This document shows positions 1 through 64,000 of a DNA stretch of 64,000 nucleotides, one piece after another; position 1 is the first letter of the stretch, and the number at the start of each line of letters is the position of its first letter. This stretch comes from Megalonaias nervosa (Eukaryota > Mollusca > Bivalvia > Unionida > Unionidae). A program made the translations under genes and the position numbers. Location of the stretch: NCBI GenBank assembly GCA_016617855.1, contig JAECUM010003216.1:1-64000 (forward strand), written 5' to 3'. The notes below the pieces were generated by a model that was not told the DNA's origin, made no database searches, and saw only the letters and a program-made list of their open reading frames with translations.

Positions 1-4
1 AGCC

Positions 5-7
<3 letters not shown>

Positions 8-62
<55 letters not shown>
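8..62. repeat. (CT)n microsatellite
   Basis: Uninterrupted CT dinucleotides. They abut the 5' end of the SINE-1 copy that follows. Confidence 0.98.
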
Positions 63-64
<2 letters not shown>

Positions 65-364
65 CTCCGGTGGCCTAGTTGTTAGAGCGTCCGACTCGGA
101 TGCGGGAGGTCGTTGGTTCGAACTTCGACCGAGTCATACCGAAGACTTATAAAAATGGTACTAAAAGCTGTCTCGCTAGGCGCTCAGCATTAAGAGGTTA
201 GTGTTAGGATTGGTCGGCCTGGTGTCAGGATAATGTGACTGGGTGGGACATCGTGCTACATGTCTGTGGCATGATGCCCCAGTGCTAGACATCACTATAA
301 ACTGCCCTGCTGCAGATAACGTAGCGATATGACTGAAAAATTGTTAAAGCTATGTTAAAAAATC
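63..364 (+). mobile_element. SINE-1 copy a (tRNA-derived)
   Basis: The head carries an RNA polymerase III A-box-like segment (GGCCTAGTTGTTAGAGCG) and a B-box (GGTTCGAAC), as in tRNA-derived SINEs. A ~200-bp non-tRNA body follows with the recognisable words GCGCTCAGCATTAAGAGG and CAGGATAATGTGACTGGG. The same head and body recur at 17562, 30459, 38960 (minus) and 46232 (minus), so this is a repeat family and not a tRNA gene. The copy ends directly in a (CT)n tract. No clear target-site duplication is visible because both flanks are CT repeat. Confidence 0.9.
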
Positions 365-390
365 CTCTCTCTCTCTCTCTCTCTCTCTCT
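365..390. repeat. (CT)n tail of SINE-1 copy a
   Basis: CT dinucleotide run directly after the SINE-1 3' end (TTAAAAAATC). Other copies end in CA runs, so the tail is probably a variable simple repeat belonging to the element. Confidence 0.9.
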
Positions 391-1271
391 TAATAAGTGT
401 CTATAATGCGTTGTTTCAACTATTCACTGAAATTTCCTTCCAGTAACAGAAAAGACAAATTTATAGCACTGATGATTAAATGGGTGTGAAGTCATTTCCT
501 CAAACTCTATTCCCTTCTCTTATTCCTTAGTTTAAAGGGTACTTTTTATTGGCTTTTTATGGGGGGGGGGGCTTTTTTTAATCTGATAAGTCAGGCCAAG
601 ATGAATGTAAAAGCTTAAAAAAAAAAAACTGTATATATTAGTGAATTTGTCACTGATACACTGCTGACTGAATCCAATGAACATTGTTGCTAATCTTACT
701 CACAGGTGATAGATATTGTAAAATTCATACTATAGGTACCTTTTGATAGTTTGTAAAACAATGTAATATTTTTACTTGCTTATTTGCTTAGTCCGCTGTC
801 ATTCCTGCGCGTGGCCAATTGTTCCTATCTGTAAACCTAGTGATCAAATGGACGTGTTCTGTTACTTGAACAACCCGGACAATGCAGCTTGAACATCCGA
901 GCACGTGTTTCCTGTTTAAATCGGGCATTTCAACTATTTGAACACCTCTCAAAATGAAAAGCAGGACTGTTAGGACTGTGTTTTGGCGCTGCTCTGACAG
1001 TGGACATGTTTCAATTTGACAATTGCTCAGCCGTTTTAGCGACTTCTTCAGGATGTTATAACGTCATTTTTCGGACCAAAGTGTGACAGGGATTACCCTT
1101 CCTAATGAAAACATCGCAAAGTTGTGGTTGGGTTAGCATCTCTGGAGCCGAGCAATAGATGCAAACCGTCAAAGAGAAATTAAACCATTAAAATAAACTT
1201 TACAAAATATATTATGTTTTTACCAGAATTAAAACCAACATAAGAATATATTTTATGAAAATTAACCACCT

Positions 1272-1347
1272 GTCTGGTTCGACCAAAGATGTTTTCGCTA
1301 GTAAACATGAATATTTTTGGGAGTATGAAATCTTGGTCGAAACAGAC
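1272..1347. repeat. Small imperfect hairpin
   Basis: An 18-19-nt stem: GTCTGGTTCGACCAAAGAT (1272-1290) pairs with ATCTTGGTCGAAACAGAC (1330-1347) with one mismatch and one bulge, around a ~39-nt loop. It could be a remnant MITE or a chance hairpin. Confidence 0.6.
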
Positions 1348-2113
1348 TGTTCAACATATCTCATAAAAAGCACCCCAGTTCACTCGGGTCGAATATAAAC
1401 ATGCACATTTCTTTCATTTTCGTTTGTATGCTCAACTAAGTACATGTAAATAAAACGTGTAAAGACAGAACAGATATTTGCTTGGCATGAAAAGAATTGC
1501 AAACCGCTGCACGATGAGTGTACCGAAAAGCGACACCTATTGGTAACAGTGAGTTGTATTGACGTTTAACAGACTATGACTTGGCGCGGAGTAGGAGTCT
1601 CGCAGAAGTCATTTTCAACGAGACTAGCACAGTGCAAAATCGTGTAATTGATCACTCAATCGTCAAGGTGAACGGCGACTTGCCCACCACCACCACCACC
1701 CCAAAAATGGTGTGCCTCACACACCAGCAACATATCGCATTCGAAAGTTTATTTTTTCTGTAATTTATCTTCATTATGTTGTAGAACTCAGAAGTGGTCA
1801 GGTTGTTGTAAAAATCAACGTTTCCAAGAAACGCATAAGTTCTTACCAGCAAGATTACAGAATATTTGGTTACAACAACATGATCCTAAAACTCGTTTGG
1901 AATAAATTTGATTGGTACTATTGTGCCTTTTGCATCTGATCTGAGAAGATCGCATATTAGAATGAAAGGTCTTAATATACATTCTTACTTGTAAAGTCAC
2001 TCATTTTATTGATATTTCTCCATTTCGTTCTTTAATATTATTTATCTTCTTCCAAGAATGTATGTTTCTCTTATTAATATCAGCAAATGTATTTCACTAG
2101 TATATAAGAGAGT

Positions 2114-2115
<2 letters not shown>

Positions 2116-2180
<65 letters not shown>
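2116..2180. repeat. (TA)n microsatellite
   Basis: About 32 TA dinucleotides. Confidence 0.98.
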
Positions 2181-2182
<2 letters not shown>

Positions 2183-3279
2183 CTGTAATAGGGTTGAAAT
2201 TGAACTAATTTTTTCTTGAATAAAATACAGCAGATACACTAACATTTTAACATGATCGTACTTTTTAATGATTGCAGCAGTGCAATAATATTTTACAAAC
2301 ATTCGATAGTAATATATGATATATTATTATCTTCGAAGTTTATCAAATACTAGTGTTTCACTCTTTAACAGGTTGTTTTGTTTCTTGTTGTTGTTGTGTT
2401 TTTTATTGTCTCGCCTGTCGAAGCAATATAAGAATTCTTATCTTCTGGTTTCATTCTAACCAGAAGAGGCAAAAGTTTTTTTTTATGGTCATTGCATGCG
2501 TAAAAATCACAAATATTTCAAGAAACATTGTCGTATGCAAAGCAGTTTTTAAAAAAGTTACAATATATGTGTCATTGTCTTGTTTGGGCAATATAACGTT
2601 TGGCAACGGTTTCAGGTTACAAGATTTTATTTTATGAGTCCTATTTAAGAAAGATTTACTTAGGTTAAATTTTAAAAAAATTCATCATATAAACCTTTGG
2701 GGAAATAAAGATAGTAGCTAGTGATATGGCAGTAGTTGTCGCTACCACGAAGAATTCAGGGATATCGGTTTGAGATTTGAATACTATGGATTTCAGTAGT
2801 CTTCACCACTCAGCTTCTGAAACTTGCATCAGTAGATTCGCATTTCGTTGCCCTTGAGGAAGCCAAGCCATATGTTGTCAAATTAATGCAATCTGAGATT
2901 TGAATTCAAACGTTTATCCAGTTTACTTGATACTTATCTGGAAGCAATCTGATCGAGTTACCCATTGACGTACACCGGGTTTGGAGGCATTATCAGAGCT
3001 GTGGTTCTGACAATTCATAAAATGAGGTGAAACAAATGGAGACACATAACACACCCGCTTCAAGTTTACCTAAATCTTGTAAACTGTCAAGCTGCACTAA
3101 CGAAAAGATAGCCTGACGTATTGACTGTGATTCCACGAATCAAATTCATCACACTTACAGTTTAAGAAATTCACCTACATTCAAGTACCAGGACATGATT
3201 CACTGAAGTACACAGAAACATTTTTTTCACTATAGACACTGTTCAGAGGATGAGGGAAGATCACATTGTCTCTTGAAAG

Positions 3280-3475
3280 TAAATTCGATTGGTATCCTGC
3301 AATCCAAAGAGAAGGTTTAAAGACTTTCACATCCATCGTACAGTGAAAAGTATCAGGACTAGAAACGGTAGAGTAAATATATATATGTCAAAATCGATCC
3401 TGTATGTGTTATCCATTGTCCCACAATATTTACCGCAAGCAAGCTCGATGAAGCCGTCAAAAATGTACTGAATCA
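3280..3475 (+). pseudogene. Possible BEL/Pao retroelement C-terminal relic
   Basis: One forward frame contains SIRTRNGRVNIYMSKSILY, which resembles the end of BEL/Pao polyproteins (an IRT-x-NG-x-x-x-RP-x-x-KLYPL-like segment). A short upstream segment with REDH also fits loosely. The remnant lies about 220 bp before an LTR in the same orientation, where the end of pol would be expected. No other pol motif could be recovered upstream, and the similarity is short, so chance resemblance is quite possible. Confidence 0.25.
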
Positions 3476-3696
3476 TCTGATGGGATTTGTGCCGACTGGT
3501 GTATTTAGGATGACGCTACAATAAGGAAAACGACGGAAGTATAATTATCACAAACTGCAGGAATTAGAGACATATTGAGCTCATATACTTTGATGAGACT
3601 GAGCCTGTTAACATTATTCAATACAGTAAATGTAAAAAGATGCCACTCTTTTGGTATGCTTGCTGAAGATTACATTAATCATCTTATAAAGGGTTT

Positions 3697-4513
3697 TGTT
3701 ACGTATATCTTTATTGTATGTTTAATTTTTGTCCATGATTGCAGATTGTAATGATCATTTATAAATAACATACTATATAGCTAATATTTGTCCATGAATA
3801 TAGATTATATTTAAAGATAATAATAATTTCTAAGTTATAAATATGTTGTTAGCTATACATAGGTTGTTTACCTGATCATGACGTTAGAAGTTTCTAGAAA
3901 GAAAAAAAACCTGTTCACACAAATTTTACTTTTTGATGATTGAGTATTGCAATATAAGTCACGTAGGCTGAATTGCGACGTAAGTCATGTGGTGATTTAT
4001 TGCGACACAATGTCGTGAGGATGGAAATAAGGAAGAAGTAACAATTATTCTTTCCTGTTCTATTCTTATTCCTATTTCAGTTTCAGTCTTCAGAAGTATG
4101 TACTGTTGTGCTTATATTTAATTTGAGAGAAATCATTTATTTAAATTATTTATTTTAATTACAAAATGGTCATTGACCTTTTGGACTAAAACACTATTTT
4201 AGGATTATTGTGAATTCATTCAAAGACGTTCTGGATTAAATCATTGTGATACATCAAAACTATTGGCACTTCAGCACATTCAGTGCTATTGGTATATCAG
4301 CACCTTCACGACCTGGAATTTATTCGGAGCACTGTATTATTTAGGACTTGTGATAGAATGTTTAGGAATATCTGGGATCTATTTCACAATACTGTAAGTT
4401 CCTCTTAAATTTTCATTTTTTTAACCTAGAGAATTAAATTATTTGTTCAATTTTACTAAAATTCTTGGTTTTGCTCTTTCTTATACTTTGTTTAAGAACA
4501 TATATTCATAACA
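3697..4513 (+). mobile_element. LTR (family L1), ~817 bp
   Basis: Starts TGTTACGTATATC and ends ATATTCATAACA, giving the TG...CA termini of an LTR with short inverted ends. The 3' part (TAGGACTT ... CTATTTCACAATACTGTAAG, then a splice-like CTAGAG and a T-rich end) matches in order the 3' parts of the LTRs at 42527 and 55935. Flanks GGTTT and GCTTT could be a degraded 5-bp duplication. This copy is the most diverged of the three. It is either a solo LTR or the 3' LTR of the doubtful relic just upstream. Confidence 0.65.
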
Positions 4514-6531
4514 GCTTTTTATTTTCTTTGGGTCATGGGTGGAGGTGAGAAGGTTAAAGATGGAAGCCTGACTATTATAAAAGGTTAACTTTGACAGAAA
4601 CCATCTGTATTTGTAAAGACACAAGTTTGTACATATGGCCAGTATCTGTTTTTATGCACATAATGGTGCTCAACTTAAGAAGTGCACACGGCCGCAAAAA
4701 AACCTATGCAAAATATTGAAACGTAGGGGTAGGCCACTATTGCTGAAAAGTTATGCAGTTGTAATGTTGCACTGGTTCACGCATAAAAATGTCAGATAAA
4801 TGAAACTGTGTGCAAAACAAGTTAACAAAAGCCTTAGATAAACGTTCCGAAAGATTCTTCTCAAGGCGCTGAGAAGAAAATATATGTACTGTTTCATATG
4901 CATATCTGTAGAATACAAACCTACATTGTAATAGTGCATGGAAATCGTTTAACAATCATTGTGTACTGTTTTGTTTAAAAATAACACAGACGTCTTAATC
5001 AAATGGCATCCAATAAAAATAAAGAACCAATAGCTGATACAAAGCCCACAGAACACGAATGACGACATGTGGAGTCGTGTTCGTACAGTGTACACATTTT
5101 CAAGAAAAACTCGATTACATATAGGAAACAAATTGTCTAAGTAGCGATTTTAACTGCCATCACAATCATAACCACGTCTGAAAATGATGGAGAAATCAGG
5201 CATGGACTAGTGACGATTGCAAATAGAAATTAAGTGACTACCGAAATTTGAGTGCAACATCTGATGTTAAAATAGACTGCAAGTTTACCAACAACCAAAA
5301 GTTCTTTGAAATCAGAAGAAAAATAAACAAATAGAAACCAAATCCTTACAAATGAACTCACAATCATTGACATATGTTACTTAATGATGTTACTCTCTGA
5401 AGTCCGTTGGATCGTTGTCAGGTTTCTACAGTATCCTAGCAATATTCACTATATCAATCCATAAAAGAAATGCTTTAATGAAAATAAAAATCTCTTCATT
5501 TTCGTGTGAAAATTCAATTTGTAAGAAATCACTCTATTAAAATTATTGTAAAATTTTTGGACGTCTTTTTACCGATGTAGTAATGCAGCCGTTAATCGCA
5601 TTGACACGAAACGGAGAAACAAATCCATGTAAATCAAAGGTTTTTTGCCGTTTAAGAAATATATAATAAAAATAAAATATGCGTTTATTTAAGTAGATAT
5701 AACTCGTGAAGTGCAAACATTCTGTATTGTTACGAGTGAAAATTTAAAAAGAACTTGGAATATTGTGAATTAAATCCCAAATAGTCCTAAAAGTTCTACC
5801 ACAAGTTCAAATATATGACGTTCCAATTGAATTCCAGTGGTATTCTAAACAAGTTCCAATATTGAATGTGTGTTGATGTGCCTGTAGTCTCGAACGTGCT
5901 AATGTGTCAGTGGCCTAGTGTATGGCGAAGCGCTAAGTGTTTTTTGATGTATAACAATAATCCAAAATGTTCTTGTCTGAATTCACTATAATTCCAAACT
6001 AATGTTCCAGTCAAAGAATATTATTGAGTACTTTGTAATTCCAGTGAATAATAATTTGAGTAAATAAATCAAAAACTGAACATAACAATAAGAATGATTC
6101 TGCTTCGGATGTTAGAGCAAGAATGAGTAATGGTTTCAAGTAAACAAGATTATATATCACTCTACTTGACCTAGGTCGCAATTACCATCTTCTGGAAATA
6201 TCCGTCACTTAATCGAATTTACCATTGTAGAAGATTCTAAGGTCAGAATAAAGACTGTGTCATCTACCTCAAATTCAGGTAAACGTCTTTACATTAATGA
6301 TGATCTGAATATTTAATCCACACTAGAAGTATTAGCTATGTATTATGTTGTATGTATTATGTTGTTTAAAAAAGAAATGTCCCTTGTCAGGTAGACAGTG
6401 AACTTGACTTTGGAAAAGGTCAGGTACAAAATACATATGAACATAACATATCGTCATTAAGAAAAGCCAACAAATAATACAAATTAATATGCATAACACC
6501 TAATAAAACCATTAACGTAGATATAACTCTG
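4514..6531. other. Non-coding stretch, no gene recognised
   Basis: AT-rich sequence with short open frames lacking domains. The part 5740-6070 repeats short words (GTTCCA, AATTCCAGT) several times, suggesting old repeat or LTR-derived DNA, but no boundaries could be set. Confidence 0.55.
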
Positions 6532-6532
6532 C

Positions 6533-6558
<26 letters not shown>
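6532..6558. repeat. (CT)n microsatellite
   Basis: CT dinucleotide run. Confidence 0.97.
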
Positions 6559-6565
<7 letters not shown>

Positions 6566-7303
6566 GGAGTGTTGATATTTCAGCTATTTCATTCTTTTTT
6601 CTGATGATTTTTCAGGGAGGAGAGGAGTGATATTATTGGTTGTCATTGCTCTGGAGTTTTAGATTCACACAAATAATAATTTAGTCAGGGTTTATTGGTG
6701 AATGAATATTATAACAAGCAAGTAAATAATATAACTGAGTTGAATGTTTGTTTATAATCCACCTCTTTAAAAAAAAAATTATCCGTACTGAAAGAAACAT
6801 CAATTTAGTTAGTAAAGTTAACTTTTTGTGAATGACACATCTGTGGTGACCATAAATACATTCTTTAACTCATCTGAAAGCTAGGTCCGTGGATGAGTTC
6901 GCATACCGTCTCAGACATTGTGCTGTTGTTGTTTTTATTATTTTTGTTATTTTTATAAAGTATTTTCAATGATATTTTTCAAGTATTATTAACCGCGATG
7001 GAATGTTTTGTGTCTCGTGCACTAATCTCTTTAAGCAAGGGGCATTTAAGTCCCGAATCCTGATATATGTAATTCGATTTGGCTCATCGTCTGTTGATAA
7101 TAAAGTTCTATGAATTTCCTTTGCATATATACATATATTATAGATACCTTCGATATCTACGAATGTCTAATAAATTGCCAAACCTTTTCTTGCATACAAC
7201 TAAATTTTATGATTCAGGAACCCCATTGTCCCAATTTTTTTCTGCTAACCAGCTCTCCTGCTGTACAACTCTCAACCCCCTTACTGTCTGTCAATCCATT
7301 CCC

Positions 7304-7304
7304 A

Positions 7305-7345
<41 letters not shown>

Positions 7346-7369
7346 TTATTATTATTATTATTATTATTA
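7304..7369. repeat. Palindromic (AAT)n/(ATT)n microsatellite
   Basis: About 13 AAT units (7304-7342) switch directly to about 9 ATT units (7344-7369). The tract is its own inverted repeat and could extrude as a hairpin. Confidence 0.97.
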
Positions 7370-7633
7370 CTGGAGTCATCACCATCATCATCATCTGTTC
7401 GTTTTTGCTTGCTTTCCTCGCTTTTTGTTGATTTACTCGTTCATTTAAACAATCTAGATTGCTGAGAAAGGTATTGCTAGTAGTTTATTGTGTTACTATT
7501 GCTAAAAGTTAAATAAAATCCACCCCCACCCCCCACGTATATACTTGATGGTGAGCTTCGCAGAACCCAGCGTCACTTACAAATAAAAAGGAGAAAGGTT
7601 GGCTGTTGGGTAAATCTCATTAATGGTAAAGAA

Positions 7634-8235
7634 ACGAAACTATCTTATATCATGTATCTGAGATTATTGCAGGATTATAATAATGGTCTAGGCAGAAGAA
7701 AATGGATTGAGAGCATTTAAAACATCCTATCGGAAACTGGATTTCAATTTATTTGGGCCAATCAAAGCATTCCCAATAAATGCTGGTTAGATACAATATT
7801 TAAGGAAAGACTTCATGATCAGTGTATACAGATATGGGAATCGTCTATTACAAACTCGAACGAAGCTGATTTATATAGAATTTTAGGTACGGGATTAAAA
7901 TTAGAACATTATTTGTTAAAAGGCCTGCAAAAATTATAAAGCAAAAATAATAAAATTTCGAATATGTAATCACAGTTTACCTATAAAAAAGGGAAGATGG
8001 GAAAAGTTGTCTAGAAATGAAAGATTGTGTGCGCTTTGCGTGCAAAACTCTGTGGGTGATGAATTGCATTATCTCTTTAAATGCAACTATTCCAGAGAAC
8101 AAAGAAAGTAACTACTACTAACCCAAACACCTCTATACGATACCAAATGTGCCAAAGTTTAAAGAATTATTGTGTTGTGTGAAACTTACTGTTTTATGAA
8201 ATCTATCTAAAATGATCGATTTTATTTTATCAAGT
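7634..8235 (+). pseudogene. LINE (non-LTR retrotransposon) ORF2 C-terminal relic
   Basis: The + strand encodes the region after the reverse transcriptase of an invertebrate non-LTR element. One frame reads GRRKWIESI, then WANQSIPNKCWLDTIFKERL and WESSITNSNEADLYRILG. After a frame change it reads ICNHSLPIKKGRW, then LCALCVQNSVGDELHYLFKC. The last is the C-x2-C ... H-x4-C zinc-binding end typical of these proteins. Traces of the tail (PKFKELL ... LSKMIDFIL) follow to about 8235. At least one internal stop and one frameshift show it is dead. The RT core is absent, as expected for 5' truncation. A related fragment lies at 23926-24661. Confidence 0.8.
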
Positions 8236-9007
8236 ACTTAGTATTTCATCTAAGTACACCAGGCGCCACTAAACCTGTAATGATGAAAAAAATATCCTGC
8301 AAAACACAAAAACTCGTATCACAATACTGAAATAGCTGTAAAGTAACAAAATGGAAATCAAAACAAGAGGAGACAAAAATTAATGTTTGACCCCCACCAC
8401 CACCACACACACTAACACAATAACTTAGTACGATGTATGCAAAGTTAAAAGTATCAGTTGAACCGATGAGTTTCCTGAATATAAATTTTAGTTTTGTTGC
8501 AGTACAAATTTCATATCAAACTAAGAATAAACACTGCTATAATTTAAATCTTTCTAGATAGTAACGATAAAAAAAAGATCAAATAGAAACAAGACTGGAA
8601 TTGATGGCACTTCGAAGGGAGGTCACTTCGATTTACTCGGACCTTAATGACTTCAAACAAGTCCTCATCATATTTCACACAGATCAGAAAGTCGGGGAAA
8701 ATGAAATGCTATAATACATTTCCCGACACAAAGTTGTTCAAAAACAAGATGAACAGTATTTAAGGATTATCGGGGCTATGTGTGTTAATAAGGAGTAAAT
8801 CACGTCATCCAATTGAAGAGGTTCGACGTCTGCTTGGTTACATGATAGAAATGACGTTGATTGCCTACCCACCATATAGGACTTAAGGTAATAATGATTC
8901 AAAAAGTGCACACAAATAAATTGAAGAAAAGAAAACAACAACAAAAACAGTGTAGAAGTAGGTGAACATAAAATAAAGGTTATGCCACTATAGGTCTTGG
9001 TTGTTGA
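8236..9007. other. Non-coding stretch, no gene recognised
   Basis: No coding signal, repeat boundary or RNA gene recognised. Confidence 0.55.
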
Positions 9008-9067
9008 TCATCATCATCATCATTATCATCATCATCATCATCATTATCATCATCATCATCATCATCA
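9008..9067. repeat. (ATC)n microsatellite
   Basis: Trinucleotide run with a few interruptions (ATTATC). Confidence 0.97.
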
Positions 9068-9192
9068 ATCCCTTAACCTAAGAAGTCGTTGGGGCACCAC
9101 AGTTGACTTTACAACCACTTCTCTCCATCTTGTTGTTGATGTGAAGTCAAAAGAATAGTAGTGTGGCGGAAGTGCAAATGAGAAGTGTGATA

Positions 9193-10944
9193 CAGAGGAG
9201 CCTCGTTAATCCGAACTCCGTTTATCCGGAAACCTCGCTATCCGGACATAATTCAACCGGAACGGAATTCCTAAACGTTAATTTGCTCCGTTAATCAAGA
9301 AATCCGCGTTCCGGATCCGGATCCGGAAATCAAATCGGGGACCAAGGTGGCGCTCTACAGTTTTGTATTTTGCATAGGGTTAGAATTTTAAAGAAAAAGA
9401 CTTCCTCCGGGTTTCCTCACTAGTTACGCTGTGTATTTAAAAAAGACTTTGTATATCTTAGGTGTTGTTCAAAGAACCTTTAATTCCCTTTACTGGGTGT
9501 ATGATTGATGGGTGTAATATGGGTTATAGAGTATACAGCTTGGCCTTACTCCAGATGTGCACCTTTCAAAAAGTGCTAGCTCCACTTGGTCATTTTCAAT
9601 TCCTGAACTTCAGAGGTAAATTGTAAAAAAAAGAGTCGATAACTTTTTTTACATTTTATATATTTGGTAATTCATTCATTGCACTTTCAGAAGCTGGTAT
9701 TGTCTAGTCTGGCAAAATTCACTTTCCCTATTTTAAAAGCTATTAAGGATAGTGTACTTTAGACAAATTCAGGCTAATTTTTGGAGCACAAGGGAGCAGT
9801 CATTTTAGTTAACAGTGTGCTAAGATCATTTACAATTTCCAAAAGTACAATATCCAAAGAAATGTCAGCCACATTACATCAAAGTAGCATAGAGGTATGC
9901 CAACATTCTCTCCACTGTGCATGTTTTAAATGCAAACAACTTCACTATACATACATCACTCTCTCAAAAGTACATAATAACTGGTGAGCGCCCCCCAAAG
10001 TGTAAAATTACTATAAAACTTGTCTCGATGATCCGGAAAGAATCTGTCCAAAAATAAGAAAATTCGAAAATAGTATATGAAAATACAGTCAGTCGGATAA
10101 CACAGATTTACCACGCAAATTTGGAGGTGTGTCAATGTATCAGTCTCTGATTGGTCAAATTCTAGTGGTATGTTAAAGTTGTCAATTGATCTCGTGATCA
10201 TGTGTGTGAAAGAACTAAGTTGTGTGACCATGTTGTAACCAGCGATTGTATAAACAATGTATGTTTTAGCTGGTCGCCGACGGGGGTTTTAATAATTAAA
10301 TAAACACACTGGGATCAAATCGTCCACGCTTTTGACATAACATACAGTTAATAAATTAAGTACTGTAACAATTAATTGTATGTAACAATCACAGTTTATT
10401 GATGGCTGTACAAATACAGTTGATTGATTTAAGCTGTGGACAGTATAGAGCTTCATTTCATAATAAAATGGGGACGTCAGTTATCAGCACTTTATTAGTT
10501 TACCATAACGCATTTAACTGCAAGATATCAGTTTGTATTCGTTGTACTTTTTACAAACAAAGGTTACAGATTTCTTCAGGAAATTGACATGATAAATGTA
10601 TGTTCAGTACATACATGTACATGTACGTAGTGTGATGTGTTCGATGTGTTAATTGTTTAAACTGATATTTACTGTACGTATATGTTATATTTACTGTACA
10701 TGTATGTACAAGCGCATGTTATAATAATGTGAAATAAACACAAGTCAATAAATGTATTCATTAATTTGCTTCAACCATTATTGAATATACAGTACATTTA
10801 CAGCTAGCATATAAATGTACATATATATATACGGTATGATGACATCGTAAAATAAAAATGTGCATGATTCAGTTATCCGGAAAACTCGTTAATCCGGACA
10901 TATTCACTGGGAACGAAGGTGTCCGGATTAACGAAGCTCCTCTG
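9193..10944. mobile_element. Tigger/pogo-like DNA transposon, non-autonomous or dead
   Basis: Terminal inverted repeats CAGAGGAGCCTCGTTAATCC (left) and its complement with one change (right, ending GCTCCTCTG) are each bordered by TA (9191-9192 and 10945-10946), the target duplication of Tc1/mariner elements. CAG-starting ends with a GTTAATCCGGA core fit the pogo/Tigger branch. Inside each end the word TTAATCCGGA or TATCCGGA recurs several times, giving subterminal inverted repeats of about 75 bp. The ~1.6 kb interior has only short open frames, and I see no helix-turn-helix or DDE transposase, so it is probably a non-autonomous derivative. Confidence 0.85.
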
Positions 10945-11559
10945 TATACTGTATCGACAGGCCACAATTAATTTCCATCCAGGCTGACCAAAACCAGATA
11001 TTCCTGGTGTGTTTCATAGCTGAGTTATTTTGAAATATTACAAGTTATATTGATAATTAAAGGGTAGACATCAAAGTTTACAAAATCTGTGGGTTGTTAA
11101 AACTGCGTGTTCTGATATAAACACAAATACATGTAAAGTGTCACCTTAATTGCATGTCATTCAGGAGCATTTTTATACAACCTTACCAACCATTTATGAT
11201 ACTGTCAAGAATTTATGTACCAAGGTGAGTTAGTGTGTGTTGAAAGTTAAAAATTGTATCAATTATGGTTGCAAAAATTACATTAACGAATGGCGATATA
11301 TAATATAGAAAAAAAAAATTGTTATCAGAAAAGAGGACTAACACGACCCTTAAATCATTCATTTTTAGTTTACTACTGAAGCTACAAACTTGACAACTCT
11401 CACGCTTCTTGTTGATATAATTAAAAAGGTTTTGCGAAATTATATTATTTGATATTTTGAAGAAAAAATGTAAATTGTTCAAGATTGTATTGAACAATTT
11501 TTATATTGATAAAATTTGAAATATCAATAGCCCGGCATCGTTGTTACGGAAGACCGTTT
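10945..11559. other. Non-coding stretch, no gene recognised
   Basis: AT-rich, no coding signal or repeat recognised. Confidence 0.55.
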
Positions 11560-12003
11560 AGGACACTGAAAAAATTTGATGTCGTTTGAACGAGTTTATA
11601 GCTTATTCAAACATACTGTGCAGCTGTGTGAACGATCATAAATCTCGATTAAAAGACTTTTTAAATCTCGTTTTGAACTAATTTAAAAGTCTTCTGAACG
11701 AGTTTGGAACTCATTTAAGCGAGTTTTGAAGCCATTTGAAAGACCTTAAATCTTATGTGAACGACTCCTGAAACTCGTCTCAACGTGTTAAAAGCAGTTT
11801 TGATGCTATTTTGAAACTTGTTGAAACAAAATGTTTGAAGACTCTATTGAATGAGTTATTCGTTCCTTTAAACGAGATCAAAATTCGTTTTATCGACTTT
11901 TAACTCGTTCAAATGAATTTTATTAGTCGCTCAAACGCAACATAATGTTCGGAAGAATTCTAAAGTCGTTCAGGTTGCTTTAAAACTCGTTTAGCAACTT
12001 TTA
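11560..12003. repeat. Degenerate short-period repeat tract
   Basis: The words TTTGAACGAGTTT, AACTCGTT, AAACTCG and TTTAAACGAG recur on both strands roughly every 18-25 bp, for example near 11587, 11695, 11770, 11860 and 11980. The core AACTCGTTCAAA is nearly self-complementary. This looks like an old minisatellite of a palindromic unit. Confidence 0.6.
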
Positions 12004-12899
12004 ATTTGTATCTGATTTCTTACATGGACTTAGTAGCAAGGCACTTGGAACGTTGTTTCTCTTTAGCACCTAAATCAGGTACACATGGCGCAGATCTATT
12101 CGGATACATATTGGTACATGTAGAAAGAGCAGTAACTAGAAAAGCAATTAAGATACAGTTCATATATCTATGTAAATATAAATGTTTTCCAAACCAACGT
12201 TCAAACCATTCAAATAAATGCGATGGGAAGGCAAGCTATTTTTGAAAGTGCATTATGGATTAAGTCTATTCTACACAAGCAATATTTAAATCAATTTCAA
12301 CTTGCATTAGAAAAATGAATAAAATATCTGTATAATCATTGCTTTGCAATACACAAACTATAACTAATGAAGATTGACAGATAGGCATAAACAATTATAT
12401 TGTGTGTATCACATCAAATTAAATGTGGCAGAGATAAAGGTCATATAACATAGACTATAAGCCACCTATGTTTGAATTATTTTCAAATGTTCTTAAAATA
12501 AATGAATTAGTAATGTAATTTCAAATTTCGTTAGCTTGGACTCAAGATGATTATATTGCATACATGTTTAATGTGGATTCACTCCTTGTGAAATTATTAC
12601 AATGAACGATAAAAAAAGACTGTTACTCTTGTCGCGTCTATGCACAACCAGCGTGGTAATAATTGGTACATCAAAATATTTATTTACTTTTCGAGTCAGC
12701 ACGTACTTTGCAACGAACTGCTGATGAGGTGATTGTGTCCCGCGCAATATATTCACCGAGTAGTGACACCATATCGTTTGGGCGGTAATTGGGATGGGCC
12801 TATGAAACGCCACATCATTTGATTGGGTGTTTTCTGATAACAGTCGTTTTGGACTCCCGGTACGCATGTCGTGCATATGGTCTGAGGTACGTACCTGTG
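12004..12899. other. Upstream region of the host gene, no gene recognised
   Basis: No other gene recognised. The last 150 bp are less AT-rich than the surroundings and hold ATTGG (reverse CCAAT) words near 12787 and 12821, which would suit a promoter-proximal region. Confidence 0.45.
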
Positions 12900-12909
12900 T
12901 ATAAAAATA
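12900..12909 (+). promoter_or_regulatory. TATA box of the anaphylatoxin-like gene
   Basis: TATAAAAATA, a strong TATA match, 94 bp upstream of the start codon at 12994. That leaves room for a transcription start near 12930 and a ~60-nt leader. Inferred from the downstream signal-peptide exon; no initiator was verified. Confidence 0.55.
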
Positions 12910-12993
12910 ACTTCTCTCGCCAAACTTGAAGTAGAAAACAACTGATTGCTATGTGAATACTCTACACGTACAGCAAGAATTCTTACACTGAGT

Positions 12994-13054
12994 ATGGAGC
13001 CAGAAAGAATTATTCTGTTGGCATTGGTTTCCCTGTTTTACGTCAGACACGCAG
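12994..13054 (+). CDS. Exon 1, secreted anaphylatoxin-like protein (signal peptide)
   Basis: Encodes MEPERIILLALVSLFYVRHA followed by one split-codon base. It has the build of a secretory signal peptide: a charged n-region (EPER), a hydrophobic core (IILLALVSLFYV) and a small residue before the likely cut after Ala20. The ATG has A at -3 and G at +4, a good start context; the only earlier leader ATG (12951) is followed at once by TGA. The exon ends CACGCAG|GTAATT, a good donor, in phase 1. The terminal exon at 40365 begins in the matching phase (G|TG, Val21), and the joined frame is 483 nt, 160 codons plus stop. The TATA box lies 94 bp upstream. The pairing over 27 kb is an inference from phase, signal peptide and the lack of a competing partner; an intermediate phase-1 exon could have been missed. 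Confidence 0.6.
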
Positions 13055-13661
13055 GTAATTATCAAATTTTATCTACTCATGGAAAGATTTATAATTTTTT
13101 ATGCATTTTCTTCGTTCAAACGGCGATACAGGCGCTTCTTTTAAATCTTCCAAACCGTGGTTACAGGGCAACACATTGTGCAAAATATATATTGGTTCCA
13201 AATATAAAGCATTGCATAATTCACAATGGAAAAAAGATTCGTATGTGACAGCTTCACGCTTGAAAAACGGTTGCAATTTACGAAAACATACATTCGTTAC
13301 TACATGTTGATAACATTAAATCGTTTCAGCCCACATTTCCAATACTTCTAGCCCCGCACTTATTCAACTATCAGCGGTTGTGGCCACACTCGTTCAGCTT
13401 TACGTTTTTGGCGTCTTTTACGCAGAAATATCGTAGTCATACAAATCAGAAGTACTGGGGTATTTCTCGTTTCCACCGCCACCTCCCCCACCCCACCCCT
13501 GATTGGTAACGAGTCACAAAATTAAATGAATCACATGATCAAACATAGTAAATTGAGTGTTAAGTTAAACATAGCGAACTCACGAAGTTTTATCCACATG
13601 AAAAACTTTGTTGCTCTCAGACAATGAATTTTGATTACTGTAAATTTGCGAGATCTTGCAT

Positions 13662-13833
13662 TATATGTGGATCTCAGTGACTATAGGTTATCATAGAGCG
13701 ACGATGCTTTTTGTACATGGTAGGTGGGTCTCCGTAGCTAGGTTTTCCTAGAGCGACGATGCTTTTTATATATTATATGTGGGTCACCGTAACTATGTTG
13801 TCCTTGAGCTAAATAGCTTTTTGCTACTTGAAA
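13662..13833. repeat. ~56-bp tandem repeat, three copies
   Basis: Units beginning near 13662, 13719 and 13774 share GTGGGTCTCCGTA, AGAGCGACGATGCTTTTT and TTTTCCT-like segments. The third copy is the most diverged. Confidence 0.8.
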
Positions 13834-14114
13834 GTTAATTTGCCGCCTTTTTTTTTTTTCCTGAACAAGATCAAACTGATGCAAAAGCTCTTCCGAAACC
13901 GAAGATTTGACAACAGAATGATCCAGTGAACATGGGAATCTTGTGTTTTGCATAAGCAAATGTCAATACACTTTTATGAAATTTTTTACTTATAATTACA
14001 GTTAAGAACTATATTGCATTGATCTTAGAAAGTCATCACCACAAAATAATGTAAAGGGGCGAACTAATTTGGAACTGTTTTGTTGAGCTCTTAATACAAA
14101 TACGTATCCGCCTA

Positions 14115-14836
14115 GTCCTACAATGTAAGACATAGCACATGTTTTCGTTTTAGTGATATGTCTTACTACCCAAATAACGGCCTTGTATAGTGTGTTCCGA
14201 TGTCGGTTGAAGTTCCAGGAATATCTCGCACACTTGACAGCCTATATCGACACTCTTCCACTAATTTATGTGTAATTAATATACTTACTGTGCTGTCTTT
14301 ATCCTGGTGGAATCAAAATATGACACTAGCAAATGGACGCATTTTCATGTTCCGTTGACATACATTTGAATTTGTTGCAATACGACGGTAGTCGAGTTAT
14401 GCCGAAGTATGTTCAAGTAGGTTCATGTGGGGGATATGTTTCTTGAACGAAACGAAACGTTGCTTACAGTTTCAATAGGCATAATATATTTTATTCGTTT
14501 CGTTAAAGAATAATATTTTAACTTAATCCGATTTCGGCATTCCCGGCTTTCATCGCTTTCCAGCCAACTGAAATGTAGGCCAACGAAACTTGAAACCAGG
14601 TCCATTTCTTTTGTGAGAATTTGAATTTATTAGAGAAAAGACATCAGGGTAAGTAAAGTCTGACAAAAACATTATAACGTTATTGGTTGCCAGTTGTGTG
14701 TGATATTCCTGAAAATTTTACTTTCGTTACACTGTTAGTCAACATCAAAACACGCTACACAGCGCCGTTAGTTAGGGAGTAAGACCCATACCCCCCTCCC
14801 CAAAAATATCGGGTGATGTGTCTTACGTTGTAGGAC
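14115..14836. mobile_element. MITE with TA duplication (family M1)
   Basis: Left end GTCCTACAATGTAAGACA and right end TGTCTTACGTTGTAGGAC are inverted copies with one mismatch, flanked by TA on both sides. A second inverted pair lies inside: TAACGGCCTTGTATAGTGTG near 14175 against the complement of CACGCTACACAGCGCCGTTA near 14750. The fold therefore extends well beyond the termini. No coding capacity. A partial second copy occurs at 29258. TA target duplication and size fit a Tc1/mariner-type MITE. Confidence 0.75.
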
Positions 14837-15510
14837 TAGTATCAGCCATGCTGGTCGTTGTAGGGACAATATCCGATATTGGATAGTAAATCGCAAGTTA
14901 GCAGGGTTCAGACTTAGCGGAGATGATACAGAGTGGATACTATTGATGCAATTTTTTAATATCAAAAATAGGTCTTTTTCGAGTAGAGTGTCGTCTTTGC
15001 AACCTACGTGCAAACTAAACTTTCCTTCTGCTACAGTCAACTTTTCTCATCAATCATCTAACGTAGACATTCCAATATTATCGCTCACACTGTTCTGATT
15101 ACATTTTGTATACTGGATACACAATTCAACTTTAAGAAAAAAAACCCCGTCCAATAAGGAAGTACTCTCTTTTCAGGAAACTAATTCAAATCCATAAATC
15201 TAAAATTTAATCAAGATCGTTTTCTAATAAAATTAATTAAATAATGTAGGAAATGAAAATACCGGTCGAATTCGGACGACCTCTGTAGTAGTTTAACAGT
15301 GAGGTCTGAATATATGTTGTCCAAGAAAATAAAATCATTTTTCCAAATCAGAAGATTCAAGTTAACAATCCGCAGTCAGATACAGTTATTTCTATGTTAA
15401 ACAGCCGAACAGCCGTAACACGTTTAGTAGGTCATCCGTCTCTATATGCGCTTTCAGTGAGAATTCGGGTGAAACAAGAGGAAAAAAAGAAAAGTAAAAA
15501 TCCCACATAT

Positions 15511-15511
<1 letters not shown>
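14837..15511. other. Non-coding intronic stretch
   Basis: No coding signal or named repeat recognised. Confidence 0.5.

Positions 15512-15556
<45 letters not shown>
15512..15556. repeat. (CT)n microsatellite
   Basis: About 22 CT dinucleotides. Confidence 0.98.
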
Positions 15557-15558
<2 letters not shown>

Positions 15559-16297
15559 CGATTGTCGGGATACGTACAACATGGAACTGTCATGTGTTAA
15601 GAGTGACTAGAGGATGAGCTTTGGACAGATCACACGATTCCGGTTAATCGGTCAAAGTCCTTGAGGTTGTGTGAGGTCAGAGAGTTGAATTCCCTCTTTG
15701 AATTCGTTCCTGTTCTCATTTAAATGTGGTTGGGTAAGAAGAGTTACGCTTTATAAGTAATTACACCGGTACGTTGTGTTGTAGTTAATAGTAGCAATAT
15801 GTTCTAGATGAGTGAGCTTGAAGCAGAAGGTAATTAATTACTTTCAGACTGCACACAGCACAACATATATGGTAGATATCAGACATATGCGTGTGATAAC
15901 GACACGAGCACCTTGTGTATGTTTTGTACAGCTTTCTACGTAGTATACTGAACAGGATTACCCCACCCCCACCCCCGTTGTTAGAAATGGTTTTTTCGTT
16001 TGATTATTACTGTCCATTTGAAAGACAGAGTGTGATAAACATAAATCGCCTACGGGGAAAAATACATTTTCCCAGCTTTTTTATGGCAGGTTTTGAGGTG
16101 GGTTTTTTTTTTTTTTTTTTAGAGAGTTTTCCTCCATTTAGAAAGCAAGCTATCAAATACGTGGCAATATGATTATCCATTTTCACTTTTCTGCTTTTTT
16201 TCTGTGCAATCCATCATGAATTTTTTGCCATTATTCCAACCCAGGCCGTCTATTCATACCCTAGAGATTTACGCCAGATACGATACTTGAACAAGTC
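15557..16297. other. Non-coding intronic stretch
   Basis: Contains homopolymer T near 16104-16121. No gene or repeat family recognised. Confidence 0.5.
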
Positions 16298-16298
16298 A

Positions 16299-16460
16299 GG
16301 GAGCTGCGGTGACTCAATGGTTAATCTGCCGGACAAGCGTCCGAAAGGGTGCGGGTTCGAGTTCTACCATCATATCAGCCAAAGTCGGCTACAGTAGTGT
16401 GTCCTTGAGCAATGTTCCTTACTCCATTTGCCTTTGCACTAAGTAACCTACGACTGTGTC
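16299..16460 (+). mobile_element. SINE-3 copy (tRNA-derived)
   Basis: The head GGAGCTGCGGTGACTCAATG ... GTGCGGGTTCGAGTTCTACC has A-box- and B-box-like segments of a tRNA-derived SINE. The body GTGTGTCCTTGAGCAATGTT ... CTCCATTTGCC is the common invertebrate SINE segment that in other families reads GTCCTTGAGCAAGACACTT. The 3' end and target duplication are unclear. A related fragment lies on the minus strand at 18068-18190. Confidence 0.7.
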
Positions 16461-17307
16461 GTAAAATACCAAACCAAAGTAAACAAGTTAGGTCTGACTT
16501 AAAACTGGCCAAACGAAATATCTCAAGTTTGGATACTTCCATGCATGAGCGATCGCACATGGGGGGGGGGGGAGGGCTATAAACGTGTTTTGGCCTGCAT
16601 GCATAAAACTGAATAGCTGACCACCACATGTTTGCGCCCCTCCCAAAGCAAAAAATAAGTATGTGTCTCATTAATAGACTCTCCTAACAGGGTTATCATT
16701 TTGAATTCAGGTGTTTGTCACTATTATTATTAAACAACAAAACAAGCTAAGCCGATTTTTGTTGATCTTTCAAAGTACGGTGCATTGCCTTAAAAAATCA
16801 TCAATATCAGCAAACTATAATCATAGATTGCTAATATTAGTGCTTGTATAAATCGAAGGAAGGTCGATATGATTATACATCACACGCTTTTGTTAAGTTT
16901 TGCGTTAAAAGTTAGTCTCCCAGACACAATTCACTTTATGGTTTTGAAAGTTTTTGTGGGATGAATCTCCTTTTAAACCAATTAGGTCATTGTGACTTAA
17001 ATTTCAACGTATTTTAACTGATTCCTTTTAACTTTGGTACAATCATAAAGATTATGTTGATTTCATTATTTTAATTTTTTTTTGAGTTGGTTTCTAATGC
17101 ACTAGGAACTGAAATTTATGAAGAGGTGCGGGGTTTTTTTTATTACACTAATGCACAAAGAGGAATTAAATCGGTATTTTACATGCTGGTAACGCAGTTC
17201 TGGTTAATAGGTGTAACACGTGACTCTACTTACTTGAACTTGCTAATCGTACTGAAATTTGAAGGTATGCATTGCAAATGTATTTCCCCCTACATGTTGT
17301 TGTAGAC

Positions 17308-17553
17308 AACTCATTTGTGCTAGAAATTATGCCATGTCTTTTCAAGATCACACGCAGCTCACATCTATATTCCTTAGCACGAATCGGAATAAGTATACTC
17401 ATCTACACTGATGTGGTTGTACAAATATCTAGACAACCACATCAGTGTATGCGATTATACTTACCCCGGATTCGTGCTAAGGAACAGAGAAGCGAGCTGG
17501 ATGTGATCTTGAAAAGACATGGTATAATTTCTAGCACAAATGTCTCAATATTT
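17308..17553. mobile_element. Hairpin (foldback) element, ~245 bp
   Basis: The left arm (CATTTGTGCTAGAAATTATG ... ACACTGATGTGGTTGT, to about 17420) is repeated in reverse complement from about 17434 to 17553, ending CTAGCACAAATG. The arms are ~112 bp with a ~12-bp loop. Scattered substitutions between the arms show it is not a recent artefact. No clear target duplication. A SINE-1 copy starts nine bases beyond the right arm. Confidence 0.85.
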
Positions 17554-17561
17554 GTAACCGC

Positions 17562-17830
17562 TCCGGTGGTTAGAGCGTCCGCTCGGATGCGGGATGTCGC
17601 GGGTTCGAACCCCAGACGAGTCATACAAAAGACATAAAAATTGTACTTACAGCTGCCTCGCTAGGAGCTCGGCATTAAGAGGTTAGTGTTAGGCCAGGTG
17701 TCAGGATAATGTGACTGGGTGGGACACGATGCTACATGGCTGCGGCATGATGCCCCAGTGCTAGACATTAATATAAACTGCCACACTGCCACGTAATGAC
17801 TGAAAATTTTGTAAAGCTACGTTAAAAATA
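17562..17830 (+). mobile_element. SINE-1 copy b
   Basis: tRNA-like head with A-box (GGTTAGAGCGTCCG) and B-box (GGTTCGAACCCC), then the family body (TCGGCATTAAGAGGTTAGTG, CAGGATAATGTGACTGGG), ending TACGTTAAAAATA followed by a CA microsatellite. Short internal deletions relative to copies a and c. Confidence 0.9.

Positions 17831-17872
<42 letters not shown>
17831..17872. repeat. (CA)n tail of SINE-1 copy b
   Basis: CA dinucleotide run directly after the SINE-1 3' end. Confidence 0.95.
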
Positions 17873-17874
<2 letters not shown>

Positions 17875-18067
17875 TATTTGTAGATCATCTATATCGGTCG
17901 TAAATGACTAATCTTTAGCACTCGATAGCATATGTAGATGATGGGGACGATGATAATAATTCTACTAAGCTCTGAATATATATCAACTGTTTATAGGTGA
18001 GATTTACGTATTTGATGTTGTTGTTGATTGGTTTTGACAGTACTTTCAACACATTTGCTCTAACATA

Positions 18068-18190
18068 CCAAGGATATAGGAGGTAAGCGCCTTTCCCAAG
18101 GACACACTGAGGCTGGTGACCCTGGTTTTCCTGGCCGGGTAATGAACTTGCGATCCTGGTATTACGAGCCTGATGCTTTAGTTGTCGTGT
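18068..18190 (-). mobile_element. SINE fragment related to SINE-3
   Basis: On the minus strand, a B-box-like GATCGCAAGTTCATTACC precedes CAGTGTGTCCTTGGGAAAGG, the same body word as SINE-3. The A-box part is degraded (GCATCAGGCTCG). Confidence 0.55.
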
Positions 18191-20214
18191 TAGTGTGTAG
18201 GAACAAAGAAGATCAGCTTTACGCTACTTTTATTAGAGGTGCGCGGTATCACCATTATAATGGTTTACCGAGAGTTTTTTTTCCGGTGGTACTTACTAAG
18301 GCACGTTTTCACTGTACCGATACATCGGGAGTTTTCCTTCGGTAATGAATGTACTGAATTCCCGAGTTATGGTTTTCTTGATAGTAACAACATGTTTTCA
18401 TTTTTCATGACAAATAAATCTATTTTTTTATAAAACAGTTGTATTTGTCACAAATTAATTTTGAATCTTACCCTGTAATTCCATGTATGATCCTTTAATC
18501 AATTTTTTGACACGTGTCAGGTATGCCAACGTGGTGACCAAATGTGATGTTGTGAAATATATTCGGGCCATATCCAACGTTTGCAAAAACAACATTAAAA
18601 AAAAAAAAACCACGAAAAATGTATTTTAAAAAATTGGTAATTTACTAGTGTATGTTAATGAGTCAAGTAAAATATATTCCGTTGTAAGACTGCGAATCAT
18701 CCTAAGGTTTTCACTAGAATATATTCCCAATTTGATGAGTAAGTGTGTTTTACATTGACCGGATCTCTCTTCCCCGGATGTTGGCATCGTACTAAACAAT
18801 TCCCTGTCAATTATATCAATAGTGCAACAAGAAAATTTAATATCAACTCTTGACTTTTTGTATCAACAAGCTTTCTAACGTCAGCACAATGTCTTTCACA
18901 GGATGTCAGCTATTGTTTAAAGTTAATCATCTCACTTTACTTGTTGGTTTTTAGATTACAACTTGAACCACAATTAACATACACGTAACAAATTATCTAC
19001 TTAACGTATTGACCATTTATTTCCTTGGGGTTTTTGCGGGGGAGGAAGGGTGGGTGGGGTGCGGTTTTATTCGAAACTGATATATTTTGTTCGCTTTTAC
19101 CTTAAGGTAATTATTTTTTCAAATAACACGATACATATAATATGGTGTTATTTTGCTATTAATCAAAGCAAGATATTTGTTCCAGCTATTGACAGATGAA
19201 TTTAAAAAAAAAAAAAAAGTCACGGGCCCTGCCTCAGAACATTAAATTATTGGTCCCTAATATAACTGCGATATACAGTGTTACGTATCACGGTATATTC
19301 AGAATGTACATAATTTTTAGTGGTACACACTTTTATATGCAGCCAAACCTATTAACTAAACGAAGGACCTTCGGTACTAATTCAGTTCCCAAAGTAAACC
19401 TATGCAAACACCATCATATTAAAAACTCAGTAACTTTAAATTTCTGAGTGCTCATGATCAAACCTCTATTTATCAGTTTAGATGAAACCAGGATGACAGC
19501 TTCTGTATAGAGAAAATTATAATTCCGCACCGAAGAGTCAGGTGCTAATTTCAGTAATGAGTGTTCCTCGCTCTAGACTGTTAAAGGACTAAAATTCCAT
19601 CAAGAAAACATTGTCTCTATTTTTTTTTCCCAGTTGCAACTATGATAAGTTCTCAAAAGATTCTTTTCCCTACAAAATAACATTCATTATCAGCTAATCC
19701 TGGCCACCCAAACCCATATATACTATGGGTTACGTTCACCCATTTCAAGACTGGTTCCCATTTTTCATACAATTAGTACCGTGTGTCTTGAAGGCACAAC
19801 ACCTAAGGAACTTAAATGTGGAGGAGTACAAAATAAATAATGTACATCACAAGCATTCTGTAACTAATTGGACTCTAATTAGACTGACCTTAGGCCTCAC
19901 AGCCTTTAAGGCTGTTAACCTGTATATCAGTCTCAAACGTCAGCTGCACATGGCTGTGACTCACTAACCGATTCTACATCTACCCCTCTGAAAGCAATAA
20001 TTCTGTGACGTGAAGAAATCTGAATGTACTATGCATACATGTATGTGTTGTCCGTGCTATTATTGACATGAAATCGTATTTCAGTCTTAAAGAAATCTAA
20101 TAAAACATTTAAACTTTATCTTACGAGCATACCATTTACAAGTCAAGCCTTTTTGGTGTGATAACAAGCCGATTTCATCTTGTAGCCAGTATTTAACTAG
20201 GATGCACAACCGTG
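18191..20214. other. Non-coding intronic stretch
   Basis: AT-rich with poly-A runs (18596-18609, 19204-19216). Only short open frames without domains. No repeat family recognised. Confidence 0.5.
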
Positions 20215-20224
20215 TAACAGACCC

Positions 20225-20790
20225 AGATTGCTACTTAAGGGGTGGGGGTGATATATTGTGCTACCAGTTTTGTACTCAAACCCGTAAATTTCCGCACAGT
20301 TTGCAAATACAGCAGTAGTAAACAGGAAATTCTCTGATAAAGGAATTTCAGGAATCCCATTTCTAGCAAAAATAGATTCGAAGTAATTGATTAAAGCTGC
20401 TGCGCCTGTGGCAGAGAGCTATTGTAGCTCAATAAATATTGAAAATTAATCCACAAGAAGCAAATACTTCTGACCTTTTAACTCAAACAAACATGTACCA
20501 CATTCTTGCCATGGTCTATATGGAATATTGGAAGGTATTAATGACTGCACGATCAAAAATGTGCACTGCGCATGTTTCACAGCTTTTGACCTTCGCTTCA
20601 AGCTGTTTGGAGGGTCCCATTCACCAAACCGACAACATGGCCGACTCTCAAGACTTTGAAATTCCTTGGTTATCTACGTGTTGTCGATCAAGTATTTCAG
20701 ACTGCATCATTGATGCAATAACCAATCGACAACACTTCATCAACTGTCTATCTTCAGCTATGAAATCACTACATAGTGACCATTATGGTT
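20225..20790 (-). pseudogene. Gypsy integrase domain, degenerate
   Basis: The frame continuing from RNase H reads SEILDRQHVDNQGISKS and later KSCETC, the HHCC zinc-binding part; its second His is replaced by Asn and two stops interrupt it. After a frame change the catalytic core follows: LFELKGQKYLLLVD, GAAALINYFESIFARNGIPE, and a segment aligned with the usual GFEH...S-x-x-YPQSN end. Both recognisable catalytic Asp positions appear lost: the first site reads CGTCLFELKG, and the SDNG site reads SENF. The third position cannot be placed. It would have inserted element cDNA; here it is non-functional. Confidence 0.75.
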
Positions 20791-21199
20791 GCAGGTTCTT
20801 TTTCAGTTGAAACTTGCGAGGCCAACCTGGGTTTTCATACACGATAATCTTAGCGTCTCTAATCTGCGCATGCCTAATCTTATGTAACCTTTTACTTGAG
20901 GCAGGTATATCGGACAGAACCTGATCGACAAATGCCCTAGCTTCATGTTCCAGTTCAGTATCAACTTGTACAACATGAGAGGTTGGAGCACATGAAAGTG
21001 CATTAGCAGTTATAAGATTTTTTCCCAGGAAAATGGTGTTTTGTAAAGAGACAAGCGTTAACCTCGTTCGAAATCTTTGGATTCTGAGAGATAAATCCTC
21101 CAGATTCTTTGAACGCAAAAAAGGAACGAGGGGTTTGTGGTCATTTTCTGTGCGAAGCTTAAGACCTATTAAATACATAAAAATTATTTCAGTAAGCAC
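20790..21199 (-). pseudogene. Gypsy RNase H domain and linker
   Basis: An open frame of ~138 codons carries the end of the RT-RNase H region: LKLRTENDHKPLVPFLRSKN (the T-DHKPL signature of gypsy RNase H), RIQRFRTRL, then GKNLITANALSCAPTS, normally GKN-x-x-x-ADALSR. The linker to integrase (ARAFVDQVLSDIPAS) is also typical. The frame begins after the RT deletion and ends at a stop before the integrase zinc finger. It is the best-preserved piece of the element. Confidence 0.85.
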
Positions 21200-21790
21200 A
21201 AGTGACAGTTAAAGCTTTGCAGCTATTCGTCTTGAACTAATACTAGAATATCACCCATTTGACATACTACCTCCAACAAAATTCAGGATTAGACGAAATT
21301 TTAAATGATAGTCTATTAAATCAAAGACGACCGAAGCGCGTAATGAAAGTGGTTAAATCACCAAAATCAGATGAAAGCGCCATTTTCCACAATCCGGCGT
21401 TGTCGTCTAGCTTTGAAAACTTTCGCACCAGCTAAGCGAGCCAAGGTCTGATCTACACTAGGTATCGAGTGATTTTCGCGCATTATCGATTCGTTTGGCT
21501 TGGTGAGATCTACGCAAACACGAACATTGCCATTGCCTTTTGGCACCACGACCATACCTGCGAACCATTCCTTTGGGTGATCCAGACGAAAAATGACGAC
21601 TAATGTCTTTCTTGTTATTCCGATTCACTTTACCCATTAATGAAATAGGCACCTTCCTAGGTACGCTGACTGCAAACGGAACTGCACCAGGTTTAAGTTT
21701 TATTTTGTATTCCCAGCCAGTTTTCTCCAATCCACTGAATATTCTGGGTGCATTTTTCTGTATTTATTGCCTGTATTTGGTGAACTCATC
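21200..21790 (-). pseudogene. Gypsy reverse transcriptase, frameshifted and deleted
   Basis: Starts with KTGWEYKIKLKPGAVPFAVS and PRKVPISLMGKV, the segment just before the RT palm. It continues in a second frame with MVVVPKGNGNVRVCVDLTKP and RENHSIPSVDQTLARLAGA, then shifts frame again into KLDDNAGLW, whose first Asp matches the catalytic KLDA position. A third frame holds FNRLSFKISSNPEF. The catalytic YxDD-equivalent box survives as CQMGDILV (21247-21264), with Gly in place of the first Asp. Sequence between the FNRL and QMGD boxes is partly deleted. Inactive by several independent lesions. Confidence 0.8.
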
Positions 21791-21861
21791 AACCCTAATG
21801 ATGGTTCTCGGCTCCTCTGTTGCTCATTTTCCCAAAAACGATTGCTATAGATCTTTGATTA

Positions 21862-22640
21862 CATATGCTTTCTATTGCACACTTTCCCGTTTGTTTGTGC
21901 CCCTCACCCCCTTTTTTAAAAATGAAAAGCGTCAAGGATATAAAAATGCACAAATCTTACACATTTCATTCATTGATTAATAATATCTAACCTGATTTGT
22001 TACACACTGGTCCTTTAACCCTGTCGACTTATTGGCGTTTCAAAGCAAACGGAAGCACCCGATGTAAACAAACCAGACTGCTCACTGTCCTTTTAAGGTT
22101 TCTAGAATAGTCTATTTCAGTAAAACCTCTTTCGTCTGTGTCCAATATTTGCAACATCTAGTTTTAATATTTCTAATATGAACTGTACAAATATGGAGGA
22201 AATCATGTATGCGTGTGTTCAAAGAGATATAACTCCAAAATGTACGGAATTATTGAGATTATCAATGGCGGTAGACCAACAAGTAGGTCTCCGCTTTTTT
22301 TTTTCTGTCAGAAAAAAAAAAGCGGAGGCCTACTTGTTGGTCTACAAAGACGGTGATCAACAACACCTTTGTTGCTTGAAAACATCGACTCGCCCATGCA
22401 AATATAGTGGACCGTGTTGCTAAACAAACTCCCATTTGAGTCGAAACGCCAAGTTGACAGTGTATGAGACTGACTTGGCGACAGTCAAGTTAGAACTTTG
22501 TTAATCAGTGAATTAAATGACTACGTTTTGTGATTTTTTTTATAAAAAAAATATCTTTGGAGCCTTTTGTTTTTAAGCTCTGTAGTGGGGTACAAACAAA
22601 CGGTATGGTGTGTGAATCTGTATGCGTGCTTCTCTTGTTC
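21862..22640. mobile_element. Foldback element nested in the gypsy copy
   Basis: The centre is a near-perfect hairpin: 22271-22304 (GTAGACCAACAAGTAGGTCT, CCGC, T-run) and its complement 22312-22345, with a 7-bp loop. Farther out, imperfect inverted pairs continue in mirror order: GTCGACTTATTGGCGTTTC (22023) with GAAACGCCAAGTTGAC (22443); CATTCATTGATTAATAATAT (21969) with TTAATCAGTGAATTAAATG (22501); CCCGTTTGTTTGTGCCCC (21887) with GGGGTACAAACAAACGG (22587). The left arm is about 130 bp longer. It separates gypsy protease from RT, so it inserted into that element. Target duplication not identified. Confidence 0.75.
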
Positions 22641-22726
22641 ACTTTCAAGTGACACTTACCTAGGACATTGGTCCTTTTCTGTTCTTGTACAAACAAAATT
22701 ATGTCAGCTGACATGAGTTTAACTAT

Positions 22727-22909
22727 CTAGAGTATTCTGAATAAATCCTCTGTAATGACAGTAACATCTACACTAGTGTCAGATAAATCCTCTGTAATGA
22801 CAGTAACATCTACACTGGTGTCAATTTTCGTAGCAATTTCCAGTCCCTGAACTATGTCATTGGCTATCCAGGGTCTCGCTTTAGAATCAATCCAGCCGGG
22901 GAAATCCAT
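22727..22909 (-). pseudogene. Gypsy aspartic protease fragment with internal duplication
   Basis: Reads RPWIANDIVQGLEIATKIDT, the entry to a retropepsin. The active-site D-T/S-G triplet is replaced by DTSV, so the catalytic motif is damaged. A 42-bp unit is tandemly duplicated (second copy from 22783), repeating DTSVDVTVITEDLS twice in frame. It lies 3' of the gag zinc knuckle, as in gypsy elements. Confidence 0.75.
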
Positions 22910-22960
22910 AAGATACAGGATTATTGGGATCCTCTACCTCCGAAACTTATTTTGTAGTTG

Positions 22961-23905
22961 TGCACATCACTGCGAAGTGTTCCATCTTTGAATATTTATT
23001 GCATGTTGCCTTTCTTGTAGAACATTTTCTTCTGCTGTGAGGATTGTTTTCCACACATCTTTCACATCTACGTGCGCATGTTATCAAAACTGTACTTCAA
23101 TTTGCCTCTTCTCCAAAGCTGACTTGAACTGGCTTATTCGAAGCAAAACTACCTTTTTGTGGATTTGAAATGTATTAGTATGGTACCTTCTTTTTGACTT
23201 AAGTACATCAGCGTTCAAATTGGAATTTACGTACATCTCGCAATGGATGAGAGGATGCTTTTTCTTCTCGGCCTCACTCTGTATAGATAAACTGATTGAC
23301 TTTTCTAAGCTAAGTTTGCTGTCAAGTTAGAGTTTTTTTTCTGTCGAGTGCATGTCTTTCAGTCTAACAACAATTCTATCTCAAAGAAAGAGCCTCGGGT
23401 GACAGAGTTTTACCGATCGCGGTCATCTGACCTCTGTCCGCGTGGGTTAGAGGCTCGGGCTCCGCCATTATGGGTATGTGAGAAAGCTTACCAGTAGCCT
23501 CGCTTGGGTCGGTGGTTCATACCGGTGCTTTCCCGGGATCTTCCTCCATCAGTAATGCATAGCTGCCTATCATTCGCTGAAAAATGGTGTTAAACCCAAA
23601 ACAACAATATCTCGAATCAAGTCATCTTTAAGAACTCCAAAGCTGCAGTATTCTGCTTGACAGTGTAACGACGTAACAAATGCATCATGGATTCACATTC
23701 CTCTTGTCATCGCTGGTTAAATTGGACTTTTTCGAAAATAATATTTCTTTCCGTGAAGAAATACCCTTCGAATTTCTCTGTAACAACTTCTTGTTTCCTT
23801 TTGTCGTCAGCCCTTAACCCGAACGAAGAAAATATGTCGTCCACCTGAGGCCCCATATTATAGATCAGATTGTTCCTTTGTGAGGATGATTGTCAGTTCG
23901 AGTAT
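22961..23905 (-). pseudogene. Gypsy gag, split by a SINE-2 insertion
   Basis: The N-terminal half (23905-23612) reads LIYNMGPQVDDIFSSFGLRA, TEKFEGYFFTERNIIFEKV and FNQR, a typical gypsy gag core. After the SINE the frame resumes with DRIVVRLKDM and LSLEKSI, again typical. At 22961-23075 is a zinc-knuckle region ending CNKYSKMEHFAVMC, in which the second Cys of the CCHC is Tyr. Several stops are present. In a live element this would be the structural capsid-like protein. Confidence 0.75.
23390..23611 (+). mobile_element. SINE-2, old copy, inserted in gypsy gag
   Basis: Matches the two clean SINE-2 copies at 48219 and 49525: CTCTGTCCGCGTGGGTT, GTATGTGAGAAAGCTTACCA, GGGTCGGTGGTTC, and the 3' end CTGAAAAATGGTGTTAAACC plus (CAA)n. 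Flanks CTATCTCAAAGAAAG and ATATCTCGAATCAAG look like a degraded target duplication from gag sequence. More diverged than the other two copies, so older. Confidence 0.85.
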
Positions 23906-23925
23906 ATCTAATTAGCGCTGACAAT

Positions 23926-24661
23926 TCACTGTCTAAGGCATATCCCACTACTGACACCATATTGAGTAAGTAGTGTTGGAACAAAAACAGGATCTTCCCA
24001 ACACTGCTTGTTTTCAAGATTCAAGAGTTTTAATTTGCAATCTAGGCCACTGACCCATAATACAGTAATATATACAAAGACAAAATGCATCACCTGAAGA
24101 GCACATATACATATTGTATTGATATTAATTATTGTTTGTATTTTCTTGCCGATGCAGCATAAGATATAAAAAAATAATGCATCTCGGTGATTAACATAAG
24201 GATTTTGTGTGGACCTAAAACTATGCAATTGTTTTAGAGACCGAGATTTATCAAAGTACTTCTCACTTAATGTTTACAAATGAAAACTGCATGATATTCA
24301 TCTTCTACGAACGCCAAATTAGTGCCATAACAAAATTACACAAATGGTATGAAGTAGTAACATCATCATGTATACCAACCTTTATAAAAAGTTTATGACT
24401 AGGACATCTGAATCTCGAAAGAACTTTACGGACATAGATAGACAGTCCTATAGATATATACTTCCTAGCATTTAATAATGTGTTATAATTATTTAATAAT
24501 GTGTTATAATTATTTAATAATGTGTTATAATTATGATAATACCAATATTTACTTTTAGACGATGAAGTGATTTTATCATGCCAGTGTTGACTAGTACAAT
24601 CCTTTACTCTCTGAGAGAATGCTGTTACAAATACCCATTTCCAACATTTTGCGATATCCAT
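23926..24661 (-). pseudogene. LINE ORF2 C-terminal relic
   Basis: The minus strand reads DCTSQHWHDKITSSSKSKYW, then YISIGLSIYVRKVLSRFRCP and SHKLFIKVGIHDD, followed by a degraded Cys/His end (LCNF ... FVEDEYHAVFIC). This is the post-RT zinc-binding tail of an invertebrate non-LTR element, as at 7634-8235 but a different family. The tail continues as RSTQNPYVNHRDALFFYILC. Frame changes and stops show it is dead. It contains a 21-bp triplication (24470-24532). Confidence 0.7.
24470..24532. repeat. 21-bp tandem triplication within the LINE relic
   Basis: ATTTAATAATGTGTTATAATT three times, identical. It is a multiple of three, so it keeps the LINE frame open (NNYNTLL three times). Confidence 0.97.
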
Positions 24662-26149
24662 ACAAAGTTTAGACCATAACTAAACAATAAATATCTCACA
24701 TGTGATGCCCATGTAACACGTTCGTTGATAATTTAAGTATTTTTGCAGTATTCTGCGGAGTATCTGCTCTTATTCATATATGACAATTTACACCAATGTT
24801 TTTCGAAAATATTAAATGAATCCTGTTTTTAAAAAACTAAAGGACACGTCATTCTCAACATATTTATTCTGGGAATAACGACCAGATACCTGTTGCAGTC
24901 TCAGCTACTTGGAGAAATTTAGATTGATTAAGACTGTAACACGTGTTAACGATGTTTTGTTTTGTTTTTTTGATCACATGACTACCGCAGTGACATGTAC
25001 TATTTGCTCGACGAACCTGGCTTTGTCCAGGTTGCTTCGACATCGACAGGTTTGTGGTCGTTGTTCTTGGAATAAATATGTACAGAATCGTGGTCCTTCG
25101 TTCCTTTACAAACAGTATGTAACTTTCATTTAATATTTTAGAATTTTTGTACAACAAGATGGGAATGGGATTTATTGTTGATATCACGTGAATATAGGAC
25201 CTTGATGTTGTAGACATGTAGGTTGCGAGATTTGTTTAGTCGTTATATTAGCAGTGCAAATGGCGAGTACCAGGTCAAATTTTATCAACACCGTAGTTTC
25301 GTCACATCTGTCAGCGTATTAAAGACGTAACAATTATAGTACACGCAATTTCTCAGAAATTAAATCATTTTTCTTTCGGGTTAATGTATGTATGACTCGA
25401 TATAATATTGTTTAAATTTGTTAGGCCCGCTGGTAAGCGACTAATCTATACAACCACCGCACAGTGACGGTGAGTTCCAACATTTCGATAGGCAATCGAC
25501 TCTGACCCCACACCCTAATCTGTATGCCCAAATATCAAAAATGGGGTGGGAAGAGTTAGAGGAAACTCGGATTAATCTTCGCAGTGATTTATTGCATCAT
25601 ACGATGTTTAACGTTTTGTTGAAATATCTTAATAAACAAATATATATCCCAACACTTTGTGCTCAATCTGCTCAAACCAAACCCAGATGACTATTGGTTT
25701 TGTATTTTTGTTACGTGTGTTATCCGTGTATAACACTTATTTTTATCAAGATAGTGGCGGATCCAGAAATATCCTCATTCCTCCAACTGCATGTACATTA
25801 TTCGTAGAGGATGTATGCCGTGTTTGATCAATTCTGACTAAAACACAACTGACTAAAACTTTGATATATTTCATGTAACCGACTTGGTAATTTCAAAATA
25901 TGTTCTGACTGATTTCAGTTGACTTCCCACATGTTTAATTGAATGTTATAAAATATTGATATACTAGTCTACATTTTCACCCTCGCAATGGTGATCTAAT
26001 ACTAAAACTTGTATTGAAACATCTAAGTCTGTCAGAGAAACAAATTTGATTGCCGTTTCACTAAATACCCAGCAGCTATGAAGGTTAACCCAGACCTCAA
26101 AGGTTTGTCATACTCTTAATATGTCTCTTTATATTCGTTAAAAGCGTGA
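24662..26149. other. Non-coding intronic stretch
   Basis: No gene recognised. A lone hAT-like end word GTGGCGGATCCAGAAA lies near 25755 without a partner. Confidence 0.5.
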
Positions 26150-27575
26150 AATCCGATACTGATCTGTATCATCGGCACGTTTTTATACTCTCGCTAACGA
26201 AGTTTGGAGGGAATATTGCGCGTTGCTGTTTAGTTCGTGCGTTCATACGTTCATTATACCCTCAATATTGTGAAACCTATTTCACCCACACTTACGAAAT
26301 TTGGTATATAGAACCATATCGGCGAGAGTAGCACTGTTACATCAAAATTACGTCACCATGAGGTAATTTGTCTCGCTAAAGTGACGTTTGTATTTTCAGA
26401 CATCCGTTCTTTACAAACTCAGTATCTCAGTTCCAGTTTCACCTAGTCTCATGAAAATTGCATTGTGGATGCATACCATGATTAGCAGTCGTTCTGTTTA
26501 AAAGGAGGTCGTTGTGACCTAATTTTCATGTTTGAGCGATGTTTATATTCGTTTGTTACACCCACAATACATCGGACCCTGTTTCACCTACATTCGTGAA
26601 ACATGGGGCATATATGCATTTCAAATAGTATAACTCATTCATACCAAATCAAGGTTAATGTGACCTGATTTTCACGCGTGACTGACCTTTCTTGATTTCA
26701 TTGTGCAGTTCACTTCACCTTAAATATATTTGTTCCTGTTTCACCTAAGTTCAGGAAATGTAGTATGTGGTTACGCCTAAGCGAGTGTGACTCAGCCATA
26801 CCAAACCAAAATCAATGAGACCCAATGTTCACGTCTGAGTAACATTTGTATTTTTAGTTATTCGTTCCTTACACCCTCAGTATATAGGACCCTATTTCAC
26901 CTACACTCGTCAACATTAGTATGTCATTGCACTCAAGGATAGCAAGTATACCGTATAAAATTAGGTCAGTATGATCCATTTTTCATACTTGAGGGAATTT
27001 GTTATCTTCAGCTATCTTTATGATACGCCCTAAATATATTGAACTATATTTCACCTAAACTCATAAAGACTGGTAGATTGATGCATTTCAAGCTAGGGCG
27101 ATCGATTTTGCACGATTCAGAGTCATTTTACACGAGCAATACATTTGACCCTTTTTTACCAATACTTTTTAAATCTGGTATCTAGATGCATTTAAAGACG
27201 AGTAACTAAATCATATGGAAAACACGGAAAATACATTAAAGTGACCCTGGAGTGACTTATGTATTATCAATTATCCATTCATTAAACCTCACTATCTTAG
27301 TCTCTATTTCACATAGTCTCATGACTAATTGATTCATATATGCATTAGTAATCCTTCTGTTTTAAATATAGGTCACTGTACCCTCATCTTACGCTTCAAT
27401 GACTATTATATTTTCAGCTATCCATTCACTTCACCAATAATATAGTTAACCTGTTTCACCAACACTCAAGAAACTTGTCACGTGGATGCAACTCACTGAG
27501 AGTGACTCAGCCATGCTAAAACAATAGACCAATGTGATCTAATCTTCAGGATTTAGTGACTCTTATATTTTTCAT
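26150..27575. repeat. ~155-bp satellite array, nine degenerate copies
   Basis: The anchor TTCACC (in YRTTTCACCTACACTCRTGA) occurs at 26281, 26438, 26583, 26739, 26895, 27049, 27154 (TTTACC), 27308 and 27455. Spacing is 145-157 bp except one ~105-bp unit with a deletion. Other words keep the same order in each unit: an ATTCGTTCCTTACACCCTCA-like segment before the anchor, a GTATGTGGATGCATT-like segment after it, then GAGTGACTCAGCCATACCAA and an AGGTCA-spacer-TGACCT-like inverted repeat. The copies are old and diverged. Confidence 0.85.
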
Positions 27576-28593
27576 TGTACCAACCTGTATATTGCCGGAG
27601 ACTGTAAATGTGTACTGCTGACAAGGGGATTCGTACTTACAAAGAAAGACTTCATTCTTGTGGGTTTTTTTTTTTTTTTTTTAAAGATCGCTGTCATTTT
27701 GTAAAGGGAACTGTGTATAATCCTCTATCCAAGGTTGAAAGACTTGGTATAGCTTTTATTTGTTGCTGAACTATTAGCACTGATTATAATAAAGGCGAAA
27801 TCTTTTCAGGGCCTTGAAGTAAACAAGGTATTACTTTACTTTTTATCGGCTTATTTTTCACAATTCTGACCCATAAACTCTGTACTTTGAATCCTTTTGG
27901 TGGGTTTTGGGTAAATGCGGACGATGAATGTACTGGATACATTTCTGTTGAATGAGGATAGAAAAACAGCACTAAAACATCATGATCCCGGTTATGTAGC
28001 TAATTTGCAAAAAAGCATGCAAATATATGAACACCTGTCTTATAAACGCTTTCAGTTTCATAGGCCAACATATCGGTGAAATCTTTCAAAGAACTGAGAT
28101 TCACTGTGGAAGACTGTCCAGTCTTTTTTAATAATTAAACACGTTGTTTGTCTGTACCATGTGACAAAAGTTACAGGTTTCAAGCACAGAAGTCTGACGT
28201 TTTATCGATAAAGTACGTGGTGCTCTCCTAGTCAAATAAACAACCTAGCATAACTCTTATGGCAGTGCATGGAGACACAAACTGGTACCTTGAAACCACA
28301 GGAGTCAGACGTTTTATCAATAAAGTACGATGAAATCTCTGACAACACGAAATCACCTTATCGGAAATATAAATTAGCACACGGAGTGCAAGCGTGACAC
28401 CAGCCTCCGCTCGATTCGACTTTTGTCACGCGTTTTTTTTATCGCTTCAGAATCGCCAAAAGACTGAAAAGCTACACATATCCATTCAAAATACAGTAAC
28501 TTACCAACGCATAACTCTCGGATGACCATCGCAGCAATCTAATCGTACTCCACGGCTGAAACTTGATAGGGAAAAGAGTTATCCAGTCACAAC
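27576..28593. other. Non-coding intronic stretch
   Basis: Contains a T-run (27665-27682) and two ~30-bp direct repeats of GTCTGACGTTTTATCGATAA (about 28193 and 28305). No gene recognised. Confidence 0.5.
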
Positions 28594-28610
28594 ATATATA
28601 TATATATGCA

Positions 28611-28690
<80 letters not shown>
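28594..28690. repeat. (TA)n microsatellite
   Basis: About 45 TA dinucleotides with one GCAG interruption near 28608. Confidence 0.98.
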
Positions 28691-28692
<2 letters not shown>

Positions 28693-29257
28693 TATTCAAA
28701 TTTTATTTATCACTTTTAAAAAATTCTTCATAAAAATATAAAATATGATCTAGATATTAATCAATACAATCTCACATGTAACCAGAGTCGATTTTACTTA
28801 AAGTCTGACATAAACTATTACTCTTACATAATGCACCAGTAACAGATTTTTTATTGTTTATTTCTGAAGACAACATCCTCATACACCATTAACTCTGCCA
28901 CCCTACCCCCAACTTCAACTTGCGCAACTGATACCATGATACCGTGAGTACCAATCTAACTTAATATCCTGGTTATGCAAGCGTTTACAAGTAGGAAATA
29001 TCACACACTAAGGGCGCCTCACATATATAGATCATACAGGCGTTTTACATGTTGCGAGTGCATCTTAAACACTGATGGATTAAGCCACGGCTGTGGGTTC
29101 GTATTGTTGCTAGCAATCAACTTTCTCCCTCTATAGGTTCCAGGTTATTTAGGCGGTGGTAATGAGTTTCTGACAGCCAGCGATATGTGGTTCAAGGTCT
29201 GTCATATTTACTTACATGTAAATTATAAGCAACGATACGAGACTCTGTGGATTAGGG

Positions 29258-29690
29258 TGGTCTTACAATGTAAGACGCTTCCCCTGATATATGTTTTTGG
29301 GGTCGCCGACTTACTGACTAAATAACAGCGCAGTGTAGCGTGTTCCGAGGTCGACTAACATCGGAACGAAAAGTCAAATTTTCAAGAATATCGCACGCAA
29401 TTGGCAGCCCATATCAACGCTTTTCTTCAAATTAAAGTCATATTGCTTTAGTCGGACATTACTTACTCTGATGTCCTTTTTATAATATATTCAAATTCTC
29501 ACACAAGCAAATGGACGTGTTTTCCAACGTATCATTTGGCTGGAATGAGATAGAAGCCGGGAGTGCTGAAAGATGATTAGTATTTTCAACGAAACGAAGC
29601 TATTTAAACACTTTCTTCAATATTAGAATATTTTTATTGGTTTTGTTAAAGAAACATACTTCAACTTCATCCGATTTCGGCCTGTCCACA
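29258..29690. mobile_element. Partial second copy of MITE M1
   Basis: Shares in order with 14115-14600: TACAATGTAAGAC, TAGCGTGTTCCGA, AATATCGCACGCA, GCAAATGGACGTGTTTT and CATCCGATTTCGGCCTG-like segments. The far terminal repeat was not found, so it is truncated or too diverged. Confidence 0.65.
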
Positions 29691-30458
29691 TGGCTTTGTT
29701 TTCCATAATGTAACGATTCTTTCCTAGAGTAGCACATGATTAAATGGAGATGTGGCCCATGATTACCTGTCCTTGTAGCTTCAGTTTCCTCAACATAATG
29801 TTAATCTGGATTGTTGAATTACTTCCAAAATTGAAATGCAGCTTACATTGATGAAACCTTTAACGAGGTTGATTACCAGCGTTCAATTACATGATTCAAA
29901 GGAATCATTGCACCTGTCTCTTCTCCTATAAAAATCAGTCTGGCATAAATTGTAACGTTTTCACAATTGTGTAAATGACATCAGTCCACCATCAAATATG
30001 GCTGCCGCTGCTAAACCTAGGCAACAAACTTTAAACTACTTCTTGTCTGAAACTGCTCAGCAGAAATTGATCAATTTGAAAGAAAGCATAATTCTGGTAA
30101 CCAGTGCTTTGAAATTTATGCAAATAATGCTGATACGAACTCAACTATGGGCGAAGCGATTCAAATCACATCAATGTTCTTGGGCTGGTGTTCATTTTCC
30201 TGCGCTAAACTTATTCAAATATATATCTTTGTGCTAGGAACGCTATACATAAAGTATTGGAAAGAGTGCCCTAGCAACAACTGTACATAATAGCTGAATA
30301 CGTATTTGAAAATAATTCACCTAATTTGCAGTGGCCGAAGATCACACGTGACAGAAAGAAAATGCATGTTGGTGAATTAATTTCTTTTCGCTGTGACACA
30401 ACTTATTAATTGGCTGAGAATGGCATCTATCAGTCAACTATCGGATACCGGACATTCC

Positions 30459-30768
30459 TCTGGATGTGTCCTAGTGGTTAGAGCGTCCGCCTCGGATGTG
30501 GGAGGTCGCGGGTTCGAACCCCGGCCGAGCCACACAAAAGACATAAAAATGGTACTAACAGCTGCCTCGCTAGGCGCTCAGCATTAAGAGGTTAATGCTA
30601 GGACTGCTCGACCTGGTGTCAGGATAATGTGACGGGGTGGGACATCATGCTACATGTCTGCGGCATAATGCCCCAGTGCTAGACGTCACTATAAACTGCC
30701 ACACTGCAGACATCGTAGTGACATGACTGAAAAATTGTTAAAGCTACGTTAGAAATCCAAATCACACA
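30459..30768 (+). mobile_element. SINE-1 copy c
   Basis: Well-preserved head (CCTAGTGGTTAGAGCGTCCG, GTCGCGGGTTCGAACCCC) and full body, ending CTACGTTAGAAATCCAAATC with a short CA-rich tail. Its head is close to a canonical tRNA, but the element context and multicopy body show it is a SINE. Confidence 0.9.
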
Positions 30769-31225
30769 CACCCAGACACCCAGACATTTAAAGGGACTGC
30801 TAATCGACTCGATATCAATCTTGGCTTTTAACGTTGTATAATCGGGTGGCTGGAGCAAAGCTTGGTAAACCTAGTAGGGTGTCATTTTCTCGCTTAGCAC
30901 TATTATTGCGATTAATAGAAATATAATTCAGTAGCCCCTGTTTTTTGTCATCCACTGAGAGATAGAAGTCATAATGAAATAATGTTACGTCCAGTCTCTA
31001 CCTGAATTAAAAAGTTAGACGATGCGCCCCTCTCTTATCCTGCACATTGAACATGACTATTACGTCACTTCCGCTATGGAAAACACTTATGAAAGAACAT
31101 TGAAACAACATTATAAACAAGGAAAGTATTCAGTCTCTTCCACCTACACAACAGAGATGTTCATCCTTTACCGCCACATTTCCGGACGAATTTTCCCATA
31201 ACGTCGATCGTTTACCTGAAATTGA

Positions 31226-31459
31226 ATCAGAACCCAAAAACCTGGACCCTCACTCGAATCCGAATCCCCGCCTAAACCTGAACTCAAACTTGAACCTGAC
31301 TCCCAAGCAAACATCCATCCAGGCCCAAAGGCAGATCTTAAGTTTCAAGACTTTATGGAGGTCTTCCCAATCATAAAAGGTGAAAGTACAACCCATGTTG
31401 TCAAAAACGTTGCTTGGCTGCAAGAAGAACTTGGAAGTCCCATGCAGACACACGTATGA
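31226..31459 (+). other. Coding-like segment left of the palindrome, unassigned
   Basis: An open frame of 77 codons without an ATG start, bounded by stops, reads PPKPELKLEPDSQANIHPGP and later FQDFMEVFPIIKGESTTHVV and VAWLQEELG. A GTATGAG donor-like site sits at 31454. In a second frame, 31400-31565, TYEKALVDQFPTCDHQQVYE and IVNWLGTLVGSVYAVYN follow. The mixed composition looks more like decayed coding DNA than random AT-rich sequence. I do not recognise the family. It could be a host exon or part of the DNA into which the palindrome inserted. Confidence 0.25.
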
Positions 31460-31586
31460 GAAGGCCTTAGTGGATCAGTTTCCTACATGTGACCACCAAC
31501 AGGTTTATGAAATAGTGAATTGGTTGGGAACACTCGTGGGATCGGTTTATGCCGTTTATAACGTGAGTAGTATAGTGGGGCACCCT

Positions 31587-32655
31587 ACGGACAATGGGAA
31601 TTAGCATTACGGGACCTTACTTTGTACCCTACGGACAAGATTTCTACGGACAACTCTGGGCCTGTCTACGGACAAGATTTCTACGGACAAAAGCACACCC
31701 TGGGACGATATAGCGTCAATGGGAAAATACATTACGGGACCCTAATATCGAATATAGCGTCAAGATTTATAGCGTCAAAAGCACACCCTGGGACGATCTA
31801 CGGACAATGGGAATTTTGTATAGCGTCAAAAGCACCTGGGACGATATAGCGTCAATGGGAATTTAACATGGGAATTTTAACATGGGTGGGCCTGTATAGC
31901 GTCAAGATTTATAGCGTCAAATGGCACACACTGGGCCTATATGGCGTCAATGGGAATTTCACATGGGAATTTTAACATGGGTGGGACTATAGACGGACAA
32001 GATTTATAGCGACACGTAGACCGTAATGTTAAATTAGAGGGGTTGTACTCTAGCGTCAATGGGAATTAGCATTACGGGACCCTACTTTGTACCCTGGCGT
32101 CAAGATTTTTAGGGTCACAATTAGAGGGATTGTACCCTGGCGACAAGATTTATAGCCTCACGTAGACCTCTATGTTAAATTTAGGGGGATGTACCGTAGC
32201 CTCAAGATTTATAGCCTCACGTAGACTTCTATGTTAAATTTGGTCGTTTTCACTATAGCCTCAAGATTTATAGCCTCACGTAGACTTCTTTGTTAAATTT
32301 GGTCGTTTGCACTATAGCCTCAGGTAGACTTCTTTGTTAATTTTGGTCGTTTGCACTATAGCCTCAAGATTTATAGCTTCACGTAGACTTCTATGATAAA
32401 AGAGGTGGTTTGTACTTACTTTGTACCCTACGGACAAGGGGAATTGAATATGGGGAAATATTGAGCCTGTCTAGCGACAAAAAAATATTGGGTCTGTCTA
32501 GCGACAAAAAACATTGGGCCTGTCTAGCGACAAGAGGAATGGAACAGGTAGGGTCTATTTTTAGCTACAATTTTTGGTCAATTTCTTGTATGTGTTTATA
32601 GCTACAACCTGTGGAAAACCCAAGTCTATATTTATAGCCTCAACATTTCTAGCTT
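31587..32655. repeat. Palindrome module A, left arm: short GCGTCA-type motif array
   Basis: Dozens of spaced copies of a TATAGCGTCAAGATT-like word with class-specific variants: ACGGACA nearest the outer edge, then GCGTCA, then GCGACA and GCCTCA further in, then GCGACA again. They are interleaved with GGGAATTTTAACATGGGT, TGGGACGAT and TACTTTGTACCCT segments. Variants are grouped in zones, not mixed. Confidence 0.8.
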
Positions 32656-32656
32656 C

Positions 32657-32738
32657 AGTGACGTCACTGAACTGGCTGACCTGAATACTCGATACTGTGT
32701 GACGTCACTGAACTGGCTGACCTGAATATGCGATACTG
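32657..32738. repeat. Palindrome module B, left arm: paired TGACGTCA units
   Basis: Two 41-bp tandem units, each GTGACGTCACTGAACTGGCT followed by GACCTGAATA and GCGATACTGT or TCGATACTGT. Each carries the palindrome TGACGTCA (32659 and 32700), the consensus full cAMP-response element bound by CREB/ATF factors in animals. Whether it acts here is unknown. Confidence 0.85.
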
Positions 32739-32834
32739 TAGGTGGGTAGGTGAAATGAATTGGATAGGGATAAAGGGAGTTTTATAGGGACAAAGACCAA
32801 TACACACACAAAAGAAAGGGAGAAAGAAAAAAAT

Positions 32835-34190
32835 CCCAATATCTCCTATCCACACCAACGATAGCGAATGCATAAAATACACCCATATCTACTATCCACA
32901 CCAGCGAATGCGAATGCATAAAACACACCATACTTACTATTCACACCAACGAATGCGAATGTATAAAACAGACACATAGACTACCCACACCAACGAATGA
33001 GTATAATATTTATTTTTATTCTGATTCTGATTCAGTAATATTTTTATTTGTATTTCTATTCTGATTCAAGATTAAAATATTTTTTATTTTTATTCTGATT
33101 CAAGATTATAATATTTATTTTTTATTTCTGATTCTGATTCAGAAATATTTTTATTTTTATTTTGATTCTGATTCAAGATTATAATATTTATTTTTTATTT
33201 TTATTCTGCTTCAGAACTATCTTTATTTTTATTTTGATTCTGATTCAAGATCATAATATTTGTTTTTTATTTTTATTCTGATTCAGAACTATTTTTATTT
33301 TTATTTTGATTCTGATTCAAGATTATAATGTTTATAATTTTTATTTCTGATTCACGCATAAAACATACACATAGACTATCCACACCAACGAATGTGAATG
33401 CATAAAACAGACACATATCTACTATCCACACCAACAAACGAGAATGCATAAAACACACACATATACTATCAACACCAACGTATGCGAATGCATAAAACAT
33501 ATACATACCTACTATCCACACAGACGGGAAGAGAAGAAAAGCACAGACAATATCTAGTATCCACACCAACGTACGCGAACGCATACAAAACACACACCAT
33601 ATCTACTATCCACACAAACGTACGCGAACGCATACAAAACACACCATATCTACTATCCACACAAACGCTAGGCGAACGCATAAAACACCACATTATCTAC
33701 TATCCGCACAAACGCTAGGCGAACGCATAAAATACCACATAGACTATCCACACCAACGAATGCGAATGCATAAAACAGACACATACCTACTATCCACACC
33801 AACAAACGAGAATGCATAAAACACATACATATACTATCCACACCAACGTATGCGAATGCATAAAACATACACATACCTACTATCCACACAGACGGGAAGA
33901 GAAGAAAAGCACAGACCATATCTACTATTCACACCAACATACGCGAACGCATACAAAACACACACCATATCTACTATCCACACAAACGTACGCGAACGCA
34001 TACAAAACACACCATATCTACTAGCCACACAAATGCTAGGCGAAAGCATAAAACACCACATTATCTATTATCCGCACAAACGTTAGGCGAATGCATAAAA
34101 CACCACATAGACTACATACCCATATCTACTATCCACACCAACGGACGAGAACGCATAAAACATGCACATAGACTATCCACACCAACGAAT
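32835..34190. repeat. Palindrome modules C and D, left arm
   Basis: C (32835-33000 and 33355-34190) is a ~45-bp minisatellite with unit CTACTATCCACACCAACG plus AATGCGAATGCATAAAAC and variants. Within the longer block a higher-order unit of about 350 bp, marked by GACGGGAAGAGAAGAAAAGC, occurs twice (33523 and 33890). D (33001-33355) is an array of GATTCTGATTCAG, TTTTTATTTTTATTC and AAGATTATAATATTTATT words. Open frames in C exist only because the unit lacks stops in some frames; they are not genes. Confidence 0.85.
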
Positions 34191-34925
34191 GAGTATAATA
34201 TTTATTTTTATTCTGATTCTGATTGAAGATTATAATATTTATTTTTATTTTTTATTCTGATTCAGAATATTTTTATTTTTATTCTGATTCTGATTCAGAA
34301 TATTTTTATTTTTATTCTGATTCTGATTCAAAAATATTTTTATCTTTATTTTTATTCTGATTCTGATTCAATATTATAAATTTTTTTCTGATTCTGATTC
34401 AGAAATAGTTTTATTTATATTTTTATTGTTATTCTGAATCAAGATTATAATTATTTTTTATTTCTGATTTTGATTCAAGATTAGAATTATTTTTCATTTC
34501 TGATTCTGATTCAGAAATATATTTTTTTTCTGATTCTGATTTTTGTTTTTATTGTGATTCAGAAATATTTTTATTTTTTTTCTGATTCTGATTCAGAAAT
34601 ATTTTTTTTATTTTTATTCTGATTTATGATTATAATATTTATTTTTTATTTTTATTCTGATTCAAGATTATAATATTTATTTTTTATTTCTGATTCTGAT
34701 TCAGAAATATTTTTATTTTTATTTTTATTCTGATTCAAGATTATAATATTTATTTTTTATTTTTATTCTGATTCAGAACTATCTTTATTTTTATTTTGAT
34801 TCTGATTCAAGATTATAATATTTATATTTTTTATTTCTGATTCTGATTCAGAAATACTTTTATTTTTCTTTTTATTGTTATTCTGATTCAAGATTATAAT
34901 TATTTGTTATTTCTGATTTTGATTC
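34191..34925. repeat. Inner AT-rich array (module D), left arm
   Basis: About 730 bp of GATTCTGATTC, AGAAATATTTTTATT and AAGATTATAATATTT words. Its counterpart in the right arm is only ~80 bp (35285-35365), the largest asymmetry between the arms. Confidence 0.85.
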
Positions 34926-34951
34926 AACCATTCTTGCCGCTGTCTCTCTCA

Positions 34952-35215
34952 TTCCTCCAAAGCCTCCACCTCCCAGTTTTCCATCTGAGGGGCAGCGACT
35001 CTTGGTACTGGTGGTTGGGGTTGCAGTTGTGGCTGTGGCTGTCGTTGTGGTAGTAGAGCTTGTGGAGGTGTCCTCACCTCAGGTTTGACCTCACACAGAG
35101 GTCTCATGATGAGGTGAGGCAGGATCCCTCTTTTCTTTTCCTTCTCCTCTTCTTTCTTCCTTTTTTCCTCCTCTTCCTAAAGTCTGGCACTTTCTACAAC
35201 AGCCTCCACGATGGC
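34952..35215 (-). pseudogene. Broken reading frame in the palindrome centre, unknown protein
   Basis: Minus-strand frame: AIVEAVVESARL, one stop, EEEEKRKKEEEKEKKRGILP, HLIMRPLCEVKPEVRTPPQA, a Q/P-rich run (QRQPQPQLQPQPP), APQMENWEVEALEE, a stop, then ERQRQEWLNQNQ running into the AT-rich array. Frame continuity across both stops, the charged coiled-coil-like segment and the normal base composition mark this as former coding DNA and not repeat. I do not recognise a family. It sits exactly between the arms, where Foldback-type elements keep their gene. Confidence 0.45.
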
Positions 35216-35274
35216 TTACACCTATACCGTGAGATGTAAAGAGTTCAAGTAGTTTGTAAAACTTAGTCAAAGTT

Positions 35275-38195
35275 TGTAATCAAGATGAAACGATAAATCA
35301 GAATAAAAAATAAAAATAAATATTATAATCTTCAATCAGAATCAGAATAAAAATAAATATTATACTCATTCGTTGGTGTGGATAGTCTATGTGTATGTTT
35401 TATGCGTTCTCGTCCATTGGTGTGGATAGTAGATATGGGTATGTTTTATGCATTCACATTCGTTGGTGTGGATAGTCTATGTGGTGTTTTATGCGTTCGC
35501 CTAGCGTTTGTGCGGATAGTAGATAATGTGGTGTTTTATGCGTTCGCCTAGCGTTTGTGTGGATAGTAGATATGGTGTGTTTTGTATGCGTTCGCGTACA
35601 TTTGTGTGGATGGTAGATATGGTGTATGTTTTGTATGCGTTCGCGTACGTTGGTGTGAATAGTAGATATGGTCTGTGCTTTTCTTCTCTTCCCGTCTGTG
35701 TGGATAGTAGGTATGTGTATGTTTTATGTATTCGCATACGTTGGTGTGGATAGTATATGTGTGTGTTTTATGCATTCTCGTTTGTTGGTGTGGATAGTAG
35801 GTATGTGTCTGTTTTATGCATTCGCGTACGTTTGTGTGGATAGTATAGTGTGTTTTATGCATTCGTATTCGTTGGTGTGGATGGTAGATATGGGTGTGTT
35901 TTATGCATTCGCATTCGTTTGTGTGGATGTAGATATGTGTCTGTTTTATGCATTCGCTATCGTTGGTGTGGATAGTATATATGTGTCTGTTTTATGCGTT
36001 CTCATTCGTTGGTGTTGATAGTAGATATGGGTATGTTTTATGCATTCTCATTCGTTGGTGTGGATAGTCTATGTGGTGTTTTATGCATTCGCCTAGCGTT
36101 TGTGCGGATAATAGATAATGTGGTGTTTTATGCGTTCGCCTAGCGTTTGTGTGGATAGTAGATATGGTGTGTTTTGTATGCGTTCGCGTACGTTTGTGTG
36201 GATAGTAGATATGGTGTGTGTTTTGTATGCGTTCGCGTACGTTGATGTGGATAGTAGATATGGTCTGTGCTTTTCTTCTCTTCCCGTCTGTGTGGATAGT
36301 AGGTATGTGTATGTTTTATGCATTCGCATACGTTGGTGTGGATAGTATATGTGTGTGTTTTATGCATTCTCGTTTGTTGATGTGGATAGTAGATATGGTC
36401 TGTGCTGTTTTATGCATTCGCATTCGTTGGTGTGGATAGTCTATGTGTATGTTTTATGCGTGAATCAGAAATAAAAAATATAAACATTATAATCTTGAGT
36501 CAGAATCAAAATAAAAATAAAAATAGTTCTGAATCAGAATAAAATTAAAAAATAAATATAATAATATTGAATCAGAATCAAAATAAAAAATAAAGATGGT
36601 TCTGAATTAGAATAAAAATAAAGAATAAATATTATAATCCTGAATCAGAATCAAAATAAAAATAAAAATATTTCTGAATCAGAATCAGAAATAAAAAAAT
36701 AAATATTATAATCTTGAATCAGAATAAAAATAAAAAATATTTTAATCTTGAATCAGAATAGAAACACAAATAAAAATATTACTGAATCAGAATCAGAATA
36801 AAAATAAATATTATACTCATTCGTTGGTGTGGGTAGTCTATGTGTCTTTTATGCATTCGCATTCGTTGGTGTGAATAGTAAGTATGGTGTGTTTTATGCA
36901 TTCGCATTCGCTGGTGTGGATAGTAGATATGGGTGTGTTTTATGTATTCGCTATCGTTGGTGTGGATAGGAGAGATTGGGATTTTTTTTCTTTCTCCCTT
37001 TCTTTTGTGTGTGTATTGGTCTTTGTCCCTATAAAACTCCCTTTATCCCTATCCAATTCATTTCACCTACCCACCTACAGTATCGCATATTCAGGTCAGC
37101 CAGTTCAGTGACGTCACACAGTATCGAGTATTCAGGTCAGCCAGTTCAGTGACGTCACTGAAGCTAGAAATGTTGAGGCTATAAATATAGACTTGGGTTT
37201 TCCACAGGTTGTAGCTATAAATACATACAAGGGTTTTTAAACAGAAATTGACCAAACATTGTAGCTAAAAATAGACCCTACCTGTTCCATTCCTCTTGTC
37301 ACTAGACAGGCCCAATATTTTTTTGTCGTTAGACAGGCTCAATATTTCCCCATATTCAATTCCCCTTGTCCGTAGGGTACAAAGTAAGTACAAACCACAT
37401 CTTTTGTCACAGAAGTCTTCGTGAGGCTATAAATCTTCAGGTTATAGTGCAAACGACCAAAATTAACAAAGAAGTCTACCTGAGGCTATAGTGCAAACGA
37501 CCAAATTTAACAAAGAAGTCTACGTGAGGCTATAAATCTTGAGGCTATAGTGAAAACGACCAAATTTAACATAGAAGTCTACGTGAGGCTATAAATCTTG
37601 AGGCTACGGTACATCCCCCTAAATTTAACATAGAGGTCTACGTGAGGCTATAAATCTTGTCGCCAGGGTACAATCCCTCTAATTGTGACCCTAAAAATCT
37701 TGACGCCAGGGTACAAAGTAGGGTCCCGTAATGCTAATTCCCATTGACGCTAGGGTACAACCCCTCTAATTTAACATTACGGTCTACGTGTCGCTATAAA
37801 TCTTGTCCGTCTATAGTCCCACCCATGTTAAAATTCCCATGTGAAATTCCCATTGACGCCATATAGGCCCAGTGTGTGCCATTTGACGCTATAAATCTTG
37901 ACGCTATACAGGCCCACCCATGTTAAAATTCCCATGTTAAATTCCCATTGACGCTATATCGTCCCAGGTGCTTTTGACGCTATACAAAATTCCCATTGTC
38001 CGTAGATCGTCCCAGGGTGTGCTTTTGACGCTATAAATCTTGACGCTATACAGGCCCACCCATGTTAAAATTCCCATGTTAAATTCCCATTGACGCTATA
38101 CAGGCCCCGTGTGTGCTTTTGACGTTATACAAAATTCCCGTTGTCCGTAGATCGTCCCAGGATGTGCTTTTGACGCTATAAATCTTGACGCTATA
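35275..38195. repeat. Right arm of the giant palindrome
   Basis: Reverse complement of the left arm in reverse module order: short D (35285-35365), C (35366-36460, with GCTTTTCTTCTCTTCCCGTC at 35677 and 36267), D (36465-36815), C (36816-36985), a shared spacer (CCTATAAAACTCCCTTTATC), B with TGACGTCA at 37109 and 37150, then A (37166-38195). Long blocks in A agree base for base with the left arm, while small indels and substitutions elsewhere distinguish the two. Confidence 0.85.
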
Positions 38196-38488
38196 TTCGC
38201 AACAAACCGGGCTGAAATTAATGAAATCGGAAAAATCCGAGACGCCGGGTTGTCGGTGGAATTCATCAAACGTTACATTGATGTTTATTAGGCTGCGAAG
38301 AAACAATATTTGGATGCATAGATCGCCGAGGTACCTTAGTTAGCACGCATAATTACGATGATGCGGAATTTATAGATCGTGGTGCTGAATCAGCTGACAG
38401 TACTAACATCGAAGGTGAGTTTGTTCTACTTGTCGACGAATATCTGCTTCAGAGCGGAGCTAACCAACCTAAAAACGCTGAAATATAA
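38190..38488 (+). other. Coding-like segment right of the palindrome, unassigned
   Basis: Two overlapping frames look coding. One (to the stop at 38289) reads NRAEINEIGKIRDAGLSVEF followed by IKRYIDVY. The second (38282-38488, 68 codons, no ATG needed) reads GCIDRRGTLVSTHNYDDAEF, IDRGAESADSTNIEG and FVLLVDEYLLQSGANQPKN. A GTGAGT donor-like site follows the STNIEG codons. The family is not recognised. Together with 31226-31565 this may be one decayed gene split by the palindrome, or unrelated sequence. Confidence 0.25.
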
Positions 38489-38529
38489 TCTTGGTGGTCA
38501 CATTGAAAACATTGTTATAGTGAATTTTG

Positions 38530-38935
38530 CAGAATTGATAGTGGTGTCCACATGGGGTTTCCGCCAAAAGGTGTTTTATGAAATCTAACAGATCTTAAAT
38601 GAAAATGGTGCTTATCAGACCTAAAATATGGTCGCTATGGTATCCGTCTAGAAAATCTTGATATGGCTACTTCTCCTGAACTGATGGCTCAGTGGACATA
38701 GAGTTATCACTGAAAGACTTCCCATGATATCTGATTTGTCCTAAATACAAATGGTGTTGATCCAAAGTGTTCATCTGGAAAATAGTGTTATCAATACCCT
38801 TCGTGAAGGCATGATCATATAAAATTGGGGTTTTCACTGAAGATTTCACGGTGTATGTATAAATGAGAATTATGTTAATGTGACCTTCGAAAATCTGACG
38901 AATGTCCTCAGACTTACTTTAATACGGATGACCAT
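38530..38935. repeat. Degenerate repeat family R1, copy 1
   Basis: Words such as AAATGAAAATGGTGCTTATC, ACTTCTCCTGAACTGATGG, CACTGAAAGACTTCCCATGATATCTG and TTGTCCTAAATACAAATGG recur in diverged form within the block and again at 46600-46830, with a unit of roughly 150 bp. Both loci lie next to a SINE-1 copy, but on opposite sides of it. Confidence 0.5.
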
Positions 38936-38959
38936 ACTAACAGTTAAGGATTTTATGAT

Positions 38960-39256
38960 TTTTAACGTAGCATTAACAATGTTTCAGTCATATCGCTTCG
39001 ATGTCTGCAGTTTGACAGTTTATAGTGACGTCTAGCACTGGGACATCATGCCGTAGATATGTAGCATCATGTCCCACCCAGTCACATTATCCTGACACCA
39101 GACCAACCAGTCCTAACACTAACCACTTAACGGCGAGCGCCAAGCGAGGCAGCCGTTAGTACCATTTGTATAAGTTTTTGGTATTGCTCGGCCGGAGTTC
39201 GAACCCGCGACCTTCCGCATCCGAGGCGGTCGCTCTAACCACTAAGCCACCGGAAC
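38960..39256 (-). mobile_element. SINE-1 copy d
   Basis: Reverse complement of the family: head at 39175-39256 (GAACCCGCGACCTTCCGCAT, complement of the B-box region) and body TCCCACCCAGTCACATTATC. Ends near TTTAACGTAGCATTAACAAT. Confidence 0.9.
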
Positions 39257-40364
39257 GATCTTAGATTCAATCAGATTATCTTGTTATTGTATCTGGACCT
39301 TGTCTGAGAAAAGTTCAGTGATATACTATCCTATATATCAGGTTAAATATCAAAGGCCATGACAACGAATTGTATTGTTTTTATTCGTATCTTGTGAACA
39401 TGCTGACTCCGACATGGAAGAAAAATATTCTTGTTACTAAACTTTGATGTTGATGTCGATCAGATTATCAGAGACAGTTTCTGTGGTGTCTGCTTATTTG
39501 ACTTGGGCTACAACAATGTTACAAGTTAACGTCAGGGTCTTGTGTTGAAGTTTCGCAAGCTGAGTACGAGGGGAGATAATTCATTGCTCAAATCTGAGGT
39601 GAGGCATTGCGTTCTGTGGAACCTAATTTCAAAACTTGTCATGTCACTTAATCTGTTGGTAGGTATTGGTTATGGCACCAGAAAAACAAGTTATTGACTC
39701 TGTGTTGTCGGGTCGTTTACTTGTGTTGAGCTGTGAAATTATACACACTTTATGAAGGACATATATTGCTGACTGCATTATATTTTCAGGCATAGAGGGC
39801 TATTAGTTTACCAAGTTATGGCCCTTTGCTACTTATAATTTACAGGTAGGTCTTGAATTAGTTTCAGCATGACTGCATAACAATTATTCCAGTTACAGTT
39901 ATGAACTTATTGACACTCATTGATGGTTATACGCAGATGGTCCATTTACATGTTCGCAACAATTGTGCATTTTTAACGAATTTTTTACCCTTATGACTTA
40001 AAACTTAAAGGTGAGTCTGATTTACAGTATTTGTATACTCAGTATCATCCTCTATGTATGGATTGCTTATCATTACTGATTGGATCCCGTGATTATTCAG
40101 ATATATTGCTGGTAGTGCTTTGGTCTTAAATTTTCTTCTTCAAAGGACCATATCGGTGCTTCTGTATTCAATTTCAAGGGGCCGTCAGTATTAATTTGTT
40201 GAAAACTAGGGGAGAGAGCAAGCTACCTTTTCACATTAATGCTCATACAAAAACTTTTTTACAGTTTGTTAGAACAGGGCACGTTCCAGTTACAATAAAT
40301 TTTTATACTTTTTTCTTATACTCACTCGGTTTATACATTTATACATTGTTTTGGTTTGTTTTAG
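39257..40364. other. Intronic stretch before the last exon
   Basis: No repeat family or extra exon recognised. A T-rich tract leads into the acceptor at 40364. Confidence 0.45.
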
Positions 40365-40786
40365 TGGACGCTGTTGTGCCCTACTACTACCACAGAGCTA
40401 AAATTGAACCTGCCCGTCCCCAGAAAGAGGAGGAGAGGGTTCAAGAGGAATCATTCGAGCCGACACACACAGGATGTTGTAAGATTGGAGAGAAAGCCGC
40501 GCGCAAACGCCTGTCTTGCACAGCGGATACGCAGTTCCTCTCCAGAAAAATGAACCACATTCACAAAGTCAAGGTGGATTTCACGGAGAAACAAGATGGT
40601 TTGGACAATAACGCTAACACATTATACTACAAAATCAGTAAATGTGCTGTGTCGTACAGTAAATACTTCATAAAGTGTTGTAACTATAAAGCCGACTTTT
40701 ACAAAGAAAGGCGCACGTGCAGAACAATGGAAACCCGCCTTGAAAGGCAAAAATGTCGAGAAGACATTAAGAGGAAGTACTCGTAG
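40365..40786 (+). CDS. Terminal exon, secreted anaphylatoxin-like protein
   Basis: Acceptor GTTTGTTTTAG|TGGAC follows a T-rich tract; the exon starts in phase 1 and runs to TAG at 40784-40786. Joined to exon 1 it gives 160 residues. After the signal peptide comes an acidic linker (about 35-55), then eight cysteines: C58, C59, C72, C114, C125, C126, C139, C151. CCKIGEKAARKRLSC has CC, twelve residues, C, the exact spacing seen in C3a and fibulin anaphylatoxin-like domains, with the same Gly. KCAVSYSKYFIKCCNY matches the C...F..CC end. The loop between C72 and C114 is much longer than usual, and the second C-to-CC spacing is 10, not about 6. It is probably an extracellular, disulfide-rich protein. 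No enzymatic motif is seen. Family membership rests on cysteine pattern only; an unrelated lineage-specific cysteine-rich protein is the main alternative. Confidence 0.65.
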
Positions 40787-42464
40787 CCGGAATTTGTTAA
40801 GTCGAATGAGGGAGGGAGAGTAGGGCGAGGCGGGGTGGATTTATTCCTATCCAGATTCCCAGCCTAGAGCAACTGTTACAGATAGTTATGACTTTTATGT
40901 GTCTCGCTGGCTATGAAATGTAGAATATTTGGAAATCTATGTGAAAAACTCATTTATAAACAGTCATTATTATGCTGTTAAAGTGGACTCTAGTTTGTGC
41001 ACCCAATACCCCAGGAAACCATTCAATACATAAGTGTATGTTTTTGATAATACACTCCATACAGCAGTTAAGTCGTATGCCGTTTGGGGTAAAATCGAAC
41101 AAGGACATCCTTATCAACTGGAAGCGTTTTACGACAATCTAACAGCGATATCAGTACCGGCTACATGCGTTTTCTAATTACGTATCATCCTAGTTCGGAA
41201 AGCTGGTACTACTGTTTGGCTTTACATGAACACGCCATAATTATAACTTGACCTAGACGAATAAAATCACAGTATTTTGTTAAATCCATGGCTTTAGAAT
41301 TCATACAACAACAAATCTAGATCATTCCGACAATGCTCAAAAACATCCCAGACTTCCTACCAGTTGGAAATTGCGGACAGTCTTTGGATTCCATATCCTA
41401 CGATATCACAAGCGAATTGTTGATTCTGACAGACTCCCGAGAATATGTACATGTGTATTGCTTTACTTATTATCTCTTACGCAATATAAAGTAGTCCCAG
41501 AGATTTGCTGACATACCGTTAGAGATGATACAAATTTTCCGATCAATGTAATATAATAACGATGCGTTGTATTATGCGCTATTAAATTAGATTTTATGTG
41601 ATCATTTGTTTAATGCAGTCTTTGAGCACATCCTGAATTGTTTCATGCAGAGGTAATGCACAAGTCAATAATATTTTAGGCCAGCACTTGACCAGCCATT
41701 CAAACGAAGATAATATAATATTTAATGTTGCTGGGGTTAGTTTTATTGCATATCAATCTGCACCTGTGCCAGGGCCAGCGGAAATAGAGACTCGGGTGAC
41801 TTTGTGCAATCCGCACCAAGCGAGTGATTGGTAAGAACTTCGAAGCTCTTCCACAGATGGTTCCTTTGTATCTCTCAAAACGTTGTTGTCTTTGAAGATT
41901 TTTTTTGTTAGAATCTTTTACAATTGTATACTTTAAATTTCTCGAGATGATTTTCAATGGTTTTCAATAAATGCCTTTTTCTTAATTTATCTGTTATCTT
42001 TTTCTTATGTTTCAGTCTCGTAGATGTAACGTTAATCAGTATTTAGTCGATTTTAAGTGAAGTAATCCAAATCTAATTGCAAACAGTTTTCTTCCGGTTC
42101 GAAAGTACACATTGACAGGCATAATGTTGTAACAGGAAAATATCCACAGCTGCACAATTGATGAAGACCTTGTTATAATTTTAAAGAAAATAAGTCGGAA
42201 TATTTGAAGTTGTTGTTTTGGGTCCACTTCATGTAACAAACGCTGTCAGAATTACAATTGTTCTGATTAGCTTATTCGTGCTGATTTCTACAATGCTAGT
42301 AACCTATACACAAACTGAAAGAGTATGACCCATAAATCAAACATTCTGTGCAATAGGGAAAGAGTGTGGGTAAATATTATGAACTCTTTTTGATGAGAAA
42401 ACAAGGTATTTGCATCAAATTCGAAAACGGGTTTCGTTGGCTGATTACGACATGACGTTTTCAT
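40787..42464. other. 3' UTR and downstream non-coding stretch
   Basis: Probable 3' UTR to about 41280, then AT-rich sequence without recognisable genes or repeats. Confidence 0.45.
41260..41265 (+). promoter_or_regulatory. Candidate polyadenylation signal
   Basis: AATAAA about 475 bp after the stop codon at 40786. It is a clean hexamer of the right orientation, but AT-rich DNA yields such words by chance. Confidence 0.35.
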
Positions 42465-42516
42465 ATACATACATACATACATACATACATACATACATAC
42501 ATACATACATACACAC
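42465..42516. repeat. (ATAC)n microsatellite
   Basis: About 12 tetranucleotide units directly before an LTR. Confidence 0.97.
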
Positions 42517-42526
42517 AAATATATAT

Positions 42527-43588
<1,062 letters not shown>

Positions 43589-43862
43589 ACGTACCTCCTG
43601 CATTGCCGTATGTTTTTTACATAGTGATGTTGAATGCGATCCTCGAGTCGGACCTATAGCGAAGAAATTTATAGTAATTCTCGACCTGTGAATGGTAACT
43701 TTCAAACTGTAAAATGCATGAAATGTAATGGCGCCTCATAATTGAGTACAAGAATGGTGTATCTTAATACTCGATATGATTTTTAATTGTTAAAGTGGAC
43801 ATTGTGTAGTGTTATTTTTAACACCAACACATCATTTCACCATATAAAAATAGCAATTCTGA

Positions 43863-44372
43863 CAAGCACAGTGAAATATCCAACCACCGCTGTGTAATTC
43901 AACAGATACAATCTAAAACCTGAACGTACGAAATGGAACTTTCAGCACAATCAATGTGATTCAACATGTTAATTTGAAACTCTCGACATACGACATTAAA
44001 ATTTCAACAACCGCAGTATAATTCAAAAGATACAATCTAAAAACTCGACATTAGACATAAAATTTTCAACCAGCGCTGTGTAATTCAGCAGATGAAATCT
44101 AAATACTCAACATATGAAATGGAACTTTCAACATAAACTCTTTGAACCAATACGTAAATTAGGAGTTCTCGACGTATGACATTGAAATTTCAACCATGTA
44201 ATTCAAACGACACAATCTAAAACCTCGACATAAAAAATATAACTTTCAACCACAAGTGTTTAATTCAACAGATACAATCTAAAATCTCGACTTAGATAAT
44301 GGAACTTTAAGGACAATCATTTTTGATACAACACGTGAAATTGGAATTCTGGACATATGACATTAAAATTTC
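43863..44372. repeat. ~61-bp degenerate tandem repeat, about eight copies
   Basis: An anchor of the type CTCGACATACGACATTAAAA recurs near 43919, 43983, 44042, 44103, 44167, 44225, 44285 and 44345. Between anchors, TTTCAACCACCGCTGTGTAA and TTCAACAGATACAATCTAAA alternate with CACAATCATTTTGA-like segments, hinting at two subtypes. Confidence 0.8.
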
Positions 44373-45146
44373 AATGGCAACGTTCTGATTGGACCAGCTT
44401 TTGTCCGCTACGGCGCTTCATACATCAGCAGCTTCCTGACTTGCGACGTTGGCCGATACTGTGTTCGGCACATTCTTGACTCGGAAAAGACTCCGATCTT
44501 AGTCAAAGTAACCTCTTTTGTTGAAAGCGAACATGTGGACACACTGCGGTGACTTAGCTGCGATAACGGTGCATTTTGCATGAAAATATAAACTGCCAAA
44601 CAGATATGTTTCTTGTGTTACAATTATACGACCATTTTCGTGCTTATTTACTTTTCTACCAATAACTAGATAGTTGTGTTGTCCAGCACACGACCCCTCC
44701 CGCTGTAGTTGTGTATTGAAAGCGATCCACAGTTTAGTAAAAGAAAGGAGGGAATAAAAAGCAATTAGGTAATGTACAGATGACCCATTTTCACTTAAGA
44801 ATGATTTAATTTAAAACGACAGATTTATAATTAAGTATAAGATGTATTTAAAAAAAAAACACAAATCAAAATGTAGTTATTTCTATCACTTATTTCGGTA
44901 TATTTTTATTTTACTATACCTATCCGATCTTATAGTCTTTCAATGCCTTTCTCCGTGATTAGTGGACAATAAGTAGATGGCTCTGTCCCCGAGTTATAAA
45001 GCTGATTAGAGTCACGTCTGTTTTCATTAATCATTAATTTCTGTACTTCTATTTTCATGCCTCAGTTTGTGACTTGGTTTTCGAGCCATCCAGTTATAGC
45101 CAACTTTATTTCTTACTTCAGTTGTATTCTATCTCCTACGTATAGC

Positions 45147-45157
<11 letters not shown>
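44373..45157. other. Non-coding stretch, no gene recognised
   Basis: The part 44380-44620 is richer in CG dinucleotides than its surroundings and contains a GATTGG (reverse CCAAT) word, but no convincing exon on either strand. Confidence 0.45.

Positions 45158-45216
<59 letters not shown>
45158..45216. repeat. (CT)n microsatellite
   Basis: A C-run followed by about 28 CT units. Confidence 0.98.
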
Positions 45217-45222
<6 letters not shown>

Positions 45223-46194
45223 TGGGGCGCATCATGAGTAGCAGTGGCTGCATTCTGGATTAAACACCCACTTGTCATTGTATCATTCTGTTTGTTTTTT
45301 TTTTTCATGGTGGGAGGTTTCTCAGAAATAAAATTTTATTTCGACACAGGCACTATTTTAAAGGCTGTATTTTGAGTAAAACTGAGTAAATATTTGCTTC
45401 TAGGAATCGATAGTGCCACTCGTAAAGTAGATCCAAGTTAGATATGTTTGCGACCATTCTAATATTTTATAATATAGGGAGTGATTTCAAAATGTGTACC
45501 CTATGAGAGTCCTTCATTCTGTATTAAATTTGCCTTTTTCTACTTCTCTAAGCATTGTTTCTTTCATAGTAAAATGTGAGTAAAATAGTATTGCGATGAT
45601 GTTTTTATGGATTTCGAAATGTTTACCATATGATTGGACTGATTCCTTACAATTTATATTCTCGTAATCAAGGTTTGAATCGATAAAAGTAGACAGCCAG
45701 TTTACATTCGGTCGGTAACTGAAAAGCACGTTAAAAAATTAATTAAGATCAAATTAAAGCAATAAAATCCTTCAAGAAATCAGTTACAAATATCAAAACG
45801 TGTGTGATTCATACGATAAACTACTGCCAAAGCAAACTGTAAGCGCCACCAAATGGGAATCTCTATGTTTACAGCAGACAGTCTGAAGTTTCCAAGATGT
45901 CACAGCACGTGGCTAGTGAATTTTCGTTGAACCTTGAATAGAGCTAATCAAAGATAAGGCGGTATTGGGATCTCAGCAAGATGTCGGCTTGCACCCATAA
46001 AAGCTTAGTCGATCCAACAATCTTCCATCAGATTTTCTTCATCCTATGTTCCGCTCTTTATTGTATGGAGCGATTTGGAACGAAAATAGGGTTATGAAAA
46101 TCCTACGAAAAATTGTTGTGTGACAAGACTATCTAACGTCAAGTCGTTATTGGCTGGGAACGAGAGGTGCGGTAAAGAGTACGAACGTACTGTC

Positions 46195-46196
<2 letters not shown>
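45217..46196. other. Non-coding stretch, no gene recognised
   Basis: No coding or repeat signal recognised. Confidence 0.5.

Positions 46197-46231
<35 letters not shown>
46197..46231. repeat. (GT)n tail of SINE-1 copy e
   Basis: GT run on the + strand, which is a CA tail when read with the minus-strand SINE. Confidence 0.9.
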
Positions 46232-46233
<2 letters not shown>

Positions 46234-46549
46234 TTGGATTTTTTAATTTAGCTTTTAAAACAAAATTCAGTCATATCACTACGATATCTGCAGTGTGGCA
46301 GTTCATAGTGATGTCTAGCTCTGGGGTATCATGCTGCAGACATGTAACATCATGTCCCGCCCAGTCACATTATCCTGATACCAGGACGACTAGTCCTAAC
46401 ACTAACCTCTTAATGCTGAGCGCCGAGCGAGGCAGCTGTTAGTACCATTTTTTATAAGTCTTTGGTTTGATTCGGCCGGGGTTCGAACCCGCGACCTCCC
46501 GCATCTGCGCATCCGAGGCGGACGCTCTAACCACTAGGACACCAGAGCA
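46232..46549 (-). mobile_element. SINE-1 copy e
   Basis: Reverse complement of the family. The head region (GGTTCGAACCCGCGACCTCC near 46481-46500) has a short local duplication (CATCTGCGCATCCGAGG) not seen in the other copies. The body is complete (CCGCCCAGTCACATTATCCT). Confidence 0.9.
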
Positions 46550-46559
46550 ACCGCCCCCT

Positions 46560-46880
46560 TCCCCCGCTAGCACGCTACTGATTACTCCCCTTGAACGGAT
46601 GATCACTATTACAAGGGTATTTCGCTAAATTCAAAATGAAAATGGTGCCAGTCGTACATCCAATATTGCTGCGAAGACAACTGTCTTACAAATTTTGTTG
46701 TCACTACTCCCCCTGAATGAATCGGCAGTATGATATGGGGGTTTTACCAAAAAAGACTTCTAATAATATCTACTTTGTCCTCAATAAAATGGTTCCGACC
46801 TAACATCCAGAATGTGTAACACAGCAGCTAATTTTGAAAAGCTCATTATCGCCTAAAAATATCAGAGAAATTATCTTATC
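46560..46880. repeat. Degenerate repeat family R1, copy 2
   Basis: Shares AAATGAAAATGGTGCC, CACTACTCCCCCTGAATGAA, AAGACTTCTAATAATATCTA and TTTGTCCTCAATAAAATGG-like words with 38530-38935. Confidence 0.5.
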
Positions 46881-48218
46881 CTGAATTCATGGAAATTCTT
46901 TTTTTTTCAATAGAGTGTCAGTCCCTTCTAGGGACTCTTGATGCAAGCTTTGGTGAACAGAACGATTGGATATCGACAAGCATAGCCTCACAACAATTAA
47001 TAACTCCACGGACGATCATGTTGTAAGTTTTCTTGTGGGTACATTTAATATATCTCTAAAATAATTTTGTTTTTGCTAATTGTATTGAATATTTAAATCT
47101 GTATCGGACACGAAATAAATATACATCGTGTAAGTATCTGTATTTACTTGTCCGTTGAAGGTGGATACAGTGTTGAACGATAACACATTGTGACCACTAC
47201 CATGCAGTATGCTAGCGTGCGTACACCTTAAATCAAACTAGTTGCAATAGTCTTTACTCTGCACATTTTCAAGTCACCTTTCAAGCTTATTCAGAAAGAA
47301 TCCTCCACCGTAATTGTCATTGAATCTTTACTGTATTGTATGACTATGAATCTCTCCCTATTGATGTAGTCGTAAAAGAAAGCAATTCCATTCCTGTCAT
47401 GCTGATTGTGCAAAAATTCCAAAGCAAATATATCATATTCCAGACTAATGTTTTAAATTCGAAGTCTTCTTTACGACTTGACATAATTTCAAGGTCTTGT
47501 GTTAAAACTGAGTCTATTGATATTCTATACCTCTTACCATACGCCGCAAACGGTGTATATTTTTTTTATTGTGTAATTCATTGCCTGCTCACTGATCGTG
47601 AATTTCACAATTTGTCACATGTCATATCTTATTGTGCTTACTCTTGCTAAATAAGAGAAGCACACTTATTTTGTCACGAAAATGTTGCTGACATTCAACT
47701 TGTAAATATCACCGCTTCAGCAGGATATGGTGACGTCTTTCACGCGGATTCTTTACTAAATTGTTTACCACATCGTTATCTTACCGTCGTATCAAAGCAC
47801 ACGCAGAAACTACACTGTATAATTACGATATTTGGACTTGGCTTTAGTATGCAAACTTGTATGTCAGTTTATAAAGTCTGTTCGGGTTTAATTTTTTTTA
47901 TTTTACTATGTTGTGTTGAATTGAAGCATTTAACTCCTCGTGGTTTCTTTTTATTGTCATTTTGGTAGGTACGTATATGTCATTCTTTGACATTTATTGT
48001 GCCAAACCCCATCGGGTACAGACGTCCAAATTCTTGGGGGTGGGGTGGGTTACAACATCTTGCAAGCAAATAAAAACACCTAGAACCATCATAAATGAAA
48101 TGGATATGTGCATGTATTTTACCTGTTCATCAAATGGTTAGTAGAATTCTTTTAGTTTTGCATGTCATGATTTTTCAATGTTTGCTTTATTTTCTGAATA
48201 AGCTGACATGTCCAGATA
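46881..48218. other. Non-coding stretch, no gene recognised
   Basis: A 104-codon open frame at 47336-47650 has no recognisable domain or splice context and is not called. Confidence 0.5.
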
Positions 48219-48466
48219 GGGGCCCCGAGTGGCCGAGTGGTCTAAAGCGCTCTTCGTTACGGATCACTGCCATCTCACCTCTGTCAGCGTGGGTTCGAGT
48301 CTAGGATTCGGCGAATGTGGATATGTGAGAAAGCTTGCCAGTAGCTTCTCGTGGGTCGGTGGTTCTTTCCGGGGATTTCCCGGTTTCTTCCTCCACCATT
48401 AATACTGGCCGCCATGTATAGCCTATCGTGTGCTGAAAAATGGCGTTAAGCCCCACAACAACAACA
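48219..48466 (+). mobile_element. SINE-2 copy with perfect 13-bp target duplication
   Basis: Flanked by ACATGTCCAGATA on both sides (48206-48218 and 48467-48479). The head GTGGCCGAGTGGTCTAAAGC with B-box GTGGGTTCGAGTCTAGG is tRNA-Leu/Ser-like; the body includes TGTGAGAAAGCTTGCCAGTA and GGGTCGGTGGTTCTTTCC; the 3' end is CTGAAAAATGGCGTTAAGCC plus (CAA)n. The perfect duplication and near identity with copy 49525 indicate recent insertion. Confidence 0.95.
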
Positions 48467-48857
48467 ACATGTCCAGATAATTAGACGTACGAGGAAGTGT
48501 AGGTGCGTTGAAAGGGAAAGCAGCATCCAAAGTATTTAAATACAGTATCCGAAAACATTCTTCTCCAAATCTTTCATTCAAATGAGAAATATCTTGGCTC
48601 AGTTTCCATTGAATTATGCAGTTTTTGTCTCCAATTATTTTAGGGTTTAATCATATTTATGCCTTTCATTTTCATACATATCGGGATCAAATAAATAAAA
48701 CTGTTCCTTCCCTGCATATGCTAGGCCGTTAGCTATTGCTCCTCCAATAGTGCTTTCAGCTTTTATATCGTTTTATAATCTAGCATATGGATACAGCCTT
48801 TTTATTCTCAATAATGACAATAAAATATTGCCCTCTTCCAGATAATATAAACGTGTA

Positions 48858-48858
<1 letters not shown>

Positions 48859-48925
<67 letters not shown>
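48859..48925. repeat. (TA)n microsatellite
   Basis: About 33 TA units abutting the left end of the foldback at 48929. Confidence 0.98.
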
Positions 48926-48927
<2 letters not shown>

Positions 48928-49524
48928 TCTTGCCTGAGTCCCGGGACAAACTCAAATTCGGCTCCGTTTGTAATGCCTCAATACATATTTCCATCTTTCA
49001 GACAATGTCAAGGTCACTCGATAATGTGGCTATTTAGTAACTGAAGCAAGTTTTAACAAAAAAGGAATAAATATTTATATTTTAACTGATTATTTACATC
49101 TAAATCGTAATATCTGTATATGTCCGGGATTCACCGACCTTTAGGTCCCTAACCTAGCATGACCCAGTTTGTTTTCTTCTAGAATCTAAAGATTATTTTG
49201 ATGCATGTCGCCGATTTTAAGGAGAGTAAGGCGTTAAATGCTAATTATAGAATTCTTTGACAGGCTTGTTTATAAAAGGCACTAACAATTAACTACCAGG
49301 ATTTCATTCAAAGCACGATCGATTATCCGAACACCTAACACCCGCAAGCAATGTTTATGATCTATTGTGTATTTGGTATTTAACAGGGGACCGATTTTAA
49401 GGTCATCTATGTCGTCGATTTCAAGGTGACTGGAGGATAATTGTTAAGTAAATGGTGATACCATTGTGACTAGATGTTGATGATGTGTCTAGCTCTAATT
49501 AACCGGTTTTTTCATACAAATAAG

Positions 49525-49770
49525 GGGGCCCCGAGTGGCCGAGTGGTCTAAAGCGCTCTCCGTTACGGAACACTGCCATCTCACCTCTCTCTGCGTGGGT
49601 TCGAGTCTAGGATTCGGCAAATGTGGATATGTGAGAAAGCTTGCCAGTAGCTTCTCGTGGGTCGGTGGTTCTTTCCGGGGATTTCCCGGTTTCTTCCTCC
49701 ACCATTAATACTGGCTGCCATGTGTAGCCTATCGTGTGCTGAAAAATGGCGTTAAGCCCCACAACAACAA
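49525..49770 (+). mobile_element. SINE-2 copy with perfect 12-bp target duplication
   Basis: Flanked by CATACAAATAAG on both sides (49513-49524 and 49771-49782). Differs from the 48219 copy at only a few positions by eye. Inserted just before the zinc-finger fragment in the loop of the foldback. Confidence 0.95.
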
Positions 49771-49782
49771 CATACAAATAAG

Positions 49783-50040
49783 AAGTACGATGCTGCAAAA
49801 CGTGCAAGAAAGTTTCAATCATCGTGGATTAATGTGTCTCCATGGCTACAACACGACTTGGCAAATGATTCAATGCACTGCAGCCACTGCAAGTTTTAAC
49901 AAAAAGTTTTAACAAGCAAAACGTGCAAGAAAGTTTCAATCATCGTGGATTAATGAGTCTCCATGGCTACAACACGACTTGGCAAATGATTCATTGCACT
50001 GCAGCCACATAAAACATCCCAAAACTGATACGGCAAACTA
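49783..50040 (+). pseudogene. Duplicated hAT/ZNF862-type zinc-finger fragment
   Basis: KYDAAKRARKFQSSWINVSP continues with WLQHDLANDSMHCSHCK. This is the start of the TTF/ZNF862-like finger found in hAT-type transposases and their domesticated relatives, where the usual pattern is K-x-FQ-x-x-W-x-x-x-x-PWL ... M-x-C-x-x-C. A second, nearly identical copy of about 105 bp starts near 49917 and adds HIKHPKTDTAN. Only the N-terminal domain is present, so no transposase can be made. Confidence 0.6.
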
Positions 50041-50632
50041 ACAAACTGCTGATATACATCAAAACATTTGACAAGCCCACTTTTGCGAATGAGACTGAGA
50101 ACACTTATTTTTATCCATTTAATTGTTTGCCAAGACGATTTTACATATCAGTCTCCTGCTAATTACCACAGAAACAGATCATAAACACCGCTTGTGGGTG
50201 TTATATGCTTTGTATTATTAACAATTAACGCCTTACTTACGTTAAAATCGGCGACATCCATCAAAACAATCTTTAGGTTCGGCAAGCTAACAAATTGTCC
50301 AAGGATAGGTTAAAGACCCGAAAGTCGGAGAATCCCGGATAGTACAAATGTTACGATTTAAAAAATAACTGAGCAGTTGGAATATAAATAGTTATTCCTT
50401 ATTTGCCAAAGCTTGCTTCAAATAGTAAATATTCACATAAACACGCCTGTGCGAGGAAATGCAAGAGTGACCTTGACATTGACTATAAGATGGAAATATG
50501 TATTGAAGCATTACAAACGGAACACGACCCCTTCCCCTCCCCGTCTCAGAATTGTGGACTTGGCCGTGGGCAAATGACAGGGATACCTGAGCTTATGCGA
50601 GCCAAATTTGAGCTTGTTCCGTGAGTCAGGCA

Positions 50633-51980
50633 AGTGGATTTATAAATTCCTGGGACGTTATCTTTCCAAAGTCAGTATTCCAATCTTTCTTCCTTCAGAA
50701 ACCAACATCCCATCCCTCTCCAGCATTCTCACAACACTTCAGTTTTTTTCTTTGAAGCACGACCACCATCGCCTAACTTATACATTAAAAATAAATTTTA
50801 ACGTTAAATAACTAACTTTAATGCTATGAAGTCTGACGTTTTTATTTAAATAGAAGTTAGTAACCTAGTCAGCAAAAGTATTAAACAAAGAGCATTAAAG
50901 ACTTGATTTTTTTGATAGTAAATACGAAAATACGAAAAAAAAAATAATAATGAAACGTTAAAAACTAGAGTACCAACCAAAAGCTCTAAATTGTATACAT
51001 AAAATAAAGAACAATATGCTTCAAAAATTCGAAAAAATAATAAAGTTGGGTCATACATTCCTTGCTGTCTGAGTGAAGTGAAGAAAGCAGCAATCAATCC
51101 TGTTATCCACTATTTTATATTTTAAAGTCTAAACCTTATAATCTATCAAAAGAATTAAAATATAACAAGCATAAACGATATGGTTAGGCAATATATTTTC
51201 TTGTTTAGTCAGTGAGAATAACTGTGATTAAAAAAATTAAACTAGTTTTGTACACTTATGGTTCAAAAATTAACAGTGCATCAGGATTGTGGATACTTAC
51301 AAACGTCATCATTGAAAACTGGAACAAACATACCTGCTGTATACATTCATAAATTGTTGGAAACTAATGAAACATAGGATGTGCTTATTTATTTTTGCAC
51401 AATAGCAACTGATTAAGAGAAGAAAGAACGTCTAAACTAAATTAAAGTGTCAGGTATTTTTTTCGGTGCTTAAATAAAAAATTTTAAGGTGCTCAAGACC
51501 AAAATTGAACATATATTACTCAGATTCTTTAAGAGGCAGTAAAAATGTTGCTTGAAAAAATTAATTTTCGTATGACCTCTGCTGTAGTATGGCTTCTATC
51601 ACTAGCCTAAATACGAAACATTGTATCAAAAGAGTTAACGTCAAAAATTGCAAAGCATTTGGTATGTGACAGTCCATTTTGCAAGCGGAAATAAGAATTC
51701 TTCGTCATCTTGGTTTATTGACTCTGAAACCCTTACTTTTCTACCAAAACCTTCAGCTTCATCTTTTTCTAGAATTTAGTACTTTGACTTATAAAATGGT
51801 ACGCCTCTGATAGATATGCTATAGCCCTTGGCCGCAATATGCTTTTCTATGCTATTTTTAAATACCCCAGAGAGCACTGGTTATTATCAGAACCATTCCA
51901 TTTACGAAAAGTTACATACAGTTCTCGAAAATAACTGTTTAAATGATCAGAATGGTATTTTCAATATTGCGTATCTCACG
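50633..51980. other. Non-coding stretch, no gene recognised
   Basis: Strongly AT-rich; no coding or repeat signal recognised. Confidence 0.5.
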
Positions 51981-52172
51981 TTAGTTGTGGACATTGCAAA
52001 TATCACGTCCATTCGTTTGCTTGTTTGAAAGTTTCATTTGTGACTCAGTAAACTCGTCCATATCGTTCACTTTATCATCTCTGCTTTCAAATCGATGAAT
52101 CAGTTTCTTTAGTTCATCCACAAGTAAATCTAATAAACTGAAATCTGAAATGTCTACTACATGAGTGTACAT
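51981..52172 (-). pseudogene. Relic matching the N-terminal part of the 57.8 kb element
   Basis: The minus-strand frame reads DISDFSLLDLLVDELKKLIH, then RFESRDDKVNDMDEFTESQM and KLSNKQTN. The + strand at 57810-57945 reads DVIDLLDLSVEELIRLFEPF, EGRDDKFDAVDEFNESQNKL, STKLTN. Shared order and residues (LLDL, EL, RF/LF, RDDK, DEF-ES-Q-KLS) show two copies of one sequence. Function unknown. Confidence 0.6.
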
Positions 52173-54246
52173 GTTTTGCTTACAGAGTATTTCCTAATAC
52201 ACTTTACTATTCTTAAACGCTCGTGTCGTGCAATATGAATCCGTGCAATATGAAAATATTGCACGATTCTGACAATATAAAGTTAAAGAGAAAAAAATGA
52301 GCATATAATAAATTTGCATATTTGATAAATATGATGCAGAAGCAAATGAGCAAAAAGGACATGCAAATTGCTATAGACGACTAAATACAATAAGGCAGGA
52401 AGATATTTAAAGCTGAAATACATACAGAAATTGGCATAACAAATTATTGCAAAATTAAAAACAGATTTGAATGGATTATGCCAGAAACAACATTGATCTA
52501 TGTTTTTGCTATGATATTTTCATTGTACAGAATCGATAGATAATCAATTTCTTTTTATTGAAAATAAATGCAATATGAAAGAATTATATTCATATTGTCT
52601 TGAGAGAAACAATATTTTATTATTTTCAAAAAAAGATAGTTCTGTAAGCTCAATAACAAGCGGTGTGAGTGTAAAAATGTATAATACTGTTACATATCCT
52701 AACCTCAGAAGAGAAAAGCTGGCAACATCTGTTGTAACAACTGGAGAAGCAGTAGTTACTAGTTAATGTTATTGCATTCACATGAAATAATTATCTGTTT
52801 GAATCATTTATTCCAAATGTTGGAAATGATTGCAGAATAAAGCACGATAAAGCTTTGGAGGAATTGTCGTAGTAAATTTAAAACAGCGAAAAAGTACATA
52901 GATGGTTTGACCCTTTTTAGCTCTGTTCATATACTCATACTAATGATATTATGGAACATCTAGACAATCTAATGTTAGTTACTCTAAACAGTCTTCTAAT
53001 TAGCAGATAGCGTAAGAGTGCATTCACTTCATTTGTAATAATTACCTTTGTTTGTGCATGGCACGTATGTCTGTAGAATGTCAAGTAATAAATAGTGGCA
53101 AAATAAGGAAATATACAATTCCTCTCAAACAAGAATATGATAATAAACACCATTGCACATACATTCCAAGTAGCGTAAGACATGAAAAAAAAAAAAAAAA
53201 AAAAAAACGTTCAGTGAACAGACCCAAGCTGATACCTAATATTAGAAATTGTACGTGATATAGTTTTGTTATTGTTCGATAAAAAGACTACTTGCCTGCA
53301 ACACCAAATAATGTCTACTTGTGTGAACGAAGTATACAAATGGAATTCTTTCTTTAATGATTATATACAAGAGAGAAAATTATTGGCTTGAAAGCAAAGA
53401 CATAACTTACAAAAATCTTGTTTGATTCACCTAGAACGAGTTAAAAAGGAATGTTAATACTGTGTAAAGAAGACTTAGGAACTAATTCGGAAATTTATTC
53501 TAATGTAACAATAGGAATTATAATGGTTACTGTGGAATGGGCATCAAACATTTCTTTTTTTTTAAATTCACAAGGGAATTAAGTGAAACAAATGTTTACT
53601 ATGGCAACGAAATATATATTTCTCGAACAACATCAATACATAGAATTTAGTAATGATTTTACTTTCATTTTTATACTCTTCACCAATGTTAATAGCTTTA
53701 TTTGAGAAATACACATGCATCTAAATTGCATGGAATGGACATAAACGACATAACCTTCAAGGAAGAATAAATCCTTTAGATAAACATACAAGAACCATGT
53801 AACGTGTATATCTCAGCAAACAATTGAACGAGTTCGGTAAATGCATCCTTACTCGTTTCAGTTTGCAAGCTTTTATCACTTTTTATTCTTTCTTATCACT
53901 ATAATGAAATAAGGTATGATTTCCGTGCAAATTCTATACATTCCAAGGTGAACAAATCAAACAGCCGCAGAAGTTATATCTCAAAACACATTTTTTTGTT
54001 CCGTTGTTTTTTTTAAAAAATCTGTGAATCCTTTCGATATCATTTAACAGTATTGTCCGTTGAATATTGCACAGTCGAATTCATTTTTTTAAATCTTTTT
54101 TTTTATCTATGCACTGATAATGCATAGGCACGCAACTCCAATTAGCGTGCTACGGCATAAATTAGTAAACAGATTCCAACTTGTTTACAATGTCTAGGCA
54201 ACAGGATATATTAACGCCAGATGATGCCTGCGCAGTAAGTTTGAAC
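52173..54246. other. Non-coding stretch, no gene recognised
   Basis: AT-rich with a poly-A run (53185-53206). A 63-codon open frame at 52575-52766 has no recognised domain. Confidence 0.5.
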
Positions 54247-54334
54247 ATAGACAACGACCGGTTATGGGTAGCAATACGTACAGTTTTAAAATAGACAATG
54301 ACCGGTTATGGGCAACAATACATCCAGTTTTAAG
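54247..54334. repeat. 44-bp tandem duplication
   Basis: ATAGACAACGACCGGTTATG and ATAGACAATGACCGGTTATG start two adjacent units (54247 and 54291) that differ at a few positions. Confidence 0.9.
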
Positions 54335-55250
54335 ACAATGGATCGACCAGCGTCTTCAATGATACATCTGTGTCTGTTACACTAAATGCACCGTTAGCCT
54401 CTTGCGTTGTTAGCACAGGATCAATATTAAACGAGTTTCTAATCAATGAGTATGTGTTTATGTGATAAAAGATAAACGAATACAGATTCGTACTGTGAAT
54501 AATTTCGATAAAATAGAACCGAACTCATAGCAGATATGGTTGCTGAAATTGCCTTAATTCATCCAAATTTCCACCTTTAGCATAATTACATGTATTATAT
54601 TCAGAACATATGCTTTCATTGTAAAGTTCCTAACAAGAGTTGTAGTTGAACTTAATTTGACTTTTTGCGTTGTTGTTTTGTTGTAATATTCTGAAACTGT
54701 GTTCCATCGTGCATCTTTCGTCTCCGACGGGTCTGGCTGGTTGCCAATATCAGCACCACTATTCAGTGAATAAAATAAGTACCACACATGATAACGTTAC
54801 CTCCCTTTAACGGCATACATGTAGCATATGCTGTTGGCATTGCCAGCAAAAATCAAATATTGTTGATTAATTTCTGTAAATAATGTTGATGCTGACATAG
54901 GGTTGATGCTGACTGTAATTGGACGGCCAAATCTTGTAGCAGTATAGATAGATGAGACCGGTTTCTCAAAAGTATAATTAATCCAGACCTTTTAGTCAAG
55001 TGTTATGTGCTCTAACTGGGGAACAGACATTAGACATTGTATCCGGTCCCTTTACAGTGTGTTATTGATAACTGATTCAATATTTGTTCTGAAGGGTAAA
55101 CCGGCTAGTCAACGTATTATACATTAGTGGAAAAAATGCATTTTTCTCTGTCTATTTTCTATAATGTTTTGCGAAAGTTGAAATAAATTAAGACTAACAG
55201 GTATGCACATAGATACACCTATAATATCATCTGAGTGATCGGGGCACTGG
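54335..55250. other. Non-coding stretch, no gene recognised
   Basis: No coding or repeat signal recognised. Confidence 0.5.
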
Positions 55251-55317
55251 TCATAGCGACTTGCACGGACCCAGATCATAGGGACCTGCACGGGCCCAGA
55301 TCATAGAGACTTACAGC
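55251..55317. repeat. 25-bp tandem repeat, 2.7 copies
   Basis: TCATAGCGACTTGCACGGAC, TCATAGGGACCTGCACGGGC and TCATAGAGACTTACAGC start at 55251, 55276 and 55301. Confidence 0.9.
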
Positions 55318-55934
55318 AATTCAAGTTAAAGATTGAGAAAAGTAAAGTGCATTTAGTGCATGGAAATGATATGAAATGAGGATGAAATGATATGAAATAA
55401 GGATCCAGTACTATAAACATAAAATTGTAGTTCAAAACTCTAACAAGGATAAGAAAACACAGAAAAAAATAAGGTAAAAAACAGTGAATGGAACAAATTA
55501 TGCAGATAATCAAACAGATGATCAAAGTCACATTTAAGATGAAAACAAATTCAACAAGAAGATGAACTGAAAGAGACATCATTATCAAACCATTTTATAC
55601 TTAGTTTACTAGGCTTGTTGGGACAGATTTTTACTTGTGTTGTTCAATACATAAATAAATATAACAAGTATTTATCCTAGAATAGCTTGCAGAACATGAT
55701 CTGCTGAAAACAAAACATCAGTACAAACTATCTTACGAAGATATTTTATCATATTTCCTACAATTCCAGACAATGATATTAATGCTATATCTACAAACTC
55801 TTTTAGTTTAACCTAGTTTTAACTTTTATCAAGAAACCCTTTCTCGCTAGTTGATAGAAGTGGAGAAACATATCACTTTAAATAAATTATTTACAATTGC
55901 TGCCAATAATTCTTATAGTTCCATTAATTAACGC

Positions 55935-56835
55935 TGTTACGTATATGTAATTTAATTACTTTTGTGTTAGTTTTTAAATTCTTTATTATTTTATTTTTTG
56001 TTTCATTACATTTTATTGTAACGATTATTTTCACTGGATTTGATATTTTTGAAAAAATATCAGTCTCATTAGAACGTAAAAGTATGACTTAAGCACTATT
56101 TTTACCTCACTTTGGTTCATAGATTTTGTAACCAATCGAGTGAGAACGATTGGCTATTACTAAAGTCATGTTCGGCCCACGTGTTAGCGTGAGAATCTGA
56201 TTCTTAGATAGGGCTATTCTTGCCTACGTGTTAAATGGCATTTTGTTTTTGCTGCGCTGTTCAAATTAGTGGTCACGTAACCCGTCATGTGAGCCACCAT
56301 GTGATCTAAAATCGCGGCTTAAAACAGCCAATTGGTAGTAGATTTATTCAGTCGTATTTCTACACCTCAGAGCTCAAGGTGTTCTATTGTAGATATCAGT
56401 TTGTTTTGAAGTTCATCTAATTTTTGGAATTGAATAATTTATTCTCTAGAAAACTACACAAGTGCTTTTTGTTTATAAAATTTCTGGGTCAAAAGATATT
56501 CAGTGGAAATTTATTCTGGAATTCTAAATAGAACATTATAAATTGTGTGTTCAAAGAGAAATTGTTGTCATCAGTACAACGACCTCATCGGACGTCATAG
56601 TCTTCCATATTGAAACTTCATTGAGATTCGAACCTGGATTCAATTAGAACTGTTTAGTGATAGGACTTATATTTTTCAGTTCTAGGATTAATTCTTGGAC
56701 TATATTCACCAACCGTAAGTCCTATTTCATATTTTTATCTTGTTTCTAGGGAAATAAATTATTTTGTTTAAATTTACAAAGTTTGTTGACTTCACACTTT
56801 TCTTATGTTACATTTGTACGAGCCTATACGTAACA
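55935..56835 (+). mobile_element. Solo LTR (family L1), 901 bp, complete
   Basis: Starts TGTTACGTATA and ends TATACGTAACA, a perfect 11-bp terminal inverted repeat with TG...CA ends. ACGC precedes (55931-55934) and follows (56836-56839) the element, a 4-5 bp target duplication. The interior matches 42527-43459 throughout. No internal retroelement sequence flanks it, so it is a solo LTR left by recombination between two LTRs. Best-preserved copy of its family here. Confidence 0.9.
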
Positions 56836-57750
56836 ACGCAATTATTACTCCATTACTATTTTAAAATATTTTTCCAAGAGGAAATTACTTTTTCATTAAA
56901 TAATTTGCTTTTCATATGTTGTTGTATATAACCTTGATCGTTGCCTCAATGACTATAAAGTTTTCTATTTCTATAGTCTTTAATCAGTATCATCTATGCA
57001 GCTTCCTCCATTTTCTAACTTTTTAGTTTCTTCCTTTAATTTTTTAATTATCTTTAATTAATCTTTCACAAACCCGTTCAATTTTTCATTATTGTATTAT
57101 ACAAATGTATAATTATCTGATATATTTTAAATTATTTCTTACTGGTTATTTATAAGCTTTTTGTTGATCTATTTCTAACCTATTTGGTTGATTTTTCTTT
57201 TGTTCCAGTCCCATAGACTTTATCAGAATTTTCTAATTTTTTTTGTACACATTCTTCTCCAGCATGTGTTGATGATTGGGTACCCAAATTAAATCCATTA
57301 ATATCTCCAATCTGATATAAGAAGTTTATTTCCATTTGTATCATAGTATACTAATCCTGATTTTATGTTCGTTTTTCCAGCCATTCAGAACTTCACACTT
57401 TAATTCTGTGAACAGATTCTTAATATTTCCTTATTGAGTACATGTATAATATCCTTCTAAAATATTCGCTAATTCCTTTCCATCTTAGTTCATTATGGCT
57501 TGACCACTTTCTTGTGAAATAGCAGGATGATAGTCAACTAAAGTTGTTGCTCAATCATGATCAACGGGCCTTCAAAGAATTTTACATGAGCCATGTGGTA
57601 TATCTAAATCTTGTATTGCAAACTATTCTGTCCTAGAGTCCATATTTTTATATTTGAGGGAATCAGAATCAAATACAAAAGAATCTGAATTTGTTGAAGA
57701 CGAATAACAAGCAGTAAGAGGAGTTTACGGAGATGAACATTTAGAATAAT
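56836..57750. other. Non-coding stretch, no gene recognised
   Basis: AT-rich; no coding or repeat signal recognised. Confidence 0.5.
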
Positions 57751-58683
57751 ATGGACTACTGCTTACTGTTGCAATTGTTTCTGGAACTTACAAATAAATT
57801 AGGAGATATCGATGTTATTGACTTATTAGATTTGTCTGTCGAAGAACTAATCAGGCTGTTTGAGCCATTTGAAGGTAGAGATGATAAATTTGACGCTGTG
57901 GATGAATTCAATGAGTCACAAAATAAACTTTCAACCAAGCTAACTAATGAATGTGGTATGTCGCGCGAGCGATGTCTGTATGATTACAAAGTGAGACAAG
58001 CTGTAATGAAAATATAATTCCTGATTATTCAACACTTATTTAGCAAAAATGTTCATAACGATTCGCAAATCGAATAGTTCAGACTAGGAACCGTGGAAGG
58101 CTGAGGACCATCCCGTCTCTCTCAGAGATCGCCCATTTTACAAGTCTGTCCAAGCACACAGCACACAGTTCGAACAAAAGGCTAAGGACCATCCCGTCTC
58201 TCTCAGAGATCGCCCATTTTACAAGTCCGTCCAAGCACACAGCACACAGTTCGAACAAATCCTACTGAAGAAAGCTGGATTTGGTAGAAAAGCAAAAGCC
58301 TCAGAGACGATAAGCCAAGATGGCGGTGAAGCCTTGTTTTCAGCTGGTGAAATGGTTTCTCACACCCCAGCTGTTTTGCAGTTTTCATCTTTTACTTTTG
58401 GGAAAAAATGTTCGCATTTATAGACCGAGATGAACACAGAAAGGTAAAGTTTTCGAGATTTATTGGTATTGACAGATTCCACTGATTCTCAGTATCTTCA
58501 GTATGCATAGAGGTATAAAATATTTGATGATAATAGGAAGATCTCAACTGGTCCACAATACCTTGCATTTTTTTTTCCCACTGGAGCTTCACCTGAGCAA
58601 GACCCAGTTCATCTTTACTTGCAGTATTTGAAACGGAAACCTTCGGACCCTTTTACTGGACCCAAATTCTTGTTCAAAATGTG
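57751..58683 (+). pseudogene. Crypton-type / DUF3504 (KIAA1958-like) element relic
   Basis: Starts with an acidic N-terminal segment (LLDLSVEELIRLFEPFEGRD, DKFDAVDEFNESQ). After a gap with stops comes DHPVSLRDRPFYKSVQAHST, then QFEQILLKKAGFGRKAKASE and GGEALFSAGEMVSHTPAVLQ. After a frameshift DEHRKVKFSRFIGIDRF follows, then DPVHLYLQYLKRKPSDPFTG. The order resembles the DUF3504 domain of KIAA1958/QRICH1/ZMYM-type proteins, which derive from Crypton tyrosine recombinases (E-x-LF ... G-x-x-NP-x-x-L, then R-x-EHR-x-L and DPV-x-x-Y-x-x-x-x-P). Stops, a frameshift and an 81-bp duplication show it is dead. No catalytic Tyr region was found. Confidence 0.6.
58097..58258. repeat. 81-bp in-frame tandem duplication in the Crypton-type relic
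   Basis: Two 81-bp units (58097 and 58178) differ at only a few bases and repeat 27 codons (KAEDHPVSLRDRPFYKSVQA onward) without shifting the frame. Confidence 0.92.
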
Positions 58684-59914
58684 ATAGATACTTCCCAAAT
58701 ATGATAATCATATTTCTACCGATTTAATAATTGATCTTTTTATTTATAAAAGAATAAATAAACAAATTAAACAAAGTCCTACAAAATTTCAGAAAACTTA
58801 ATAACTGTCAATAATCATTGAAAGTAATCTGCAAATCTCCATCTTAGCATTAGAAGTGCAGGATAATCTCTTTACTTCTATAATATCGTCAAATTATCAT
58901 TTCTGTTTACATGTATATCATTTTTCAGCACAACGAACTTTCACCACACTTTTATAGGAAGTGAAACTTTAAATGATGTTAAATTCATGAAATGTTTATA
59001 TAACAGCTCTGAAAAAAAAAAAACAACCTGTCATTGTATACGATATGATTAAACCCACTTCACGTAATATTAAATTACTTCTCATTAGGCTATGCTTGTG
59101 ACTGCTGGTACGAAGTGCCACGGCTTTGCTGGTTCGATTGTTCTGCTCTATGCGCTACTCCAGCTGTGCTAATAATAAAAATCTGTTAAAATAAAATTCC
59201 TCCACACACCCATAATGTCTGACGTCCATATACATTTGAAATTTTTAATTCTAAAGTGTCTAACCCCAAATAGAAGTTAGTAGTTTTATATTGCTTTAAA
59301 CGGGAGAATGTTTTGCACAAAAAAACCTAGATAAATAAAGGATTTTGGCTTATTATGAAGGATTGACTAAAACAATAGCTTACCAGCCCCAATGTAGAAT
59401 ATAATCTGAACTTATACTGCTGAAGAATCCAGTGATTCTACTTAACATCTACTTCAAGCGTCCGAGGCCACCTGGAATCCGAATGAAGAAACAGGTAACC
59501 CTCACAAAAATTGCCATTTTCAATTTAGAGGTAGAATCCTTCAGCTTGAAGTCATAATATGAATTAAAATCTTAATAAACCTCCTCTTCTTCGCCACATT
59601 CTGGACAGTCGTGTTGACTGGATTCAGGATTCACAGACAAAGATCTATAGCGTTAGCATACTAATCTCAATTTATGATAGATATTCAATTTTACAAACAC
59701 AGGAAGAAAAATCCAGTGCATCATTGTATAAAAAAGTATAGTTAGCAACATCTGTTAGATTTTATATTCAGAAGCTGGTAATTAATGCACAAAACACTAG
59801 TGCAGATGTTATGCTGCTTCAAGCATATGAAAAGGCATTTAGAATATCCCTTGACTAGTCGGGTATATTAATCCTCCATAATATTTTTGTATTCATTCGG
59901 TGCAGCATATTAGT
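58684..59914. other. Non-coding stretch, no gene recognised
   Basis: No coding or repeat signal recognised. Confidence 0.5.
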
Positions 59915-59943
59915 TTTTGTAAGAACGAGTATTTATTTGTGTT

Positions 59944-59979
<36 letters not shown>

Positions 59980-60170
59980 CTTGTAAGTACGAGTGCTTGT
60001 CATCATACCGTACACCTTCTAATATATTCTAACCAGAGAAATTTCTTTGTAAGTATGAGTGATAGATTCTAAACATGAGTGTTGGTTTGTAAGAACGTGT
60101 ATTTTGTCATCAAACTGACAAATCATACTCCCAAGAAATTAGTTTGTAAGTATGAGTGCTGGTTTTAAAT
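59915..60170. repeat. Dispersed TTTGTAAGTATGAGTG motif cluster with (GT)n
   Basis: The word TTTGTAAGWAYGAGTGCTTG recurs in variant form near 59918, 59981, 60046, 60086 and 60145 at uneven spacing, with a (GT)n(GA)n tract at 59940-59979. Probably a degraded tandem repeat. Confidence 0.6.
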
Positions 60171-60687
60171 ATGCATGTATATTAGCATATTTATGTCTAT
60201 TTCATCTAAACGTTTTAAACAAGTACTGCTAAAGCAGCGATTGAGTGGGCGATAGTTCCTAACTTTTTCCAAGCTACAATTAAAGTGTCTTGTTTCTCTA
60301 AAAGTATAGTGCCAAAACTATACTAATCCTAATAAACAACATTGTACTTTGGTTCCTGTTTAGAGATAAAGATATGCAGTTCCCTTTAAAGAACAAATGT
60401 ATGATTTCCAGGTGTAAAATATGTACTGAACTGAAACACACACACATAATGAGAGTAAACAACAGCATGCCAAAGACTAGGGAAAGGTACTTTTTTGGTT
60501 GTACAAAATGAAAGATGATATTAAACAGTAATGAATAAATGTGATGTTTGTGCAGCTCTGAACAATTTCCAAAAAGAGACACTATAAACCAAACTGCTCC
60601 GTTATTATTTGCTTATAAGTCGAATCAAACTGCAAATAATATAGATTCTGATCTAAATTAGCATAATGCGCCTACATATCAGGGTCT

Positions 60688-60814
60688 ATGCTGTTTGTTC
60701 TACTGATTACTCCTTACCTTCTGCATCGATCCAGATCTACCGGCGCGTTATGTGATAGCAGATCTGGGTCTATGCATTTTGCAGTTAAACTTGTCTTACA
60801 AGCGAGCAAAGACG
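60688..60814 (+). CDS. Candidate first exon, weak
   Basis: ATG followed by MLFVLLITPYLLHRSRSTGA and on to FAVKLVLQASKD, ending AAAGACG|GTGAGT, a strong donor in phase 1. The N-terminus is hydrophobic and could be a signal peptide, although basic residues follow early. A TTATAAG word lies about 75 bp upstream. No downstream partner exon is visible before the window ends, and the opposite strand is also open here, so this may be chance. Confidence 0.2.
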
Positions 60815-63490
<2,676 letters not shown>

Positions 63491-63499
63491 CTTAATATC

Positions 63500-63955
63500 T
63501 GAAAATGAAATATAGACCCATATGAATAGATGGATGTCTGCAAATGGACAGTGCCAGATTACCCAATAGGCAGAGTATGCACCGGCCTATGGGCCCCACG
63601 CCTTTTAGGGACCCCGCGACAACAGATCGAAATATTATTGAATTGATTTGATCTTGACATTAGGAGATACTTTGCGAGGTGGGCCCCGAGATTTCGACTG
63701 CCTAGGGACCTCCACAGGGTTTAATCCGATACTGCAAATGGACATAGACGCACATGAGCAGATGGATATTTGAAAATGGTTATTGACCCATATCAATAGA
63801 TGGATATAGACGCACACGAATAGATGGATATCTGAAAATGGATATTGACCCATATGAATAGATTGATATCTGCAAATGGATATAGACGCACATGAACAGA
63901 TGGATATCTGAAAATGGATATTGATCGATATGAATAGATGGATAACTCTGACCAT
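63500..63955. repeat. ~36-bp minisatellite, interrupted by a MITE
   Basis: Alternating units GGATATTGACCCATATGAAT plus AGATGGATATCTGAAAAT and GGATATAGACGCACATGAAC plus AGATGGATATCTG run from 63735 to 63950. One earlier unit lies at 63505-63548, left of the inserted element. Confidence 0.88.
63549..63734. mobile_element. hAT-type MITE, 186 bp, with 8-bp target duplication
   Basis: Begins CAGTGCCAGATTACCC and ends GGGTTTAATCCGATACTG, imperfect inverted repeats of the hAT type (CAGTG-like ends). CAAATGGA lies directly on both sides (63541-63548 and 63735-63742), the 8-bp duplication expected for hAT. The interior has GGGCCCC words and no coding capacity. It sits inside the minisatellite. Confidence 0.88.
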
Positions 63956-64000
63956 TTCATGAAGCAGCTATTCCGACTTAAAAAAAAGAGTTTCTTCCAG

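Follow-up and report, generated by a model that had tools for sequence, protein, structure and literature searches.

A 6.6 kb palindrome with mirrored tandem-repeat modules and the build of a foldback-type element

The window analysed here, a stretch of DNA of 64,000 nucleotides, contains a long inverted repeat of composite build at 31582-38199. Around a unique centre of 369 bp, the modules of its left arm (31582-34926) recur in mirror order in its right arm (35296-38199), as seen by self-BLAST and by arm-to-arm alignment. We consider it moderately probable that the palindrome represents a non-autonomous DNA transposon of foldback-like type in a eukaryotic (animal-like) genome, in the form of one copy that is damaged or recombinant; its mobility, with one copy examined, is putative.

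Results

From the outside inwards, each arm consists of a motif array, two 41 bp TGACGTCA units, a ~46 bp minisatellite, an AT-rich array, the minisatellite again and another AT-rich array, followed by the centre (Table 1). A single BLAST match of 2403 columns (93%) joins 31753-34122 to 38050-35701. Exact inverted matches in the window reach 311 bp, or 79 bp at most once the palindrome is removed; the inverted repeat is far above chance. The first-pass annotation had described a 6.6 kb palindrome of these mirrored modules, with a minisatellite of ~45 bp, at 31587..38195. The palindrome and its modules were confirmed, but its limits are better placed at 31582-38199. The lengths given for the inner AT-rich arrays (~730 vs ~80 bp) were close to those found now (about 736 bp on the left and about 65 bp on the right), and the ~165 bp of extra outer motifs on the left correspond to the 167 bp at 31582-31748. 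The list of arm differences was incomplete, however, as the right arm has its own outer unit of ~145 bp and an additional ~224 bp of inner minisatellite.

Table 1. Modules of the palindrome and their positions in the window.
Feature	Position	Strand	Description
Left-only outermost part of motif array	31582..31748	+	Cores 1-5 of six are TACGGACA, the sixth is TAGCGTCA
Left outer motif array (module A)	31749..32653	+	10-bp cores TATAGCGTCA / TATAGCCTCA / TCTACGGACA etc., nearly all pointing the same way
Left TGACGTCA pair and linker	32654..32835	+	2 x 41 bp; first copy within an 18-bp perfect palindrome
Left outer minisatellite (module D)	32836..33005	+	Unit of ~46 bp
Left outer AT-rich array (module E)	33006..33353	+	
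Left inner minisatellite (module D')	33354..34190	+	With 368-bp higher-order repeat
Left inner AT-rich array (module E')	34191..34926	+	Longer of the pair
Unique centre	34927..35295	.	GC 47%; 75-codon stop-free minus-strand stretch at 34949-35176
Right inner AT-rich array	35296..35360	-	About 65 bp only
Right inner minisatellite	35361..36461	-	About 224 bp absent from left
Right outer AT-rich array	36462..36811	-	
Right outer minisatellite	36812..36979	-	
Right TGACGTCA pair and linker	36980..37162	-	
Right outer motif array	37163..38054	-	Collinear with left
Right-only outermost unit	38055..38199	-	~145 bp; tandem duplicate of adjacent unit; array ends abruptly

Over 2482 aligned bases, the homologous parts of the arms differ by 53 substitutions (97.9% identity). 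The raw count over eight module pairs was 56 substitutions in 2486 bases, with gap columns uncounted and about 202 + 29 right-arm bases in array gaps excluded; three of the 56 fell within the opening four bases of the first module, outside the true match, and these four bases were dropped. The divergence is uneven. The first 608 bp together with the TGACGTCA/linker block carry 1 substitution in 790 bases and the rest of the arms 52 in 1692, and the TGACGTCA pair with its linker shows no substitution and one 1-bp gap between the arms. If change were uniform, the chance of finding 1 of 53 substitutions in those 790 bases would be 4e-8, for zones that were chosen after inspection of the alignment. 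This disparity points to arm-to-arm gene conversion or to constraint as its likely origin. The arrays differ in length between the arms by 13, 26, 29, about 224 and about 670 bp. The arm difference of about 2% compares with about 12-22% among the SINE copies of the window. In the inner minisatellite, the first copies of the 368-bp higher-order repeat are 96.7% alike across the arms and the second copies 95.1%, against 95.4% for the two copies within the left arm, so that in one of the two pairs, but not in the other, the arms resemble each other slightly more than the left-arm copies do. Of five TGACGTCA sites in the whole window, four lie within the 41-bp units of the palindrome.

The outer array is composed of ~10-bp cores and a small set of spacers; the 32 core spacings of the left arm include 15 bp eight times, 44 bp seven times, and 22 and 29 bp twice each. 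Cores of the form TAnnnnCA, counted in a restricted form of this 8-bp pattern written after sequence inspection, run almost all one way: the left array has 32 forward against 1 reverse, and the right 28 against 1. TAGCGTCA, TAGCCTCA and TACGGACA account for 23 of 32 left cores and 21 of 28 right cores. A 13-bp form of the motif, with two mismatches at most, gave 35 matches, every one of them inside the palindrome, and 100 shuffles of the window gave a mean of 2.90.

At the left end the first five cores are TACGGACA, whereas similar blocks, in which the spacers are nearly the same, carry TAGCGTCA-type cores. Differences between such blocks were clearly in excess at core positions for 31582-31652 vs 32047-32117 (11/30 core and 1/41 spacer positions, P 2e-4) and for 31665-31708 vs 31753-31796 (8/20 and 0/24, P 7e-4), weakly so for 31657-31725 vs 31887-31956 (9/30 and 4/39, P 0.06), and not for 31711-31780 vs 32051-32120 (5/28 and 10/42, P 0.77). 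Three of these four pairs came from 16 self-alignments of the left array and one was picked by eye, and the four tests are not independent because of this hand selection and because one left block serves in both the second and the third. The idea that cores are generally more variable than spacers was rejected, since the left-array self-alignments differed at 116/592 core and 265/1006 spacer positions; the core excess is confined to blocks of differing core type. In these few hand-picked blocks, the change of core type appears to be a block-wise exchange, which simple point mutation explains poorly.

Both arms extend past their common part with array sequence, which is different on the two sides: 167 bp on the left and, on the right, a second ~145-bp unit that is 90-93% like its neighbour. 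The right end is CGAA (38196-38199), four bases in common with 31749-31752 on the left. Owing to the extra unit and the abrupt stop at 38199, the ends are not collinear, and the two arms were found to have no matching termini. Target duplications, which the first-pass annotation had proposed to look for, were not convincing at either choice of boundary. Comparison of 31540-31620 with 38180-38230 gave only two shared 5-mers and a single 8-mer pair with one mismatch, at 38225 and, within the array, at 31593, and the alternative boundary at 31735-31755 gave no duplication of at least 6 bp. No support was found for the idea that the flanks were once a continuous sequence that the palindrome interrupts. 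Truncation or recombination at the right end would account for the unmatched ends as well as for the lack of a convincing target-site duplication, and TACGGACA cores with nearly unchanged spacers would be expected if the left end came from a related element.

The decayed reading frame that had been proposed for the centre is weak. The 75-codon stretch is rich in E/K and P/Q, partly of low complexity, and a weak sign of coding origin because plus-strand frames of 53 and 60 codons are also open. The centre peptide had no relative among 133 protein candidates (E 0.1), and none of 133 stretches in viral contigs that fit its pattern was confirmed. Two further protein searches yielded 1 and 5 candidates, again without a match at E 0.1. 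Stop-to-stop frames, eight in all (two in the centre, five in the flanks and one at 20783-21208), had no Pfam match above the cut-off, the matches below it being WG repeat (E 0.012), DUF7492 (0.21) and DUF6955 (0.31). Accordingly, the two centre and five flank frames gave no Pfam match above the cut-off to a P-type transposase with a THAP domain, and neither a MULE transposase nor the ~9 bp target-site duplication of a Mutator-like element was found in the same frames and at the same boundaries. The missing transposase is compatible with an element, because a non-autonomous copy would be without one.

Outside the palindrome, the window showed no second copy beyond one 94-base match of 66% (E 0.025). 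Several searches of viral contigs with palindrome motifs gave no match and one gave 38 stretches, each matching once; in genome contigs a palindrome motif gave 7 stretches, again matching once each. A BLAST comparison of these 45 single-match loci with the palindrome and its flanks gave nothing at E 1e-3, and the loci were therefore taken as chance. Plasmids, searched with 31582-33005 only, gave no match, and six palindrome motif strings gave none in literature text. Five SINE strings had no match in literature text, nor did one SINE string in viral contigs. Rfam returned one match only, a tRNA inside the SINE.

Judged by its sequence, the window looks eukaryotic, with five SINE copies, microsatellites and no long frames (no stop-to-stop frame above 218 aa among the frames listed, those running off the window ends excluded). 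The SINE, which may be molluscan in look, is tRNA-headed and ~290-330 bp long, with copies at 63-365, 17543-17871, 30455-30786, 38957-39257 and 46197-46550 that are about 78-88% alike; ARAGORN identified the head at 39183-39258 as tRNA-Pro. Two copies stand inverted about 0.8 kb to each side of the palindrome. This pair (30455-30786, plus; 38957-39257, minus) was rejected as a part of the element because it is two of five copies, because its identity of 86.7% lies within the 78.4-87.7% of other pairs, near the top, and because the stretches between SINE and palindrome on the two sides have no mutual similarity. The near-equal distances are left as coincidence.

In the left flank, 31226-31580 holds overlapping frames that by eye look like a decayed gene, and a protein search with one of them found no homologue. 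In the right flank, the WG-repeat-like match below the Pfam cut-off belongs to a frame at 38282-38488, and 38597-38755 is 68% like 46634-46793. Elsewhere in the window, 20783-21208 on the minus strand resembles by eye a Gypsy-type retroelement, 42527-43458 recurs in direct orientation at 55935-56834 (about 930 bp, 79% alike), and 26244-27578 holds a degenerate tandem array whose units are about 150-157 bp long and about 58-65% alike.

Discussion

In its build the palindrome corresponds to a foldback-type element, and it probably functions as one too. Long inverted repeats made of tandem-repeat domains characterize the foldback class, and the palindrome has them; we did not file it as a member, because a target-site duplication and matching termini were looked for and not found. 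The comparison with Foldback and Galileo made in the first-pass annotation stands as the best structural match; as an assignment it is not supported, the transposase being missing as well. Short-unit outer arrays within long inverted repeats are known from Drosophila FB and sea urchin TU, the latter with units of ~15 bp. Compared by description, the palindrome resembles both in its short-unit outer arrays, and 8 of the 32 core spacings in its left arm are 15 bp, as are the TU units approximately; it differs in having no convincing target-site duplication.

According to excerpts of four reports, foldback is a structural class that has apparently arisen in more than one superfamily (PMC4079207, PMC3688188, PMC3573991, PMC3169594). 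The excerpt on Tm1, a Mutator/Foldback family of Meloidogyne, describes four-domain inverted repeats, inside which a motif of ~14 bp recurs, together with 9 bp target-site duplications, terminal motifs of 7 bp and, in some copies, a Phantom-type transposase; some copies are without target-site duplications or repeat motifs, one loss perhaps by crossover (PMC3169594). By this description, the palindrome is like Tm1 in its composite multi-domain inverted repeats and short repeated motif, but a 9 bp duplication, 7 bp terminal motifs or a Phantom-type transposase were not seen in it. Galileo, of the P superfamily in Drosophila, is described in the excerpted texts as having internal tandem repeats that hold THAP transposase sites (PMC3688188) and chimeric copies with non-matching flanks (PMC3573991). 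Its likeness to the palindrome, again by description, lies in long, internally repetitive inverted repeats; however, the present arms are more than twice the ~1.25 kb maximum quoted there for D. mojavensis Galileo, and have more module types and no transposase. Tetris of Drosophila virilis has, in the part of the report consulted, inverted repeats of up to 1,735 bp, ~220 bp internal repeats and 8-10 bp target-site duplications, and is similar in being non-autonomous, with internal tandem repeats in the inverted repeats and a variable middle without coding capacity (PMC4079207). The modules had been called unfamiliar, and their sequences were indeed unmatched in our searches, but the architecture is less so, because these excerpts already describe multi-domain composite inverted repeats in Tm1, Tetris and Galileo.

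In the transposon reading, the long terminal inverted repeats would have grown through tandem amplification of several modules, and the one-directional TAnnnnCA array would most likely represent multiple putative binding sites for a transposase encoded elsewhere. Gene conversion may have acted between the arms, and the target-site duplication may have been lost through recombination or truncation at an end. This reading is supported by the ordered tandem modules in long inverted repeats around a short centre, by the one-directional motif array in each arm with a 13-bp motif limited to the palindrome, by the similar build of Tm1 and Galileo as excerpted, and by the TACGGACA/TAGCGTCA core swap at the left end together with arms ~2% apart where the SINEs are ~12-22% apart. 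It is weakened by the lack of a convincing target-site duplication, the non-collinear ends, the lack of a transposase or homologous protein, the lack of a second copy elsewhere in the window, and flanks that bear no sign of one interrupted sequence.

Several of these weaknesses fit the main rival, a local inverted duplication of one tandem-repeat locus that was never mobile and was later partly homogenised by inter-arm gene conversion, which we regard as possible though not probable. The non-collinear ends, the abrupt stop of the right arm, the short right inner AT-rich array and the missing target-site duplication would all be in keeping with it, and tandem arrays and palindromes are in general prone to such rearrangement. 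That both arms end in a like one-directional array speaks for an element, yet a duplicated locus would also show its array twice; likewise, repeat-bearing arms around a small non-coding centre are the foldback layout of the excerpted reports (PMC4079207, PMC3169594), and are compatible with duplication too. It is very improbable that the assembler mirrored one arm. Such a mirror would produce the near identity of the first 608 bp and the TGACGTCA/linker block (1/790 bases), but not 52 substitutions in the 1692 other aligned bases or the array-length differences given above, and the earlier argument from scattered substitutions and length changes holds.

Within the transposon reading, the block-wise exchange of cores is the basis of a further and rather unlikely proposal, in which the outer array would consist of transposase-recognition cores rewritten as blocks (TAGCGTCA to TACGGACA, with the spacers kept) and the copy would be chimeric, derived from two element subfamilies with transposases that recognize different cores. 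If true, the array would be a record of a shift in recognition specificity. Core-for-core exchange with nearly unchanged spacers offers a direct test of binding-site turnover.

Transcription across the palindrome would yield a long hairpin RNA, and the palindrome could promote rearrangement. Should it be mobile, it would represent a foldback-type element whose arms are long and multi-module, and would help in understanding how long terminal inverted repeats expand, remain similar and provide binding sites.
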